DNA of 37,184 bases, taken from contig JAQVKX010000002.1 in NCBI GenBank assembly GCA_028694425.1, positions 1 to 37,184 on the forward strand, written 5' to 3'. Position 1 is the stretch's first letter. The number at the start of each line of letters is the position of its first letter. The DNA comes from Candidatus Gastranaerophilales bacterium. GTDB taxonomy: Bacteria; Cyanobacteriota; Vampirovibrionia; Gastranaerophilales; Gastranaerophilaceae. The notes under the pieces were generated by a model that was given only the letters and a program-made list of their open reading frames with translations, had not been told where the DNA came from and did not search any database. This document shows, piece after piece, positions 1 to 37,184 of this stretch. The position numbers and the translations under genes are program-made.

Positions 1-25
1 TCGCAAATGCCCTATTTACAACCAT
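1..25 (-). CDS. Possible start of a truncated gene (very tentative)
   Basis: On the minus strand an ATG at 25 opens a frame (MVVNRAFA...) that leaves the window after eight codons. It is preceded by a run of seven G and GTAAG, which could act as a ribosome binding site. Nothing can be said about function. It would lie downstream of fabI on the same strand. Confidence 0.2.
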
Positions 26-133
26 CTTACCCCCCCTGAATATGTAACAATATATTCATATTCCTTGATTTTAAAGGAAATAAGTTTTATTATCATACTG
101 TAGATAGATTAATTTACGACAGGTTTATTAAGT

Positions 134-955
134 TTAACAACATGCTGCACTTTGGCAAGCTTGAGACATAATCTGCATTTCTTCACCTGAAGCATAAACG
201 CAGTGGCAACCGCAGTCAACAAACAAAATTTGTCCCGTTGTGCCTGAAGATAAATCGGAAGCCAAATAAACTCCGGCTTTGCCGATATCTTCCAAGGTAA
301 CATTGCGATTAAGCGGTGCTTTTACGGTTGCAGCTTTAAGCATTTTATCAAATCCTGAAATTCCTTTTGCCGCAAGGGTTTTTACTGCTCCTGCAGAAAT
401 AGCGTTAACTCTTATTCCATATTTGCCTAAGTCAGAAGCTAAATATCTTACGCTTGACTCCAATGCCGCTTTTGCGACACCCATTACGTTGTAATTTGCT
501 ACAACATATTCTGAACCTAAATAAGTAAGAGCAAATATTGAACCGCCTTCGTTCATAACAGGCTGAGCATTTCTTGCAATGGAAACAAGTGAATATGCAC
601 TTACACCAAGTGCCAAATCCCAACCTTCTTTTGTGGTGTTAATAAATTCACCTTCCAAATCTTCTTTGTTGGCAAATGCAACTGAATGCACAACAAAATC
701 AATTTTTCCGTAAACTCTTTCACACTCTGAAAAGACTTTCTTAACCGCTTCCTCGTTCGTAACATCACATTCCATGATTATTTTAGCGTTCATTTCTTGG
801 GCAATAGGTGTAACCCTTTTTTCCATCACCTCGCTTGCGTATGTAAAAGCAATTTCAGCCCCTGCGTTATAAAGTTCATTTGCTATTCCGTAAGCTATTC
901 CGTGTTTATTAGAAACACCAAAAATAACTCCTTTTTTACCTTTCATTAAATTCAT
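134..955 (-). CDS. fabI: Enoyl-[acyl-carrier-protein] reductase (NADH), FabI
   Basis: FabI reduces trans-2-enoyl-ACP to acyl-ACP, the last step of each round of type II fatty acid elongation in the cytoplasm. The 273-residue protein is an atypical short-chain dehydrogenase. Residues 11-20 hold the nucleotide-binding stretch (IFGVSNKHGI), and the FabI active-site pattern is intact with Y145, Y155 and K162 (TYLGSEY ... NYNVMGVAK). GAGTGAGGA lies six bases before the ATG at 955, which supports this start. The C terminus is odd: where family members usually end soon after VDxG, this protein has VDCGCHC and a tail ending ACC, with six cysteines in the last 26 residues. The enzyme call is firm; the role of the Cys tail is unknown. 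Confidence 0.95.
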   Translation of the reverse strand: MNLMKGKKGVIFGVSNKHGIAYGIANELYNAGAEIAFTYASEVMEKRVTPIAQEMNAKIIMECDVTNEEAVKKVFSECERVYGKIDFVVHSVAFANKEDLEGEFINTTKEGWDLALGVSAYSLVSIARNAQPVMNEGGSIFALTYLGSEYVVANYNVMGVAKAALESSVRYLASDLGKYGIRVNAISAGAVKTLAAKGISGFDKMLKAATVKAPLNRNVTLEDIGKAGVYLASDLSSGTTGQILFVDCGCHCVYASGEEMQIMSQACQSAACC

Positions 956-1037
956 AAAAAATCCTCACTCTTTGTAATTTCAAACTAATGTTAGCAAAAA
1001 TAAAGATTTTAAGCAATAGAGAGGAAAAATAATTCTG

Positions 1038-1985
1038 TTAATTTTTTAAAATTCTCAAATGATTTTTAATTTCGTCTTTTGCGGGGAAATCAGGAAATTT
1101 GTCTAAAAGCTGAGAAAAAATTCTTATAGCATCCCCATTTTGCCCGTTCTTTTCATAGGCATAAGCAAGATTTGAATATACTTTATAATCCCCGTTAGGC
1201 TTTAATTTTAAAGCTTTTTCATAGTAATTAACTGCCTGTTCTATTTCCTCGTTACAATAATATACCAAACCCATTTGATTATTTGCTTCATAAGAATCAG
1301 GGTTTTTCTCAACAGCTTTTTTGCAGAATTCAACAGATTTTGTATATTCCCCTTTTTTAGCATAACAAATTGATATTGCTAAATATGCCTGATAATAGTT
1401 TGGGGTTTTCTCAATTATCTTTGAATACATTTTTATTGCAATATCAACATAGGTAAAATCTTTATTAAAAGAATTTTTGTTTTCAAAAATCTTTGCCATC
1501 ATAAAATATAAATCGCAACCGTTTAGTTCTGTTTCAAGAATTGTCTGTGCAAAATTGAGTGCTTTTTGAATTTCTTCTATACTTAAATAAGACAAGATAA
1601 GGGCTTTTAGACCATCTTCATCTTTTCTGATTTTGACACAGCGTTCAAAAATTTCAATTGCTTTTTGATAATTTTCCTTAAGATAATAAGCCAGTCCAAG
1701 ATTATACAAACCATCATAATCATTAGGATTAAGTTCTAAGAATTTATTGTAAATCGCAATTGCACGATCATAATCTTTTATACATTGATAAGTCAGGGCA
1801 ATATTATAAAAAACTTGTGATTTTACATCTTCATGCTCAACTGCAAGCTTAAAATATTCGAGAGCTTTTTCGTAATCCTGTTTTTTATACGCATCAATTC
1901 CCGCATTATAAAGTTTTTCAAAACTTTTTTCCGGAAATTGAATTTTTTCTTCGATATATTCCTTAACTTTTTTGAAATTTTCCAT
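1038..1985 (-). CDS. Tetratricopeptide repeat (TPR) protein
   Basis: A 315-residue protein made almost wholly of TPR units of about 34 residues, with repeated patterns such as YNIALTYQCIKDYDRAI, YNLGLAYYLKENYQKAI and NQMGLVYYCNEEIEQAV. No signal peptide or membrane segment is visible, so it is probably a cytoplasmic scaffold or adaptor; the partner is unknown. It reads away from ruvA across a 60-nt gap. No strong Shine-Dalgarno site precedes the ATG, so the start is a little less certain than the family call. Confidence 0.85.
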   Translation of the reverse strand: MENFKKVKEYIEEKIQFPEKSFEKLYNAGIDAYKKQDYEKALEYFKLAVEHEDVKSQVFYNIALTYQCIKDYDRAIAIYNKFLELNPNDYDGLYNLGLAYYLKENYQKAIEIFERCVKIRKDEDGLKALILSYLSIEEIQKALNFAQTILETELNGCDLYFMMAKIFENKNSFNKDFTYVDIAIKMYSKIIEKTPNYYQAYLAISICYAKKGEYTKSVEFCKKAVEKNPDSYEANNQMGLVYYCNEEIEQAVNYYEKALKLKPNGDYKVYSNLAYAYEKNGQNGDAIRIFSQLLDKFPDFPAKDEIKNHLRILKN

Positions 1986-2045
1986 GACTTTATTGTAATA
2001 TAAGAAAATAGATAAAGGAATAGACTAATAAAAGGAAAAACATAA

Positions 2046-2672
2046 ATGTTTGATTATATAAAAGGGATTTTAACTCATAAAAATAATTTAAATAATACAT
2101 CTTTAACTGTGGAAGCTAACGGGATAGGATATTTAGTCGGAATTACGGCAAGAGATTTTACAAAACTCGGCTTAATTGCCTCCGAGATAAAAATTTATGT
2201 TGTTTTGCTTCACAGAGAAGATAACATGTCTTTATGTGGATTTTTACAGCGGGAAGACAGGGATATTTTCAGGATTTTAACCTCTGTTTCAGGTGTCGGT
2301 CCCAAGATGGCGTTAACACTGTTGGATGAATTTGATTCCTGCGAATTAATCTCGCTTGTGATAAAGGGGGATTTTAAGGAAATTACAAGAGCAAAAGGCG
2401 TCGGGGCAAAACTTGCACAAAAAATCATTCTTGAACTTAAAGATAAATTGATTAACCTGCAAAATACTTTACCGATAACTTTTGCTGAAGATGTGCAAAT
2501 TAAAGATGAACAAGCTCTTCAGGATGCTCAAACCGTATTGATTGCATTAGGTTATGAAAGGGAAGAAATTAAAAAAGCCGTTTCCCAAGCTGTTAAATTT
2601 GTGACAAATCAGAATAATCCTGAAGAAATTCTGAAAGAAACTTTAAAAGTTTTGTCGGGTTCTTTAATTTAA
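2046..2672 (+). CDS. ruvA: Holliday junction DNA helicase subunit RuvA
   Basis: RuvA binds four-way DNA junctions as a tetramer and loads the RuvB motor for branch migration. The 208-residue length is normal. The N-terminal OB domain starts MFDYIKGIL, the first helix-hairpin-helix is seen in LTSVSGVGPKMALTLL (about residues 78-93) and the second in AKGVGAKLAQKIILELKDKL (about 115-134). A C-terminal RuvB-binding domain (ALGYEREEIKKAV) follows. AAAGGA lies just upstream of the ATG. The 3' end overlaps the convergent pabA gene by nine bases. No ruvB or ruvC is nearby. Confidence 0.96.
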   Translation: MFDYIKGILTHKNNLNNTSLTVEANGIGYLVGITARDFTKLGLIASEIKIYVVLLHREDNMSLCGFLQREDRDIFRILTSVSGVGPKMALTLLDEFDSCELISLVIKGDFKEITRAKGVGAKLAQKIILELKDKLINLQNTLPITFAEDVQIKDEQALQDAQTVLIALGYEREEIKKAVSQAVKFVTNQNNPEEILKETLKVLSGSLI

Positions 2673-3383
2673 GCTAATAAAATTTTTGATTAATTGTTTG
2701 CCGCCTTGTGTCAAAATTGCTTCCGGATGGAATTGTACGCCGTAAACCGGATAATCTTTGTGTTTTAATGCCATTAATAGTGAGGAGTGAGAAGTGAGAG
2801 GTGAGAGGTGAGAAGAAGGTGAAAGGTTATCAGAGGCGTAGATGCGTAGAAGCGTAAAGGCGTAGTTTTCACTTTGCTCTTCTACGCATCTTGTCTTCTT
2901 GTCCCCTTGTCTTCTCTTTCTTTGCTTTTTGCTTTTTACTTCTGTATAAGCTAACGGCTCTAAACATTCCGGTAAACTGTTATTATCCACAACAAGCGAA
3001 TGATAGCGTGTTGCTTTAAAACCTTGTTTCAATCCGTCAAAAATATTACATTTACAACTAAAATAAATCTCCGAAACCTTGCCATGTACAGGTTCTTTTG
3101 CTTTTATGATTTTACATCCGAAATATTGGGCAATGCATTGGTGCCCCAAGCAAACTCCCAGAATTTTTTTTGTTTTATAAAATTCACCTATAATATCTAC
3201 TGAAATCCCTGCATCATCCGGATTCCCCGGACCCGGTGAAATTATAATTGACGAAAAATTCAGTTTTTTAAGTTCGGGAATTGTTATTTCATCATTTTTG
3301 AAAATTATCGGATTTACACCGAGTTCTCGTAAATATTGAACAATGTTATATGTGAAAGAATCATAATTATCAATTAAAATCAA
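2664..3383 (-). CDS. pabA: Aminodeoxychorismate/anthranilate synthase glutaminase subunit with in-frame repeat insertion
   Basis: Class I glutamine amidotransferase that supplies ammonia to the PabB partner for p-aminobenzoate synthesis (folate pathway). Family motifs are intact: DNYDSFTYN (6-14), SPGPGNP (49-55), nucleophile C78 in GVCLGHQ, and H219 and E221 in GVQFHPE. The protein has 239 residues against roughly 190 for the family. The surplus is one Lys/Arg- then Ser-rich block at about 149-203, exactly where the DNA consists of repeat arrays (GCGTAG octads and GTGAGAR heptads). The block sits between the strand ending AYTE and MALKHKDYP, away from the catalytic residues, so activity may be kept. 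It overlaps the end of pabBC by 14 bases, so translation is probably coupled. A trpG role cannot be excluded. Confidence 0.9.
   Translation of the reverse strand: MILIDNYDSFTYNIVQYLRELGVNPIIFKNDEITIPELKKLNFSSIIISPGPGNPDDAGISVDIIGEFYKTKKILGVCLGHQCIAQYFGCKIIKAKEPVHGKVSEIYFSCKCNIFDGLKQGFKATRYHSLVVDNNSLPECLEPLAYTEVKSKKQRKRRQGDKKTRCVEEQSENYAFTLLRIYASDNLSPSSHLSPLTSHSSLLMALKHKDYPVYGVQFHPEAILTQGGKQLIKNFISLN
2772..2945 (-). repeat. Composite repeat insertion inside pabA
   Basis: On the plus strand 2780-2814 holds five heptads (GTGAGGA, GTGAGAA, GTGAGAG, GTGAGAG, GTGAGAA). At 2830-2860 octads of the GCGTAGA type follow, and at 2878-2915 comes the inverse TCTACGCATCTTGTCTTCTT motif also seen at 7135, 31678, 33299 and 35040. 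The block adds about 55 codons without breaking the frame. Confidence 0.8.
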
Positions 3384-5226
3384 CTTTTACCTCCACAATT
3401 CCTCGGACGGAATTAATACAGAAAACTTTTTCGGCTTTTTGTAAATCAGCTAAATACAATACTTTTTCTATTACTTTATTCTCAACGTCATGCTGAACTG
3501 TTGACAAAGGAAACAGGCGAGGTACGAGCCTTGTGACCCTGTCTGCGTAGCTCAGCATCTTACCAATGTAGCTAGTGGGATAGATCCCGAAACGAGTTCG
3601 GGATGACGCCATTCCCTTTTGTAATATTTTTACCCTTAAAATTCCGTCCAAAAGCCCGCACTCAATAGGCGGAGTAAACCATTCGCCGTTAATTTGTAAA
3701 ATTATGTTGCTTCTGGCACCTTCTGTAAGCTCTCCTTTTTCATTGAAGAAAATTTCATCAAAAATTTCACCGTTTTTAATCTTTTGCATTGCTTCTTCAT
3801 ACCACGGACGGTAGGTAGTTTTATGATAAAGCAAAATCTCTTTTGAATTGATCGGCGTTTTTGAAACAGTTACAATATTTGTTTTTATGTCATCTAAAGA
3901 TAATTCTTCTGTTTCAAAAACGCCTTCTTTGTTTAATAAAATTCGCAATATTTTGGTGGGATGGTGATCCCACCCTACATTTTGCATTTTATATTTTGCA
4001 TTTTGCTTATTAAAACTAAACCCCAATATTTTTGCCGATTTTTCCATACGGCTAAAATGTTCTTTTTCATATTTGATTACACCGTTTTCTACAAGCATTG
4101 TTTCGACAAGCCTTATGTTGTCGGGCTGGAAAGCCCGACCTACAGTGTTTAAATCATTTGCACCCAGAAACTTTATTTTCGTCAAAGTTTCTTCCCACTC
4201 TTCTTCTGCTGTTGAATCCCAGACTATTGCTCCGCCGATACGACATAAAAAACCTTGTTCGTTATTCTTTTTTTGTAAAATTCGTATAGGCACGGAAAAA
4301 ATGGTTTTTTCAGGAGTAATTAATCCGATTGCTCCGCAATAAACCTCCCTTTTACCTTTTTCAAGCTTGTCAATAATCTCCATTGTGCTGATTTTTGGGG
4401 CACCGGTGATTGAACCGCAGGGGAAAATTGCTTCAAAAATATCAAAGAGAGTTGTGTTTTTTTCAAGCTCAGCACTGATTTCTGATGTCATTTGATGAAG
4501 GGTTTTATGTGTTTCAATTTCAAAAAGCTTATCGACTTTAACCGTGCCGGTTTTTGCAATTTTCCCCAGATCATTTCTCAATAAATCAACAATCATAACA
4601 TTTTCTGCACGGTTTTTAACGTCATTTTTTAAAAATTTAATGTTTTTTTCATCTTCTTCTTTTGTTTTTCCTCTTTTTACCGTTCCTTTCATCGGCTTAG
4701 TTCTAATCTTGTTACTTTCTAACTCAAAAAACAATTCAGGAGAAAATGAAAGAATTTCTTCATAATTGTTTTTTATATAGGCGTTATAAGGTGTTGTCTG
4801 TTGCGGTAAAATACTTTTATAGAGTTCAAATCCGTCTATATCGGTTTCAATTTTCCAATCGTAGGTGTAATTGACTTCGTAAGTATTTCCGCAGGCAATT
4901 TCTTCTTTTATTTGCTCAATAGCTTTTGAGTAAATATCGTAGGCGAGGGTTGAATAGTTTACAATTTTGCTTTGTAAAATTTTTTCTGTTTCCTGTTTCT
5001 TATTTTCTGTTTCCTCTTCAAACACTTCAAAATATAACAAAGGGTATTCAGAGCAAATTTCTTTCCCAAAAAAAATATCTCTTGATTCGTAACGTATGTA
5101 GCCAAGCAGATAATAGCGTTTTCGCAAAATTTCTATTTGCGAAAACGCTTCAATAAAGCCTTCATTGTCAAAGGCTTCAATTATTTTAATCGGATTTTCA
5201 AAAAGTTTATCAGCGAATATTTGCAT
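3370..5226 (-). CDS. pabB: Aminodeoxychorismate synthase component I fused to 4-amino-4-deoxychorismate lyase, with three repeat insertions
   Basis: Bifunctional folate enzyme. The PabB part (about 1-355) is a chorismate-binding domain with PMKGT at 178-182 (K180 marks PabB rather than TrpE), DLLRNDLG (214-221) and GSITGAPK (271-278). The second part (about 374-618) is a class IV aminotransferase fold (PabC): RMEKSAK, HKTTYR with likely PLP lysine K469, EGARSN and GLLDGILR. It would convert chorismate to p-aminobenzoate together with PabA encoded directly downstream. Three stretches look foreign: about 361-373 (GRAFQPDNIRL), 409-423 (KMQNVGWDHHPT) and 538-582. Each is the translation of a DNA repeat found elsewhere in the window. 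All keep the frame. The last is in the lyase domain and could affect it. ATG at 5226. Confidence 0.92.
   Translation of the reverse strand: MQIFADKLFENPIKIIEAFDNEGFIEAFSQIEILRKRYYLLGYIRYESRDIFFGKEICSEYPLLYFEVFEEETENKKQETEKILQSKIVNYSTLAYDIYSKAIEQIKEEIACGNTYEVNYTYDWKIETDIDGFELYKSILPQQTTPYNAYIKNNYEEILSFSPELFFELESNKIRTKPMKGTVKRGKTKEEDEKNIKFLKNDVKNRAENVMIVDLLRNDLGKIAKTGTVKVDKLFEIETHKTLHQMTSEISAELEKNTTLFDIFEAIFPCGSITGAPKISTMEIIDKLEKGKREVYCGAIGLITPEKTIFSVPIRILQKKNNEQGFLCRIGGAIVWDSTAEEEWEETLTKIKFLGANDLNTVGRAFQPDNIRLVETMLVENGVIKYEKEHFSRMEKSAKILGFSFNKQNAKYKMQNVGWDHHPTKILRILLNKEGVFETEELSLDDIKTNIVTVSKTPINSKEILLYHKTTYRPWYEEAMQKIKNGEIFDEIFFNEKGELTEGARSNIILQINGEWFTPPIECGLLDGILRVKILQKGMASSRTRFGIYPTSYIGKMLSYADRVTRLVPRLFPLSTVQHDVENKVIEKVLYLADLQKAEKVFCINSVRGIVEVKVDFN
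3486..3610 (+). repeat. GTCATGCTGAAC...GGGATGAC repeat within pabBC
   Basis: Two hairpin parts, GTCATGCTGAAC ... TCAGCATC and GATCCCGAAACGAGTTCGGG ATGAC, match the architecture of the intergenic copy at 36071-36145 (CCCTGAAATAAATTCAGGG there). This copy contains an extra internal segment and encodes about 42 residues of the lyase domain. Confidence 0.75.
3954..3978 (-). repeat. GTAGG-headed hairpin (REP-like) inside pabBC
   Basis: Read on the minus strand: GTAGG head, arms GGTGGGAT and ATCCCACC, and a final A. Next to it at 3979-4007 are near-tandem ATTTTGCATTTT units. It is in frame in the PabC domain and encodes VGWDHHPT. Confidence 0.8.
4119..4143 (-). repeat. GTAGG-headed hairpin (REP-like) inside pabBC
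   Basis: Minus strand: GTAGG head, arms TCGGGCT and AGCCCGA, ending CA. It lies in the linker between the PabB and PabC domains and encodes the residues around GRAFQPD. Confidence 0.8.
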
Positions 5227-5317
5227 GTAAATTATTATAAGTTAAAATAATTCTACAAGAAAATATTATCCGACTAAGCAGTTTTTTAAATCTAACTTAT
5301 GTAAGAGAATAAAAATA

Positions 5318-6403
5318 ATGAACTCGTTATCGGTACTAGGAAAATATTTAGACCAACCACGGCTTGTAAAAAGGTTTTCTCAAGCCGTACCTGCAATTTT
5401 AATTGCCGGAGGGGCAGGATATACATATAATCATGTTAAAAATACACCACAAAAAGAAAAACCTAAAGAATTAAAAAAAAGCATTATTGTTATGTCTGCG
5501 ACGATTCTTTCTGCACTTATTGCACCAAAAGCTTCTGCAAAAATAGCAAAATTATTTAGCAAACAACATCCGCACGAATGCTGCTGTCATCATGAGCACC
5601 ATAGTGCAATACAAGCAAGCTTAAGAGAAATAACGGAAGAGATTACACATAAAGTTGATGAGTTTTTGGCTGAAAATATCGTATCTGAAAAATCTGCCGA
5701 AATTTTAAATAAAGCAAAAGAAAGAATTTTAAAACCTTTTGAAATTAAAACGGTTTTTGAAGAGCTTGAAGGCAAGCCCGGTGCAAAAGAGTTTTTATCT
5801 GGAGAGGATGGGCTTATTCCGGACCCTGAAAATATTGATTCAAAACATATTTTTGGCGAAATAGGAAGAATTTCTATTTTAGGGTTATTTCCTGTATTAG
5901 GAGGTATTTTAGGAGGAATTTCGGCAGATAAAGCAACAGAAAAAGACTGGAAGGAAAGAATTCCTGATAAAATTAAAGAGGGGTCTTATCAATACATAGC
6001 AAATATATTCTTGTGCAATGTCGGAGCAGGCACTGCTTTGGCAATGATGGAAAAAGTTAATGTGCAGTCAAAACCCATCAGAGCAATAGGCATGATTAGC
6101 GGGATACTCCTTTCTGGACTTGTTTTTGGCAGTGCTGTTGCGAATTTAATAGGCAAAACTTTTATTGACCCGTTATTAAGCCATAAACAAGCTAAGAATA
6201 AAGGTTTGTACGCCGAAAGAAAACCCGAAGCTTTGGATGCAGGACTTCACATTGACGATGTTGCAACCGTTGCCGTTATGTCGGGCTTAAAATGGATTGA
6301 GCCTGCTCTGCCTGTTTTATATTCAATTTCCGGCTATAGAGCAGGAATCGGCTATCGAAACGGGAAAACACATCAGAAGCCCACTGCACAAGTCCAAAAT
6401 TAG
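5318..6403 (+). CDS. Unknown membrane protein with His/Cys cluster
   Basis: A 361-residue protein that I do not recognise. Hydrophobic segments lie at about 24-41, 55-72, 180-200, 227-244, 255-281 and 308-330, so it is probably an inner-membrane protein. Between the second and third segment are HPHECCCHHEHH (about 84-95), a plausible metal-binding cluster, and a charged helical stretch (about 97-170). The last nine residues (QKPTAQVQN) and the stop codon are encoded by the left arm and loop of a large perfect palindrome (6375-6431). The natural C terminus may therefore have been replaced. Only a weak purine-rich site precedes the ATG. Confidence 0.7.
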   Translation: MNSLSVLGKYLDQPRLVKRFSQAVPAILIAGGAGYTYNHVKNTPQKEKPKELKKSIIVMSATILSALIAPKASAKIAKLFSKQHPHECCCHHEHHSAIQASLREITEEITHKVDEFLAENIVSEKSAEILNKAKERILKPFEIKTVFEELEGKPGAKEFLSGEDGLIPDPENIDSKHIFGEIGRISILGLFPVLGGILGGISADKATEKDWKERIPDKIKEGSYQYIANIFLCNVGAGTALAMMEKVNVQSKPIRAIGMISGILLSGLVFGSAVANLIGKTFIDPLLSHKQAKNKGLYAERKPEALDAGLHIDDVATVAVMSGLKWIEPALPVLYSISGYRAGIGYRNGKTHQKPTAQVQN

Positions 6404-6431
6404 AAATTTTGGACTTGTGCAGTGGGCTTCT
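6375..6431 (+). repeat. Large perfect hairpin carrying the stop codon of the upstream gene
   Basis: Arms of about 26 nt (AGAAGCCCACTGCACAAGTC... and its exact complement) meet at AAAATT-tag-AAATTTT, so the TAG stop lies in the loop. The inner half (CACAAGTCCAAAATT) recurs in the hairpin at 8653-8711. It may double as a transcription terminator, though no T run follows. Confidence 0.8.
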
Positions 6432-6442
6432 AGATTAGATTA

Positions 6443-6471
6443 TAAGGCTCTTATAACCATAAAGAGCCTTA
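6443..6471. terminator. Hairpin between convergent genes
   Basis: TAAGGCTCTT and AAGAGCCTTA form a perfect 10-bp stem with a 9-nt loop, between the membrane protein gene (+) and the zinc-ribbon gene (-). There is no clear T run on either side, so termination is inferred from position. Confidence 0.45.
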
Positions 6472-6630
6472 CATAAGTAAAGCTCTTTGAAAATTCAAAT
6501 ATAAACCGGTTTTTTCTAAATTATGTTAACAGATATCTTATTACTAATTACTTAATTAATTGCCCGTTTTACGGCTAAAATTTAATTGATTATCCTGTAT
6601 TTGTAATATTTTAGATTTTCCTAAACCCAG

Positions 6631-6942
6631 TTATTGTTGTTGCTTTTTATAGCAATCTGAACAGAAAACAGGCCTGTCATTACTTGGCTTAAAAGGAACA
6701 GTTGTTTCGCAACCGCAAGCAGCACAAATTACAGGGAATTCTCTTTTTTCTCTGTATCCGCCGCCGCCTCTTGATCCGCCGCCATGACTTCTTGCTTTTC
6801 TGTTTTCACGGCACTCAGGACATCTTTTAGGAGCTGAGTAACCTTTTTTTGCATAAAATTCTTGATCTTCCGCTAAGAATTCAAAGATTTTTCCGCATTC
6901 AACACATTGTAATTGTTGATTTTCATAGTTTTGTTCGTACAT
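6631..6942 (-). CDS. Small zinc-ribbon protein
   Basis: A 103-residue protein with four CxxC knuckles: C13/C16 with C41/C44, and C73/C76 with C94/C97. The first half (QCVECGKIFEF ... FYAKKGY ... KRCPECR) matches the 'probable zinc-ribbon' family. The second (ICAACGCETTVPFKP ... RPVFCSDC) matches the CxxC-x17-CxxC type seen in many bacteria. A Gly/Arg-rich linker (51-66) could contact nucleic acid. Biochemical role unknown. GGAAAG precedes the ATG at a sensible distance. Confidence 0.85.
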   Translation of the reverse strand: MYEQNYENQQLQCVECGKIFEFLAEDQEFYAKKGYSAPKRCPECRENRKARSHGGGSRGGGGYREKREFPVICAACGCETTVPFKPSNDRPVFCSDCYKKQQQ

Positions 6943-7113
6943 GTTTTTCTTTCCATATTTTGTGTAACTACACTATTATGATACAAAAAAAATAAAAAGC
7001 TACTAAAATCATCCGAAATTTTCAAAATAAATAAGAAATGTTTACAATTGAGAAATTATTTTCTTTATGAATACAATGTTTTAAAGTATAATGTAGTAAG
7101 GAGAAGGCAAAAT

Positions 7114-7209
7114 GTGAAACGTGAAATGTGAAAAGAAGAAGACAAGAGGCGTGGATGCGTAGTTTTTAAACGAAACTATTCACCCGTTCACCTATTCACC
7201 TATTCAACC
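7114..7209 (+). repeat. Repeat cluster upstream of bcp: heptads, GCGTAG element, octads
   Basis: GTGAAAC/GTGAAAT/GTGAAAA heptads (7114-7134) are followed by AAGACAAGAGGCGTGGATGC GTAG (7138-7162) and then TTCACCCG/TTCACCTA/TTCACCTA octads (7181-7204). It fills most of the space in front of the bcp ribosome binding site. Confidence 0.75.
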
Positions 7210-7220
7210 AAGGAGGAAAA

Positions 7221-7658
7221 ATGCATATTTTTGAAGGAATAAAACTTAAAGGAATTGACGAAAACGGTGAAGAAAAAGAATTTTCACTTGCAGAATTGGG
7301 TGAGAAAATAGTTCTTTATTTTTACCCGAAAGATAATACACCTTTTTGTACTCAAGAAGCAATGGATTTCAGAGATAAAATAACAAAACTTGCCGGTAAA
7401 GCAACCATTGTCGGGGTCAGTCCGGATAATGTTGACAGTCACAAAAATTTCAGGCAAAGCAATTTTATAAACTTTCCACTGCTTTCTGATTCCGATAACA
7501 AACTTTCTAAAATGCTTGGTGTATATAAAGAAAACCCGGTTAAAGGCACCAAAGAAATAGAACGTTCAACTTTTATAATCAAAGACGGTTTGATTACCAA
7601 CGCCTGGAAAAATGTTAATATTGAAGGTCATGTCGATAAGGTTATAGAAAGCTTGTAA
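7221..7658 (+). CDS. bcp: Thioredoxin-dependent thiol peroxidase, Bcp/PrxQ type
   Basis: Reduces hydroperoxides with a peroxidatic cysteine. The 145-residue protein has the thioredoxin-like peroxiredoxin fold with YFYPKDNTPFCTQEA, C43 being the attacking cysteine. The cysteine normally five residues later in 2-Cys Bcp (C50 in E. coli) is absent here (M48), so it is probably a 1-Cys form or depends on another thiol for resolution. IERSTFIIKDG near residue 112 is the family's conserved Arg region. A strong AAGGAGG lies before the ATG. The gene stands alone between repeat clusters. Confidence 0.93.
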   Translation: MHIFEGIKLKGIDENGEEKEFSLAELGEKIVLYFYPKDNTPFCTQEAMDFRDKITKLAGKATIVGVSPDNVDSHKNFRQSNFINFPLLSDSDNKLSKMLGVYKENPVKGTKEIERSTFIIKDGLITNAWKNVNIEGHVDKVIESL

Positions 7659-7668
7659 AGAGTGAAAG

Positions 7669-7712
7669 TTAAATAGTTGAAAAGTCGAATAGTCGAACAG
7701 TTTAATAGTTTA
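7669..7712 (+). repeat. Octanucleotide tandem array
   Basis: Degenerate 8-nt units: GTTAAATA, GTTGAAAA, GTCGAATA, GTCGAACA, GTTTAATA. Similar octads occur at 17312 and 34954. Confidence 0.7.
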
Positions 7713-7721
7713 ATTTTTTCT

Positions 7722-7755
7722 TTTATTATAAATCAAACGTTTGATTTATAATAAA
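7722..7755. terminator. 34-bp perfect palindrome downstream of bcp
   Basis: TTTATTATAAATCAAAC is followed directly by its exact complement, centred at 7738/7739, with a T-rich run just before it. As a cruciform or RNA hairpin it could end bcp transcription. A protein-binding site is equally possible. Confidence 0.55.
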
Positions 7756-7828
7756 GCAAGCAAAATTATTAAAATTATACTTATTCACCTTTAAAAATTT
7801 TCTCACTTAACCACTTATTTTCATACTC

Positions 7829-7857
7829 TTGACAAATCTATTGTAATGGTATATAAT
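7829..7857 (+). promoter_or_regulatory. Consensus sigma70 promoter of hicAB
   Basis: TTGACA (7829-7834) and TATAAT (7852-7857) are perfect hexamers with a 17-nt spacer. Transcription should start near 7864, which is the A of the hicA start codon, so a leaderless mRNA is predicted. Confidence 0.9.
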
Positions 7858-7863
7858 TACAAT
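7840..7863. promoter_or_regulatory. Probable HicB operator overlapping the -10 box
   Basis: ATTGTAAT (7840-7847) and ATTACAAT (7856-7863) are perfect 8-bp inverted repeats around the -10 hexamer. This fits autorepression by the ribbon-helix-helix part of HicB. Confidence 0.65.
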
Positions 7864-8058
7864 ATGAAAGTTAAAGAAATCATCAAATTACTTGAAAAAG
7901 ATGGCTGGTTTATGGTTGCACAACGTGGAAGCCATCGGCAGTATAAACATAATAATAAAAAAGGTCGAGTTACAATCCCCGGCAAATTAAGTGATGATTT
8001 AGCAAAAGGAACATTAGCCAGTATTTTTAGACAAGCACAAATGAAAGGTGAACAATAA
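7864..8058 (+). CDS. hicA: HicA-family mRNA interferase toxin
   Basis: Toxin of a type II toxin-antitoxin system; HicA proteins have a dsRNA-binding-like fold and cleave mRNA. The 64-residue protein reads MKVKEIIKLLEKDGW ... RGSHRQYKH, with the catalytic histidine at H24, then a VTIPG strand and a C-terminal helix. I chose ATG 7864. The in-frame ATG at 7846 lies inside the promoter and would be upstream of the transcription start. No Shine-Dalgarno site exists for 7864, consistent with leaderless translation. The stop overlaps the hicB start (TAATG). Confidence 0.92.
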   Translation: MKVKEIIKLLEKDGWFMVAQRGSHRQYKHNNKKGRVTIPGKLSDDLAKGTLASIFRQAQMKGEQ

Positions 8059-8393
8059 TGCAAAATTATTTAATAATAATTGAAAAAGCAGAAAATAATT
8101 ATTCTGCATATTCTCCTGATGTTGATGGTTGTGTTGCAACCGGAAAAACTGTTGAAGAAGTAAGAAGAAATTTCTTGGAAGCATTAGAATTTCATCTTGA
8201 AGGACTACGGGAAGATGGTATTGAAATCCCCAACCCTAAAAGCGATTTTAGCTTCACAAGTGAAGAATGTTCCGGAGTACTGAATGTCAGAACAAAAAAA
8301 ACTACACATTTAAAACTGATTAAACTGGCAGAAAAAGAGCATGTTTCTGTTTCGCATCTGGTTAATGATGCTATAATAAAGCAGTATGGCTAA
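8058..8393 (+). CDS. hicB: HicB-family antitoxin
   Basis: Antitoxin partner of HicA. The 111-residue protein has the N-terminal HicB fold (YLIIIEKAENNYSAYSPDVDGCVATGKTVEE) that masks the toxin. Its C-terminal ribbon-helix-helix domain (VRTKKTTHLKLIKLAEKEH, about 78-111) should bind the palindrome at 7840-7863. The start codon overlaps the hicA stop by one base, so the two are translationally coupled. Confidence 0.93.
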   Translation: MQNYLIIIEKAENNYSAYSPDVDGCVATGKTVEEVRRNFLEALEFHLEGLREDGIEIPNPKSDFSFTSEECSGVLNVRTKKTTHLKLIKLAEKEHVSVSHLVNDAIIKQYG

Positions 8394-8395
8394 TT

Positions 8396-8668
8396 TTATA
8401 ACTTAAGCAATATTCCTATTTTTTCATTAAATCGGGATATTCTTTTTACCAAAGTGTTTGATAATCCTGCCAAAATGGAGGTTTCAAGAAGATTATCAGA
8501 CTCATAAATTTTTTCGGTTAAAACTTCCAATTGACTTGAGACTAATGCACAAGTCCATTTTTTTGCAAAAATGTCCTTGAGCAAAGTCTCATGACGTCTA
8601 GTGTCAAAACGGCGGAAAAGTGTGACTTTCCGCCGTTTCTCACTTTTGTAAGGTCGATCGCTACACAA
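8396..8668 (-). CDS. Doubtful small ORF, N-terminal part made of repeats
   Basis: A 90-codon frame. The first half is the translation of hairpin repeats (8607-8638 and flanks). The second half (LEVLTEKIYESDN ... LSNTLVKRISRFNEKIG) looks like a helical-hairpin protein and is faintly reminiscent of Spo0E-like phosphatases. It may be a real small protein whose start was overwritten, or a remnant. No ribosome binding site was found. Confidence 0.22.
   Translation of the reverse strand: MCSDRPYKSEKRRKVTLFRRFDTRRHETLLKDIFAKKWTCALVSSQLEVLTEKIYESDNLLETSILAGLSNTLVKRISRFNEKIGILLKL
8607..8638. repeat. Perfect 12-bp stem hairpin
   Basis: AAACGGCGGAAA and TTTCCGCCGTTT separated by 8 nt. GC-rich stem in an AT-rich spacer. 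Confidence 0.7.
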
Positions 8669-8711
8669 GTCTCAAAATTATAAATTTTGGACTTGTGCAG
8701 CGAGCTCGACT
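8653..8711. repeat. Imperfect hairpin related to 6375-6431
   Basis: The arms meet at AAAATT-ata-AATTTT. The right arm AATTTTGGACTTGTGCAG is shared base for base with the hairpin at 6375-6431, while the outer arms differ. Confidence 0.65.
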
Positions 8712-8830
8712 TGACAATACCATTATTTTACTGCGGAAATAACGTACTTTTTTTAGTTTGCTCATAATACCTCTTTTCTGCATTATTCTGGACATTTTCC
8801 ATTTAAATGTGTTTATTCCAAAATATCATA

Positions 8831-8859
8831 TAGACATTTTAAAGTCAAGTATCCATAAT
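8831..8859 (+). promoter_or_regulatory. Likely promoter of the XRE regulator
   Basis: TAGACA (8831-8836), a 17-nt spacer and CATAAT (8854-8859) precede the gene's ribosome binding site. GACATTTTAAAGTC over the -35 box is a loose palindrome that could be an operator. Confidence 0.5.
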
Positions 8860-8879
8860 AATGAAAGAGGAGCACTATT

Positions 8880-9116
8880 ATGAATACACAACAAAAATTT
8901 GGTAAAAGAATTAAAATTGAAAGAATAATGAGGGATTGGACTATTGAAAAACTGGCTGAAGAAGCAGGATTGGGAACATCTACTATCGGGCAGGTTGAAA
9001 ATGGCTCCAGTTCTCCGACATTGGATACAATAGAAAAACTTGCCAAAGCTTTGGATTTTAAAATCCATGAACTTTTAATTTTTGATGACTTAGATAAATT
9101 TGCACGAAAAAAATAA
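8880..9116 (+). CDS. XRE/Cro-type transcriptional regulator
   Basis: A 78-residue single-domain HTH_3 protein: FGKRIKIERIMRDWTIEKLA, then AGLGTSTIGQVENGSSSP (recognition helix about residues 33-44) and LDTIEKLAKALDFKI. It probably represses its own promoter. AAAGAGGAG precedes the ATG. Targets are unknown; neighbours are hicAB upstream and nadE downstream (44-nt gap). Confidence 0.88.
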   Translation: MNTQQKFGKRIKIERIMRDWTIEKLAEEAGLGTSTIGQVENGSSSPTLDTIEKLAKALDFKIHELLIFDDLDKFARKK

Positions 9117-9160
9117 TTTATTGCTATAATTATATTGTTAAAGTTTAATTCGGGATTTTT

Positions 9161-11035
9161 ATGGATTTAAATTACAATAATATTGTTATGGCACAGCTTA
9201 ATCCGCTGCCAGGGTGTGTTGAAAAGAATGCCCAAAAAGTCATGCAATCAATTAAAAATGCCCAAAAAATAAACTCTGACCTGATTATTTTTCCTGAATT
9301 AACCTTAATGGGTTATCCGATAATGGATACTATTGACAGGCATCCTGTAATTGTAGAAGAAAACGTTAATTGGCTTAAAAAAATTGCTGAAATTACTGAT
9401 AAAACCCATGCCATAGTGGGTTTTGTTGAACCAAGAAACGGACAAATCGTCGGAAAACGCTATTACAACGCTGTTGCAATTCTCGGAGATGGAAAAATCA
9501 AAGGAATAGTCAGAAAAAGTTTGCTTCCGACTTATTCAGAATTCAATGATTACAGATACTTCGAACCATCACCGGTTGTAGGAGTTCAAAGCGGTGAAAC
9601 CTTGGGCGATTTTGGCTTCGCCAAAATCGCCCAAGGAGAAGGTTTAATTGATATTAACGGCTTAAAATGTGCCGTTGTAATCTGTGAAGACGGCTGGAAT
9701 GATAAAGATTTTTTCTCAAATCCTTTGTATAATTTTGACCCTGTAGAAATTTTAGCAAAAGCAAAGCCTGATGTAATTATCAACTGCTCGGCCTCCCCTA
9801 CCAGAAGTAAAAAAGAGCAGTTAAAGCATAATTTGTTTTCTTTCACATCAAAAAAGTATCAAATCCCGATTATTTATGTAAATCAGGTCGGAGCAATCGA
9901 TGATATTTCTTTTGACGGTTCAAGCAGAGTTTACAATTCAAATGGTGAGTTAATCGCCCGCGGAAAGTCTTTTGAAGAAGATTTTATTCCGATAAATCTT
10001 GAAACAGGCGGTAAAATTGAACCGTTAACAAGAGGACTGGAAAAAACATTGACAGAGCAAAAAGTTTTTTCGCTTGACTATGAACCTGACTTAGAGAGAA
10101 CTTATAAAACAATTATTCAGGGAATAAGGGACTATTTCGGTAAAAACAGCTTAAAACGTGCTGTTTTAGGACTTTCAGGCGGACTTGATTCTTCCGTTTG
10201 TGCAACTTTATTGACAGATGCACTGGGAGCAGAAAATGTTTTCGGTGTGAGCATGCCTTCTGTTATTACAAGCCAAGAAAGCAAAGACGATGCGGCACAG
10301 TTAGCAAAAAATCTCAGAATAAACTTTGCCACAGCACCGATTAAAGAAATGGTCAATACAATAAACGAACAGTTAAAGCCTTTATTTGAAAAGGTTGAAA
10401 AGGATTGGAACGGTAACAGACACAAAAATTCTTATGTGCAGGATAATGTTCAGGCACGTTCTCGTGCGAATTTGCTATGGGGTATAGCAAACGAGTTTGA
10501 GGCAACGATTCCGATTGCAACGTCCGATAAATCAGAGCTTTATATGGGTTATGCCACCATAAACGGTGATATGTCAGGCGGTTTTGCACCGATTGCGGAT
10601 GTGCCCAAAACAAAACTCTTTGCTCTTGCAAGATGGTTAAATAAAAACAGAGAGGTTAAAAACGCTATTCCTGAAGCCATAATCTTAAAACCGCCCGGTG
10701 CAGAACTTGCAATTAACCCCAAAACAGGCAAACCGCTTAAGGCAGAAGAAGCTCTAATGCCTTATGAATTTATGGATGAAGTTATTTGGCGGATAGAAAA
10801 TAAACACGAAAGCTATCAAGATATGATAAATTCCACTTTTTTATATGAGACAAAAAACAACGTTACGTCTGATGAAAAACGTGCCTGGCTTGATAAATTT
10901 TACAAACGTATGTCGGGAGCCCTTTATAAATGGTCAATTCTTCCGCCTTCCGTGATTGTAGAGGGGCGTTCAATCAACAAAAACGACTACCGCCAACCGA
11001 TAACATCAGGGAAAATAGATTACAAAGGAAGTTAA
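9161..11035 (+). CDS. nadE: Glutamine-dependent NAD+ synthetase
   Basis: Makes NAD+ from deamido-NAD+ using glutamine as nitrogen donor, the last step of NAD synthesis. The 624-residue protein has an N-terminal nitrilase-type glutaminase domain with catalytic triad E46 (FPELTL), K119 (VRKSLLP) and C175 (VICEDGW). The C-terminal synthetase domain has the PP-loop SGGLDSS at 339-345. The internal segment 147-159 (TLGDFGFAKIAQG) is encoded by a perfect 37-nt palindrome and looks like an in-frame insertion just before the catalytic cysteine strand. It does not interrupt a known active-site residue. Confidence 0.95.
   Translation: MDLNYNNIVMAQLNPLPGCVEKNAQKVMQSIKNAQKINSDLIIFPELTLMGYPIMDTIDRHPVIVEENVNWLKKIAEITDKTHAIVGFVEPRNGQIVGKRYYNAVAILGDGKIKGIVRKSLLPTYSEFNDYRYFEPSPVVGVQSGETLGDFGFAKIAQGEGLIDINGLKCAVVICEDGWNDKDFFSNPLYNFDPVEILAKAKPDVIINCSASPTRSKKEQLKHNLFSFTSKKYQIPIIYVNQVGAIDDISFDGSSRVYNSNGELIARGKSFEEDFIPINLETGGKIEPLTRGLEKTLTEQKVFSLDYEPDLERTYKTIIQGIRDYFGKNSLKRAVLGLSGGLDSSVCATLLTDALGAENVFGVSMPSVITSQESKDDAAQLAKNLRINFATAPIKEMVNTINEQLKPLFEKVEKDWNGNRHKNSYVQDNVQARSRANLLWGIANEFEATIPIATSDKSELYMGYATINGDMSGGFAPIADVPKTKLFALARWLNKNREVKNAIPEAIILKPPGAELAINPKTGKPLKAEEALMPYEFMDEVIWRIENKHESYQDMINSTFLYETKNNVTSDEKRAWLDKFYKRMSGALYKWSILPPSVIVEGRSINKNDYRQPITSGKIDYKGS
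9600..9636. repeat. Perfect 37-nt palindrome inside nadE
   Basis: CCTTGGGCGATTTTGG and its exact complement flank a CTTCG tip. The stem of 16-17 bp with a UUCG-like tip would be very stable in the mRNA. It is in frame. Confidence 0.85.
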
Positions 11036-11132
11036 AAACATTACATAATGTAAATCTTTTGTCAAAAAGTAGCAAAAAAATTTATTTTGAAGTTTATAAC
11101 TAATTGTTTATTGGTATAAAGGAGTTAAATTT

Positions 11133-11582
11133 ATGATTGTATCAGGTGTTAATTATTTTAGTCCTAAAAAACGTTCCGATGTGAGTTTTAAGATGAGATT
11201 TGATGATAAATTTAAAGCTGCATTAAAAAGTGTATCTGCTTCTGCAATAAAAGAAGATGCAACAGCATGGTTTGAAATTGTAGAAAAGAGACTGCCAAGA
11301 CTTAGGGATTTAGATGATCGTATTGAAGTTAAAGGACTTTTCTCCGAATTAAAAAGGTATAACGCAAATAACATAAATCCCAGACCTCGTCATATTGAGT
11401 CTGGTTATAACCCTAAAGATAGTGATTCTTGCTTGTTTATAAATGTTGGTGGTGAAAATGTTAAAATTTCCGGCGAAACCCCATTAGGTATAATTAGAAA
11501 CGCGATTAGTTATTTTGAACATTTGGAGCCTATTAAAAAATTATTAGACGAAGCCGCAAGTAAAGGAATTGATGCATTATAG
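11133..11582 (+). CDS. Unknown small protein with MI..S / VSFK N-terminal signature
   Basis: A 149-residue soluble protein of unknown function. It begins MIVSGVNYFSPKKRSDVSFKM. The opening MI plus a short VSF(K) motif at 17-20 recurs in the proteins at 27590, 28130 and 29251. The rest is mixed alpha/beta with no recognised domain (FINVGGENVKISGET about 104-118). AAAGGAG precedes the ATG. It stands alone between nadE and glmU. Confidence 0.75.
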   Translation: MIVSGVNYFSPKKRSDVSFKMRFDDKFKAALKSVSASAIKEDATAWFEIVEKRLPRLRDLDDRIEVKGLFSELKRYNANNINPRPRHIESGYNPKDSDSCLFINVGGENVKISGETPLGIIRNAISYFEHLEPIKKLLDEAASKGIDAL

Positions 11583-11612
11583 AATATAACTATTAAATAA
11601 ACTTTAACAAGC

Positions 11613-12890
11613 TTAACTTTTTACATAATTCTCAATAATTTTCATCGGAACACGAGCGACAGCGAGTGCCTTGTTTTCTACGTTTTTTGTAACAACAGTT
11701 CCTGCACCTATTACAGCTTGTTCTCCGATTTCAACAGGTGCTACAAGCACGGAATTTGACCCGATGCTTGCTCCGTTTTTGATTACGGTTTTGCTTTTTG
11801 CTTTGGTAAAATGGTTGTAATTTGCCGTGATTGTTCCTGCACCGACGTTAACATCACTGCCTATTTCGCTATCACCAATGTATGTCAAGTGACATGCATT
11901 GGTATTAGATGCAATTTTTGATTTTTTTACTTCAACAAAATTACCTATTTTAACATTATCGCCAAGCTCAACCCCGCCTCTGATATGGGCAAAAGGTCCT
12001 ATATGACAATTTTTTCCGATTTTGTTTTTGCCTGTTACATAAACGCTGGGATAAATCACTGTATCAGAGCCGATTTGTGTATCAGCACTAATCCATGTTG
12101 TTACAGGGTCAACAATCATAACTCCGTTTTCAAGGTGTTTATTAATTGTTTTTTGGTTTAGCAATTTTGTTGCTTCAGCAAGATCTGCTTTGGAATTTAT
12201 TCCGAGAACCTCCTCATTATCCTCCAAAAGATATACATTGATATTAAAATCACACTTAACTCCCCAAGAAATAATATCGGTTAAATAATATTCACCTTGA
12301 GAATTATTGTTTGTAAGTTTAGAAAAAACCGGTTTAATTTTTTGCCAATTTAAACAATAAATACCCGCATTAACTTCCTTAATCTTTTTTTGAGCAGGAC
12401 TTGCATCTTTCTCTTCGACAATTGCGGTCAAATTATCACCATCTCTGATTATTCTCCCGTAATTTGTCGGATTTTCATAAACTGTACTCATAACTGTTAA
12501 ATCGGATTTTTTATTTTTATGAAATTCAATAAACTTTTTCAAAGTTTCTTCGGTAATTAAAGGAGCATCTCCGCATAAAATAAGAATTTCACCTTCAAAA
12601 TTTTCGAGCTCAGGACAAACCATACTAACCGCATGACCTGTTCCAAGCTGCGGTGATTGTAAAACAGTTGATGCGGTTTTATAATTTTCCGTCACGAATT
12701 TGCTTACATCTTCAGCCTGATGCCCAACAATGACAAAAGATTTTTCGATTAAATCTGTTTTATTAACCGCATCTAAGACATACCCCAAGAGGGTTTTGCC
12801 TAAAATCTCGTGTAAAACTTTAGGTTGTTCGGATTTCATCCTTGTACCTTTGCCGGCTGCCAGAATTATTGCGTTTATGTTTTTTTTCAT
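11613..12890 (-). CDS. glmU: Bifunctional UDP-GlcNAc pyrophosphorylase / GlcN-1-P acetyltransferase
   Basis: Makes UDP-N-acetylglucosamine for peptidoglycan and lipopolysaccharide. The N-terminal nucleotidyltransferase domain has LAAGKGTRMKSEQPKVLHEI (11-30) and GDAPLI. The C-terminal left-handed beta-helix acetyltransferase has hexapeptides (IGPFAHIRGGVELGDNVKIGN), the likely catalytic His in NACHLTYIGD, and GAGTITANYNHFTKAKSKT. At 425 residues it is somewhat shorter than E. coli GlmU (456), ending soon after VARVPMKI. AAGGA is spaced seven bases from the ATG at 12890. Confidence 0.95.
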   Translation of the reverse strand: MKKNINAIILAAGKGTRMKSEQPKVLHEILGKTLLGYVLDAVNKTDLIEKSFVIVGHQAEDVSKFVTENYKTASTVLQSPQLGTGHAVSMVCPELENFEGEILILCGDAPLITEETLKKFIEFHKNKKSDLTVMSTVYENPTNYGRIIRDGDNLTAIVEEKDASPAQKKIKEVNAGIYCLNWQKIKPVFSKLTNNNSQGEYYLTDIISWGVKCDFNINVYLLEDNEEVLGINSKADLAEATKLLNQKTINKHLENGVMIVDPVTTWISADTQIGSDTVIYPSVYVTGKNKIGKNCHIGPFAHIRGGVELGDNVKIGNFVEVKKSKIASNTNACHLTYIGDSEIGSDVNVGAGTITANYNHFTKAKSKTVIKNGASIGSNSVLVAPVEIGEQAVIGAGTVVTKNVENKALAVARVPMKIIENYVKS

Positions 12891-12927
12891 ATTTAGTTCC
12901 TTATTTTTTATTATATAACATTAGTTT

Positions 12928-12952
12928 AATGGTAGGGTGCATTTATGCACCA
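12928..12952 (+). repeat. Left REP-like inverted repeat of the RAYT locus
   Basis: AAT, then GGTAGGGTGCATTTATGCAC, then CA. The GTAGG head is at 12932. It is an exact 25-nt inverted copy of 13542-13566 on the other side of the transposase. Confidence 0.9.
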
Positions 12953-12967
12953 CATTATAAATCATTA

Positions 12968-13522
12968 TCATTCTAAGTCATATTGCACAATTTCCCTTAT
13001 ATCTTTCTCTTGACTTCCCCAATTAATATCATAATTCCCTCGCTTTACATATTTATTAAAAGAAGAAAATTCCCAATCTTTAACATTTTTAACAAGTCCA
13101 TGTTTAACCGGATTATAATGAATATAATCCAAATGAATGTTTAAACTATCATCATTTTTTATTGTATGTTCATAATATCTGCGTTGCCATACTCCTGATT
13201 CATTACGCTTGAGCATACTGGGAGTAATATATTTTTTAATTCTGCTTAAATATTTTTCATTAATAATATTATGAGAAAAATATTGTTTTATTTCAATAAT
13301 AATTTTAGGATAATCATTTATATTTTCAGGACGAAGGATTAAATGAAAATGGTCTTTCAGTATCACAATAGCTGTAATTTCAAAGTTATATTTATCTTTT
13401 GCCAGTTTAAATCCGTTTCTCAGATGTTCAACATTATCAATTAAAATAGGATTACGCTTAAAAGTAACACAAGTAATAAAAACATAATAGCCATCAAGAA
13501 ATAATCTTCTGTAATTAGACAT
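12968..13522 (-). CDS. REP-associated tyrosine transposase (RAYT, IS200/Y1 superfamily)
   Basis: A 184-residue HUH single-strand transposase. The HUH motif is HFH at 58-60 (LKDHFHLIL). The probable catalytic Tyr is Y133 in LDYIHYNPVKHGLV, and WQRRYYEHTIK (112-122) is the RAYT-type block. RAYTs cleave REP hairpins and are domesticated, generally single-copy relatives of IS200 transposases. The gene is bracketed by perfect 25-nt inverted REP-like repeats, the REPtron layout known from Enterobacteria. Hairpins with the same 5' head occur throughout the window, so it may be the enzyme that spread them; that link is inference. AAGGTGA precedes the ATG at 13522. Confidence 0.93.
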   Translation of the reverse strand: MSNYRRLFLDGYYVFITCVTFKRNPILIDNVEHLRNGFKLAKDKYNFEITAIVILKDHFHLILRPENINDYPKIIIEIKQYFSHNIINEKYLSRIKKYITPSMLKRNESGVWQRRYYEHTIKNDDSLNIHLDYIHYNPVKHGLVKNVKDWEFSSFNKYVKRGNYDINWGSQEKDIREIVQYDLE

Positions 13523-13541
13523 ACTTCACCTTAATTTATAT

Positions 13542-13566
13542 TGGTGCATAAATGCACCCTACCATT
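13542..13566 (-). repeat. Right REP-like inverted repeat of the RAYT locus
   Basis: Exact reverse complement of 12928-12952; the GTAGG head reads inward toward the transposase start. Confidence 0.9.
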
Positions 13567-13660
13567 GTTACCTTCATAATTATATCAGAAAAAATAATCC
13601 AAAAGTACATTGTTCATTAAATACGTTGGTGGTAGAATATGATTTAGTAAAAGAGGCATT

Positions 13661-14638
13661 ATGGACAATAGAATTTTTTTTGTTATAGACAAACTTGAAA
13701 TCAAACACTTTGAATTTAACAAGCTGGTAACAGATTTTTGGTTAATTAAAGAGTTGTTGGAACGTAAAGCAGAAGTTTTTATTACAACAATCGACAAATT
13801 GAGTTTGCACAATAAAAAAGCGTATTGTAAATGTCAAAAAGCTTGTGCTAAAGCGGATGACATTTATCTTGAAAAAAACCTTGAACATAAACAAATTGAA
13901 GATTTTTCTATTGTTATGTTCAGGCCCGACCCGCCTGTGGATTTAGATTATATAAATGCTACTTATATTTTTGATTTTGTAGATAAGGAAAAAACCATTG
14001 TTATAAATAATCCGAAAGCTATAAGGGATTTTAACGAAAAACTCCATGCAAATTTATTCAACGAATTTATGCCTGAAAATATAGTAACTTCAAGCATGGA
14101 AGAAATAGAATTGTTTTTGGAAAAAAACGAAGAAATAGTTCTAAAACCGCTTAACAGATGTTTCAGCTCCGGTGTTATGTATCTGAAAAATAACGATAAA
14201 AACACCCGCAGTATAATAAATTCCTTAACCAACAATCAATCAACACTGATTATGGTTCAAAAATACATTTCAAACGCACAATTTAGTGACAAAAGAGTTT
14301 TAATTTTAGGTGAAGATGTTCTTGAAGAGTGTGTTGTAAAACTCCCGAGCAGAGACGATTTTAAATTTAATACGCACAGCGATGACTTCATTAAAAAATC
14401 CGCCCTAACCGCAAGTGAAAAGATTAAATTCAAACAAGTTGCCCAAAAACTTAATTCTATGGGAATTTATATGGCCGGCTTAGATGTAATTGACGAACAA
14501 ATAATTGAAATTAATGTCACCAGTCCTTGTTATTTTATAAAAGAGATAAATAATTATTTTTCAACAAATTTGGAAAAAAGAATTGCAGATTATATTTTAA
14601 GTTTTATTGAGGTTGACTCAAAGCTTCGATTGTGCTGA
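13661..14638 (+). CDS. gshB: Glutathione synthetase-like ATP-grasp protein
   Basis: GshB joins gamma-glutamylcysteine and glycine to make glutathione. The 325-residue protein follows the prokaryotic GshB plan: FRPDPPVDLDYINATYIFD (88-106), INNPKAIRDFNEKLH, EIVLKPLN (about 158-165), MVQKYI, KRVLILGEDVL and GLDVIDEQIIEINVTSP. The glycine-rich ATP loop that normally follows KPL (GxGGxG) reads NRCFSSGV, and a CKCQKAC cluster (56-62) is added. The substrate may therefore differ, and no gshA is visible here. AAGAGG precedes the ATG. The 3' end overlaps the convergent kinase gene by 35 bases. Confidence 0.8.
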   Translation: MDNRIFFVIDKLEIKHFEFNKLVTDFWLIKELLERKAEVFITTIDKLSLHNKKAYCKCQKACAKADDIYLEKNLEHKQIEDFSIVMFRPDPPVDLDYINATYIFDFVDKEKTIVINNPKAIRDFNEKLHANLFNEFMPENIVTSSMEEIELFLEKNEEIVLKPLNRCFSSGVMYLKNNDKNTRSIINSLTNNQSTLIMVQKYISNAQFSDKRVLILGEDVLEECVVKLPSRDDFKFNTHSDDFIKKSALTASEKIKFKQVAQKLNSMGIYMAGLDVIDEQIIEINVTSPCYFIKEINNYFSTNLEKRIADYILSFIEVDSKLRLC

Positions 14639-15476
14639 AAATCCTGTCGGTTATAATCTCTATATAATCAACTTCAACCATACCGTTAATTATTACATCG
14701 GAAATTTTCATGGCAGGGCGAATATACTCTTGAGCTGTTTGGTTTACATCCCTAAACTGCATATCCGCTGCAGTTCCTGTTTTGCCTCTGGAAGCCGCCC
14801 TTCTGTACCATCTGTCTTTTAAAACATCTAAAGGCGTAAAGACATAAACTTTTATGTCCATAATCTCATGAAGACCATCGTTTAAAACATACAATCCTTC
14901 ATTTAGAATAACACTTGCAGGCTTTTTAATTTCTCCATCAGGCTTGGAAACACAGGTTACAAAATCATAATTAGGCGAAATCACAACTTTGCCCCTTTTT
15001 AAATCAGTTAAATGTTCTCTCATTAAGTCCAGATTAACAACATCCGGTGTATCAAAACTAAAGCCTGTTTTAAACAGATTTTCATAGTTTCCGGCTTCTA
15101 TCAATTCTTTTGAAGTGTCCTTAAAATAGTCATCACAGCGGATTACGGTATAAACACCTTCAATTTCATCCTTAACACAGGCTTTAACCGTATTATCAAC
15201 AAAAGTTGTTTTGCCCGAGGCAGATTCCCCCGCAATCCCTACAAGAAAAGTCCTTTTCTTTTCCTGAACGACTTTTCTTGCAAGATTCATAATAAATCCG
15301 TCATTTATTTTAATAAAAAGCGGTTGTTTTTCTTTTTTATCCTCTTCGACAATTTGTTTCAAAGCCTCGACAATAGTAGTTATTAACTCCATCTCATGCC
15401 GTTTTGAATAAAAATTATAATCCGTTAAATGAAAGCCTTTTGTCATCCTCTTCCCAACGTTAGTAACTATTATCAT
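14604..15476 (-). CDS. Uridine kinase / phosphoribulokinase-family P-loop kinase
   Basis: A 290-residue kinase of the PRK/uridine kinase family. Walker A is GIAGESASGKTT (80-91), followed by RCDDYFKD, a substrate-binding style loop (SFDTPDVVNLDLM) and RWYRRAASRGKTG. It probably phosphorylates uridine or a related nucleoside or sugar; the exact substrate cannot be told. It has an extra N-terminal stretch of about 75 residues. The start is uncertain: ATG 15476 is used here, but 15446 and 15392 are possible and none has a good ribosome binding site. Confidence 0.75.
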   Translation of the reverse strand: MIIVTNVGKRMTKGFHLTDYNFYSKRHEMELITTIVEALKQIVEEDKKEKQPLFIKINDGFIMNLARKVVQEKKRTFLVGIAGESASGKTTFVDNTVKACVKDEIEGVYTVIRCDDYFKDTSKELIEAGNYENLFKTGFSFDTPDVVNLDLMREHLTDLKRGKVVISPNYDFVTCVSKPDGEIKKPASVILNEGLYVLNDGLHEIMDIKVYVFTPLDVLKDRWYRRAASRGKTGTAADMQFRDVNQTAQEYIRPAMKISDVIINGMVEVDYIEIITDRIFSTIEALSQPQ

Positions 15477-15559
15477 GTTAACCCAAAATTTGATAAATTT
15501 CTTAGATTGTGAAAATATTTTAATATTTACTTAAAATATTTATGCGGTAAAATTAAAAG

Positions 15560-15587
15560 GTGAATAGTGAATAGTGAATGGTGAATA
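15560..15587 (+). repeat. Heptanucleotide tandem array before pgk
   Basis: Four 7-nt units GTGAATA, GTGAATA, GTGAATG, GTGAATA in the pgk leader. Confidence 0.8.
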
Positions 15588-15635
15588 GAAAACTTCATTC
15601 ATTATCCGCTATACATTAAATAAGGAGAGAGAAAA

Positions 15636-16847
15636 ATGAAAAAAAGTATTAAAGATTTGGGCGATATCAGAGGCAAAAGAGCTCTTGTCAGAGTCGATAT
15701 TAACGTGCCTTTGGATGAAAATAAAAATGTAACAGACGACACAAGAATTCAGGCAATTCTTCCGACAGTCAGATTTTTGCAGGAAAAAGGTGCAAAAATT
15801 ATTCTTATGGCTCACCTGGGAAGACCAAAAGGCGAAACTAACCCTGAATTTACACTAGCTCCTGTTGCAAAAAAACTTTCAGAAGTTTTGGGCGAAAATG
15901 TTTTGTTTGTTTCAACTCCGATAGGACAAGGTGGAGGTAAATGTGTTGCAGATGAACTTGAACAACTGAAAGACGGACAAGTGGCACTTCTTGAAAATAT
16001 AAGATATTACAAAGCCGAAGAAGCTAAAGATGATGATATGACTTTTGCAAACGAACTTGCAAAACTCGGTGATTTTTACGTAAATGACGCTTTCGGTGCA
16101 GCACACAGAAACCATACTTCAACCGCTAAATTGGCAAGGGTTCTAAAACCTGCTGTATCAGGGCTTTTAATGGAAAAAGAAATCAGATGTTTATCGCAAG
16201 CTCTAAATAATCCGCAAAGACCGTTTACCGCTGTTGTCGGCGGTGCAAAAGTTTCAAGTAAAATCGGTGTTTTAAAAAATTTATTGGACAAAGTCGATAA
16301 TATGATTATCGGCGGCGGCATGGCTTATACTTTTGTTAAGGCTAACGGCGGCAAAATAGGTAATTCCATCTGTGAAAACGACCAGCTTGATGTCGCAAAA
16401 GCTATTGAGAAAAAAGCCAAAGATAAAGGCGTTAATCTGGTTATGGCAACCGATGTTCTTGTAACAGATGATTTTTCAGGTAACGGCACCAACAAAGTTG
16501 TTCCTGTTAACGCTATTCCTGACGGTTTTGAAGGAGTTGATGCGGGTCCCGAAACTCAAAGGGCATTTGATGCGGTGATTAAATCTTCAAAAACCATTTT
16601 AATGAATGGGCCGGTCGGTGCTTTTGAAAATCCTGCATTTGCCGAAGGAACAAAAGATATTTTAAGAGCTATTGTTGAGGCAACAAAAAACGGTGCAATT
16701 TCAGTTATTGGCGGCGGTGATTCTGTTTCAGCAGCAAAGAAATTCTGCAATGCTGATGATTTCACGCATGTTTCAACAGGCGGCGGAGCAAGTTTAGAAT
16801 TTATTGAAGGCAAAGTACTTCCCGGCGTTGATGCTCTAGATAATTAA
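15636..16847 (+). CDS. pgk: Phosphoglycerate kinase
   Basis: Converts 1,3-bisphosphoglycerate and ADP to 3-phosphoglycerate and ATP in glycolysis. The 403-residue protein has the N-terminal substrate motif RALVRVDINVPL (about 15-26), MAHLGRPKG (about 60-68), NDAFGAAHRNHTS, VVGGAKVSSKIGVL, and the nucleotide site NGPVGAFENPAFAEGT with C-terminal GGGDSVSAA ... STGGGASLEFIEG. All are intact. AAGGAGAG precedes the ATG. A GTAGG hairpin lies 29 nt after the stop codon. Confidence 0.97.
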   Translation: MKKSIKDLGDIRGKRALVRVDINVPLDENKNVTDDTRIQAILPTVRFLQEKGAKIILMAHLGRPKGETNPEFTLAPVAKKLSEVLGENVLFVSTPIGQGGGKCVADELEQLKDGQVALLENIRYYKAEEAKDDDMTFANELAKLGDFYVNDAFGAAHRNHTSTAKLARVLKPAVSGLLMEKEIRCLSQALNNPQRPFTAVVGGAKVSSKIGVLKNLLDKVDNMIIGGGMAYTFVKANGGKIGNSICENDQLDVAKAIEKKAKDKGVNLVMATDVLVTDDFSGNGTNKVVPVNAIPDGFEGVDAGPETQRAFDAVIKSSKTILMNGPVGAFENPAFAEGTKDILRAIVEATKNGAISVIGGGDSVSAAKKFCNADDFTHVSTGGGASLEFIEGKVLPGVDALDN

Positions 16848-16875
16848 GCAAAAAGCGAAAAGCTGAAAGGTTTTA

Positions 16876-16900
16876 GTAGGTTGGGCTTTCTAGCCCAACA
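16876..16900 (+). repeat. GTAGG-headed hairpin (REP-like) after pgk
   Basis: GTAGG head, arms TTGGGCT and AGCCCAA, ending CA. It is inverted relative to 17278-17302, with the small Cys gene between them; an AAAGGTTTTAG tail is shared by both flanks. Confidence 0.85.
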
Positions 16901-16913
16901 ACAAATGACTAAA

Positions 16914-17129
16914 TTAAAACCTTTTAGTAGAAGTGTTTTCAAAAATGTATCGCCCTGCACTCATGGCAATAACTTTTAACGAACACATGCCGTTTTTATC
17001 CAACACACCAAGGCTTGCTAAGCGTGCTGCTAAAAGCTCATTTAAATCTCCAATGTTTACAAAAAGTGCACAATCATTTGTGCATTCACCATGATTAAAA
17101 GGGCAGTCTTTAATTTTTTTTTCGCTCAT
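16914..17129 (-). CDS. Small Cys-containing protein of unknown function
   Basis: A 71-residue protein, MSEKKIKDCPFNHGECTNDCALF, with C9, C16, C20 and a later C49 (GMCSLKVIA) that could bind a metal. I do not recognise a named family; similar CP..C...CAL small proteins occur in bacterial and phage genomes. The gene is enclosed by inverted GTAGG-type hairpins (16876-16900 and 17278-17302), and its last residues (STKRF) come from repeat-flank DNA (CCTTTTAG). Confidence 0.6.
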   Translation of the reverse strand: MSEKKIKDCPFNHGECTNDCALFVNIGDLNELLAARLASLGVLDKNGMCSLKVIAMSAGRYIFENTSTKRF

Positions 17130-17277
17130 TTTTTAATCCTTTTTTAAAGTAAACAAATAATTATGTTATTAAGTGATTAAGAAATTGAAGTGTGAAAAGT
17201 TTTGTTCTTAATTTTATCGCTTAGTGCATTTATTGGCTTGCTAAATCTTTAATTTTATCCGATTTTTCGCCTTTTGT

Positions 17278-17302
17278 TGTTGGGCTAGAAAGCCCAACCT
17301 AA
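17278..17302 (-). repeat. REP-like hairpin, variant TTAGG head
   Basis: Minus strand: TTAGG, arms TTGGGCT and AGCCCAA, ending CA. An octad array follows (17312-17345: GTTTATAA, GTTTATAA, GTTGATAA). Confidence 0.8.
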
Positions 17303-17380
17303 AAGGTTTTAGTTTATAAGTTTATAAGTTGATAAGTTAAATTAAACTGTTTAACTTTTCACCTGTTCACCCGTTAAACT

Positions 17381-20300
17381 TTATTCTGTTTCATCATCAA
17401 ATACAAATTCAGGTGCTCCGAACATACCTTCAATTTCTTCCAAAATAGCAGCCGGTTTTCTTGCCTGATTTCTTGCTGCAGCACGTCTTTGTGCTTCTCT
17501 GTCTTTTTCTTCGCTGGCATTTGTTAAGTGATGGTAACCGGTACCTGCAGGGATTACACGGCCGATAATTACGTTTTCTTTCAATCCTCTTAACAAGTCT
17601 TTCTTACCCTCAACCGCAGCTTCTGTAAGAATCCTTGTTGTTTCCTGGAATGATGCGGCAGAAATAAAGCTTTCTGTGTTCAAACTTGCTTTTGTAATAC
17701 CCAATAACAAGTGTTCACAAACAGCTTCCGTAAGTCCTGCTTCTTTTGCCAATTTATTTTCATGTTCAAATTGCTGAACTTCAACCAATTCGCCTTGAAG
17801 CAACTTTGTATCACCCGGTTCAAGAACTTTTACTTTCTTAGTCATCTGTCTGACGATAATTTCAACGTGTTTATCTGCAATTTCAACACCTTGAGAACGA
17901 TATACTCTTTGAACTTCGTCAACAAGATATTGCTGAGCAGCCTCCGGACCGTTTAATCTGATTACGTCATGAGGATTTAAAGGACCGCTTGTTAAAGGCT
18001 GACCTTTAGTTATTTTTTGTTTATCCGCAACAATAATATTTGAATCAATTGTATACTTGATTTCTGTTCTGCCGTTATCGTTAACTAAATATAATCTCGG
18101 AATATCTTCTTCAATTTCGATTTGGGCAACACCGTCTTCTTCTGCTAAAATAGAACATTCTTTAGGTTTTCTTCCTTCCAAAAGTTCTTCAACTCTCGGT
18201 AAACCTTGAACAATATCACCGGTTTTTTGTCTTTCAAATACCAATGTAGCAAGCATATCACCTCTTAATACGAGAGAACCTGCATCTACCTGCAACATTG
18301 TTCCCGGAGATATCAAGTAAGGACGACCTGTTCTTACCGTTATTTCATTTTTGGCAATCTTTGTAATTTTACCTGAAACAGTCGATTTCTCTCCGCTTTC
18401 AGAAATAATTGAATCCAATCTTATAAAATCACCTTCTTTTACACAAGGTTTTGTTTTAATCGGCAATTTTATTTCATAATTATCACAAATTAACAATAAC
18501 CTTCTTGCTTCTTCTTTTCCTGTTTTAATTGAAGCAACACCGTCATTAATTGCAAGAACCTGAGTTTTTGCAACCGGCGTTTTAGCTTTAATTGTCTGAC
18601 CATGCTTAACCAGCAATTCTGTTTGTAAAGACGAAGATAATTTAGTACTGCTTTCTGCCTCACGACGTACAATTAATGTTTCAAGAACAACAACTTTTAA
18701 ATTATTTTTGTTGTCCAACTCAACCATACCTTTTAAATGCGATAAATAACCTTGCATTTGAAGAACTAAGCTTGTTCTTGTCAAAGTTGCACCGTCAAGG
18801 TTTCTGACTCTTGCACCGTCTTTGTATTGAAGTTGCGTTACAGGCACAATGTCAATTAAATCATCTGTCGTATTAAATTTAATAGAAACATCTTTTTGTT
18901 TCACGTTTAGAATCTGTATCGGTCTGATTAAAATTTGTATTGGCTGATTTGCTATATTTTCCTCATCTACAGGTAAACCTGCATCAAGCTCTTCATCCAA
19001 ATCATCAATATCTAAATCGTCTAAACCTGATTCCATAATTGTTACGATTGAAGTTTCTTTAGCTTTAATGCCTGCTGCAATTAAAGTTCCTTTTTTAATG
19101 ATTTCGCCTTCTTCAACTTTCAATTCGCTGACACTTGATAAAGAATGTACTTCCCCGGGTCTTATTGTAATTTCATGAATAATATCGTTGCATTCCTTGA
19201 ATTCAACAATACCATCAATGTGGCAGTAAATATCTTTAACAATCTCTGTTCCTGCCGTTACAAATGTCCCTGTTTCAACCATCTTTAAACTTGAATCTTT
19301 GCTCACCTGATGAATTTCTTCAGGAATAAATACAACATCACCCTGTTTTGTAATAATTTGATTATCATCAACTTCAACATCGACATACCTGATTTCACCG
19401 CTTGATTTTACGGAACATTCATCATCAACCAACTCTGCAATAATCATACCGTTTTCAACTGTTGTATCAATAGGAGCTTTTACAATATATTTTTCGTCAG
19501 TTTTATCAACCGTCCAAATTTGCTCTTTTTTGGTTTGTTCAAAAGTAGCATTCGAAGGAATTAAAGAAGCAATTACAATTGTAAGTTCTTTACCTTTAAC
19601 TATTTTTTTGATTTTTTTACCTTCAAATTCAATTTCTTCAATCACTAAATCTTCACTAACCCTTACTTCACCGCCGTGCTCTGATATAGTTAAAATTTCG
19701 GCTAATTTATCACCTTTTGTAAGTTTTTGTTCATCTTTAACAAGAACTTTTGAACCGCCCGGAAGATTATAAACATCACCGCCTAAAACCCAAATAATAC
19801 CGTTTTTATTAGCAGTTCTTGAAACATTGCCTTGTCTGTCTTTTCTTTCGTCTGCAAGAAAATCTTCAAAAAGAACTTCACCTGATAAATCTGATGTAAT
19901 ATCTTTTGTAGCTTTTTCCGTTAAACGGCTTCCGTCACCTTGAGCTCCCGGCTCAAAATCAGCTAAAACATCACCTTTTTTAACCTCCATTCCATTAACT
20001 ACCAAAATCCTTGATCCTGCAGGGATATGGTATTTTGTGGAACCTTTTGAGGTTTTAACTTCCATATCAGCCTCATAGGTTGCAACCTGAACAACATCTC
20101 CATGCCGTGTTCTTAATTCACGAGATTTTATCTTGGAGATGATTTCACCGGATTCTTTTGCAACAATTCTTTTTGTTGCCGCCGCACCTTTAAATACACC
20201 GCCTGTGTGGAATGTTCTCATTGTAAGCTGTGTTCCGGGCTCTCCGATTGATTGAGCTGCAATAATTCCTATTGCTTCACCGACATCAACCATTTTTTGG

Positions 20301-21238
20301 GTTGTAAGTGCCCAACCATAACATTTTTGACAAACACCGTATTCTAAAGCACAAGTTAAACCTGAGCGAACGTTAAGTTCATTTATACCTAATTTTGCAA
20401 CTTTTTTAACATCTTCTCTGTTAAGGGTTGTCCCTGAAGTAATTAAAACTTTTCCGCCTTCGTCAACAACATCTTCTGCTATTGTTCTGCCGAGAAGTCT
20501 GTCGGCAAGAGGAACTATATTCTTTTCTCCATCTGAAATGGATTTCATTCTTATACATTTATCTGTATGACAATCGACATCTCTGATAATTACATCTTGT
20601 GCAACATCAACCAAACGTCTTGTCAGATAACCGGAGTCAGCTGTTTTTAAAGCTGTGTCTACAAGTCCTTTTCTTGCCCCGTATGATGAAATAATATATT
20701 CTGTAACAGACAAACCTTCTTTAAAATTTGATTTAATCGGCAAGTCAATGATTTGACCTTGTGCATCTGCCATCAAACCACGCATACCGACAAGCTGAGA
20801 TACCTGAGATAAATTACCTCTCGCACCTGAAAACGCCATCATATAAACAGGATTTAATTTGTCAAAATTCTTAACAACACAATCGGTAAGTTTCGCCGTC
20901 GTTTCCGACCATGTATCGATAACTTTTGTATATCTTTCTACTTCGGTTATTTCACCTTTTAAATATCTGTGGGTTGATTTTTCTATTTCTGTTTGAGCTT
21001 GGTTTAATAAGTCTTTCTTTTCGGGCGGAACTTGCAAATCCGCAATGGAAATAGTTGTACCTGCTTTTGTTGCATATTTATAACCCAAATCTTTAAGGCT
21101 GTTGGCTAATGTCGCCGTTTTTGCTCCGCCAAATTCCAAATAAATTTGAGCCAACAAATCTTTTAAAGAGCCTTTGTCCATTACTTTGTTAATATAACCC
21201 AATGATTTTTTTGAACTGTTATACAATTTTGTTTCCAT
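17381..21238 (-). CDS. rpoC2: RNA polymerase beta' subunit, C-terminal part (RpoC2)
   Basis: C-terminal half of split beta', 1285 residues. It carries a zinc site (C223, C296, C303, C306), bridge helix/trigger loop residues (SIGEPGTQLTMRTFHTGG, 330-347) and the distal part restarting at GLPRVEELLEGRKPKE (about 1012). Between them lie about 660 residues of beta-rich sandwich-barrel repeats, the very large SI3 insertion typical of cyanobacterial RpoC2. Splitting of beta' into RpoC1 and RpoC2 is a hallmark of Cyanobacteria and their non-photosynthetic sister groups. GTGAGAGG precedes the ATG. Third gene of the rpoB-rpoC1-rpoC2 unit. Confidence 0.97.
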   Translation of the reverse strand: METKLYNSSKKSLGYINKVMDKGSLKDLLAQIYLEFGGAKTATLANSLKDLGYKYATKAGTTISIADLQVPPEKKDLLNQAQTEIEKSTHRYLKGEITEVERYTKVIDTWSETTAKLTDCVVKNFDKLNPVYMMAFSGARGNLSQVSQLVGMRGLMADAQGQIIDLPIKSNFKEGLSVTEYIISSYGARKGLVDTALKTADSGYLTRRLVDVAQDVIIRDVDCHTDKCIRMKSISDGEKNIVPLADRLLGRTIAEDVVDEGGKVLITSGTTLNREDVKKVAKLGINELNVRSGLTCALEYGVCQKCYGWALTTQKMVDVGEAIGIIAAQSIGEPGTQLTMRTFHTGGVFKGAAATKRIVAKESGEIISKIKSRELRTRHGDVVQVATYEADMEVKTSKGSTKYHIPAGSRILVVNGMEVKKGDVLADFEPGAQGDGSRLTEKATKDITSDLSGEVLFEDFLADERKDRQGNVSRTANKNGIIWVLGGDVYNLPGGSKVLVKDEQKLTKGDKLAEILTISEHGGEVRVSEDLVIEEIEFEGKKIKKIVKGKELTIVIASLIPSNATFEQTKKEQIWTVDKTDEKYIVKAPIDTTVENGMIIAELVDDECSVKSSGEIRYVDVEVDDNQIITKQGDVVFIPEEIHQVSKDSSLKMVETGTFVTAGTEIVKDIYCHIDGIVEFKECNDIIHEITIRPGEVHSLSSVSELKVEEGEIIKKGTLIAAGIKAKETSIVTIMESGLDDLDIDDLDEELDAGLPVDEENIANQPIQILIRPIQILNVKQKDVSIKFNTTDDLIDIVPVTQLQYKDGARVRNLDGATLTRTSLVLQMQGYLSHLKGMVELDNKNNLKVVVLETLIVRREAESSTKLSSSLQTELLVKHGQTIKAKTPVAKTQVLAINDGVASIKTGKEEARRLLLICDNYEIKLPIKTKPCVKEGDFIRLDSIISESGEKSTVSGKITKIAKNEITVRTGRPYLISPGTMLQVDAGSLVLRGDMLATLVFERQKTGDIVQGLPRVEELLEGRKPKECSILAEEDGVAQIEIEEDIPRLYLVNDNGRTEIKYTIDSNIIVADKQKITKGQPLTSGPLNPHDVIRLNGPEAAQQYLVDEVQRVYRSQGVEIADKHVEIIVRQMTKKVKVLEPGDTKLLQGELVEVQQFEHENKLAKEAGLTEAVCEHLLLGITKASLNTESFISAASFQETTRILTEAAVEGKKDLLRGLKENVIIGRVIPAGTGYHHLTNASEEKDREAQRRAAARNQARKPAAILEEIEGMFGAPEFVFDDETE

Positions 21239-21444
21239 TTTTTATAACCTCTCACGAAACCCTTTAGATTCCGCCTTTACTAATTCTACCTATATACTAC
21301 AAGCCTTTTTATTTTATCGGCTTACCAGTTTTATTGCACTCGCTGCTTTGTGCTCCGTCTCCCTTTTTAATTGAGACTTGCTCGCTCGCAACTCTTTTGC
21401 TTGAGTACTTTTTGTTTTAGGAAAAAGAGAAAGACTCTTTTCCC
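21239..21444. other. 206-nt rpoC1-rpoC2 spacer
   Basis: No gene seen. On the minus strand it begins AAAAGAGTCTTTCTCTTTT (short hairpin) and ends with the rpoC2 ribosome binding site. It is long for a spacer within a tightly linked operon. Confidence 0.5.
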
Positions 21445-23157
21445 TTACCCTAATACCGCTTCCCGAACTGTTTCATTAAAGAGAATTCTTCCGACGGTTG
21501 TTTCTATTCTTTCGCCGTTGTCATCTCTTACAATAATTTTATCGTGAAGATTAATGATACCGACTTCCAAAGCAGAAATTGCATCTTTAAAGTTATAGAA
21601 ATAACCTTTAATCGAAGCTTCCTCATCTTTCAATATGGTAAGGTAATACATACCCAAAACCATATCCTGAGAAGGTGTGATTATAGGTTTTCCGGTCGCC
21701 GGAGCCAAAATGTTGTTGGTTGCCAGCATAAGCATTCTTGCTTCTGTCTGGGCTTCGATTGATAACGGAACGTGAACAGCCATTTGGTCACCGTCAAAGT
21801 CAGCATTAAATGCTGTACAAACAAGCGGATGAAGCTGTATCGCACGACCCTCGACCAAAATCGGTTCAAACGCCTGAATACCCAATCTGTGAAGGGTCGG
21901 AGCACGATTTAATAACACCGGATGCCCGTCAATTACTTCTTCCAGAATGTCCCAAACAATTGCTTCGGAACGTTCTATTTTCTTTTTAGCGGATTTAATG
22001 TTTTGGACATATCCGCGTTCAATTAATTTATTTACGACAAACGGTTTAAATAATTCAATAGCCATTTCCTTAGGTAAACCACATTGATTTAAACTCAATT
22101 GAGGTCCTACAACGATAACAGAACGACCTGAGTAGTCAACACGTTTACCTAACAAGTTTTGTCTGAAACGACCCTGTTTACCTTCTATTATATTAGAAAG
22201 CGATTTTAAAGGTCTGTTATTAGGTCCTACAACTGTTCTGCCTCTTCTGCCATTATCAATAAGTGCATCTACGGCTTCTTGAAGCATTCTTTTTTCGTTT
22301 CTGACGATAATTTCAGGTGCACCCATTTCAAGCAGTCTTGCCAAACGATTATTCCTGTTAATTACACGTCTGTATAAATCGTTTAAATCAGATGTTGCAA
22401 ACCTTCCGCCATCTAACTGAACCATAGGTCTTAGGTCAGGAGGTGTAACAGGAAGAACATCCATTACCATCCAGGTAGGTTCCGTTTCTGATGAAATCAA
22501 GGAATCTAATAATCTTAATTTTTTAATAAGTTTGCTTTTTCTTTGGATTGAAGTTACTTGACCTTCAAGTTCTGTTCTGATTTCTTCAGCCATTTCTTTT
22601 ATGTTAAGCTCGGCAAGCAGTTCTTTAATTGCTTCCGCCCCTATTCCGATTTTAAGTTCGGATTCTTCATGCTCCATTAAGTAATCTTCATATTCTTCTT
22701 CGCCTAAAAGCTGGAATTTTTTGAACTCACTTTCACCTGCATTGATTACAACATAATTATTAAAATAAATAACCTGCTCCAAATCTTTTAAAGACATATC
22801 AAGCAAAAGCCCCAAATAACTCGGAATACCTTTCAAAAACCAAATATGGCTTACAGGTGCCGCAAGTTTAATGTGCCCCATTCTGTGACGACGGACTTTT
22901 GAATCGGTAACTTCAACACCGCAGCGTTCGCAAATAATACCTTTATGCCTTACTCTTTTATACTTACCACAATAGCATTCCCAGTCTTTTGAAGGTCCGA
23001 AAATTCTTTCGCAAAAAAGTCCGTCTCTTTCGGGTTTAAGCGTACGGTAATTAATTGTTTCAGGTTTTGTTACTTCACCGAATGACCATTTCATAATTCT
23101 GTCGGGTGAAGCTATACTGACTCGTATATAATCAAAATAATCTATGCTTGTGGACAT
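21445..23157 (-). CDS. rpoC1: RNA polymerase beta' subunit, N-terminal part (RpoC1, gamma)
   Basis: N-terminal half of beta' (570 residues). It contains the zinc-binding [20 protein letters not shown] (61-80; C61, C63, C76, C79), the clamp and rudder regions ([19 protein letters not shown]), the lid/zipper [20 protein letters not shown] and the catalytic Mg-binding [12 protein letters not shown] (451-462). It is slightly shorter than typical cyanobacterial RpoC1. AAAGGAGATG supports the ATG at 23157. The spacer to rpoB holds inverted GTAAATA heptads. Confidence 0.97.
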
Positions 23158-23185
23158 TACATCTCCTTTTTTTAATTTTTTGTTT

Positions 23186-23250
23186 TAGTAAATAGTAAAT
23201 AGTAAATGGATTTTTAATTTCTATTCACTATTTCCTATTTACTATTTCCT
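23186..23250. repeat. Inverted heptad arrays in the rpoB-rpoC1 spacer
   Basis: GTAAATA, GTAAATA, GTAAATG on the plus strand, then the complementary set CTATTCA, CTATTTC, CTATTTA, CTATTTC. Together they form a long potential hairpin in the operon mRNA. Confidence 0.75.
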
Positions 23251-23253
23251 TTT

Positions 23254-26200
23254 TTATAATTCTCCAAAAGTTGTTGGCGTCTCGAAAAAGTTGATATTCA
23301 ATAACTCTGAATCTATATCTGATAGAGTTCTTTTTGGAGCTGATTTTCTCAAATCATCCATATCACTCATCAAATCTACTTCAATTCCGTCTTTTTTCGC
23401 AACGGTTATGTCTAAACCTATACTCTGCAATTCTCTTACAAGTACCTTGAATGATTCCGGGATACCGGGTCTTGGGATATTATCACCCTTAACGATAGCT
23501 TCATAAGCTCTGTTTCTTCCGTTAACGTCATCCGATTTGATGGTTAACATTTCTTGCAGAGTATAAGCAGCACCGTAAGCCTCTAGTGCCCAAACTTCCA
23601 TTTCACCAAATCTTTGACCGCCGAATTGAGCTTTACCGCCCAACGGCTGTTGAGTTACAAGTGAGTAAGGACCTGTACTTCTTGCATGAATCTTATCATC
23701 AACAAGGTGAACAAGCTTTAATACATATGAAAGCCCAACAGCAACAGGTTGATCAAATGCTTCGCCTGTTCTTCCATCAAGGAGCATTACTTTTCCGTCT
23801 TCTCTTACCCAATCGCAACCGGATTCTTTAATCCCTTTCAAAAGCTCTGCTTTTGTAGCAATTTCGGATTGATTGTCGCCATACATTTCATCAAACAGAG
23901 GTGCTTCATAATAATTCCCGGTTAAATAAGACGCTAAACCAAGCAAACACTCATAAGTTTGTCCAACGTTCATCCGCGAAGGAACACCAAGCGGGTTTAA
24001 CACGATATCAACAGGTGTTCCATCAGGCAAGAAAGGCATATCGTTTTTAGGTAAAATCCTTGAAACAATACCTTTGTTTCCATGACGCCCTGAAAGCTTA
24101 TCGCCAACAGATACTTTACGTTTTTGGGCAATATAAACTCTGATTACCGTATTTGCACCCGGAGGAAGTTCGTCGCCTTTTTCCCTGTCAAATACTTTAA
24201 CGTCAAGTACCCTGCCGCCTTCACCATGAGGAACACGCAAAGAATTATCTTTGACGTCTCTTGCTTTTTCGGCAAAAATTGCTCTTAACAATTTTTCTTC
24301 CGGCGGATGTTCGGATTCCCCTTTCGGTGTAACTTTACCTACTAAAATATCATCAGCGTAAACTCTTGCACCGATTCTTACAATTCCTCTTTCATCTAAG
24401 TGTCTTAAAGCTTCTTCGGAAACATTAGGAATTTCTCTTGTAATTTCTTCCGGTCCGAGTTTTGTTTGTCTTGCATCTATTTCTAATTTTTCAATGTGTA
24501 TAGATGTAAATACATCATCGTGAACGCATCTTTCAGAAAGCAAAATCGCATCCTCAAAGTTATATCCTTCCCAAGGCATATATGCTATTAAAACATTTTT
24601 GCCTAATGAAAGTTCACCCCAATTTGTAGAAGCACCGTCTGCAATTACATCACCAACCTTAACCGTATCACCTTCTTTTACAATCGGCCTTTGGTTAATG
24701 CAAGTGTCCTGGTTGCTTCTTAGATATTTCATTAACTGATGAATATGTGATTTCCCGGATTTATCTTTAATTGTGATTTCTTCACCGACTACTCTTTCAA
24801 CCACACCATCAACTTGTGCAACCGCAACCATACCGGAGTCCTTTGCTGCTCTTGCTTCTAATCCTGTTCCCACAACCGGTCTTTGAGTAATAAAAAGAGG
24901 TACCGCTTGACGTTGCATGTTTGAACCCATCAGTGCACGGTTTGCATCATCATGTTCAATGAATGGGATTAAAGATGTTGCAACAGAAATAATCTGAATC
25001 GGTGAAACACCCATATAGTCAACCCTTTTTGACTCACCCATTGTAAATTCCGAACGATAACGTACAGGTACAAATTCGTGTTTAATACTTCTGTCTTTAT
25101 TCAACTGAATATCAGAAGGTGCAATACGATAGTTTTCTTCTTCATCGGCAGACAAATAGTTAACCTCATCAGTTACGATACCGTCTTTAACAACAAAGAA
25201 TGGTGATTCAATAAATCCGTAATCATTAACTTTTGCGTGAGTTGCCAAAGAACCTATCAAGCCTGCGTTTGGACCTTCAGGAGTTTCTACCGGGCAAATC
25301 CTTCCGTAATGTGACGGGTGAATATCACGAACCGCAAAACCGGCTCTTTCTCTCATTAAACCGCCGGGACCTAATGCTGAAACTCTTCTTTTATGAGTTA
25401 ATTCGGCAAGAGGATTTGTTTGATCCATAAATTGCGATAACTGTGAACTTCCAAAAAACTCTTTTAAAGATGCAACCAAAGGTTTTGTATTCAAAAGGTT
25501 TAAAGGAGTTAAAGTCTCGGAATCCTGAAGTGTCATTCTTTCTTTAACAATTCTTTCAATTCTTGACAAACCTACTCTAAATTGGTTTTGAAGTAATTCA
25601 CCGACTGAACGGATTCTTCTGTTTCCTAAATGGTCGATATCATCAATAGCTCCTTCATCATAAGTTAAATTAATCAAGTACTCAACTGCCGCAACAATAT
25701 CTTGAACGGTTAAAGTTCTTTGAGATGCTGCAACATTCAGATTAAGTTTTTTGTTTAACTTATAACGCCCGACTCTTCCGATATCATATTTCTTTTCATC
25801 AAAAAATCTTGCTTCCAGAATTGAACGTCCGCCTTGAGGAGATGCCGGATCACCCGGTCTGAGCTTTTTGTAAACTTCCACTAAAGCATCGTCCGTTGTT
25901 TCTGTTGTATCTTTCTCAAGTGTTCTTTTCAAAAATTCTGAGTGAGTAAACAAAGTTTCCATCTCGGAAATTGTTATCCCTATTGCTTTTAAAAGAGTTG
26001 TAGCAAGTATTTTTCTGTTTTTATCAATCTTAACATAAACTAAATCATTTGAATCCGTTTCAATCTTTAACCAAGCTCCGCGGTTTGGAATTAAAGTCGC
26101 ATTGTACAAACGTTTTCCTGTAGGAGAAACCTCCCTTTTAAAATAAATACCGGGTGAGCGAACAATTTGCGAAACAATAACACGTTCCGCACCGTTTACA

Positions 26201-26571
26201 ATGAAAGTTCCTTTATCCGTCATTGTAGGGATATCACCGATATAAACTTCTTGTTCTTTAATTTCCCCGCTATCACGATTAACAAGCCTAATCATTACAC
26301 GAAGTTGTTTTGCATAAGTCGCATCATGAATTCTTGCTTCTTCAACGGTATATTTAGGATTATCAAATGTATAATTAGGCAAAAAGTGTAATTCTAATCT
26401 GCCGGTATAATCCTTAATAGGCGAAAAAGAAAGTAATTCCTCTTTTAAACCTTCTTTCAAAAACCATTCAAATGATTTTTTTTGCACTTCAATCAGGTCC
26501 GGTAAGTCATCCAATCTGGTATTGGGGATACCCATAGGAGTTACTCTTTTTACATATTTTGTTGTCGACAT
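23254..26571 (-). CDS. rpoB: RNA polymerase beta subunit
   Basis: Catalytic beta subunit, 1105 residues from ATG 26571. A TTG one codon earlier is in frame, but GAGGTG is better spaced (five bases) for the ATG. Conserved blocks: [15 protein letters not shown] (fork), [25 protein letters not shown] (rifampicin cluster; D, H and R residues of the sensitive type), [25 protein letters not shown] and [24 protein letters not shown] near the C terminus. It is first in the rpoB-rpoC1-rpoC2 unit. No rplJ/rplL lies upstream, unlike the usual arrangement in most bacteria and like Cyanobacteria. Confidence 0.97.
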
Positions 26572-26842
26572 CAATTCACCTCATCTAAATTATTTGTGGT
26601 GTACGTACTATAAAAATCTGCTATTTATATTTGACAGTGTTAGATTTAAAAAACATACTTTAAAGATAAGCATGTCAATTAAGCATGTTATACAATCGTA
26701 CTACATCAAAGATAATAGTCAAGGTAAATGCAAATTATTTGTAAATTTTTTTACATAAATTGTTACAATTGCATGATTAGACTGAGTAAAATATACCGAA
26801 ATGACGATAAACAGACATTTTCCATGTCAAGGGGGGGGGTCA

Positions 26843-26872
26843 AGTGAGAAAGTGAGAAGTGAGAGGTGAGAA
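26843..26872 (+). repeat. Heptad array abutting a REP-like hairpin
   Basis: GTGAGAA, GTGAGAA, GTGAGAG, GTGAGAA units that run directly into the GTAGG head at 26873. Confidence 0.8.
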
Positions 26873-26897
26873 GTAGGTCGGGCTTTCTAGCCCGACA
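26873..26897 (+). repeat. GTAGG-headed hairpin (REP-like)
   Basis: GTAGG head, arms TCGGGCT and AGCCCGA, ending CA. Confidence 0.85.
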
Positions 26898-26929
26898 GCA
26901 AAAAGCAAATGGGAAATAGGGAATAGGAG

Positions 26930-26949
26930 GTAGGGTGCATTTATGCACC
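26930..26949 (+). repeat. GTAGG-headed hairpin, same stem as the RAYT-flanking repeats
   Basis: GTAGGGTGCATTTATGCACC, identical to the first 20 nt of the repeat at 12932 next to the transposase, 14 kb away. This is the copy that best ties dispersed repeats to the RAYT. Confidence 0.88.
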
Positions 26950-26971
26950 GACTTTTTGGACATCCTCTTAG

Positions 26972-27193
26972 CTATATCGTGAATTGTAAAAGTTCCGCCA
27001 AATCACACTCCAATGCATCTGCTATTTGTTTTAAATAAATTATCGAAGGATTTGCCTTACCTGCTTCAATATTGCATATATGACCCCTGTCAGTATTCGA
27101 TTTTTCAGCTAAAATTTCCTGAGAATAATCTTTTATTGTTCTCAATATACGAATTTTTTGCCCTAATTTAAATAAAAATTCTTTATCATTCAT
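26972..27193 (-). CDS. XRE/Cro-type transcriptional regulator
   Basis: A 73-residue HTH_3 protein: LGQKIRILRTIKDYSQEILAE, the recognition region SNTDRGHICNIEAGKANPS (about 32-50) and LKQIADALECDLAELL. It is divergent from the 55-aa gene at 27299, whose promoter it may control; CTATAT and ATATAG (27226-27231, 27243-27248) straddle that -10 box. Its own ribosome binding site is weak. Confidence 0.85.
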   Translation of the reverse strand: MNDKEFLFKLGQKIRILRTIKDYSQEILAEKSNTDRGHICNIEAGKANPSIIYLKQIADALECDLAELLQFTI

Positions 27194-27210
27194 TTTATCA
27201 GTTTATTATG

Positions 27211-27239
27211 TTGACAAAAATTTTTCTATATCGTACAAT
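27211..27239 (+). promoter_or_regulatory. Strong sigma70-type promoter for the 55-aa gene
   Basis: TTGACA (27211-27216), 17-nt spacer, TACAAT (27234-27239). Inverted CTATAT/ATATAG around the -10 may be an operator for the divergent XRE protein. Confidence 0.8.
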
Positions 27240-27298
27240 CTAATATAGTAGGTTGTATTATATATTTTAATAGGATAAACAATAAAAGGAGATTTAAA

Positions 27299-27466
27299 AT
27301 GTCAAAATTTTCATTAGCAGAAGCATTACAACAAGACATTGAGGATTTGAAAGGGATTTTTAATTATGAATTTTACGGATTAACAAGAGAACAGGCAAAA
27401 CTACAAACCAGAGCCGTAATTATAAATCTGGAAGACCACCTTGAGGAGCTGATTAGTAATATGTAA
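27299..27466 (+). CDS. Unknown 55-residue protein
   Basis: A short gene with good signals: consensus promoter (27211-27239), AAAAGGAGA eight bases before the ATG, and a clean stop. The protein starts MSKFSLAEALQQDIEDLKG and ends LEDHLEELISNM. It is predicted mostly helical and acidic, with a central YGLTREQAKLQTRAVII stretch. I do not recognise it. The divergent XRE gene suggests a regulated pair, possibly a small toxin-antitoxin-like or accessory module; this is speculation. Confidence 0.75.
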   Translation: MSKFSLAEALQQDIEDLKGIFNYEFYGLTREQAKLQTRAVIINLEDHLEELISNM

Positions 27467-27499
27467 AATGAGTATGCTTTTCTACGCTATACTCTACTC

Positions 27500-27524
27500 A
27501 AAATAAAAACAGGATTTTTATTTT
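27500..27524 (+). terminator. A/T-rich hairpin after the 55-aa gene
   Basis: AAAATAAAAA and TTTTTATTTT form a perfect 10-bp stem with a 5-nt loop and a T-rich right arm. Pure A/T stem, so only moderately convincing. Confidence 0.45.
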
Positions 27525-27528
27525 ATGC

Positions 27529-27553
27529 TGTTGGGCTGACAAGTCCAACTTAC
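27529..27553 (-). repeat. Degenerate REP-like hairpin, GTAAG head
   Basis: Minus strand: GTAAG, arms TTGGACT and AGCCCAA (one mismatch), ending CA. Confidence 0.7.
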
Positions 27554-27589
27554 TACACACTTTAAAGTGATTTGCTAGAAATTAAAAAA

Positions 27590-28111
27590 TTAACTTAATA
27601 AATCTATTGCACCTTGGATAAAGTCTTGTGCAAACTCAATTACTTTTTCACCTACAGTAGCGGCTGCATCAATAGCATGTTCTCCTAAATCAGCTATGCC
27701 TTCACCTAAATTGCCGATAGCTTCTCCTATGTCAGGAATTTCTAAGGGAGGGACTTCATGCATTTCATGTATTATTCCGCCATCAATAGGGTCGGAAATA
27801 GTATTACCTATTAAATCAAGAACAGGAGGCCCGGGATAATTATCATTTACAACAATAGGATCTTTAACTACAGAAAACCCTTTTCCTAATAAATCATTAA
27901 AAATTCTGGTTGTTGCAATACTAATTTCTTCTCCGGCTCTGGAAATAATAGTTCCTATACTTGCTGTAAATGCAATAGAATTAGCTTGTTTTGAATTGAC
28001 GAAAGTATCTGGAAGTTGATTTGAAGGATTTAAATAATTTTCATTAACACCTTTCTCTGCTAAATTAATTTTTAAACCGTTTTGATTGAAACCTGAAATT
28101 GCTGTAATCAT
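27590..28111 (-). CDS. Unknown protein with MI..S / IAFTA signature
   Basis: A 173-residue protein, second of a two-gene unit (18 nt after the gene at 28130). It begins MITAISGFNQ and has SIAFTA at 45-50. The middle is Pro/Ile-rich (YPGPPVLDLIG, VPPLEIPDIG). The C-terminal 45 residues form an amphipathic helix pattern (LGEGIADLGEHAIDAAATVG ...). No Sec signal peptide or membrane helix is seen. A strong AAAGGAGG precedes the ATG. Function unknown; the shared signature suggests it belongs with its upstream neighbour and the protein at 29251. Confidence 0.8.
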   Translation of the reverse strand: MITAISGFNQNGLKINLAEKGVNENYLNPSNQLPDTFVNSKQANSIAFTASIGTIISRAGEEISIATTRIFNDLLGKGFSVVKDPIVVNDNYPGPPVLDLIGNTISDPIDGGIIHEMHEVPPLEIPDIGEAIGNLGEGIADLGEHAIDAAATVGEKVIEFAQDFIQGAIDLLS

Positions 28112-28129
28112 AAATTTAACCTCCTTTTA

Positions 28130-29081
28130 TTAAACTGCTTTAAAAACATTTCCTATAGAATCTAAGCCTATATTTGTAAAATTATCTAAAATATTACTTG
28201 AAATTGCATCTACACCAATATCAGATAATGCATCAATTCCAGCATCAACTGCTTCTGCTCCAAGATTAAACATCATGCCTTTTATTACAAATCTTGCTCC
28301 TTGGGCATGAGCTACAGTATAATAAACCTTACGTCCTAATGCTGTTAACTTGTCTGCTTGTTTGTCTATAGCTGTTCCAAGTTTTATTCTATTATTTGCT
28401 ATTTTAATTTTTCCTTGCTCAATAGATACAGCCATTTTGGAACGTGTGCCTGTACTTACTAAATCTAACTTCCCGGCTACAGCATCACTGGCAGTATAAT
28501 ATCCATTAACTATAGGTTCTAAACCATTCTGCCAATATTTATTAAAAATTTCATGATGATCCTCACCAAAATCCCTTCTTCCTTTTTTTACTTTTCGTGC
28601 AAGGTCTAATGTGAGAAAACTTACTGCCTCAGGAATGAAACCAACTACAGGTATTTGAGAACCTGTCGGACGCATTTTCTTAAGTTCTTTAAATCTTTCT
28701 ACTGCTACTTTACCAAACTCATCCATTATTGAAGTCATGCCATTAAAAGCCTGAACAACATGTTGAGCTTCATCAATAAGTTGTCGATAGCTTAAAATTA
28801 CACCTTGCTCAGGAGTTTTAGAAGTTCTTATGTTATCCTCTACTGTTTGAGGAGTTAATTGTACTCTGTATGTTAAAGCATCTCTGTCAGATTGTGTTCC
28901 ATACCAACCTGCACCATGATAAGCGGTAAATGATACTTTAGATTTATTTTTTGATTTAGTAAATTCATCAGCAATAATTGCTTGAGGGCTTATAAAAACA
29001 GAATAATTATTTCTTCGGGGGGGGGGGGGATTTCCTTGCTATTGTGTTATTAACTGCAAAATTTGATATACTATTAATCAT
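28130..29081 (-). CDS. Probably phase-variable unknown protein, out of frame at a 13-C tract
   Basis: The minus strand opens at ATG 29081 (MINSISNFAVNNTIARKS) and runs into thirteen C (plus-strand G at 29017-29029), after which the frame stops at PPPPKK-stop. With twelve C the frame continues as PPPRRNNYSVFISP ... SKVSFTAYHG ... and joins without a gap the long downstream frame (MTSIMDEFGKVA ... at 28738), giving 316 residues. The downstream part has KKGRRDFGEDHHE, helical stretches and a C-terminal small-residue segment; no known domain. It carries the same MI..S.F start and VSFTA motif (49-53) as its neighbour. As read here the gene is OFF, or only the part from 28738 is made. An assembly error in the tract is the alternative. 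Confidence 0.8.
29017..29029 (+). repeat. 13-base G homopolymer (candidate phase-variation tract)
   Basis: Thirteen G on the plus strand, C on the coding strand, in codons 18-22 of the gene at 28130-29081. Slippage by one base would switch the frame. Confidence 0.85.
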
Positions 29082-29250
29082 ACTTCCACACATCCTTTTT
29101 AATTAAGCTTTTTTTCATATTAACTCTAAAAATTTTTTATGCAATATTTTTTAAAAAAATATTAAGAAATTTTACAAAGTATTTTTAAATAACAATTTTT
29201 TTAGATTTTATGTTTTATAATAATAGCAATAATATGAAAATGGAGTAAAT

Positions 29251-29586
29251 ATGATTTTACAAAGCCTGTCAAGTTATAGTTTTAAGCCTACAAATTTGAA
29301 ACAAAATCAAATAACTTCAAAAACAAGTTTTATTTCTTTTCAAAATAAAAATGATGATGTGCAAAAGGAGACTGCGACAAATAATTTAATTAAAAAGAGT
29401 TACCAAAGAGGTGCTTTTGTTGGTGCTGTTGCTGTTTTTTTAATTTGTGTTGCAGAATATATTACAGATTATCTTTTAGATAAATATCATTCTAAACCTA
29501 ATCCGCTTACAGACGAAATTAGTGATTTAGCAAAAGATGTGGGTAAATTTGAACCTATCCCATTTATAAGATTGTTTAAAAGGTAA
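29251..29586 (+). CDS. Unknown single-pass membrane protein with MI..S / ISFQ signature
   Basis: A 111-residue protein that begins MILQSLSSYSF, with SFISFQ at 26-31, a charged stretch, one hydrophobic segment at about 53-70 (GAFVGAVAVFLICVAEYI) and a short C-terminal tail. It is divergent from the phase-variable gene. AATGGAG lies before the ATG. Function unknown; grouping with 11133, 27590 and 28130 rests on the N-terminal motif only. Confidence 0.7.
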   Translation: MILQSLSSYSFKPTNLKQNQITSKTSFISFQNKNDDVQKETATNNLIKKSYQRGAFVGAVAVFLICVAEYITDYLLDKYHSKPNPLTDEISDLAKDVGKFEPIPFIRLFKR

Positions 29587-29601
29587 AGATTGACAAAATA
29601 T

Positions 29602-30768
29602 TTAATTTTTGTAATTAATTAAAGGTTTTATGTATAAAACAGCTTCTTCAAAAATTGCTTTATTTTTCCAAAAATCTTTTCTCTGAATATATTCTTTTAC
29701 GATTTTTCGTGCATAAGAGCCTACTGCTACACCGTTTATGTCAACATTTTTTTGTTTTGCTAACGCTGCTGTTTTGGAGTTTGTACCGCCCGAAAGCATT
29801 AAATAAAGGGGTAAATGCAGAGTTTGAACTAAAGCTCCCATTTCTACAGCAGGCAAAGTCGTTTGAAAATCATCTTCTCCTCCGGACATCGGTGTGCCAT
29901 CTGCTTGAATTATTGTTGTATAAGGTTTTCTTTTCTCTACAAGCCTTTTAATTCTGTTTAAAACTTGCTCATCCGTTAATTTTTGCCGCCCTATACAAAG
30001 ACTGAGCATTCCGTCAAAGTTTTTGTTCAAATAATCCCAAATTTCATCAACTTCGTCTTCATCGGTGTCACTGGCATGAAGCTCAATGCAAGTGAGAGGT
30101 GAGAAGTGAGAAGTGAGAAGGTTTACCCTCGCCCCTTGGGGGAGAGGGAGAAGTTCTAGGCGAGCTCGCAAGCCGTAGAAATTCGGGTGAGGGGTAAAAG
30201 AAATTGCATTATTTTTACATCCCTTTTGACATTTCATACAACCGATACAATTTTTTTCAATAACTTCGTATTGGTGGGCAAGTATGCCCACCTTACATTG
30301 TTGTTCAATTTGATATTGGTGGGTTAGGGAACCCACCCTACTTTCTGTTTCCTTTATCGCTCCTTGCGGGCAAATTTCAACACATTTTCCACAGCCGATA
30401 CATTTTTCACTGTCAATTTGAGCTTTTTGAACGTGCCGGTCGCCTTTTGTACCGATACTTATACAAAAATGATAATTTTTCTGATCTTCTTTCGGTATCG
30501 CAAAATCAAGTCCTTTTTGAGCAGCTTTTAAAACTTCCTCATCAGCCGCTAAATCAAAAAAACGGCAGCCTGCTTTAGCATAAAGTGCAACCAGTTTCTC
30601 AATTTCTTCCAAGTTTTGATTTCCTGCACCGCAGATTAACTTAAAGCATTTTTTTTGTTCTAAAAGTGTAATTAACCCATGTTGTCGGGCAAATTTGCTA
30701 TCCCCCCACCCCAAACCCTCCCCCTCAAGGGGGGATGGAGTCAAATTAAAGCCCGACCTACTTCTCAC
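29602..30768 (-). CDS. ldpA: LdpA-like iron-sulfur protein with repeat insertions
   Basis: Homologue of cyanobacterial LdpA, a 2[4Fe-4S] protein that modulates the circadian clock in Synechococcus through redox state. Seen here: CFKLICGAGNQNLEEIEKL (41-59), two clusters C123/C126/C129/C133 and C174/C177/C180/C184, and the LdpA C-terminal block IIQADGTPMSGGEDDFQTTL ... LMLSGGTNSKTA ... GVAVGSYARKIVKEY. Three regions are repeat translations: about 1-31, about 142-168 (two REP-like hairpins between the clusters) and about 192-227. The start is unclear; GTG 30768 lies inside repeat DNA, and the native N terminus is probably near LITLLEQKKC. It follows rfbA closely. Its role without a known clock is open. 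Confidence 0.88.
   Translation of the reverse strand: MRSRSGFNLTPSPLEGEGLGWGDSKFARQHGLITLLEQKKCFKLICGAGNQNLEEIEKLVALYAKAGCRFFDLAADEEVLKAAQKGLDFAIPKEDQKNYHFCISIGTKGDRHVQKAQIDSEKCIGCGKCVEICPQGAIKETESRVGSLTHQYQIEQQCKVGILAHQYEVIEKNCIGCMKCQKGCKNNAISFTPHPNFYGLRARLELLPLPQGARVNLLTSHFSPLTCIELHASDTDEDEVDEIWDYLNKNFDGMLSLCIGRQKLTDEQVLNRIKRLVEKRKPYTTIIQADGTPMSGGEDDFQTTLPAVEMGALVQTLHLPLYLMLSGGTNSKTAALAKQKNVDINGVAVGSYARKIVKEYIQRKDFWKNKAIFEEAVLYIKPLINYKN
30092..30200. repeat. Composite repeat inside ldpA
   Basis: GTGAGAG/GTGAGAA heptads (30092-30119) are followed by a hairpin type with TTTACCCTCGCCCCTTGGGG at one end and GGGTGAGGGGTAAA at the other. It adds about 36 codons in frame after the second iron-sulfur cluster. 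Confidence 0.75.
30272..30296 (-). repeat. REP-like hairpin in ldpA, GTAAG head
   Basis: Minus strand: GTAAG, arms GTGGGCA and TGCCCAC, ending CA; encodes CKVGILAHQ. Confidence 0.8.
30317..30341 (-). repeat. REP-like hairpin in ldpA, GTAGG head
   Basis: Minus strand: GTAGG, arms GTGGGTT and AACCCAC, ending CA; encodes RVGSLTHQ. It is in tandem with 30272-30296, 20 nt apart, BIME-like. Confidence 0.8.
30683..30761 (-). repeat. REP-like element split by a second palindrome
   Basis: Outer arms GTAGGTCGGGCTTT and TGCCCGACA match the TCGGGC hairpins, but the loop holds about 50 nt with its own CCCCC-TCAA-GGGGG hairpin. It covers the presumed start region of ldpA. A heptad array (30761-30782) adjoins the head. 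Confidence 0.65.
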
Positions 30769-30778
30769 CTCTCACCTC

Positions 30779-31654
30779 TCACTCGTTAGCAATTCTCCCG
30801 ACATACTGATAATAATCATTATTAGGATATTGTGCTGCAATTTTAACTAAATCATTTTTAGTTAAAAATCCCATGCGATAAGCAACTTCCTCAAGGCAAG
30901 CAATTTTAATCCCTTGATTTTCTTCAATTGTCTGAACATATTGTGCTGCCTGCAAAAGTGATGCGTGAGTTCCGGTATCAAGCCAAGCAAAGCCACGTCC
31001 TAGGAGTTTAACATCCAAATTTCCTTTACTTAAATAAATCTTGTTCAAATCTGTAATTTCCAACTCGCCCCTTGCAGACGGTTTAAGGTTTTTGGCATAT
31101 TCAATAACATTGTTATCATAAAAATAAAGTCCTGTAACCGCATAATTTGATTTAGGGCATGTCGGTTTTTCTTCTAAAGAAATTACTTTCCCATCTTTAT
31201 CAAATTCAACAACACCAAATCTTTGAGGGTCTTTTACATGGTAACCGAAAACTGTTGCACCGCCTTTGGTTTTAATATTTTGAACAACATTACATAAAGT
31301 ATCCGAAAAACTTTGACCATAAAAAATGTTATCACCCAAAACCAAAGCAACATTATCTTTTTCGATAAATTCTTCACCGATAATAAATGCCTGTGCCAAG
31401 CCCTCAGGTTTGGGCTGTTCTTTGTAAGAAAACTTAACGCCAAACTGTTCACCTGTTCCCAAAAGTTTTTTGAAATTCGGCAAATCATAAGGGGTTGAAA
31501 TTATAAGAATTTCTTTAATCCCGGCAAGCATTAACACCGAAATCGGATGATAAATCATAGGTTTATCATAAATCGGTAACAACTGCTTTGAAACAGCCAT
31601 TGTACTTGGATATAATCTTGTGCCGGCTCCGCCGGCGAGGATAATTCCCTTCAT
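30779..31654 (-). CDS. rfbA: Glucose-1-phosphate thymidylyltransferase
   Basis: Makes dTDP-glucose, the first step to dTDP-rhamnose and related sugars for surface polysaccharide. The 291-residue protein starts [20 protein letters not shown], with [25 protein letters not shown] and [14 protein letters not shown] chose ATG 31654 because AGAGG sits six bases upstream and homologues begin here; an in-frame start 11 codons earlier lies next to repeat DNA. The stop codon TGA falls in a GTGAGAG heptad array. Last of the rfbC-rfbB-rfbA set. Confidence 0.96.
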
Positions 31655-31677
31655 ATGATACCTCTTTTCTTTTGCCA

Positions 31678-31743
31678 AAGAAGACAAGAGGCGTGGAGGC
31701 GTAGAAATGCTACACCTCTACGCCTCTACGTATCTTGTCTTCT
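31678..31743. repeat. GCGTAG hairpin element at the rfbB 3' end
   Basis: AGAAGACAAGAGGCGTGGAG GCGTAG pairs with the complement of CTACGCCTCTACGTATCTTG TCTTCT. It encodes the last residues and the stop of RfbB. Confidence 0.8.
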
Positions 31744-32699
31744 ATTCCTTTTATCCAACGTTGATTGGCTAAATACCACTCAATCGTCAGTTTAATGCCT
31801 TCTTCAAAAGTCACAGAAGGTTGCCAACCAAGTTCTGTTTGAATTTTGGTATTGTCGATTGCATAACGTTTGTCATGCCCGAGACGGTCTTCAACGTATT
31901 TAATTGAGCTTTCGTCTTTTCCCATAGCTACAAGAATTAATTTTGTAATTTCCATGTTTGTTTTTTCATTGTGCCCGCCTATGTTGTAAACTTCGCCAAT
32001 TTTACCTTTATGTAAAACTGTATCGATAGCCTCACAGTGGTCATAAACATAGAGCCAATCACGAACATTTAAACCGTCCCCGTAAACAGGAACTTTTTCC
32101 CCTTTTAAAAGCAGCAAAACAAAAAACGGGATTAATTTTTCAGGATACTGATAAGGTCCGTAATTGTTTGAACAACGTGTTATTAAAACAGGTAATTTGT
32201 AAGTTTCATAATATGCCCTCACCAACAAATCTGCTCCCGCTTTTGAAGCAGAATAAGGTGAGTTTGGCTGAATAGGTGTTGTTTCAGTGAAATAACCCGT
32301 TTTGCCGAGACTTCCGTAAACCTCATCGGTTGAAACCTGCAAATATTTTTCAATTCCTATTTCTTTGCATGCCTGCAAAAGGTTTAAAGTGCCTTGAACA
32401 TTAGTTTCAATAAAGATTTCCGGTTCCGTTATGCTTCTGTCAACATGACTTTCTGCTGCAAAATTCACAACCCAATCTGCTTGTGAAACAAGCTCCCTGA
32501 CTAATCTTTTATCGCAAATGTTGCCATGAATAAAAGTATAATTAGGATTATCTTTAACATCATCAAGATTTTCAATATTTCCCGCATAAGTCAGAGCATC
32601 GAGATTAATTACCTTGTAATCAGGATATTTATTCAAAATATGCCTTACAAAACAGCTCCCGATAAATCCCGCACCACCGGTAACAAGTAATCGTTTCAT
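31710..32699 (-). CDS. rfbB: dTDP-glucose 4,6-dehydratase
   Basis: Second step of dTDP-sugar synthesis; extended SDR with NAD-binding [14 protein letters not shown] (7-20), [11 protein letters not shown], the active-site [11 protein letters not shown] (YxxxK) and [17 protein letters not shown]. 329 residues. The C terminus [11 protein letters not shown] is encoded by a GCGTAG hairpin repeat that also ends AcpS (IEDKMRRGVEA), so about ten residues are acquired. The start overlaps the rfbC stop by four bases (ATGA), so the two are coupled. Confidence 0.96.
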
Positions 32700-33253
32700 A
32701 ACAACTCCTCTTTATTAATTTCATTCAATCTCGGTTGTTTTTTGTCTTTCTCGCTTAATATCGGTTTAAAATCAATGCCCCAGTCCACACCTATATCCTT
32801 ATCATTCCAAAGGACACCTCTGTCAAGTTCCGATGAAAACTCTGCGTTTGTTTTATATATTAATTCAGCTTCATCCGACAACACAACAAAACCATGAGCA
32901 AATCCTTCGGGAATAAAGAACATATAATTATTCTCTTCTGTTAATTCCGTTCTGACCCAATGCCCAAAGGTTTTTGAATCTTTTCTTAAGTCGACAGCCA
33001 CATCATAAATTCTTCCCTTGATACATCTTATTAATTTAGCCTGAGGCTTAGGATTTGCCTGATAATGAAGCCCACGCAAAACTCCTTTGTTTGATTTTGA
33101 ATGGTTATCTTGCACAAAATCAGCATCAATACCGTTTTGAACAAACTCTGATTTTCTGTAACTTTCCATAAAAAACCCCCGATTATCACCAAAAACCTTT
33201 GGTTTAACCAGTACAAGCCCCTCTATTTCCAACTTCTTAAATTCAAATGACAT
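32696..33253 (-). CDS. rfbC: dTDP-4-dehydrorhamnose 3,5-epimerase
   Basis: Cupin-fold epimerase of dTDP-rhamnose synthesis, 185 residues. Seen: PKVFGDNRGFFMESY, QDNHSKSNKGVLRGLHYQ (active-site His in RGLHYQ), AVDLRKDSKTFGHW, IPEGFAHGF and YKTNAEFSSELDRG. TAGGAG lies before the ATG. The next enzyme, the RfbD reductase, is not in the window, so the final sugar cannot be assigned from here. Confidence 0.96.
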   Translation of the reverse strand: MSFEFKKLEIEGLVLVKPKVFGDNRGFFMESYRKSEFVQNGIDADFVQDNHSKSNKGVLRGLHYQANPKPQAKLIRCIKGRIYDVAVDLRKDSKTFGHWVRTELTEENNYMFFIPEGFAHGFVVLSDEAELIYKTNAEFSSELDRGVLWNDKDIGVDWGIDFKPILSEKDKKQPRLNEINKEELL

Positions 33254-33298
33254 TTGTTTATACTCCTATAGTAATATTTTAACATAAAAAGTATAGAA

Positions 33299-33372
33299 AG
33301 AGGACAAGATGAGTTGATGCGTGGATGCGTAGCAAAACTACGCCTCTACACCTCTACGCATCTTGTCTTCTA
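33299..33372. repeat. GCGTAG hairpin element at the acpS 3' end
   Basis: Arms AGAGGACAAGATG ... GATGCGTAG and CTACGCCTCTACACCTCTAC ... TTGTCTTCT. Same family as 31678-31743. It encodes the AcpS tail and stop. Confidence 0.8.
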
Positions 33373-33706
33373 TAACAACAAAAGCAATTGCTTTTGTTTT
33401 ATCATGCGACAAACTTATCTCAATTATCAAATTATTATACTCTTTTTTATCAGGTAATTTTATTTTAGGCAATTTATTATTTTCATGATAAATTTCTATT
33501 TGATTTAACTGAGGATGATTTATATTAATAGAATTTAAAGCCTTAATAACAGCCTCTTTTGCACAAAAACGTACAGTAAAATGACTTGCAGGATTTGTTT
33601 TTGATAAACAATATTCCTGCTCATCTCTTGTAAAAATTCTATCCAAAAACTTTTGAGGTTTATTCTCAAATCTTTTTATATCTTCAATGTCTACACCTAT
33701 TGCCAT
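33338..33706 (-). CDS. acpS: Holo-[acyl-carrier-protein] synthase
   Basis: Transfers 4'-phosphopantetheine from CoA to apo-ACP. The 122-residue protein has the magnesium-binding GVDIEDIKRF (D6) and RFCAKEAVIKAL motifs and ends its fold at ISLSHDKTKAIAFVVIE. The final residues DKMRRGVEA are from the GCGTAG hairpin, matching the tail of RfbB. No good Shine-Dalgarno site is seen. It lies upstream of rfbC on the same strand. Confidence 0.93.
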   Translation of the reverse strand: MAIGVDIEDIKRFENKPQKFLDRIFTRDEQEYCLSKTNPASHFTVRFCAKEAVIKALNSININHPQLNQIEIYHENNKLPKIKLPDKKEYNNLIIEISLSHDKTKAIAFVVIEDKMRRGVEA

Positions 33707-33721
33707 ATTTTAAGTATAGAA

Positions 33722-33750
33722 AAAAACCTATCGAAAAACAATAGGTTTTT
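33722..33750 (-). terminator. Rho-independent terminator, minus strand
   Basis: AAAAACCTAT / ATAGGTTTTT stem with a 9-nt loop and a T run on the minus strand, between the fibre-like gene and acpS. Confidence 0.7.
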
Positions 33751-33767
33751 ATTTTAAAAAATTATTT

Positions 33768-33921
33768 GAGGCTGCGAGAAAAATTTCTAATTTTTCCGCA
33801 GCCTCAATAGTCCAGTAAGAGCCAAGCCAGCCTTAGACCAAGGCTGTGCTTGGCTCTTACCTTCTTTAGGTCGGGCACGGAAAATTCTAAAAATTGTAGA
33901 TTTTTGAATTTTTCCGTGCCC
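33768..33921. repeat. Cluster of three large hairpins
   Basis: 33768-33805: GAGGCTGCG...AAAAATT-tct-AATTTTTCCGCAGCCTC. 33815-33860: GTAAGAGCCAAGC...GCTTGGCTCTTAC. 33873-33921: GGGCACGGAAAATTC...GAATTTTTCCGTGCCC. The first and third share the AAAATT/AATTTT tip with 6375-6431 and 8653-8711. Confidence 0.8.
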
Positions 33922-33940
33922 TCTATTTTAATAAACCCGA

Positions 33941-34933
33941 TTATACTGCTCTCATCGGAAAAAATTTTATTGTTCCAGATGTACTGCCTGTAAAAGTATA
34001 AATATCTCCTTTAGCTACAGGAAGTGTTACTAAAGACCCGCTTGCTGCTCCGCTTCCTCCGATTATTTGCATTTGAGTACCGTTTATTGTCACATATGAA
34101 TTTGTAGAATTGCTTGGGGCATAACACATTAAAAAACCGTTACTTTCTGCTGTATATTGTGTTGCCCAGGTTTTAGACACACCGTTTTCATAATCCGGTA
34201 TACACAAATTACTGAAAGATAATGCTAAGTTGGTTCCTGATTCAAGAGTGGTTTGTGCTGTAATATTGTGTCCGTCTTGATTAAATGCAAATGTTTCAAT
34301 TGCGGTAATTGCACTGCTTTCAATTGTTACTTTGCCGAGAGGAACATCTAAAAATTCCACATCTGTTGTTCCGCTGTATTTAATACATTCAAAAGGTTCA
34401 ACACTTGTATTAAGCCAAACATCATTAACAACCATTGTAGGGCGATTAGGTTGTTTATAAATAGTGTTATTTAAAATATAAAGCTCTCCGCTTGTATTAA
34501 TAAAAATATTATAATTTCCGTCAGAGTTGCCTGTTAAATCAATTGAATCCGGAGTTGTTGATATAGTCGTTTGAACTCCTCTGTAATCAGAGACTACTAA
34601 ATCATCATAAGTCCCGGCAATTAAAGGAGTGACTTCAAGTACACTATAGCTGAATAAATGCCCCGCTCCGTTTGAAGTATTTCCTGATTTGACACAAAAT
34701 TTAGTACCTGCTTTTTTAATTTCAACCGTTAAATCATCTGATAAATCATCAAGTTGACCTTTATTCACAGCATGTTCATCATTAGTTGCATCAGCAACAG
34801 AAAAAATTTGTGTATTATCACCGTCTATTGCCGCTTTTTCGTCAACAGCATTCTTTAATGCGGTAAAATTTGCATTAACTTCATCTGCTTTTGCTTTTGT
34901 GCCCGGGATAAATGTTGTTAGTGTTATTGTCAT
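33941..34933 (-). CDS. Phage tail-fibre-like protein
   Basis: A 330-residue protein. Its N terminus, MTITLTTFIPGTKAKADEVN ANFTALKNAV, and ATNDEHAVNKGQLDDL (about 48-63) are typical of phage fibre and receptor-binding proteins. The rest is beta-rich with many Thr/Ser/Gly, and the C-terminal WATQYTAESNGFLMCYAP ... VTLPVAKGDIYTFTGS ... KFFP resembles a fibre head domain. It has no signal peptide and no other phage gene beside it, so it is either a prophage relic or a domesticated binding protein. Confidence 0.7.
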   Translation of the reverse strand: MTITLTTFIPGTKAKADEVNANFTALKNAVDEKAAIDGDNTQIFSVADATNDEHAVNKGQLDDLSDDLTVEIKKAGTKFCVKSGNTSNGAGHLFSYSVLEVTPLIAGTYDDLVVSDYRGVQTTISTTPDSIDLTGNSDGNYNIFINTSGELYILNNTIYKQPNRPTMVVNDVWLNTSVEPFECIKYSGTTDVEFLDVPLGKVTIESSAITAIETFAFNQDGHNITAQTTLESGTNLALSFSNLCIPDYENGVSKTWATQYTAESNGFLMCYAPSNSTNSYVTINGTQMQIIGGSGAASGSLVTLPVAKGDIYTFTGSTSGTIKFFPMRAV

Positions 34934-34953
34934 ATTGCCTCCTTTTTTGGTTT

Positions 34954-35072
34954 AAAAGTTGAATAGGTGAATAGTTTATAAGTTGATAAGTCGATAAGTT
35001 GAGTAGTTTTAAAAGTGAGCAATGAGCTGAATTTTACTACGTCTCTACGCATCTACGCATCTTGTCTTCTGT
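34954..35072. repeat. Octad array and GCGTAG element upstream of the fibre-like gene
   Basis: Octads GTTGAATA, GGTGAATA, GTTTATAA, GTTGATAA, GTCGATAA, GTTGAGTA (34954-35001) and CTACGCATCTACGCATCTTG TCTTCT (35047-35072). Confidence 0.7.
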
Positions 35073-35138
35073 TCCCTATTCCCTATTTCATTATGTCATT
35101 TTTGAACAACGAATAAAAGTCCGTAAAATTACGTAAGT

Positions 35139-35171
35139 AAAATAAGACCACCGCAATAGTAGTCTTATTTT
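35139..35171. terminator. Bidirectional terminator-like hairpin
   Basis: AAAATAAGAC / GTCTTATTTT stem with T-rich arms on both strands, 50 nt after the TRL-like gene (minus strand). Confidence 0.65.
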
Positions 35172-35220
35172 TGTATTTTAGTTAAAATTTTAATTAACTC
35201 ATCCTGTCATTACAAGCTTG

Positions 35221-35535
35221 TTATTCACCATAAACAGTTGTTGTAATTTTCCGAAAGAAAATCAAAACTGTTTTTTCATTTATATCAACAAAATAAACTT
35301 GCTTAATATCGCCATCTTTTGATGCCGCACCTAAACCGGCATCTCCTAATTCAACAAGAAATAAAATGCCTATTGCTGAAGATTTACCTTTTTTTAAACA
35401 ATCAACTGTTTTTGTAGTTCTTACTCCCGTGGCTGTCATTGGGTATGTCGCATCTGTGTAAAATAAACCCATAGCATTTGCAGGTGCACAAGTTAATATA
35501 CAAAATAACGTTAATCCTAAAATAAATCTTTTCAT
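35221..35535 (-). CDS. TRL-like exported protein
   Basis: A 104-residue protein with a Sec signal peptide (MKRFILGLTLFCILTCAPANA, about 1-21). The mature part matches the TRL protein family: GLFYTDATYPMTAT, SSAIGILFLVELGDAGLGAASKDGDIKQVYFVD and ending TTTVYGE. Family function is unknown. I chose ATG 35535, because GGAGAG lies seven bases upstream (and encodes the last residues of the preceding gene) and a signal peptide follows. Longer frames reach into the neighbouring gene. Paralogue of the gene just upstream. Confidence 0.85.
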   Translation of the reverse strand: MKRFILGLTLFCILTCAPANAMGLFYTDATYPMTATGVRTTKTVDCLKKGKSSAIGILFLVELGDAGLGAASKDGDIKQVYFVDINEKTVLIFFRKITTTVYGE

Positions 35536-35539
35536 AATT

Positions 35540-35950
35540 TTACTCTCCATAAATTGTTGTAATATATCTTTTAAAATAAATAGGTATAAAGATAAAAGGA
35601 ACATAAACTTTTTCATTCGTATATTCAATATAATGAATTGTACTAATACGCCCTTTTCTTGCCGTTTCATAAATGCCGGCATCTCCAACATCAACAAGAC
35701 CCAAAACATTAACTGTTGATGATTGTGCCGTTTTTAAAGTTTTTATATCTATTTTATTATCAACCGCCTTAGATGAAATTGGGAGAATTTTATCATTACT
35801 TTGATTATATTTTGCATTTGGCAAATCTAGAGGGACAGTAACTTCAGAATAAATCCCACCGCCATCTATGTACCTATATCCAGCACCCCCTGCAAAACAC
35901 GGTTCATAAATAATTAAAAACAATGATAAAACAATTAAAAACTTTTTCAT
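35540..35950 (-). CDS. TRL-like exported protein, paralogue
   Basis: A 136-residue protein with a signal peptide (MKKFLIVLSLFLIIYEPCFA). The mature part has GGGIYSEVTVPLDL, SSTVNVLGLVDVGDAGIYET ARKGRISTIHYIEY and YITTIYGE, i.e. the TRL pattern with a longer N-terminal half. The stop is 4 nt before the next paralogue, so they are cotranscribed. ATG 35950 is used, with AAGGAAAG before it. A longer frame upstream (MYYAEKMLKQVQHD...) is a translation of the repeat at 36071-36145. Confidence 0.82.
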   Translation of the reverse strand: MKKFLIVLSLFLIIYEPCFAGGAGYRYIDGGGIYSEVTVPLDLPNAKYNQSNDKILPISSKAVDNKIDIKTLKTAQSSTVNVLGLVDVGDAGIYETARKGRISTIHYIEYTNEKVYVPFIFIPIYFKRYITTIYGE

Positions 35951-36070
35951 ACTTTCCTTGTTTCCCCATATTAATATGCTCATAAGTAAATTAAACAAAA
36001 TATAACAAACTATTAAGAAATATTGGATAGGAAAGTGTTCACTTAGGATAGATACATCCCTGCAAAGATT

Positions 36071-36145
36071 GTCATGCTGAACTTGTTTCAGCATCTTTTC
36101 AGCATAGTACATTGGATAGACCCTGAAATAAATTCAGGGTGACAT
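36071..36145. repeat. Intergenic GTCATGCTGAAC...GGGTGACAT repeat
   Basis: Hairpin ATGCTGAAC/GTTTCAGCAT, then CCCTGAA/TTCAGGG. Its relative lies within pabBC at 3486-3610. Similar elements are common in other bacterial genomes. Confidence 0.8.
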
Positions 36146-36189
36146 GATAATTGAACGATTTAAACAAAACTTTTGACGATACTATCTAA

Positions 36190-36251
36190 CTATTCCCTTC
36201 TCTTCACTTTTCACTTTTTACCTTTTACTATTTACTATTTCCTATTTACTT
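36190..36251. repeat. Heptad array before the glycosyltransferase
   Basis: TTTCACT, TTTTACC, TTTTACT, ATTTACT, ATTTCCT, ATTTACT units, 7-nt period. Confidence 0.65.
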
Positions 36252-36265
36252 AATATAATAAATTT

Positions 36266-37184
36266 ATGAAACTAGTAATTCAAATACCTTGTTATAATGA
36301 AGAATTAACGTTAAAAACAACGTTGAAAGCTTTACCTGAGAAACTTAATGGAATTGATGAAATTCAAATTCTTATAATTGATGACGGTTCAACCGATAAA
36401 ACTATTGAAATTGCTAAACAAAACGGCGTCAAAGATTTTATAATTTTATCTAATAATGTCGGGCTGGCTAAAGCTTTTTCTTTGGGGCTTTCAAAAGCTT
36501 TAGAACTCGGGGCGGATATAATTGTTAACACTGATGCGGATAATCAGTATTGCGCAGATGATATTGAAAAATTAATTAAACCTATTATTGAAAAACAGGC
36601 AGATATTGTTGTGGGAGCACGTCCGATTGAAAAAATAAAACATTTTTCATTAACTAAAAAGTTATTGCAAAAACTGGGGTCTTTGGTTATGAGATTGGTA
36701 AGTTCTACCAAAATAACAGATGCTACAAGCGGTTTTAGAGCTTTTTCAAAAAATGCGGCTTTGCAAATTAATGTTTTTGATAATTATACTTATACTCTTG
36801 AAACAATTATTCAAGCTAAAGCAAAAGGCTTGGAAATAATTTCTGTTCCTGTTAGAGTTAATAAAGAATTAAGAAAATCAAGGCTGATTAAAAATGTTTT
36901 TGATTATGTAAGACGTTCAATTTTTACAATGATAAGGATGTTTATTGTGTACAGACCATTCAGATTTTTTGCCATTATCGGTTGTTTATTTCTGATTCCG
37001 GGTATTTTTCTCGGAATAAGATTTCTGTATTTTTATTTAATTCATGCCGGCTCGGGGCATGTGCAATCGCTTATTTTAGCTGCAGTTCTTATTATTACCG
37101 GTGTTCAGATTGGATTAATAGCTGTTTTAGCAGATTTACTGTCGGTTAACAGGAAGTTGGCTAAAGATATCCAAACGAGAATGA
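36266..37184 (+). CDS. Family 2 glycosyltransferase, DPM1/GtrB type (3' truncated by window)
   Basis: 306 codons are visible and the frame is open at the window end. The GT-A domain starts MKLVIQIPCYNEELTLKTTL, with IIDDGSTDKT (about 37-46), NVGLAKAFSLGL, the metal-binding NTDADNQY (DxD, about 88-95) and DATSGFRAFS. Two C-terminal membrane helices follow (FFAIIGCLFLIPGIFLGI and LILAAVLIITGVQIGLIAVL). Such enzymes move a sugar to a lipid carrier at the inner membrane. No clear ribosome binding site is seen (AATAAATTT before the ATG). Confidence 0.88.
   Translation, partial: MKLVIQIPCYNEELTLKTTLKALPEKLNGIDEIQILIIDDGSTDKTIEIAKQNGVKDFIILSNNVGLAKAFSLGLSKALELGADIIVNTDADNQYCADDIEKLIKPIIEKQADIVVGARPIEKIKHFSLTKKLLQKLGSLVMRLVSSTKITDATSGFRAFSKNAALQINVFDNYTYTLETIIQAKAKGLEIISVPVRVNKELRKSRLIKNVFDYVRRSIFTMIRMFIVYRPFRFFAIIGCLFLIPGIFLGIRFLYFYLIHAGSGHVQSLILAAVLIITGVQIGLIAVLADLLSVNRKLAKDIQTRM

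Follow-up and report, generated by a model that had tools for sequence, protein, structure and literature searches.

A poly-C tract at the start of a Gastranaerophilales gene: a probable phase-variation switch and its relatives in the family

The locus studied here raises a simple question: why should a gene carry, close to its start, a run of 13 C which puts a long protein out of frame? The best-known homopolymer contingency loci are those of a few pathogens. The gene lies in a stretch of 37,184 nucleotides, which we call the window, from the genome of a Candidatus Gastranaerophilales bacterium. The Gastranaerophilales are non-photosynthetic Cyanobacteriota of animal guts. The genome is a draft of 2.23 Mb in 256 contigs; the window corresponds to contig C93, which also encodes a split rpoC1/rpoC2. 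This split, together with an RpoB with 89% identity to that of a Candidatus Gastranaerophilales record, agrees with this placement.

We will start with the reading frames of the gene, which is found on the reverse strand; its features are collected in Table 1. On the forward strand the tract appears as 13 G, bordered by C (29016) and A (29030). The frame which starts at the ATG reads MINSISNFAVNNTIARKSPPPPKK*, so that translation stops just past the tract after 24 codons. On the 3' side of the tract a single frame is open, with 295 codons if we include the codon which starts on the last C (29017), down to the stop at 28130. The two remaining frames have 35 and 36 stops over the same stretch. 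From composition, the probability that a frame of 295 codons is open is about 7e-12. Leader and long frame fuse into a protein of 316 amino acids at tract lengths which are multiples of three (0 mod 3). The assembled length has an offset of +1, which we will call OFF; therefore 12 C yield the complete frame (ON). The original prediction had given this same account of the locus, with the gene out of frame at 13 C and joined again by the loss of one C, and its coordinates and arithmetic are right.

Table 1. Features of the switch locus, in window positions
Feature	Position	Strand	Remarks
Promoter-like element TTAGAGTTAATATGA	29115..29129	-	Common to the four switch genes; putative promoter
Ribosome-binding region (AAGGATGTGTGGAAGT)	29082..29098	-	Read directly from the sequence
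Leader, 52 nt from the ATG: MINSISNFAVNNTIARK plus first base of the next codon	29030..29081	-	
Poly-C tract, 13 C (13 G on the forward strand), proposed slippage switch	29017..29029	-	
Frame in the assembled state (OFF), 24 amino acids	29007..29081	-	
Long open frame after the tract, family A protein	28130..29016	-	Homologues in C157, G180, G073 and G007
Downstream partner gene, family B, 173 amino acids, no tract	27590..28111	-	Relatives in C155, C157 and C163

A second G run, G9, is found in positions 26831–26839, in a repeat-rich intergenic stretch on the way from the rpoB start to the switch genes. A small divergent gene pair, outside the list of open reading frames, is found around 26970–27465: a helix-turn-helix regulator-like frame on the reverse strand (about 27193–26972) and a frame of about 55 residues on the forward strand.

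Contigs C155, C157 and C163 of the genome each have a gene with the layout of the window gene: an upstream motif, a leader, a poly-C tract and a long frame. All four genes, the window gene included, need a tract of 0 mod 3 and none has one: the offsets are +1 in the window gene, -1 in C155 and +1 in both C157 and C163. The finding of all four genes OFF in the assembly is a point against phase variation. The motif TTAGAGTTAWTATG is present upstream of the four genes with at most two mismatches, and only one other site was found in about 260 kb of the genome. The gene starts of C157 and C163 are 99% identical over 104 nt, that of C155 is 86% identical; the three encode MITAVTxFRxNGTMP..., followed by 11 (C155) or 10 C (C157 and C163) and then by AGAAAACTAACTATTTAG. 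The window leader is similar to the MITA(I/V)(S/T)xF starts of the adjacent and paralogous genes. Beyond the shared start, C155, C157 and C163 diverge into three different proteins. In C157 the protein after the tract belongs to family A and is homologous to the window protein (36%), in C155 it is a relative of the downstream neighbour of the window gene (family B), and in C163 it is unrelated to them, with all family matches below threshold. Since a single leader is found on three different proteins, the switch looks like a portable module which brings an upstream region, a leader and a tract along.

The G+C content of this genome is 34%. A chance model, based on dinucleotide statistics from 260 kb and scaled to 2.23 Mb, gives about 0.003 G/C runs of at least 13 nt per genome. 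For runs of at least 10 nt it gives 0.4 per genome, and six are observed: those of the four switch genes, one in an insertion-sequence-like end and one in an intergenic site. None of the shuffled versions of the window reached the observed number of 8-G matches.

The search was extended to relatives, with one genome per species. Of 191 genomes of this family, 149 have G/C runs of at least 10 nt, with a maximum of 127 per genome; in a second sample the maximum is 176 (G253). These counts may be slightly inflated by artefact runs at contig ends. Elsewhere in the phylum, in families with mostly larger genomes, the maximum is 40 and most genomes have few or none. Runs of G31–G48 and similar ones at contig ends of genome G162 (L083, L090, L096) were excluded as probable artefacts of two-colour sequencing. 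The idea that the tracts of the relatives are intergenic, about 12 nt ahead of a -10 element, was dropped as the main reading, since larger samples put most of them inside leaders; some do remain outside genes.

In the genomes which we have read closely most tracts are found 20–50 nt past an ATG with a ribosome-binding site, in leaders of genes which start like a type IV pilin (FTLAEVLITLGIIG, FTMAEILLSLTIIG). Large pilin-like families with G10–G16 leaders are found in G162, G069 and G123 (genus g10), G021 (g22), G145 (g57), G063, G144, G141 and G208; L128, L102 and L126 are examples. Compared with TIGR02532 (prepilin-type N-terminal cleavage/methylation), two tract genes score 16.9 and 18.9 bits, over the cut-off of 16.3, and a third one 12.9. 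In six of the seven species of genus g10 there are 59–76 places which match one pilin-like tract gene. Of 61 sampled loci, 58 have an open pilin frame all the way from the tract to the core, which suggests selection for read-through of the tract. These genes occur in ON as well as in OFF copies. Some further tract genes resemble glycosyltransferases, and two in G114 (L151 and L153) are flagellin-like, with a G12 inside the gene at which the frame is broken in the assembly; L151, tested for Flagellin_C and GLUG matches, has Flagellin_C. In G073, from another genus, L048 has a C17 leader tract which is in frame, followed by a protein with an NPSFGT motif, the same design as in the window.

There are several signs of changes in tract length. 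The same locus in two species with 90% identical flanks has a tract of 13 in one and 12 in the other, and two alike loci in G063 have 12 and 13. In the window genome an insertion-sequence-like end is present in five copies, with alike flanks and runs of G8, G8, G8, G9 and G10. Against length change, one pair of loci with 98–99% identical flanks has 14 in both. No orthologous tract pairs above the score threshold were found between G123 and G069. The five insertion-sequence-like ends (L007, L008, L009, L010 and L018) are at contig ends, and their G runs are directly upstream of a transposase-like start (MKSLTGMTIQEFNGLLPAFEKALEEF).

A peculiarity of the pilin-like genes, unforeseen in the original prediction, is that their OFF frame is one-sided. 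In 400 kb of G021 we have found 21 pilin-like leaders with runs, 20 of which require n = 2 mod 3; 3 are ON and the 18 OFF copies are all at -1, none at +1. The copies of G069 and G123 show the opposite sign: 23 at +1, 7 ON and none at -1. Free drift predicts about equal numbers of the two OFF frames, so the near absence of one of them counts against free slippage alone. The paralogues may descend from a copy in one OFF state and switch slowly, selection may favour one OFF frame, or out-of-frame templates may be expressed via slippage. Both OFF frames are present among the four genes of the window genome, which favours plain phase variation there, although four genes are few.

The bias of the pilin genes keeps slow switching as a rival, and also slippage-dependent expression: the gene would stay out of frame and a set low level of protein would be made through transcriptional slippage or ribosomal frameshifting, with no change in the DNA. 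We consider it improbable for the window gene. It agrees with the conserved offset of the pilin-like relatives, where the sum of leader and tract is constant as the boundary moves (29+14 and 30+13; 26+11 and 27+10), and homopolymer slippage is already described (PMC5009743, PMC4256274). However the offset points in different directions in different genera, the same families have ON copies and both OFF frames occur among the four genes of the window genome. The common descent of the paralogues could also conserve an offset.

An error of sequencing or assembly has a similarly low probability. The true tract would have 12 C, miscounted as 13, and the gene would simply be on. Long homopolymers are prone to error, the genome is a draft in many contigs, and the G31 and G48 runs at contig ends of the relative G162 resemble two-colour sequencing artefacts. 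However mistakes would be needed in all four switch genes, whereas four coding G/C runs of 8–9 nt, in unrelated genes of this genome, all keep the frame. An error would also leave unexplained the run itself and its position in a leader, and in the relatives there are in-frame and out-of-frame copies alike. A decaying pseudogene which lost its frame at the C run, as might be thought from four out-of-frame copies and a protein without known function, is very unlikely, given 295 codons with no stop, a ribosome-binding site and an upstream element which have been retained, and the same design in four genes.

The proteins themselves give less information. Family A homologues without a tract (P0008, P0009 and P0010) are uninterrupted in genomes G180, G073 and G007. 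In G007 the family A sequence is fused to an ankyrin-repeat protein (Pfam); in G180 and G073 the gene comes after an ankyrin-like gene. In the tract-free relatives family A is followed by a gene with an acidic C-terminal part. A convergent M16 peptidase gene is found in C157 (Pfam) and, as judged by eye, in G073 too. Searches of GTDB r220 contigs and IMG/VR gave no relatives of the window protein, whose matches in Pfam, NCBIfam and PADLOC are all below the cut-off. The single-sequence structure model of the window protein (P0001) has a pLDDT of 31.5 and is unusable, and a classical export signal was not identified in the protein. The comparison of genes and genomes gives good support to the contingency locus proposed in the original prediction; a host-facing role of this protein is not supported. 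The VSFTA motif, which was thought to be shared with the neighbour gene, is found exactly in the C157 paralogue; the neighbour has only a similar SIAFTA. Short motifs of the types SFTA, SFKG, NFKG and AFTG are found in many proteins of this lineage: they are present in the first 65 residues of 16 of 203 open reading frames and in the next 60 residues of 4 of 184. The carriers include two genes of the window (27593–28111 and 28130–29081) and L027, L028, L029, L063 and L064. This short motif is possibly a sorting or export signal.

Translational phase variation by slippage of the tract is the explanation which we prefer for the window gene, with a probability of about 0.75, because of the four genes with the same design, the homologues without tract, the excess of tracts at gene starts in the whole family, the presence of ON and OFF copies and the differences in length. 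The locus shares three features with contingency loci: a homopolymer far above chance length starts 52 nt after the beginning of the ATG, a length change of a single unit restores or interrupts a conserved open frame, and there are multiple loci of the same design, four genes here and tracts throughout the family. DNA polymerase would slip on the poly-C and a C would be gained or lost. Multiple-of-three lengths would give the 316-residue protein and with any other length translation would end shortly past the tract. The assembled genome would have captured the OFF state, and at least three more genes would be under the same type of switch. The tract, the frames, the gene set, the homologues and the tracts of the family are observed, while slippage in the living population, expression and the role of the protein are inferred. 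Very probably the window gene belongs to a large set of switches which would turn ON and OFF at random.

Among open-licence papers on Gastranaerophilales or Melainabacteria with phase variation or pili we have found none which describes such switches. Mechanisms of this kind are known; what appears to be new in the literature searched is the lineage, together with the protein families, the shared module and the scale in the family. A gut commensal lineage of the cyanobacterial phylum appears to use contingency loci on a scale comparable to Neisseria, chiefly in pilin-like genes, which bears on surface variation in gut bacteria. The window gene is an entry point, since it has the same kind of switch on proteins without known role. 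More tentatively, and with more doubt than confidence, we suggest that the Gastranaerophilaceae have one of the largest repertoires of homopolymer switches known, with tens to more than 100 genes per genome, pilin-like, flagellin-like or of other kinds, which have G/C-tract leaders, joined in the window genome by a portable leader and poly-C module on different proteins; the one-sided OFF frame would then mean that expression is tuned by frame selection or by expression slippage, not only by random switching of the DNA.

Among known systems, the closest is the poly-G/poly-C phase variation of Neisseria, Campylobacter and Helicobacter, which also has a 5' G/C homopolymer, ON and OFF states set by length modulo 3 and several loci per genome. 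In N. meningitidis there are 277 candidates, and variation was confirmed in 115 of them by deep sequencing (PMC5084427). The candidate switch genes described here differ by their phylum, by an unnamed protein family and by a shared module of leader plus tract on different proteins. Listeria inlA also has a 5' homopolymeric tract which leaves a very short truncated peptide, 8 amino acids in inlA and 24 here (PMC2831843), but its tract is poly-A, whereas here it is poly-C in a genome with little G+C. In pil1 of Streptococcus gallolyticus the repeat length changes in a leader which precedes the pilus genes (PMC3894217), and this may be compared with the pilin-like leaders of the relatives. The pil1 leader is a separate peptide which acts by attenuation; here leader and protein form a single frame when the gene is ON.
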